A stretch of DNA of 10,575 nt from Dehalococcoidales bacterium (GTDB taxonomy: Bacteria > Chloroflexota > Dehalococcoidia > Dehalococcoidales > UBA3254). The translations under genes and the position numbers were made by a program. Below, piece by piece: positions 1-10,575 of the stretch. The stretch is from contig JAFGOB010000009.1 of the NCBI GenBank assembly GCA_016926695.1, forward strand, positions 1 to 10,575, in the 5' to 3' direction. The notes under the pieces are model-generated. The model did no database searches. It saw only the letters and a program-made list of their open reading frames with translations, and was not told the origin of the DNA. Numbering within the stretch: position 1 is the first letter of the stretch; each line of letters opens with the position of its first letter.

Positions 1-46
1 AGCCGGTGCATTTAGTGATATCTATTACCATTCCATATCTGGCCAT
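1..46 (-). CDS. Transhydroxylase-type iron-sulfur beta subunit, 5' end only (cut by the window edge)
   Basis: Reading from 46 down to 1 gives ATG and 15 codons ending in K-C-T-G, the start of the first CxxCxxC cluster motif. The start lies 5 bases after the L1 stop codon and has a GGGAGG site 10 bases upstream, inside the last codons of L1. The stretch is identical to the start of the full gene at 10534-9704, so in a circular or tandem reading it is that gene. It shows that the partner of L1 is an AthS-like beta subunit. Confidence 0.9.
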   Translation of the reverse strand, partial: MARYGMVIDITKCTG

Positions 47-87
47 TTGTGTTAAGCCTCCCACTTGCATACTTCAACCAGGCAGGA
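1..87. repeat. Left copy of an 87-bp exact terminal direct repeat
   Basis: These 87 bases are identical, base for base, to 10489-10575. On the minus strand they hold the last 11 codons and stop of an alpha-subunit gene, a 5-base spacer, and the first 15 codons of an iron-sulfur subunit. An exact repeat at both ends, of odd length, is what a de Bruijn assembler leaves when a graph path closes on itself. It is also compatible with a tandem array or with two genomic copies of this junction. The identity is seen directly; the cause is inferred. Confidence 0.97.
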
Positions 88-2583
88 ATTATTAGCCATG
101 CCCGGGGCATTTTTGGATACCAGACGGGACGGGGTTAAGAGGTTCATGCATCCGCCCTTGTCGATGCTGCCGGCTTTGCCCGGCTCCAGCGGATCATACT
201 TGGCTCCGGCTTGATAGGAGTGTAAGAGTCCGGGCCTCACTCTTTCTGTTATCTGTGCAATTCCCAGCACTCCGCCTCGGTCGTTATAGACCTTGACAAT
301 ATCTCCATGCTGGATTCCTCGTGCGTCGGCGTCTCCGGGGTTCAGCCTGACAGGCCACCACGAATAACCGTTTTTCTTGATCCTGTGGATAGGAATATCT
401 TCCAGCCACGGGTTCTTATTATCATGATGGGTGTGATAAGAAAAACGCACGTGGGGTGTGATCATCTGAAGGGGATATTTCTTAACCAGATCCTTGGTAT
501 CGTATCCCTCCCAGCTCGGGATGTATCTCGGCATAGGAGGTCTTTCCTCATCGTTCGCATCGAACTTGGTCAGGCTTTCGGATACAAACTCGATCTTCCC
601 GCTGTAAGTCGCCAGTAAGTGGGCCTTATCGGTACCCAGATTGGGATTCATCGGGTCCGGGGTATCGCAGGGACGTCCCTCGTAAAACCAGCGATTTGAT
701 ACAGTAGGTTTGTAATCTTTGGGAAGAGGCACCACGAAATAGCCCTTCTTTTTGAATTCTTCATAGGTAAGATGCTTGTGCAGGTCGGAATAGTCGAAGA
801 TCTTCTTCATCCATTCTTCATCTGTGCGGCCTTCGGTATATTCATCGTAGATACCCAGCCTCTTGGCCAGTTCTTTGTAGATCTCCCAGTCAGCTTTTGA
901 TTCCCAGAGAGGCTCGATGCATTTATGCTGGAAAATCATAACCCTGTGATTTGTTCCGGCATTGCCGTGTCCGTAACCTCCCGGCGCCGTCCATTCGGAA
1001 AGGTCCTGACGCTCGAAGTTGGTGGAGGCGGGCAGGATCACATCGCCGAATTTAGTCTCGCTCTGCCAGTGGCAGTCCTGCATGACCACGAATTCCAGCT
1101 TGGGACTCTGGTACATTTTTACCCAGCGGTTGGTATCCGTCATGGTACTGATGAAAGAGCCGCCGTGGCGGTGTATCATCTTGATCTCGGCCCCGTTGGG
1201 TCCCGGTTCGGGATAGGTCATGGGTTTGAATCCCTGATCGAAATAGTTACCGCAGAAACCTTCTCCGCGCCAGTGTATGGGCGGATTCAGAATTGCTTCG
1301 GGAAGCAGTATGCGGTATACCTTCTGAGAAACCGTATTCCTGTTGGGAAATGCCGGATGATCGGCCACGGTTGCGAAGGCATCCCAACCGGCTGATGCAT
1401 AACCGGGCATATTGAAGCTGAAATCGAGAGGAGCGCCCATGGCTACGCCGCCCCAGATATTGACACCGGGTTTTCCCAGGCCCTGCATGGATATAAGTAG
1501 TACCATCAGTCTGGCCCATTCGGTGGCATAGGCAGCGCGGCAGGCGCCGCCTGTGCCATACATGGCTCCGCAGGCCAGCATGGTCTTCTTGGCTGCCCAT
1601 TCGCGGGCCAGCGCGACAATGGTATGGGCGGGTACATCGCAGATTTTCTCAGCCCACTGCGGTGTCCTGGGTATGCCGTCTTCTTCGCCCAGGATATGTG
1701 CTTTGAACTGTTCAAAACCGACTGTACGGTTTTCTACGAACCATTTATCATAAGTATCTTCTTTGATCCAGACGTAGGCGATGGCTTCCGCCATGGCGGC
1801 GTCCGTGCCGGGACGGGGGGCCAGCCATTTCTCACCGACATGAGCGGCGGTATAGTTGCAGAAGGGATCGATGAATACCCTCTGAATACCCAGTTCCCTC
1901 AGCCAGTGACGCCAGATAACAGTGTCCTGTGCGCAGTAGCCGCCGGCGCTGGTATTGGGATCTACCGACCAGAAAACAACCTGCTCGCAGTTTTTCAGCC
2001 CGTCAGCCAGTATATCAAAGTTATCGGAATGTCCCAGCTTCCAGTAATAACCCCAGGCATGGACTGCTCCCCAGTGCCAGCCTTCCCAGCTATCCGGATT
2101 GTCCAGCAGCTCGGTGTAGCCCAGAATGTTGTAAAAGCGGCAATAGGGTCCCATTTTATAGAAAAGCAGGCCCCAGTTGTGATGTGAGGAGGCCATGGCC
2201 GTGATCGCCGCCGGGCCGTAGGTTTTCCTGATCCTCTTGATCTCACCGGCTACCAGGTCCAGGGCTTCATCCCAGGATATGCGTACATACTCGTCCTTAC
2301 CCCGTAATTCTGTATGCCTGTCGCCATTGGGATCAAAATTCTTGCGTTTCATGGGATATTTGATCCTGTTCTCCGAGTAGACTCTCATCCTCTCGGCGAC
2401 TACATAAGGATTCAGGGTGGTCATGCGTGGATCAGAAAACTTCTTGCCCCTGGCTTCGATGGTCCATCCACCTTCATCCGTCTCATCGAAGATAATAGGT
2501 CGCATGCGGGTAATCTTGCCGTCCTTGACCGTGACCTTGACAGGACCACCCACGGTACATTGGGTAAATTCTTGTTCTGCCAT
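52..2583 (-). CDS. athL-like: Pyrogallol-phloroglucinol transhydroxylase-like large (alpha) subunit, bis-MGD molybdoenzyme (L1)
   Basis: This 843-residue protein is close to the 875-residue Pelobacter acidigallici AthL, a DMSO-reductase-family enzyme that moves hydroxyl groups between polyphenols. It has no Tat signal and no N-terminal CxxCxxxC cluster, as expected for the cytoplasmic AthL type. NPDSWEGW lies at 162-169; D164, S165 and W166 match the AthL active-site trio D174, S175 and W176, S175 being the reported Mo ligand. H134 matches H144, Y395 matches Y404, and Y537 matches Y560. Three pocket positions differ: K143 for R153, T344 for W354, and P534 for C557. The C-terminal dinucleotide-binding domain (about 705-843) ends with a G-M-A-N-N stretch also present in AthL. 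AAGGAGAG precedes the ATG. The beta subunit follows 5 bases after the stop. Family assignment is firm; the exact substrate (pyrogallol, hydroxyhydroquinone, resorcinol or another) is not. Residue matching is from memory. Confidence 0.92.
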   Translation of the reverse strand: MAEQEFTQCTVGGPVKVTVKDGKITRMRPIIFDETDEGGWTIEARGKKFSDPRMTTLNPYVVAERMRVYSENRIKYPMKRKNFDPNGDRHTELRGKDEYVRISWDEALDLVAGEIKRIRKTYGPAAITAMASSHHNWGLLFYKMGPYCRFYNILGYTELLDNPDSWEGWHWGAVHAWGYYWKLGHSDNFDILADGLKNCEQVVFWSVDPNTSAGGYCAQDTVIWRHWLRELGIQRVFIDPFCNYTAAHVGEKWLAPRPGTDAAMAEAIAYVWIKEDTYDKWFVENRTVGFEQFKAHILGEEDGIPRTPQWAEKICDVPAHTIVALAREWAAKKTMLACGAMYGTGGACRAAYATEWARLMVLLISMQGLGKPGVNIWGGVAMGAPLDFSFNMPGYASAGWDAFATVADHPAFPNRNTVSQKVYRILLPEAILNPPIHWRGEGFCGNYFDQGFKPMTYPEPGPNGAEIKMIHRHGGSFISTMTDTNRWVKMYQSPKLEFVVMQDCHWQSETKFGDVILPASTNFERQDLSEWTAPGGYGHGNAGTNHRVMIFQHKCIEPLWESKADWEIYKELAKRLGIYDEYTEGRTDEEWMKKIFDYSDLHKHLTYEEFKKKGYFVVPLPKDYKPTVSNRWFYEGRPCDTPDPMNPNLGTDKAHLLATYSGKIEFVSESLTKFDANDEERPPMPRYIPSWEGYDTKDLVKKYPLQMITPHVRFSYHTHHDNKNPWLEDIPIHRIKKNGYSWWPVRLNPGDADARGIQHGDIVKVYNDRGGVLGIAQITERVRPGLLHSYQAGAKYDPLEPGKAGSIDKGGCMNLLTPSRLVSKNAPGMANNSCLVEVCKWEA

Positions 2584-2611
2584 CAGACTTCTCTCCTTGA
2601 TTTGCCAAATT

Positions 2612-2617
2612 ATTATA
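2612..2617 (-). promoter_or_regulatory. Candidate -10 box upstream of L1
   Basis: The minus strand reads TATAAT here, 28 bases before the L1 start codon, in an A+T-rich stretch. No good TTGACA-like -35 box sits 16-18 bases further upstream, so if this is a promoter it is weak or needs an activator. The 152-bp gap (2584-2735) between the SDR gene and L1 leaves room for an internal promoter. The call rests on one hexamer and position only. Confidence 0.3.
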
Positions 2618-2640
2618 TTACTTAATACTAAGAATGAACT

Positions 2641-2656
2641 AACGGGTTCACCGGTT
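2641..2656. promoter_or_regulatory. Imperfect inverted repeat, possible operator for L1
   Basis: AACGGGT and ACCGGTT flank a two-base centre and are inverted copies with one mismatch. The element covers the region where a -35 box for the TATAAT at 2612-2617 would lie and ends 57 bases before the L1 start. Position and symmetry fit a dimeric regulator site, but a 7-base arm with one mismatch can arise by chance. Confidence 0.25.
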
Positions 2657-2735
2657 ATTACGGGGTATATCTTGAAAAGATCACGTTTGTGTATTTTTTA
2701 CCCACGTATATATTTTTAGGGGCACTAATATCAGT

Positions 2736-3497
2736 TTAACTGATAGAAGCCCCTCCATCAACATAAATGATCTGCCCGGTTATAAAGTCGGAAGCCCGTG
2801 AGGCCAGGAATATCGTGGTCCCTATGAGGTCCTCCGGTTCCTCCAGACGTCCGAGCGGGATACGGGAAAGTATCGACCTGGCTTTTTCTGGTTTTTCGAG
2901 AATGGGTTTGGTAAGTTCCGTCGCTACCACTGTCGGTGCAATGGCGTTGACCAGCACCTTGTATCTGGCCCACTCGAAAGCCAGCATGCGCGTCATGGCG
3001 TCTACTGCACCCTTGCTGGTGCCGTAGCCGACAATGCCTTCCGCCGGGTACCTTCCCCTGACAGAGGACATATTGATGATTTTGCCTCCACCCTGATCGA
3101 TCATGGCTTTGCCTACAGTCTGGCAGGTTAGAAAAACACCCCTCACATTGAAGTCCATGACCTTTTGCCAGTCGTCCAGGGGCATGGTTTCGGGTGCGCC
3201 CCGCAGCGCCAGTCCGGCGCAGTTCACCAGGATATCTATCCGCTTATAATTTTTTAACACCTGGTCTACCAGGTTATTTACTGAATTAGGTTGAGAAATA
3301 TCTACGGATATTGCCATAGCGTTTTTCCCCTGAGCCCTTATTCCAGCAGCTACCTTTTCCAGCTTGTCAAGAGTGCGGCTGGCAACTACAATGTCAGCAC
3401 CGGAGTCAGCCAGGCCTGCGGCCAGGACATTGCCGATCCCCCCGGAACCTCCGACAACAATGGCAACTTTTCCACTCAACTCAAACAAACGTGACAC
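2736..3497 (-). CDS. Short-chain dehydrogenase/reductase, candidate phloroglucinol-type reductase
   Basis: A 253-residue classical SDR of full length. The glycine-rich nucleotide loop GGSGGIG is at 16-22, preceded by V where T is usual. NCAG is at 92-95, the structural Asn in FNVRG is N117, and the catalytic triad is S145, Y158 and K162 (YGTSK). The second strand ends in A-S-R with R41, a basic residue typical of NADP(H)-preferring members. PLGR and D-G-G near the C-terminus are also classical. The start codon is GTG, chosen because AAGGAGG lies 9 bases upstream. General similarity is to the 3-oxoacyl-ACP reductase/gluconate dehydrogenase type. NADPH-dependent phloroglucinol reductases belong to the SDR superfamily, and the neighbouring transhydroxylase and diketone hydrolase make reduction of phloroglucinol to dihydrophloroglucinol the best guess. 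Fold and cofactor are well supported; the substrate is inference. Confidence 0.9.
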   Translation of the reverse strand: MSRLFELSGKVAIVVGGSGGIGNVLAAGLADSGADIVVASRTLDKLEKVAAGIRAQGKNAMAISVDISQPNSVNNLVDQVLKNYKRIDILVNCAGLALRGAPETMPLDDWQKVMDFNVRGVFLTCQTVGKAMIDQGGGKIINMSSVRGRYPAEGIVGYGTSKGAVDAMTRMLAFEWARYKVLVNAIAPTVVATELTKPILEKPEKARSILSRIPLGRLEEPEDLIGTTIFLASRASDFITGQIIYVDGGASIS

Positions 3498-3561
3498 AGC
3501 TTAATACCTCCTTATATTCAGGCATAGGCGGATAGATTGTATCTTCCGATAACCAGCGGCT

Positions 3562-3900
3562 CTAGTAGCTGGCGATTACCAGCATACTGGCCGGTTGATT
3601 GGTCTTATTCATGATAGATCGCCCTTCATTCGGAGCTATATGTAAAGCATCCATGGGATTGAGAACAAATTCTTCCGTTTTGGACTTGACCGTTACCTGT
3701 CCTTCAACAACTACATAGACCTTCTCGTTGGTCTGGTCTTCGCCGGAATATTCTACGCCGCCGCCGGGAAGAAAGTGAGAAAGCCCGACCCAGAACTTTT
3801 GAGCTCCAGTCTCGTCTTTGCCGCTTAATCTCAGGGCAGCCGTCAGGAAATGCCCTTTGGCCTCGTACGGTTTGACCTGATCAAAACACATTTTTTTCAT
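3562..3900 (-). CDS. Small single-domain cupin lacking the usual metal-binding histidines
   Basis: This 112-residue protein forms one cupin barrel: P-G-G-G at 45-48 starts motif 1, V-V-V-E-G at 63-67 closes it, and motif 2 runs about 81-100 (NPMDALHIAPNEG). The canonical G-x5-H-x-H-x3-4-E-x6-G is not met. The HxH region reads G-V-E-Y-S-G and the Glu position is K60. The motif 2 His near position 93-95 is also absent (R-S-I). H42 and H87 are the only histidines near the core besides H17. It probably does not bind metal in the standard way and may be a sugar- or phenol-binding, isomerase or sensor-like protein. AGGAAAG lies upstream of the start; M4 is an alternative. It sits between the hydrolase and SDR genes, suggesting a role on a pathway intermediate. 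No specific function can be assigned. Confidence 0.85.
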   Translation of the reverse strand: MKKMCFDQVKPYEAKGHFLTAALRLSGKDETGAQKFWVGLSHFLPGGGVEYSGEDQTNEKVYVVVEGQVTVKSKTEEFVLNPMDALHIAPNEGRSIMNKTNQPASMLVIASY

Positions 3901-3934
3901 ACTTGCTTCTTCTTTCCTACCCCCTTTTTAGAGA

Positions 3935-3969
3935 GGCCTGGAGAATGGAAAACTCCCACTCTCCAGGCC
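3935..3969 (-). other. Strong intergenic stem-loop after the hydrolase gene
   Basis: GGCCTGGAGA at 3935-3944 is perfectly inverted at 3960-3969 (10-bp stem, 15-base loop that can pair further). It begins 11 bases past the hydrolase stop codon. On the transcribed strand it is followed by TCTCTAAAAAGG, not a U-tract, so it is not a convincing intrinsic terminator. An RNA processing or 3'-end stabilising hairpin separating hydrolase and cupin expression levels is a fair alternative. Confidence 0.6.
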
Positions 3970-3980
3970 GGGCTCGACTA

Positions 3981-4820
3981 TTATTTCTTTTCTGAATCCG
4001 ACCACTTGGACTTTATATCATCGAAGTGGTGATGCATTTGTGTTACGTGGTTGCCGAAATTCTCCAGGCCAATTTGCAGATGGAAGTCTTCATGAAGAAT
4101 ACGCTTCCAGGGACGAACGGTAATCTCATGGGTAAGGCGGCGGATCATCCTGGGCTGTTTCATGATCTTTTCCGCGATTTCCCAGGCACGGGACAGGATC
4201 TTATCGCCGGGCACGATTTCATTAACCAGACCCCAGTCGAGACAGGTCTTGGCATCGACGCTGTTGACCATGAACATCATATAATTGCCGCGCTTGAGGC
4301 CGCAGATGGCCTGGATAATTAAGCCCTGCACATCGCCAGGCACCGTCGCGTCCCCGAAATGGTCGTCGCGCAGCATGAACTCCGGCACGCACAGGGTAAT
4401 ATCACTCATCATGGCGTTTTCCCAGTGCAGACCGGGGCCGTTAATGGCGCCGATGGTGGGTACCTCGATATCATAGATCCAGTTGTCCACCACTCTGCGG
4501 GCATCATGCCAGACGTTGTCGAAAATAACATTTTTATCCGGATGGTCTTCGGCTTCGGCGAAAGATTCCATATCGAAATCACCAATCCAGTACGGGTTTG
4601 TAGAAGTCAGGATGATAAGCTCGTTTTCCGGATCGTGGCCGATAGTGGTCCAGCACTCGCACATCGCCTGGTGCATCTCGAAACTCCATTTTACGGGGCC
4701 GCCCTTGGTATGCATGCGCACCTGCAGGATGCCGTTTCTGCGTTCAAAATCAAAGTGATCGGCAAAAATCTTTTTATAGTCCTCCAGCTTGGGATACGGT
4801 ACCTTATTGGTAATAGTCAT
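3981..4820 (-). CDS. Crotonase-fold cyclic beta-diketone hydrolase, 6-oxocamphor hydrolase-like
   Basis: A 279-residue crotonase-superfamily protein; residues are numbered from an upstream in-frame ATG at 4832, four codons earlier. The ATG at 4820 is preferred because GGAGG lies 5 bases before it, while 4832 has no site. The sequence follows Rhodococcus 6-oxocamphor hydrolase more closely than enoyl-CoA hydratases. W49, H54, H136, H158, D167 and E257 fall where that enzyme has W40, H45, H122, H145, D154 and E244, with identical W-to-H, H158-to-D167 and D167-to-E257 spacings. The usual acyl-CoA hydratase Glu pair is not evident. That enzyme cleaves a non-CoA cyclic 1,3-diketone by retro-Claisen hydrolysis. 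Next to a transhydroxylase and an SDR, the natural substrate would be dihydrophloroglucinol or a related ring diketone. Family is well supported from memory; substrate is inferred. A BadI-like CoA-ester ring hydrolase is the main alternative. Confidence 0.88.
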   Translation of the reverse strand: MTITNKVPYPKLEDYKKIFADHFDFERRNGILQVRMHTKGGPVKWSFEMHQAMCECWTTIGHDPENELIILTSTNPYWIGDFDMESFAEAEDHPDKNVIFDNVWHDARRVVDNWIYDIEVPTIGAINGPGLHWENAMMSDITLCVPEFMLRDDHFGDATVPGDVQGLIIQAICGLKRGNYMMFMVNSVDAKTCLDWGLVNEIVPGDKILSRAWEIAEKIMKQPRMIRRLTHEITVRPWKRILHEDFHLQIGLENFGNHVTQMHHHFDDIKSKWSDSEKK

Positions 4821-4862
4821 TCCATCCTCCATTTAAGTATTTTTCATACAGTTCTCTTATTT

Positions 4863-5819
4863 TTACTGTTTTTCCCTTTTATAAAACATAGCCAATTGGC
4901 TTAGCAGTTTCCTGTTATTTCCTTCCAGTACCTCTGCGGTGGATTTCCCCCGGTAATCATACCAGCCTTTCCCGGCTTTTATCCCCAACTCTCCGGCTTT
5001 AACCTTGCCCACCAGCAGGGGTGACGGTTCCGCAGTGTTGTTCAGTGTCTTGAACATTCTTTCCGAAACCCTCACGGAGGTGTCAAGCCCTATCATATCC
5101 TCGGTTTCCATGGGTCCCAGGCAGGACATACGGAAACCGATGCTGCCCTTGACCGCAATATCCAGGTCTTCGGGAGTAACGATGCCTTCATCCAGCAAAT
5201 AGCCTATCTCTCGCGTTAGCGCACCGGTAAGGCGGTTGACAATAAACCCGGTTGCCTCTTTCCTTACCATAGCCGGTTTTTTACCCGATTTGATCATAAG
5301 CTCGCGAGTAGTTTCCACCGTCTCACCTGAGGTCTGCGGTCCTCCGTGGATTTCTACGGTTGGAATGATATGGGCTGGATTGAAATAATGCACACCGATA
5401 AGCCTGGATGGATTTTTCATCCCCTGTGCCATTTCGGCGATGGTTAAACTGCCGGTATTACTGCTTATTATGGCCGTGGAATTATTGTCTTCCAGTTCGG
5501 CAAAGAGCTTCTTCTTTTCCTCTAATATTTCTGGAATGACCTCTACAATATAGCGGCATTGGGACAGGATAGACTTTAAAGAGCTTCCTGGTACAGGTAC
5601 TACCCTGGATGTTATTTCGGAAACAGCTTCATCTAAAAGGCCAAACTCCCGGAATTGATCGGTATTGGCCTTGATCTGAAGAAGAGCCCTGTCCAGGGAT
5701 TCCTGATCGATGTCCGACAGGTATACCATGATGCCAGCCTGTGCAAAAGTCTGGGCAATGCCGATACCCATTGTTCCGGCGCCTATTATGGCTATCCGGT
5801 CTATCAGGTTGATATCCAT
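4863..5819 (-). CDS. 3-hydroxyacyl-CoA dehydrogenase family protein (NAD-dependent)
   Basis: A 318-residue protein with the full two-domain layout. The Rossmann fold carries GAGTMG at 13-18 and D36 at the end of strand 2, favouring NAD. The family signature H-Y-F-N-P is at 144-148. Catalytic residues by family pattern are S120, H144, E156 (12 residues after H144) and N195 in G-F-I-V-N-R. The C-terminal helical domain spans about 188-315, with the usual K-G-W-Y-D-Y near 284-289. It oxidises L-3-hydroxyacyl groups. It lies 42 bases upstream of the hydrolase start, suggesting one operon. No CoA ligase or transferase is in the window, so it may act on a free acid such as 3-hydroxy-5-oxohexanoate, or on a CoA ester made elsewhere. 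Only a weak GGGA site precedes the ATG, which is placed by the N-terminal fold. Family firm, substrate unknown. Confidence 0.9.
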   Translation of the reverse strand: MDINLIDRIAIIGAGTMGIGIAQTFAQAGIMVYLSDIDQESLDRALLQIKANTDQFREFGLLDEAVSEITSRVVPVPGSSLKSILSQCRYIVEVIPEILEEKKKLFAELEDNNSTAIISSNTGSLTIAEMAQGMKNPSRLIGVHYFNPAHIIPTVEIHGGPQTSGETVETTRELMIKSGKKPAMVRKEATGFIVNRLTGALTREIGYLLDEGIVTPEDLDIAVKGSIGFRMSCLGPMETEDMIGLDTSVRVSERMFKTLNNTAEPSPLLVGKVKAGELGIKAGKGWYDYRGKSTAEVLEGNNRKLLSQLAMFYKREKQ

Positions 5820-5881
5820 TATTTACATTCCCGTCATTCTTTCCGGAGTACTAAAAACAGGTACTTATTCATGACGCCACA

Positions 5882-5902
5882 TTTCTGCCGGTCCGGCAGA
5901 AA
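5882..5902. promoter_or_regulatory. Perfect 10-1-10 palindrome upstream of the dehydrogenase operon
   Basis: TTTCTGCCGG at 5882-5891 is followed by one base and its exact inverse complement at 5893-5902. It ends 62 bases before the dehydrogenase start codon, inside the 240-bp gap 5820-6059, which holds no gene. Position and symmetry fit a homodimeric transcription factor operator controlling the genes from the dehydrogenase onward. It could instead fold as a short RNA hairpin. No clear sigma-70 or sigma-54 promoter was recognised next to it. Confidence 0.5.
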
Positions 5903-5998
5903 CTATCGAACAAATATCCCCGGTCTGCCTGGTTCAGATGAAGGCTGCGGGCTAATATGTCGCCGGGGGAAGAGGTGCCTGGCATAACCCCAGTAATA

Positions 5999-6027
5999 GA
6001 GTTCCACGGGATTACCCCGTGGAACTC
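5999..6027 (-). other. 12-bp perfect stem-loop after S_A, possible transcription boundary
   Basis: GAGTTCCACGGG at 5999-6010 is exactly inverted at 6016-6027 around a 5-base loop (ATTAC). It lies 32 bases past the S_A stop codon and about 180 bases before the next gene. The transcribed strand continues TATTACTGGGG, so there is no U-tract on that side; the plus strand has a short T run at 6040-6044. It may attenuate or process the message between the L2/S_A pair and the downstream genes. Confidence 0.6.
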
Positions 6028-6059
6028 CAGACCATAGGGTTTTTAACGGTTGAAAACTG

Positions 6060-6881
6060 TCAGGAAACCTTCTTGGAAAGCGCCAGGTCTCCTACGTTGA
6101 TATCTTTTTCTGTCGAGATGTCATCCATATCCCGTGAGAGATACCCGTCTTTCGCGACGGACAAACTATAGTTGCCGACCTCAAGTCCTTCGAACCAGAA
6201 ATCGCCGAAAACATCCGTCTTTGTGCTGGCGACTTTGCTCCCTTTATCGTTTTTCAGAGTGACCTCAGCGTCCTCCAGACATTCGTCTGCTTCCGGATCA
6301 TAGACCGCTCCGGCTACGAATCTCTTGGGTATCCCGATATAGTAGGTACGGGGGTTGGCTTTAGCTTCCGGCTTGAGTATTTCGGCCTTATCAATAAGGT
6401 CTTTGAACTCTTCTTCTTCACCGAACTTCAAAGCGCCGGTGGGGCAGGCATCAACACAGCGGGGCTCTTTCCAGCCTTTATCCAGCAGGTGAGCGCACCA
6501 GGTGCATTTCTGCGCGATCTGAAGGTCCTGGTTGAAGTAGATTACACCGTAAGGGCAGGCATCAACACAGAGTTTTTGACCGGTGCATTTATTGGGATCA
6601 ATGATTATGGCTCCGTCCGGTCTCTGGTAGATGGCCTTGGATTTACAGGCGGTAATACAGGGAGCGTCTTTACAGTGCTGGCAGATGTGATGCATATAGG
6701 CCACCTTGACCTTGGGGACTTGCCCCCTGACTATATCATTCACTTTCATCCAGAACTGCCCGGTGTCCGGCTGGGGTTTTGCGATCGGGCTCCAGTCATT
6801 AGCCACATGCTCATCTTTGCAGGCTACCTGGCAATTATAGCACCCGTTGCATTTGGTAATATCGATAATAAACGCCTTCAT
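6060..6881 (-). CDS. athS-like: Transhydroxylase-type iron-sulfur beta subunit, partner of L2 (S_A)
   Basis: A 273-residue cytoplasmic electron-transfer subunit. Residues 1-150 form a DmsB/AthS-like ferredoxin domain. Cluster cysteines are C11, C14, C17, C21; C67, C70, C75, C79; C99, C105, C109; C126, C129; C142, C146. That is 15, one short of the 16 needed for four [4Fe-4S] clusters, because Q102 replaces the middle Cys of C99-x2-x-x2-C105. AthS has 12 and three clusters, so S_A could carry three clusters plus a three-Cys site able to hold [3Fe-4S]. Residues about 186-273 form a beta-sandwich of the Cna-B/carboxypeptidase-regulatory type (F-G-D-F-W-F-E-G-L, then G-N-Y-S-L), matching the C-terminal beta-barrel of AthS. 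The ATG overlaps the L2 stop in TAATG, so translation is coupled and the two form one complex. Confidence 0.92.
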   Translation of the reverse strand: MKAFIIDITKCNGCYNCQVACKDEHVANDWSPIAKPQPDTGQFWMKVNDIVRGQVPKVKVAYMHHICQHCKDAPCITACKSKAIYQRPDGAIIIDPNKCTGQKLCVDACPYGVIYFNQDLQIAQKCTWCAHLLDKGWKEPRCVDACPTGALKFGEEEEFKDLIDKAEILKPEAKANPRTYYIGIPKRFVAGAVYDPEADECLEDAEVTLKNDKGSKVASTKTDVFGDFWFEGLEVGNYSLSVAKDGYLSRDMDDISTEKDINVGDLALSKKVS

Positions 6882-9520
6882 TATTGATCTTCACTCCTAT
6901 AAAGTATTCTTTCGAACTTCTGACCGGAACCCCTGTCGTAAGGCCGGTTGAAAGCTTCGGGATATTGTCTTCTTATGCCTTCCAGGTCTGTCTTCTCTGC
7001 CTGGCACAGGAAACCGCTGGTAACCATTCCGGCGCAGTTCTTGGAAGTAGTATTGTGCGGACATATTGTATTGATGGCTCCGCCCCTGTCGAACTCACCC
7101 GGGACTATGGGATCGTACCTTGATCCATGATCGACATAGACCACTCCCGGCATGATTCTCTCGGTGATGTATGCTCCGCAGAGTACTCTGCCTCTCTCGT
7201 TGAATAACGTGACAACATCTCCGTTTTTGATATCTCTTGCAGCGGCATCCGTTGGGTGCAGCCAGACCGGTTCATACATATAATCATCCGGTCCTCTGAC
7301 CTTACCCGTCTCTATCTCATGGAACCAGGTGTTATCATCCATCTGGGCATGAACGCGCCATCTGGGATGGTTGGAGATTACCAGCAGCGGGTATTCCTTG
7401 AACCTCTCGCTGGAAATTCTTTCATCATGAAATTCACTCTTTTCTACCCAGTGCGGTACCGGTGGTCTCTCTTTATCATCCGGGAAAGCCTTGGCCAACC
7501 GCTCGGAATAGAATTCCAGTTTGCCGCTGGGGGTGGTCATGGGGTACTTTTCGGGGTCTTCGTAGAACTCGATCATGCCGGCCGGAATTTTCTCCCATTC
7601 GGGATCAGTCGGCACCACATAATACTTGTTTTCCTTCAGCTTTTCCCATGTGCACAGACCGGCTTTCTCCACGCCTGAGCCGTCGAAACCGACTTTGATC
7701 CAGTCCTGGATAGTCTTACCCTCGTTGTATTTTTCCTTGAGTCCCATTTTATCGGCGATGGCCTCAACTATTTCATAATCGCTCATGCTCTCGCCGCGGG
7801 GTTCGATCGCTTTCTCTTCCAGGTAAACACAGTTGTACTGTACAGGCCAGTGATCGGCTCCGATGTCATCTTCCTCGAATTTGGTATTGGAGGGCAGGAT
7901 TACATCTGCGAAGAGACAGTCATTCTCCAGCCAGGGATGCTGGATAAGGATGAACTCGATTTTCTCCATCTGCATGGCGCGGTGGAAATCGTTGGGATCG
8001 TTCCAGCAGGTGCTGAAGCAGGGAGTATCGGACCACAGCATATGGATTTCATTTTTCCCGGGCCGGGGATAAACATAATGTATGAACTGGTCATCCACCG
8101 GATCCATCTGGTCCGAGCTTCCGTAAATATCATATTTACCGGTCTGGATGACCTCGTGCAGGATGGTCTTGGGGATCATATTTTCCTGTTTCCACATAAA
8201 GGGTATGTAACCCCGGTAGGCCGCACTGACCATGGGACGGATGACCGAGTTTGGCGTGAGCATTCCCACTACCCCCGGTTTGCCCGATCTGGTGCGGTTA
8301 TAGCTGCCCAGCATGGTACCTTCGACGAAGGTGAGTTGGTTGACGCCGGGTCTGCCCAGCCCCTGCATGCCCAGCAGGCAGATTTCCATACGGGCGGGTT
8401 CGCTGGAATAGGGTCCGCGGATATAGGGTCCACCGTACCCGTGGGCGACGGTGGTGCGTTTCCTGCCCCATTCCCTGGCCAGGGCTTTTATGGTCCTGGA
8501 AGGAACGCCGCATTTTTCAGCAGCCCATTTGGGAGACTTGGGCACGCCGTCTTCTTTACCCATTACATAATCGGAGAACTGCTCAAAGCCAACCACATGG
8601 GTCTTGATATATTCCTTGTCATATGTCCCTTCTACGATCCATGTATAAGCGATGGCCAACTGTAGTGCGACATCGGTATTGGGAAGTACCGGTATCCATT
8701 TGTCGGCGTGTACCGCTGCGGCGTAGTTTAAATCGGGGCTGATGTAAATTTGCTTGATTCCAAGCTCGGTATACCAGTAGCTTAACAGGCTGGGCAGGCA
8801 ACCGCCGCCGAAGCCCCAGGGTGTGGTTTCCTGGTCGCAGCCCTGCATTATAAGCATTTCGGTATTCTGGGCTACATCGTTGTAAAGATTGGAGCTGAAC
8901 TCCATGTTCAGGCCGACCGGCTCATTGCCCCAGACATGCTTGGCGCCCCAGTACCAGCCTTCCCAGCTATCCGGATTACGGATCTGCTGAGTGTATCCGC
9001 CGAGAAGCCTCATTAAATAGGTCGGGCAGCCGTGCGCAGCATTGACTACTTTACCCTCTCCATGCCCTTCTGATTGCAGCAAGATACCTTCAGGTCCGTA
9101 TTTTCCCTGGATGCGCTTGATTTCACTGACAACGATGTCAATCGCCTCGTCCCATGAGATTCTGACATATTTGCTCTTGCCGCGGTTCCGGGTATTTCTC
9201 TCACCCTTGGGATCAAAGTCAACCCTCTTGAGAGGATAAAGAATACGATTGGGTGAGTAGACCCTTTTTTTGTAGCCGGTACCATGAGGGGGTACCATCG
9301 CTTTGAGAGGCGGAATGAATGTCTTGCCGCGGGCTTCGTACTTCCAGGGATTGAACTCCTCCGGCTTGTACTTCCAATCATAGTGCAATGGCCTTATACG
9401 GACTATTTTCCCGTCCTTTACGTCCACACAGGTAACATTGGAGTTATCTCCGAAGGAGCTTAAACAGGTACCCTTGATACAGATCTTGTCCAGTGAGTCG
9501 TCATTATTTGGTTTTGCCAT
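6881..9520 (-). CDS. Divergent transhydroxylase-family molybdopterin large (alpha) subunit (L2)
   Basis: An 879-residue bis-MGD oxidoreductase of AthL length without Tat signal or N-terminal 4Fe-4S motif. It shares NPDSWEGW at 182-189 (D184, S185, W186 matching AthL D174, S175, W176), the I-E-P-x-G-E-S-M-S-D-Y-E-I block at 572-584, and the C-terminal dinucleotide-binding domain (about 710-840). Elsewhere it departs from AthL and from L1. The S-S-H-H motif reads S-E-G-H, leaving H153 as the possible His144 equivalent. The region of W354 reads Y-G-G-P-Y. The loop carrying AthL C557 and Y560 is about ten residues shorter (548-574). The pocket therefore differs, so a related hydroxyl transfer, aromatic hydroxylation or catechol-type dehydroxylation are all possible. 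AGGAGG lies 4 bases before the ATG. The partner S_A overlaps its stop. Family firm, reaction unknown. Confidence 0.9.
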   Translation of the reverse strand: MAKPNNDDSLDKICIKGTCLSSFGDNSNVTCVDVKDGKIVRIRPLHYDWKYKPEEFNPWKYEARGKTFIPPLKAMVPPHGTGYKKRVYSPNRILYPLKRVDFDPKGERNTRNRGKSKYVRISWDEAIDIVVSEIKRIQGKYGPEGILLQSEGHGEGKVVNAAHGCPTYLMRLLGGYTQQIRNPDSWEGWYWGAKHVWGNEPVGLNMEFSSNLYNDVAQNTEMLIMQGCDQETTPWGFGGGCLPSLLSYWYTELGIKQIYISPDLNYAAAVHADKWIPVLPNTDVALQLAIAYTWIVEGTYDKEYIKTHVVGFEQFSDYVMGKEDGVPKSPKWAAEKCGVPSRTIKALAREWGRKRTTVAHGYGGPYIRGPYSSEPARMEICLLGMQGLGRPGVNQLTFVEGTMLGSYNRTRSGKPGVVGMLTPNSVIRPMVSAAYRGYIPFMWKQENMIPKTILHEVIQTGKYDIYGSSDQMDPVDDQFIHYVYPRPGKNEIHMLWSDTPCFSTCWNDPNDFHRAMQMEKIEFILIQHPWLENDCLFADVILPSNTKFEEDDIGADHWPVQYNCVYLEEKAIEPRGESMSDYEIVEAIADKMGLKEKYNEGKTIQDWIKVGFDGSGVEKAGLCTWEKLKENKYYVVPTDPEWEKIPAGMIEFYEDPEKYPMTTPSGKLEFYSERLAKAFPDDKERPPVPHWVEKSEFHDERISSERFKEYPLLVISNHPRWRVHAQMDDNTWFHEIETGKVRGPDDYMYEPVWLHPTDAAARDIKNGDVVTLFNERGRVLCGAYITERIMPGVVYVDHGSRYDPIVPGEFDRGGAINTICPHNTTSKNCAGMVTSGFLCQAEKTDLEGIRRQYPEAFNRPYDRGSGQKFERILYRSEDQ

Positions 9521-9585
9521 ATCTCCTCCTATGTGCCCTATTTTTACATCTGTCGTTTTCGCAATTTGTTGTTCTTGTTATCGTG

Positions 9586-9615
9586 ATTATATCTATCGCT
9601 GCACCGATGTCGTAA
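9586..9615 (-). promoter_or_regulatory. Candidate promoter upstream of L2
   Basis: The minus strand reads TATAAT at 9591-9586, 65 bases before the L2 start, with a poor -35 candidate TTACGA at 9615-9610 (18-base spacer). It lies in the 183-bp gap 9521-9703 that contains no gene. A separate promoter would let L2/S_A be expressed apart from S_B. Only the -10 hexamer is good. Confidence 0.3.
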
Positions 9616-9633
9616 TTCTTATATTTTACCTGT

Positions 9634-9659
9634 CCGGGGGCTGATACTACAACCCCCGG
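9634..9659 (-). other. GC-rich stem-loop after S_B
   Basis: CCGGGGG at 9634-9640 pairs with CCCCCGG at 9653-9659 across a 12-base loop. It starts 44 bases past the S_B stop codon. The transcribed strand continues ACAGGTAAAATATAAG, with no U-tract, so Rho-independent termination is doubtful. It may mark the 3' end of an L1-S_B message by processing. Confidence 0.5.
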
Positions 9660-9703
9660 TATGAAACGCCTTTCAGATCTGTTTTTGGAATGCAGTATTG
9701 CCC

Positions 9704-10534
9704 TTATTTTTTCAGGACGATCTCACCCAGGTAGATGTCCTTCTGGGTTTTGGTTTTAAGGCTTCTGGGCTTGTATCCGGCAACCTCGATCTTGACGCTG
9801 TAGTCGGTATTGTCAGCCAGGCCCTCGAACTCGAAGTCGCCGAAGCCGTTGGTAGTGGCGACGCGTGTTTGGTCGTTGCCGCTGAGAGTAACCTGTAAGT
9901 TAGCGGCGCACTCGTCGATATCGCCGTAGATGACGGTACCGGCCACGAATTTCCTGGGCAGGCTGATATACTTGACCTTCTCCACGAGGGAGAACTCGGG
10001 ATGAAGGGATTCGGTCTTGCCGCCTGCGACGAGTTTGGCGACGTCGCTCTTGGGGTCGTCCAGGTCGCCGAAGACCAGTGCGCCGGTGGGGCAGGACTCC
10101 ACGCACCTGGGCACCTTTTCGCCCTTGTCCAGGAGATGAGCGCACATGGTGCATTTCTGGGGTATTTGAAGTTCTTCGTTCCACTCGATAACGCGGTAAG
10201 GGCAGGCGTCGACGATCTGTTTTTGGCCCTTGGCCTTGACGGGGTCGATGATGATGATGCCGTCAGGTCTGCGGTAAACGGCGTTGTTCTGAGCGGCCTT
10301 GATGCAGCCGGCGTTTTCGCAGTGCATGCAGGTAACGGGGGTATAGGCGATCTTGACCTTGGGGTACTGGCCTCTCTCTTTTTCGATAACCTTCATCCAG
10401 TTCATACCGGACATAGGCTGAGGGGCCGAGTAGTCTTTGTAATCGTTGCCTGCGAACTCGTCGCGGCAGGTCAAGAAGCAGTTGTAGCAGCCGGTGCATT
10501 TAGTGATATCTATTACCATTCCATATCTGGCCAT
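9704..10534 (-). CDS. athS-like: Transhydroxylase-type iron-sulfur beta subunit with three [4Fe-4S] clusters, probable partner of L1 (S_B)
   Basis: A 276-residue protein starting M-A-R-Y-G-M-V-I-D. An ATG eight codons further upstream is in frame but lies inside the preceding alpha-subunit gene; GGGAGG at 10550-10545, 10 bases before 10534, decides the start. Cluster cysteines are C13, C16, C19, C23; C69, C72, C77; C111; C128, C131; C144, C148: exactly 12, enough for three [4Fe-4S] clusters. The fourth site is erased (A81, and K-A-K-G-Q-K-Q-I in place of the third Cys group), as in AthS of Pelobacter acidigallici. Residues about 194-276 form the Cna-B-like beta-sandwich of the AthS C-terminus (N-G-F-G-D-F-E-F-E-G-L). 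The bases upstream encode the last residues and stop of an alpha subunit identical to L1, so S_B pairs with L1. Codons are more G/C-ending than in the other genes. Confidence 0.92.
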   Translation of the reverse strand: MARYGMVIDITKCTGCYNCFLTCRDEFAGNDYKDYSAPQPMSGMNWMKVIEKERGQYPKVKIAYTPVTCMHCENAGCIKAAQNNAVYRRPDGIIIIDPVKAKGQKQIVDACPYRVIEWNEELQIPQKCTMCAHLLDKGEKVPRCVESCPTGALVFGDLDDPKSDVAKLVAGGKTESLHPEFSLVEKVKYISLPRKFVAGTVIYGDIDECAANLQVTLSGNDQTRVATTNGFGDFEFEGLADNTDYSVKIEVAGYKPRSLKTKTQKDIYLGEIVLKK

Positions 10535-10575
10535 TTGTGTTAAGCCTCCCACTTGCATACTTCAACCAGGCAGGA
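10489..10575. repeat. Right copy of the 87-bp exact terminal direct repeat
   Basis: Identical to 1-87. Joining the two copies gives a closed 10,488-bp unit in which the L1 stop is followed after 5 bases by the S_B start, with no gene broken at the joint. Coding frames run through the joint without disturbance, which favours a true adjacency of L1 and S_B over a random chimera. Confidence 0.97.
10540..10575 (-). CDS. Transhydroxylase-like large subunit, last 11 codons (cut by the window edge)
   Basis: Reading from 10575 down gives S-C-L-V-E-V-C-K-W-E-A and a TAA stop at 10542-10540, identical in DNA and protein to the end of L1 (87-52). It is either the end of L1 itself across a circular or tandem joint, or the end of a second near-identical alpha-subunit gene. 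The fragment contains the ribosome-binding site used by S_B. Confidence 0.88.
   Translation of the reverse strand, partial: SCLVEVCKWEA

What the first reader, a model, noticed from the sequence alone, without database searches (positions are those of the whole stretch)
3981..4820. Crotonase-fold cyclic diketone hydrolase as the ring-opening enzyme of a polyphenol pathway
Six residues known to matter in 6-oxocamphor hydrolase (W40, H45, H122, H145, D154, E244) appear conserved as W49, H54, H136, H158, D167 and E257, with near-identical spacing. That enzyme opens a cyclic 1,3-diketone without CoA. Dihydrophloroglucinol, the expected product of the neighbouring transhydroxylase and SDR, is a cyclic 1,3-diketone. 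The gene is therefore a good candidate for hydrolytic opening of reduced phloroglucinol, and automatic annotation would probably call it enoyl-CoA hydratase.
Basis: partly seen in the sequence, partly recalled or inferred. Interest (0 to 1): 0.8.

Follow-up and report, generated by a model that had tools for sequence, protein, structure and literature searches.

The report
Crotonase-type ring opener for polyphenols
A bacterial gene that databases label as a fat-breakdown enzyme most likely makes a CoA-free hydrolase that opens the ring of a chemically reduced plant polyphenol, probably dihydrophloroglucinol, and would be a second, unrelated enzyme type for that step of anaerobic polyphenol breakdown.

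Summary
The gene (window 3981-4820, minus strand) encodes a crotonase-fold protein whose nearest solved relatives are 6-oxocamphor hydrolase (OCH, 8.5e-40) and Anabaena beta-diketone hydrolase (ABDH, about 1e-34); the best enoyl-CoA hydratase follows at 2e-12. All six named residues align to OCH W40/H45/H122/H145/D154/E244. Sequence scores, predicted structure and the BadI model speak against enoyl-CoA hydratase and BadI membership.

The context is a polyphenol module: transhydroxylases, an SDR with the Arg loop of phloroglucinol reductase, a cupin, and a dehydrogenase lacking CoA-contact residues, like the triacetate-forming dehydrogenase. Relatives in several phyla repeat the module with a BKACE or FAH-family gene. 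The hydrolase sits where the known pathway has its Mn2+ 'cyclase' ring opener (DPGC), an unrelated family.

The substrate is not settled. At least 11 of 18 genomes with a hydrolase-dehydrogenase locus also carry a DPGC-like gene, two of them a full canonical cluster. The enzyme may act on dihydrophloroglucinol or on a close analogue. The nearest named relative (86% identity) shows no DPGC-like gene, which favours dihydrophloroglucinol here. Verdict: a real, testable candidate for a non-homologous DPG cyclohydrolase; chemistry likely, exact substrate about even.

The parts
3981..4820 (-). CROT: crotonase-fold, OCH/ABDH-type, candidate CoA-independent ring-opening hydrolase; first in-frame ATG at 4832, likely start at 4820
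4863..5819 (-). 3HCDH family, triacetate-forming-dehydrogenase (TfD)-like: HBD K56 and N221 replaced (L, G), H138 and N188 kept, Arg near the N221 site; S117 is G
3562..3900 (-). small cupin, also found in canonical phloroglucinol clusters; function unknown
2736..3497 (-). SDR reductase with the SSVRG Arg loop at the position of SQR in the PGR of L105; candidate polyhydroxybenzene reductase
52..2583 (-). transhydroxylase alpha subunit, pyrogallol-phloroglucinol transhydroxylase family (4v4c, 873 bits)
6881..9520 (-). second, more divergent transhydroxylase-family alpha subunit (4v4c, 467 bits)
6060..6881 (-). transhydroxylase-type beta (4Fe-4S) subunit next to the alpha at 6881-9520
9704..10558 (-). 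another transhydroxylase-type beta subunit; its alpha would lie beyond the window edge

Best explanation
The gene encodes a CoA-independent retro-Claisen hydrolase of the OCH/ABDH branch of the crotonase fold. Proposed route: transhydroxylases turn pyrogallol-type phenols into phloroglucinol; the SDR reduces it with NADPH to dihydrophloroglucinol (a cyclic 1,3-diketone); this enzyme adds water to one ring carbonyl, with a His158-Asp167 pair as base and His136, His54, Trp49 and Glu257 holding the diketone/enolate; the C-C bond opens to 3-hydroxy-5-oxohexanoate; the CoA-free dehydrogenase oxidises that to triacetate; a BKACE (or, in marine bacteria, an FAH-family hydrolase) splits it further. 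Shown: family, fold, residue alignment, module and its recurrence, loss of CoA contacts in the dehydrogenase. Inferred: the water-attack chemistry, the cofactor, dihydrophloroglucinol as substrate, and the terminal cleavage step (no such gene is in the window).
Against: At least 11 of 18 genomes with a hydrolase-TfD locus also hold a DPGC-like PF04199 gene; two of them, the Clostridia G1083 and G1113, hold a complete canonical PGR-DPGC-TfD-TAL cluster beside a separate crotonase cluster. BKACEs in L022, L073, L074 and L080 score best as Kce, not as 3,5-dioxohexanoate enzymes, though so does the BKACE of the canonical L105 cluster; the crotonase-cluster BKACEs I read lack the Trp reported for CsTAL. 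The SDR's best PDB match is a gluconate 5-dehydrogenase (1.5e-53); 5g4k (PGR) follows at 1e-39, and the only SDR of the L022 cluster lacks the Arg. In 8 of 31 loci two other PF04199 genes (CYC1/CYC2) lie beside the crotonase. G001's one dehydrogenase match at E 1e-40 or better is not TfD-type: it keeps N221 and lacks the Arg. 8 of 31 loci show none of the module genes.
Confidence: 0.55

Rival explanations
1. Same enzyme chemistry, different ring: it opens a substituted or extra-hydroxylated dihydrophloroglucinol (for example reduced 1,2,3,5-tetrahydroxybenzene, or an alkyl- or aryl-phloroglucinol), in a pathway parallel to canonical phloroglucinol breakdown.
For: DPGC-like genes coexist in at least 11 of 18 module genomes; complete canonical cluster plus crotonase cluster in G1083 and G1113; crotonase-cluster BKACEs lack the CsTAL Trp; the divergent THa2-type transhydroxylase, without the THa type, sits with the crotonase in L022 and L020/L080.
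Against: G001, closest relative, shows no DPGC-like gene and its BKACE leans to 3,5-dioxohexanoate; canonical marine clusters also lack the Trp (L033, L041) yet pass the 3,5-dioxohexanoate cut-off (537 and 515 bits); L017 and L024 have the THa type without THa2, and the window, L001 and L074 have both.
Confidence: 0.27
2. It hydrolyses the acyclic beta-diketone triacetate (3,5-dioxohexanoate) to acetate and acetoacetate, after another enzyme opens the ring.
For: ABDH and OCH are beta-diketone hydrolases; in L013, L015, L018 and L028 the gene follows CYC1, CYC2, cupin, SDR and dehydrogenase genes without BKACE in the same stretch.
Against: The L022, L072, L073 and L080 clusters contain BKACE and nine CROT-TfD loci contain an FAH-family gene, either of which could fill that step; the two Aliiglaciecola genomes (G017, G027) without BKACE have the FAH-family gene about 11 kb from the crotonase.
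Confidence: 0.08
3. It hydrolyses cyclohexane-1,3-dione from resorcinol reduction to 5-oxohexanoate.
For: The same chemistry would serve (inference).
Against: The linked CoA-free 3-hydroxyacid dehydrogenase and beta-keto acid cleavage enzyme would have no role (inference).
Confidence: 0.05
4. It is an ordinary CoA-dependent enoyl-CoA hydratase or a BadI-type CoA-ester hydrolase, as databases label it.
For: Fold and ECH_1 Pfam match. A crotonase (EchA20) is known to open a steroid ring hydrolytically as a CoA ester (PMC6678751, passage).
Against: E-value gap; His where the ECH-like paralogue L051 has Glu; crotonase loci that appear with the BadI model score 18-34 bits against a cut-off of 467.6, and the G001 gene does not appear; the linked dehydrogenase lacks the CoA contacts.
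Confidence: 0.03

Closest known systems
6-oxocamphor hydrolase (OCH, PDB 1o8u/1szo)
   Same: Fold, six aligned active-site residues, about 31% identity in the fold alignment; no CoA needed (recalled)
   Different: OCH acts on a bicyclic camphor diketone (recalled); this gene sits in a transhydroxylase/SDR/TfD polyphenol module and lies in a clade that excludes OCH
Anabaena beta-diketone hydrolase Alr4455/ABDH (PDB 2j5g/2j5s)
   Same: Fold; the H, H, H, D and E positions kept; about 1e-34
   Different: F replaces the Trp; no polyphenol context known to me
Dihydrophloroglucinol cyclohydrolase CsDPGC (PMC10470551)
   Same: Proposed reaction and pathway slot between phloroglucinol reductase and triacetate-forming dehydrogenase
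   Different: Mn2+-dependent 'cyclase' family (PF04199), another protein family
Crotonase EchA20/ScdY (PMC6678751, passage)
   Same: Crotonase-family protein that opens a ring hydrolytically
   Different: Works on a steroid CoA ester; sequence not compared here
BadI and enoyl-CoA hydratases
   Same: Crotonase fold
   Different: CoA-ester enzymes; BadI model scores far below cut-off or is not listed

Membership tests
OCH/ABDH-type CoA-independent beta-diketone hydrolases | Closest sequence kin among solved structures | tested here: met
OCH/ABDH-type CoA-independent beta-diketone hydrolases | Active-site His/His/Asp/Glu set (plus H45 and W40 of OCH) | tested here: met
   by sequence alignment; ABDH catalytic H43, H144, D153, E243 named in PMC3584854; OCH residue roles recalled
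OCH/ABDH-type CoA-independent beta-diketone hydrolases | Fold match above other crotonases | tested here: met
OCH/ABDH-type CoA-independent beta-diketone hydrolases | Hydrolysis of a beta-diketone without CoA | not testable with these tools
   needs an assay
Enoyl-CoA hydratase | Closest to enoyl-CoA hydratases, with their catalytic Glu | tested here: not met
   H at 158 where the ECH-like paralogue L051 has E; far lower sequence score
BadI (TIGR03210) | Score over the curated cut-off 467.6 | tested here: not met
   on relatives in 5 genomes (no genome is held for the window): 18-34 bits, G001 gene not listed
BamA-type 6-oxocyclohex-1-ene-1-carbonyl-CoA hydrolase | Match to its family model or sequence | not tested
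   not run; the best 25 of 37 NCBIfam matches shown do not include it
DPGC of the PF04199 cyclase family | PF04199 domain with metal site and W20-P-Y22 | tested here: not met
   only ECH_1 found
Phloroglucinol degradation module (PGR, ring opener, TfD, TAL) | PGR-like SDR | tested here: inconclusive
   Arg loop shared, but not closest to 5g4k
Phloroglucinol degradation module (PGR, ring opener, TfD, TAL) | TfD lacking CoA contacts K56 and N221 | tested here: met
   but S117, which CsTfD keeps, is G here
Phloroglucinol degradation module (PGR, ring opener, TfD, TAL) | TAL/BKACE linked | tested here: inconclusive
   not in the window; present in L022, L073 and L080, and elsewhere in G001

The most novel reading that the evidence does not exclude
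Nature has two unrelated dihydrophloroglucinol cyclohydrolases: the Mn2+ cyclase DPGC and a crotonase-fold enzyme needing neither metal nor CoA. The crotonase version is combined either with BKACE or, in marine bacteria, with an FAH-family hydrolase in place of the acetyl-CoA-dependent lyase, giving a wholly CoA-free route from phloroglucinol-type rings to small acids.
Probability: 0.45. Interest if true: 0.75.

Novelty: new variant of a known kind. Interest (0 to 1): 0.58.

Why it matters
Ring opening of reduced phloroglucinol is the key C-C cleavage in anaerobic tannin and flavonoid breakdown (PMC10470551), which bears on peat carbon storage. Surveys that look only for the PF04199 DPGC could miss bacteria that rely on this gene, because databases call it enoyl-CoA hydratase; carriers found here include a Dehalococcoidia MAG from a fen, marine proteobacteria, Actinomycetota and Clostridia. 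The claim can be tested with one purified protein. For Pelobacter acidigallici, the classic organism of this pathway, PMC8624197 (passages) lists no gene for its dihydrophloroglucinol hydrolase.

Tried and rejected
Triacetate hydrolase was considered and lowered, because BKACE or FAH-family genes could fill that step in many clusters. Simple replacement of DPGC was considered and lowered, because many genomes carry both. The CsTAL Trp as a substrate marker was dropped: canonical marine clusters lack it too (L033, L041) yet score above the NCBIfam 3,5-dioxohexanoate cut-off. Adjacency of L001 and L038 (same genome G001) was not accepted: both contigs end inside a ChsH2-like gene with complementary pieces (residues 1-50 and 47-474 of 482), but the ends share no exact overlap. 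Promoter- and terminator-like sites in 2500-6200 were no more frequent than in shuffles; the hairpins were not tested against shuffles. Plasmid relatives are only 28-38% identical in the 30 of 33 records shown. The gene is rare: at E 1e-40 or better 2 of 301, 5 of 393, 3 of 345, 3 of 197 and 5 of 199 genomes, samples overlapping and known carriers included. A catalytic-site superposition and docking were not done.

Literature: PMC10470551, parts 1-3 of 7 and passages; passages only of PMC4959651, PMC13039779, PMC12203004, PMC3584854, PMC8624197 and PMC6678751. A 2024 AEM paper on Collinsella phloroglucinol breakdown is not held; only its reference line and a review's description were seen. No paper linking a crotonase to phloroglucinol ring opening was found in searches; their other hits were seen as listings only, and the library lacks most subscription papers. 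Residue roles of OCH and of transhydroxylase, and that 5g4k is phloroglucinol reductase, are recalled.

Full report
What is there. The window holds eight genes, all on the minus strand: transhydroxylase-type beta (9704-10558), transhydroxylase alpha (6881-9520) and beta (6060-6881), a 3-hydroxyacyl-CoA-dehydrogenase-family gene (4863-5819), the crotonase gene of the finding (3981-4820), a cupin (3562-3900), an SDR (2736-3497) and a transhydroxylase alpha (52-2583). The dehydrogenase, crotonase, cupin and SDR are separated by 42, 80 and 64 bp when the crotonase starts at 4820, consistent with one transcript. The start at 4820 has a GGAGG five bases upstream.

Neighbours. The transhydroxylase alpha at 52-2583 matches pyrogallol hydroxytransferase 4v4c with 873 bits, the one at 6881-9520 with 467 bits. 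The dehydrogenase has L and G where 3-hydroxybutyryl-CoA dehydrogenase has K56 and N221, the contacts that PMC10470551 reports missing in CsTfD; unlike CsTfD it has G at S117. Of 45 related dehydrogenase rows, 1 keeps K56 and 2 keep N221 (L114 and L117, which I read as ordinary dehydrogenases and which serve as a control); the other 43 have an Arg near that site, which I take for a carboxylate contact to a free acid (inference). The rows were collected by similarity to this module, so the count is not independent. The SDR has SSVRG where the phloroglucinol reductase of L105 has SQR; 37 of 45 SDR rows share the Arg. The 8 exceptions are L020's first SDR (37%), the only SDR of the L022 cluster (40%), and six SDRs of 27-35% identity. 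L105's SDR was taken for phloroglucinol reductase by its match to 5g4k (2.7e-149); that 5g4k is that enzyme is recalled, the PDB name says only SDR.

Recurrence. One scan of named genomes gave 31 loci (it used two short peptide patterns, so it samples the family). Within 10 kb of the crotonase, 15 of 31 have a TfD-type dehydrogenase, 17 an SDR, 9 a cupin, 13 an FAH-family gene, 5 a transhydroxylase, 8 the paired cyclases CYC1/CYC2 and 1 a BKACE; 8 of 31 have none of these, five of those on contigs that are short or end within 1 kb of the crotonase. None of the five distant-relative loci has the SDR or dehydrogenase. L022 (Clostridiales) has transhydroxylase, SDR, crotonase, thiolase, BKACE, dehydrogenase and an acetate-kinase-family gene. 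L080 (Actinomycetes, the longer piece of the L020 contig) has transhydroxylases, two crotonases, dehydrogenase, SDRs, cupin and BKACE. L073 (from the order sampled around G021) has SDR, cupin, BKACE, crotonase, thiolase and, 4 kb off, a dehydrogenase. In marine proteobacteria the module often carries an FAH-family gene and a sulfatase. Of 30 genomes searched, four had no BKACE match, G011, G017, G023 and G027, and three of these (not G023) have the FAH-family gene.

Comparison with the known pathway. PMC10470551 (parts 1-3 of 7 read) describes phloroglucinol reductase, a Mn2+ cyclase DPGC, TfD and a BKACE-type lyase. The crotonase takes the DPGC slot in L022, L073 and L080, where no PF04199 match falls in the stretch read, and in the window. 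DPGC carries Trp20 and Tyr22. The W-P-Y pattern is seen in the cyclases of L035-L037, L046, L103, L104 and L107 and of L033 and L034, while the CYC1 and CYC2 proteins of crotonase loci read x-P-G or W-P-S. Canonical marine clusters L033 and L041 have BKACEs above the NCBIfam cut-off for 3,5-dioxohexanoate (537 and 515 of 430 bits), which supports reading those clusters as phloroglucinol pathways.

The awkward result. Eighteen genomes have crotonase and TfD-type dehydrogenase in one locus: 15, plus G019, G1083 and G1113. Eleven also hold a cyclase close to these DPGC types, by similarity: G003, G009, G010, G013, G014, G015, G016, G019, G021, G1083 and G1113. None was found in G004, G005, G007, G011, G012, G017 and G027 among the places read, and not all places were read. 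For four of the eleven (G003, G009, G010, G014) the W-P-Y residues themselves were not seen. G1083 and G1113 hold a complete canonical cluster and a separate crotonase cluster. So the crotonase is not simply a replacement; the second module may serve an analogue of dihydrophloroglucinol. Against that, G001, the closest named genome (86% identity), has two PF04199 places, both read and neither DPGC-like, and its BKACE fits the NCBIfam 3,5-dioxohexanoate family best, though under the cut-off (345 of 430 bits). G001 is a MAG of unknown completeness; its one dehydrogenase match at E 1e-40 or better is of the ordinary kind and sits in a beta-oxidation-like cluster.

Judgement. Beta-diketone hydrolase chemistry without CoA: about 0.9. 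Role as ring opener of a reduced polyhydroxybenzene: about 0.8. Dihydrophloroglucinol itself: about 0.55. These are unchanged by the recount. The literature searches named under Tried and rejected found no crotonase proposed for this step, within an open-licence library.

Noticed in passing
window 3562-3900; L033-L037, L041, L042, L105, L106, L134, L136: A small cupin gene recurs in both crotonase modules and canonical phloroglucinol clusters; the word cupin does not occur in the main text of PMC10470551.
   Followed up: partly
L003-L005, L007, L009-L012, L014, L109, L110: An FAH-family hydrolase sits in marine modules, including three genomes with no BKACE match, suggesting a CoA-free replacement for triacetate acetoacetate-lyase.
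   Followed up: partly
L009-L013, L015, L018, L028; L032; L051: Adjacent paired PF04199 genes (CYC1/CYC2) without the DPGC W-P-Y signature; CYC1 has Asn where the HxGTHxD metal motif has Asp. Possibly a heteromeric hydrolase.
   Followed up: partly
window 6881-9520: Divergent transhydroxylase-family alpha subunit that in the HMMER alignment to 4v4c lacks the tyrosine recalled as Tyr404 of the known enzyme; substrate may differ.
   Followed up: partly
P0063; L021; L061 and L072; L080: Tandem, fused or paired crotonases; the second copy in L020/L080, L021 and P0063 has Gln in place of His54.
   Followed up: no
window 3935-3969: Strong hairpin (14-nt arms, 93% complementary) between crotonase and cupin without a T-run; may be a processing or attenuation site.
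   Followed up: no
L011-L013, L015, L018, L028: Sulfatase and methyltransferase-domain genes next to the marine modules, hinting at sulfated algal polyphenols as substrates.
   Followed up: no
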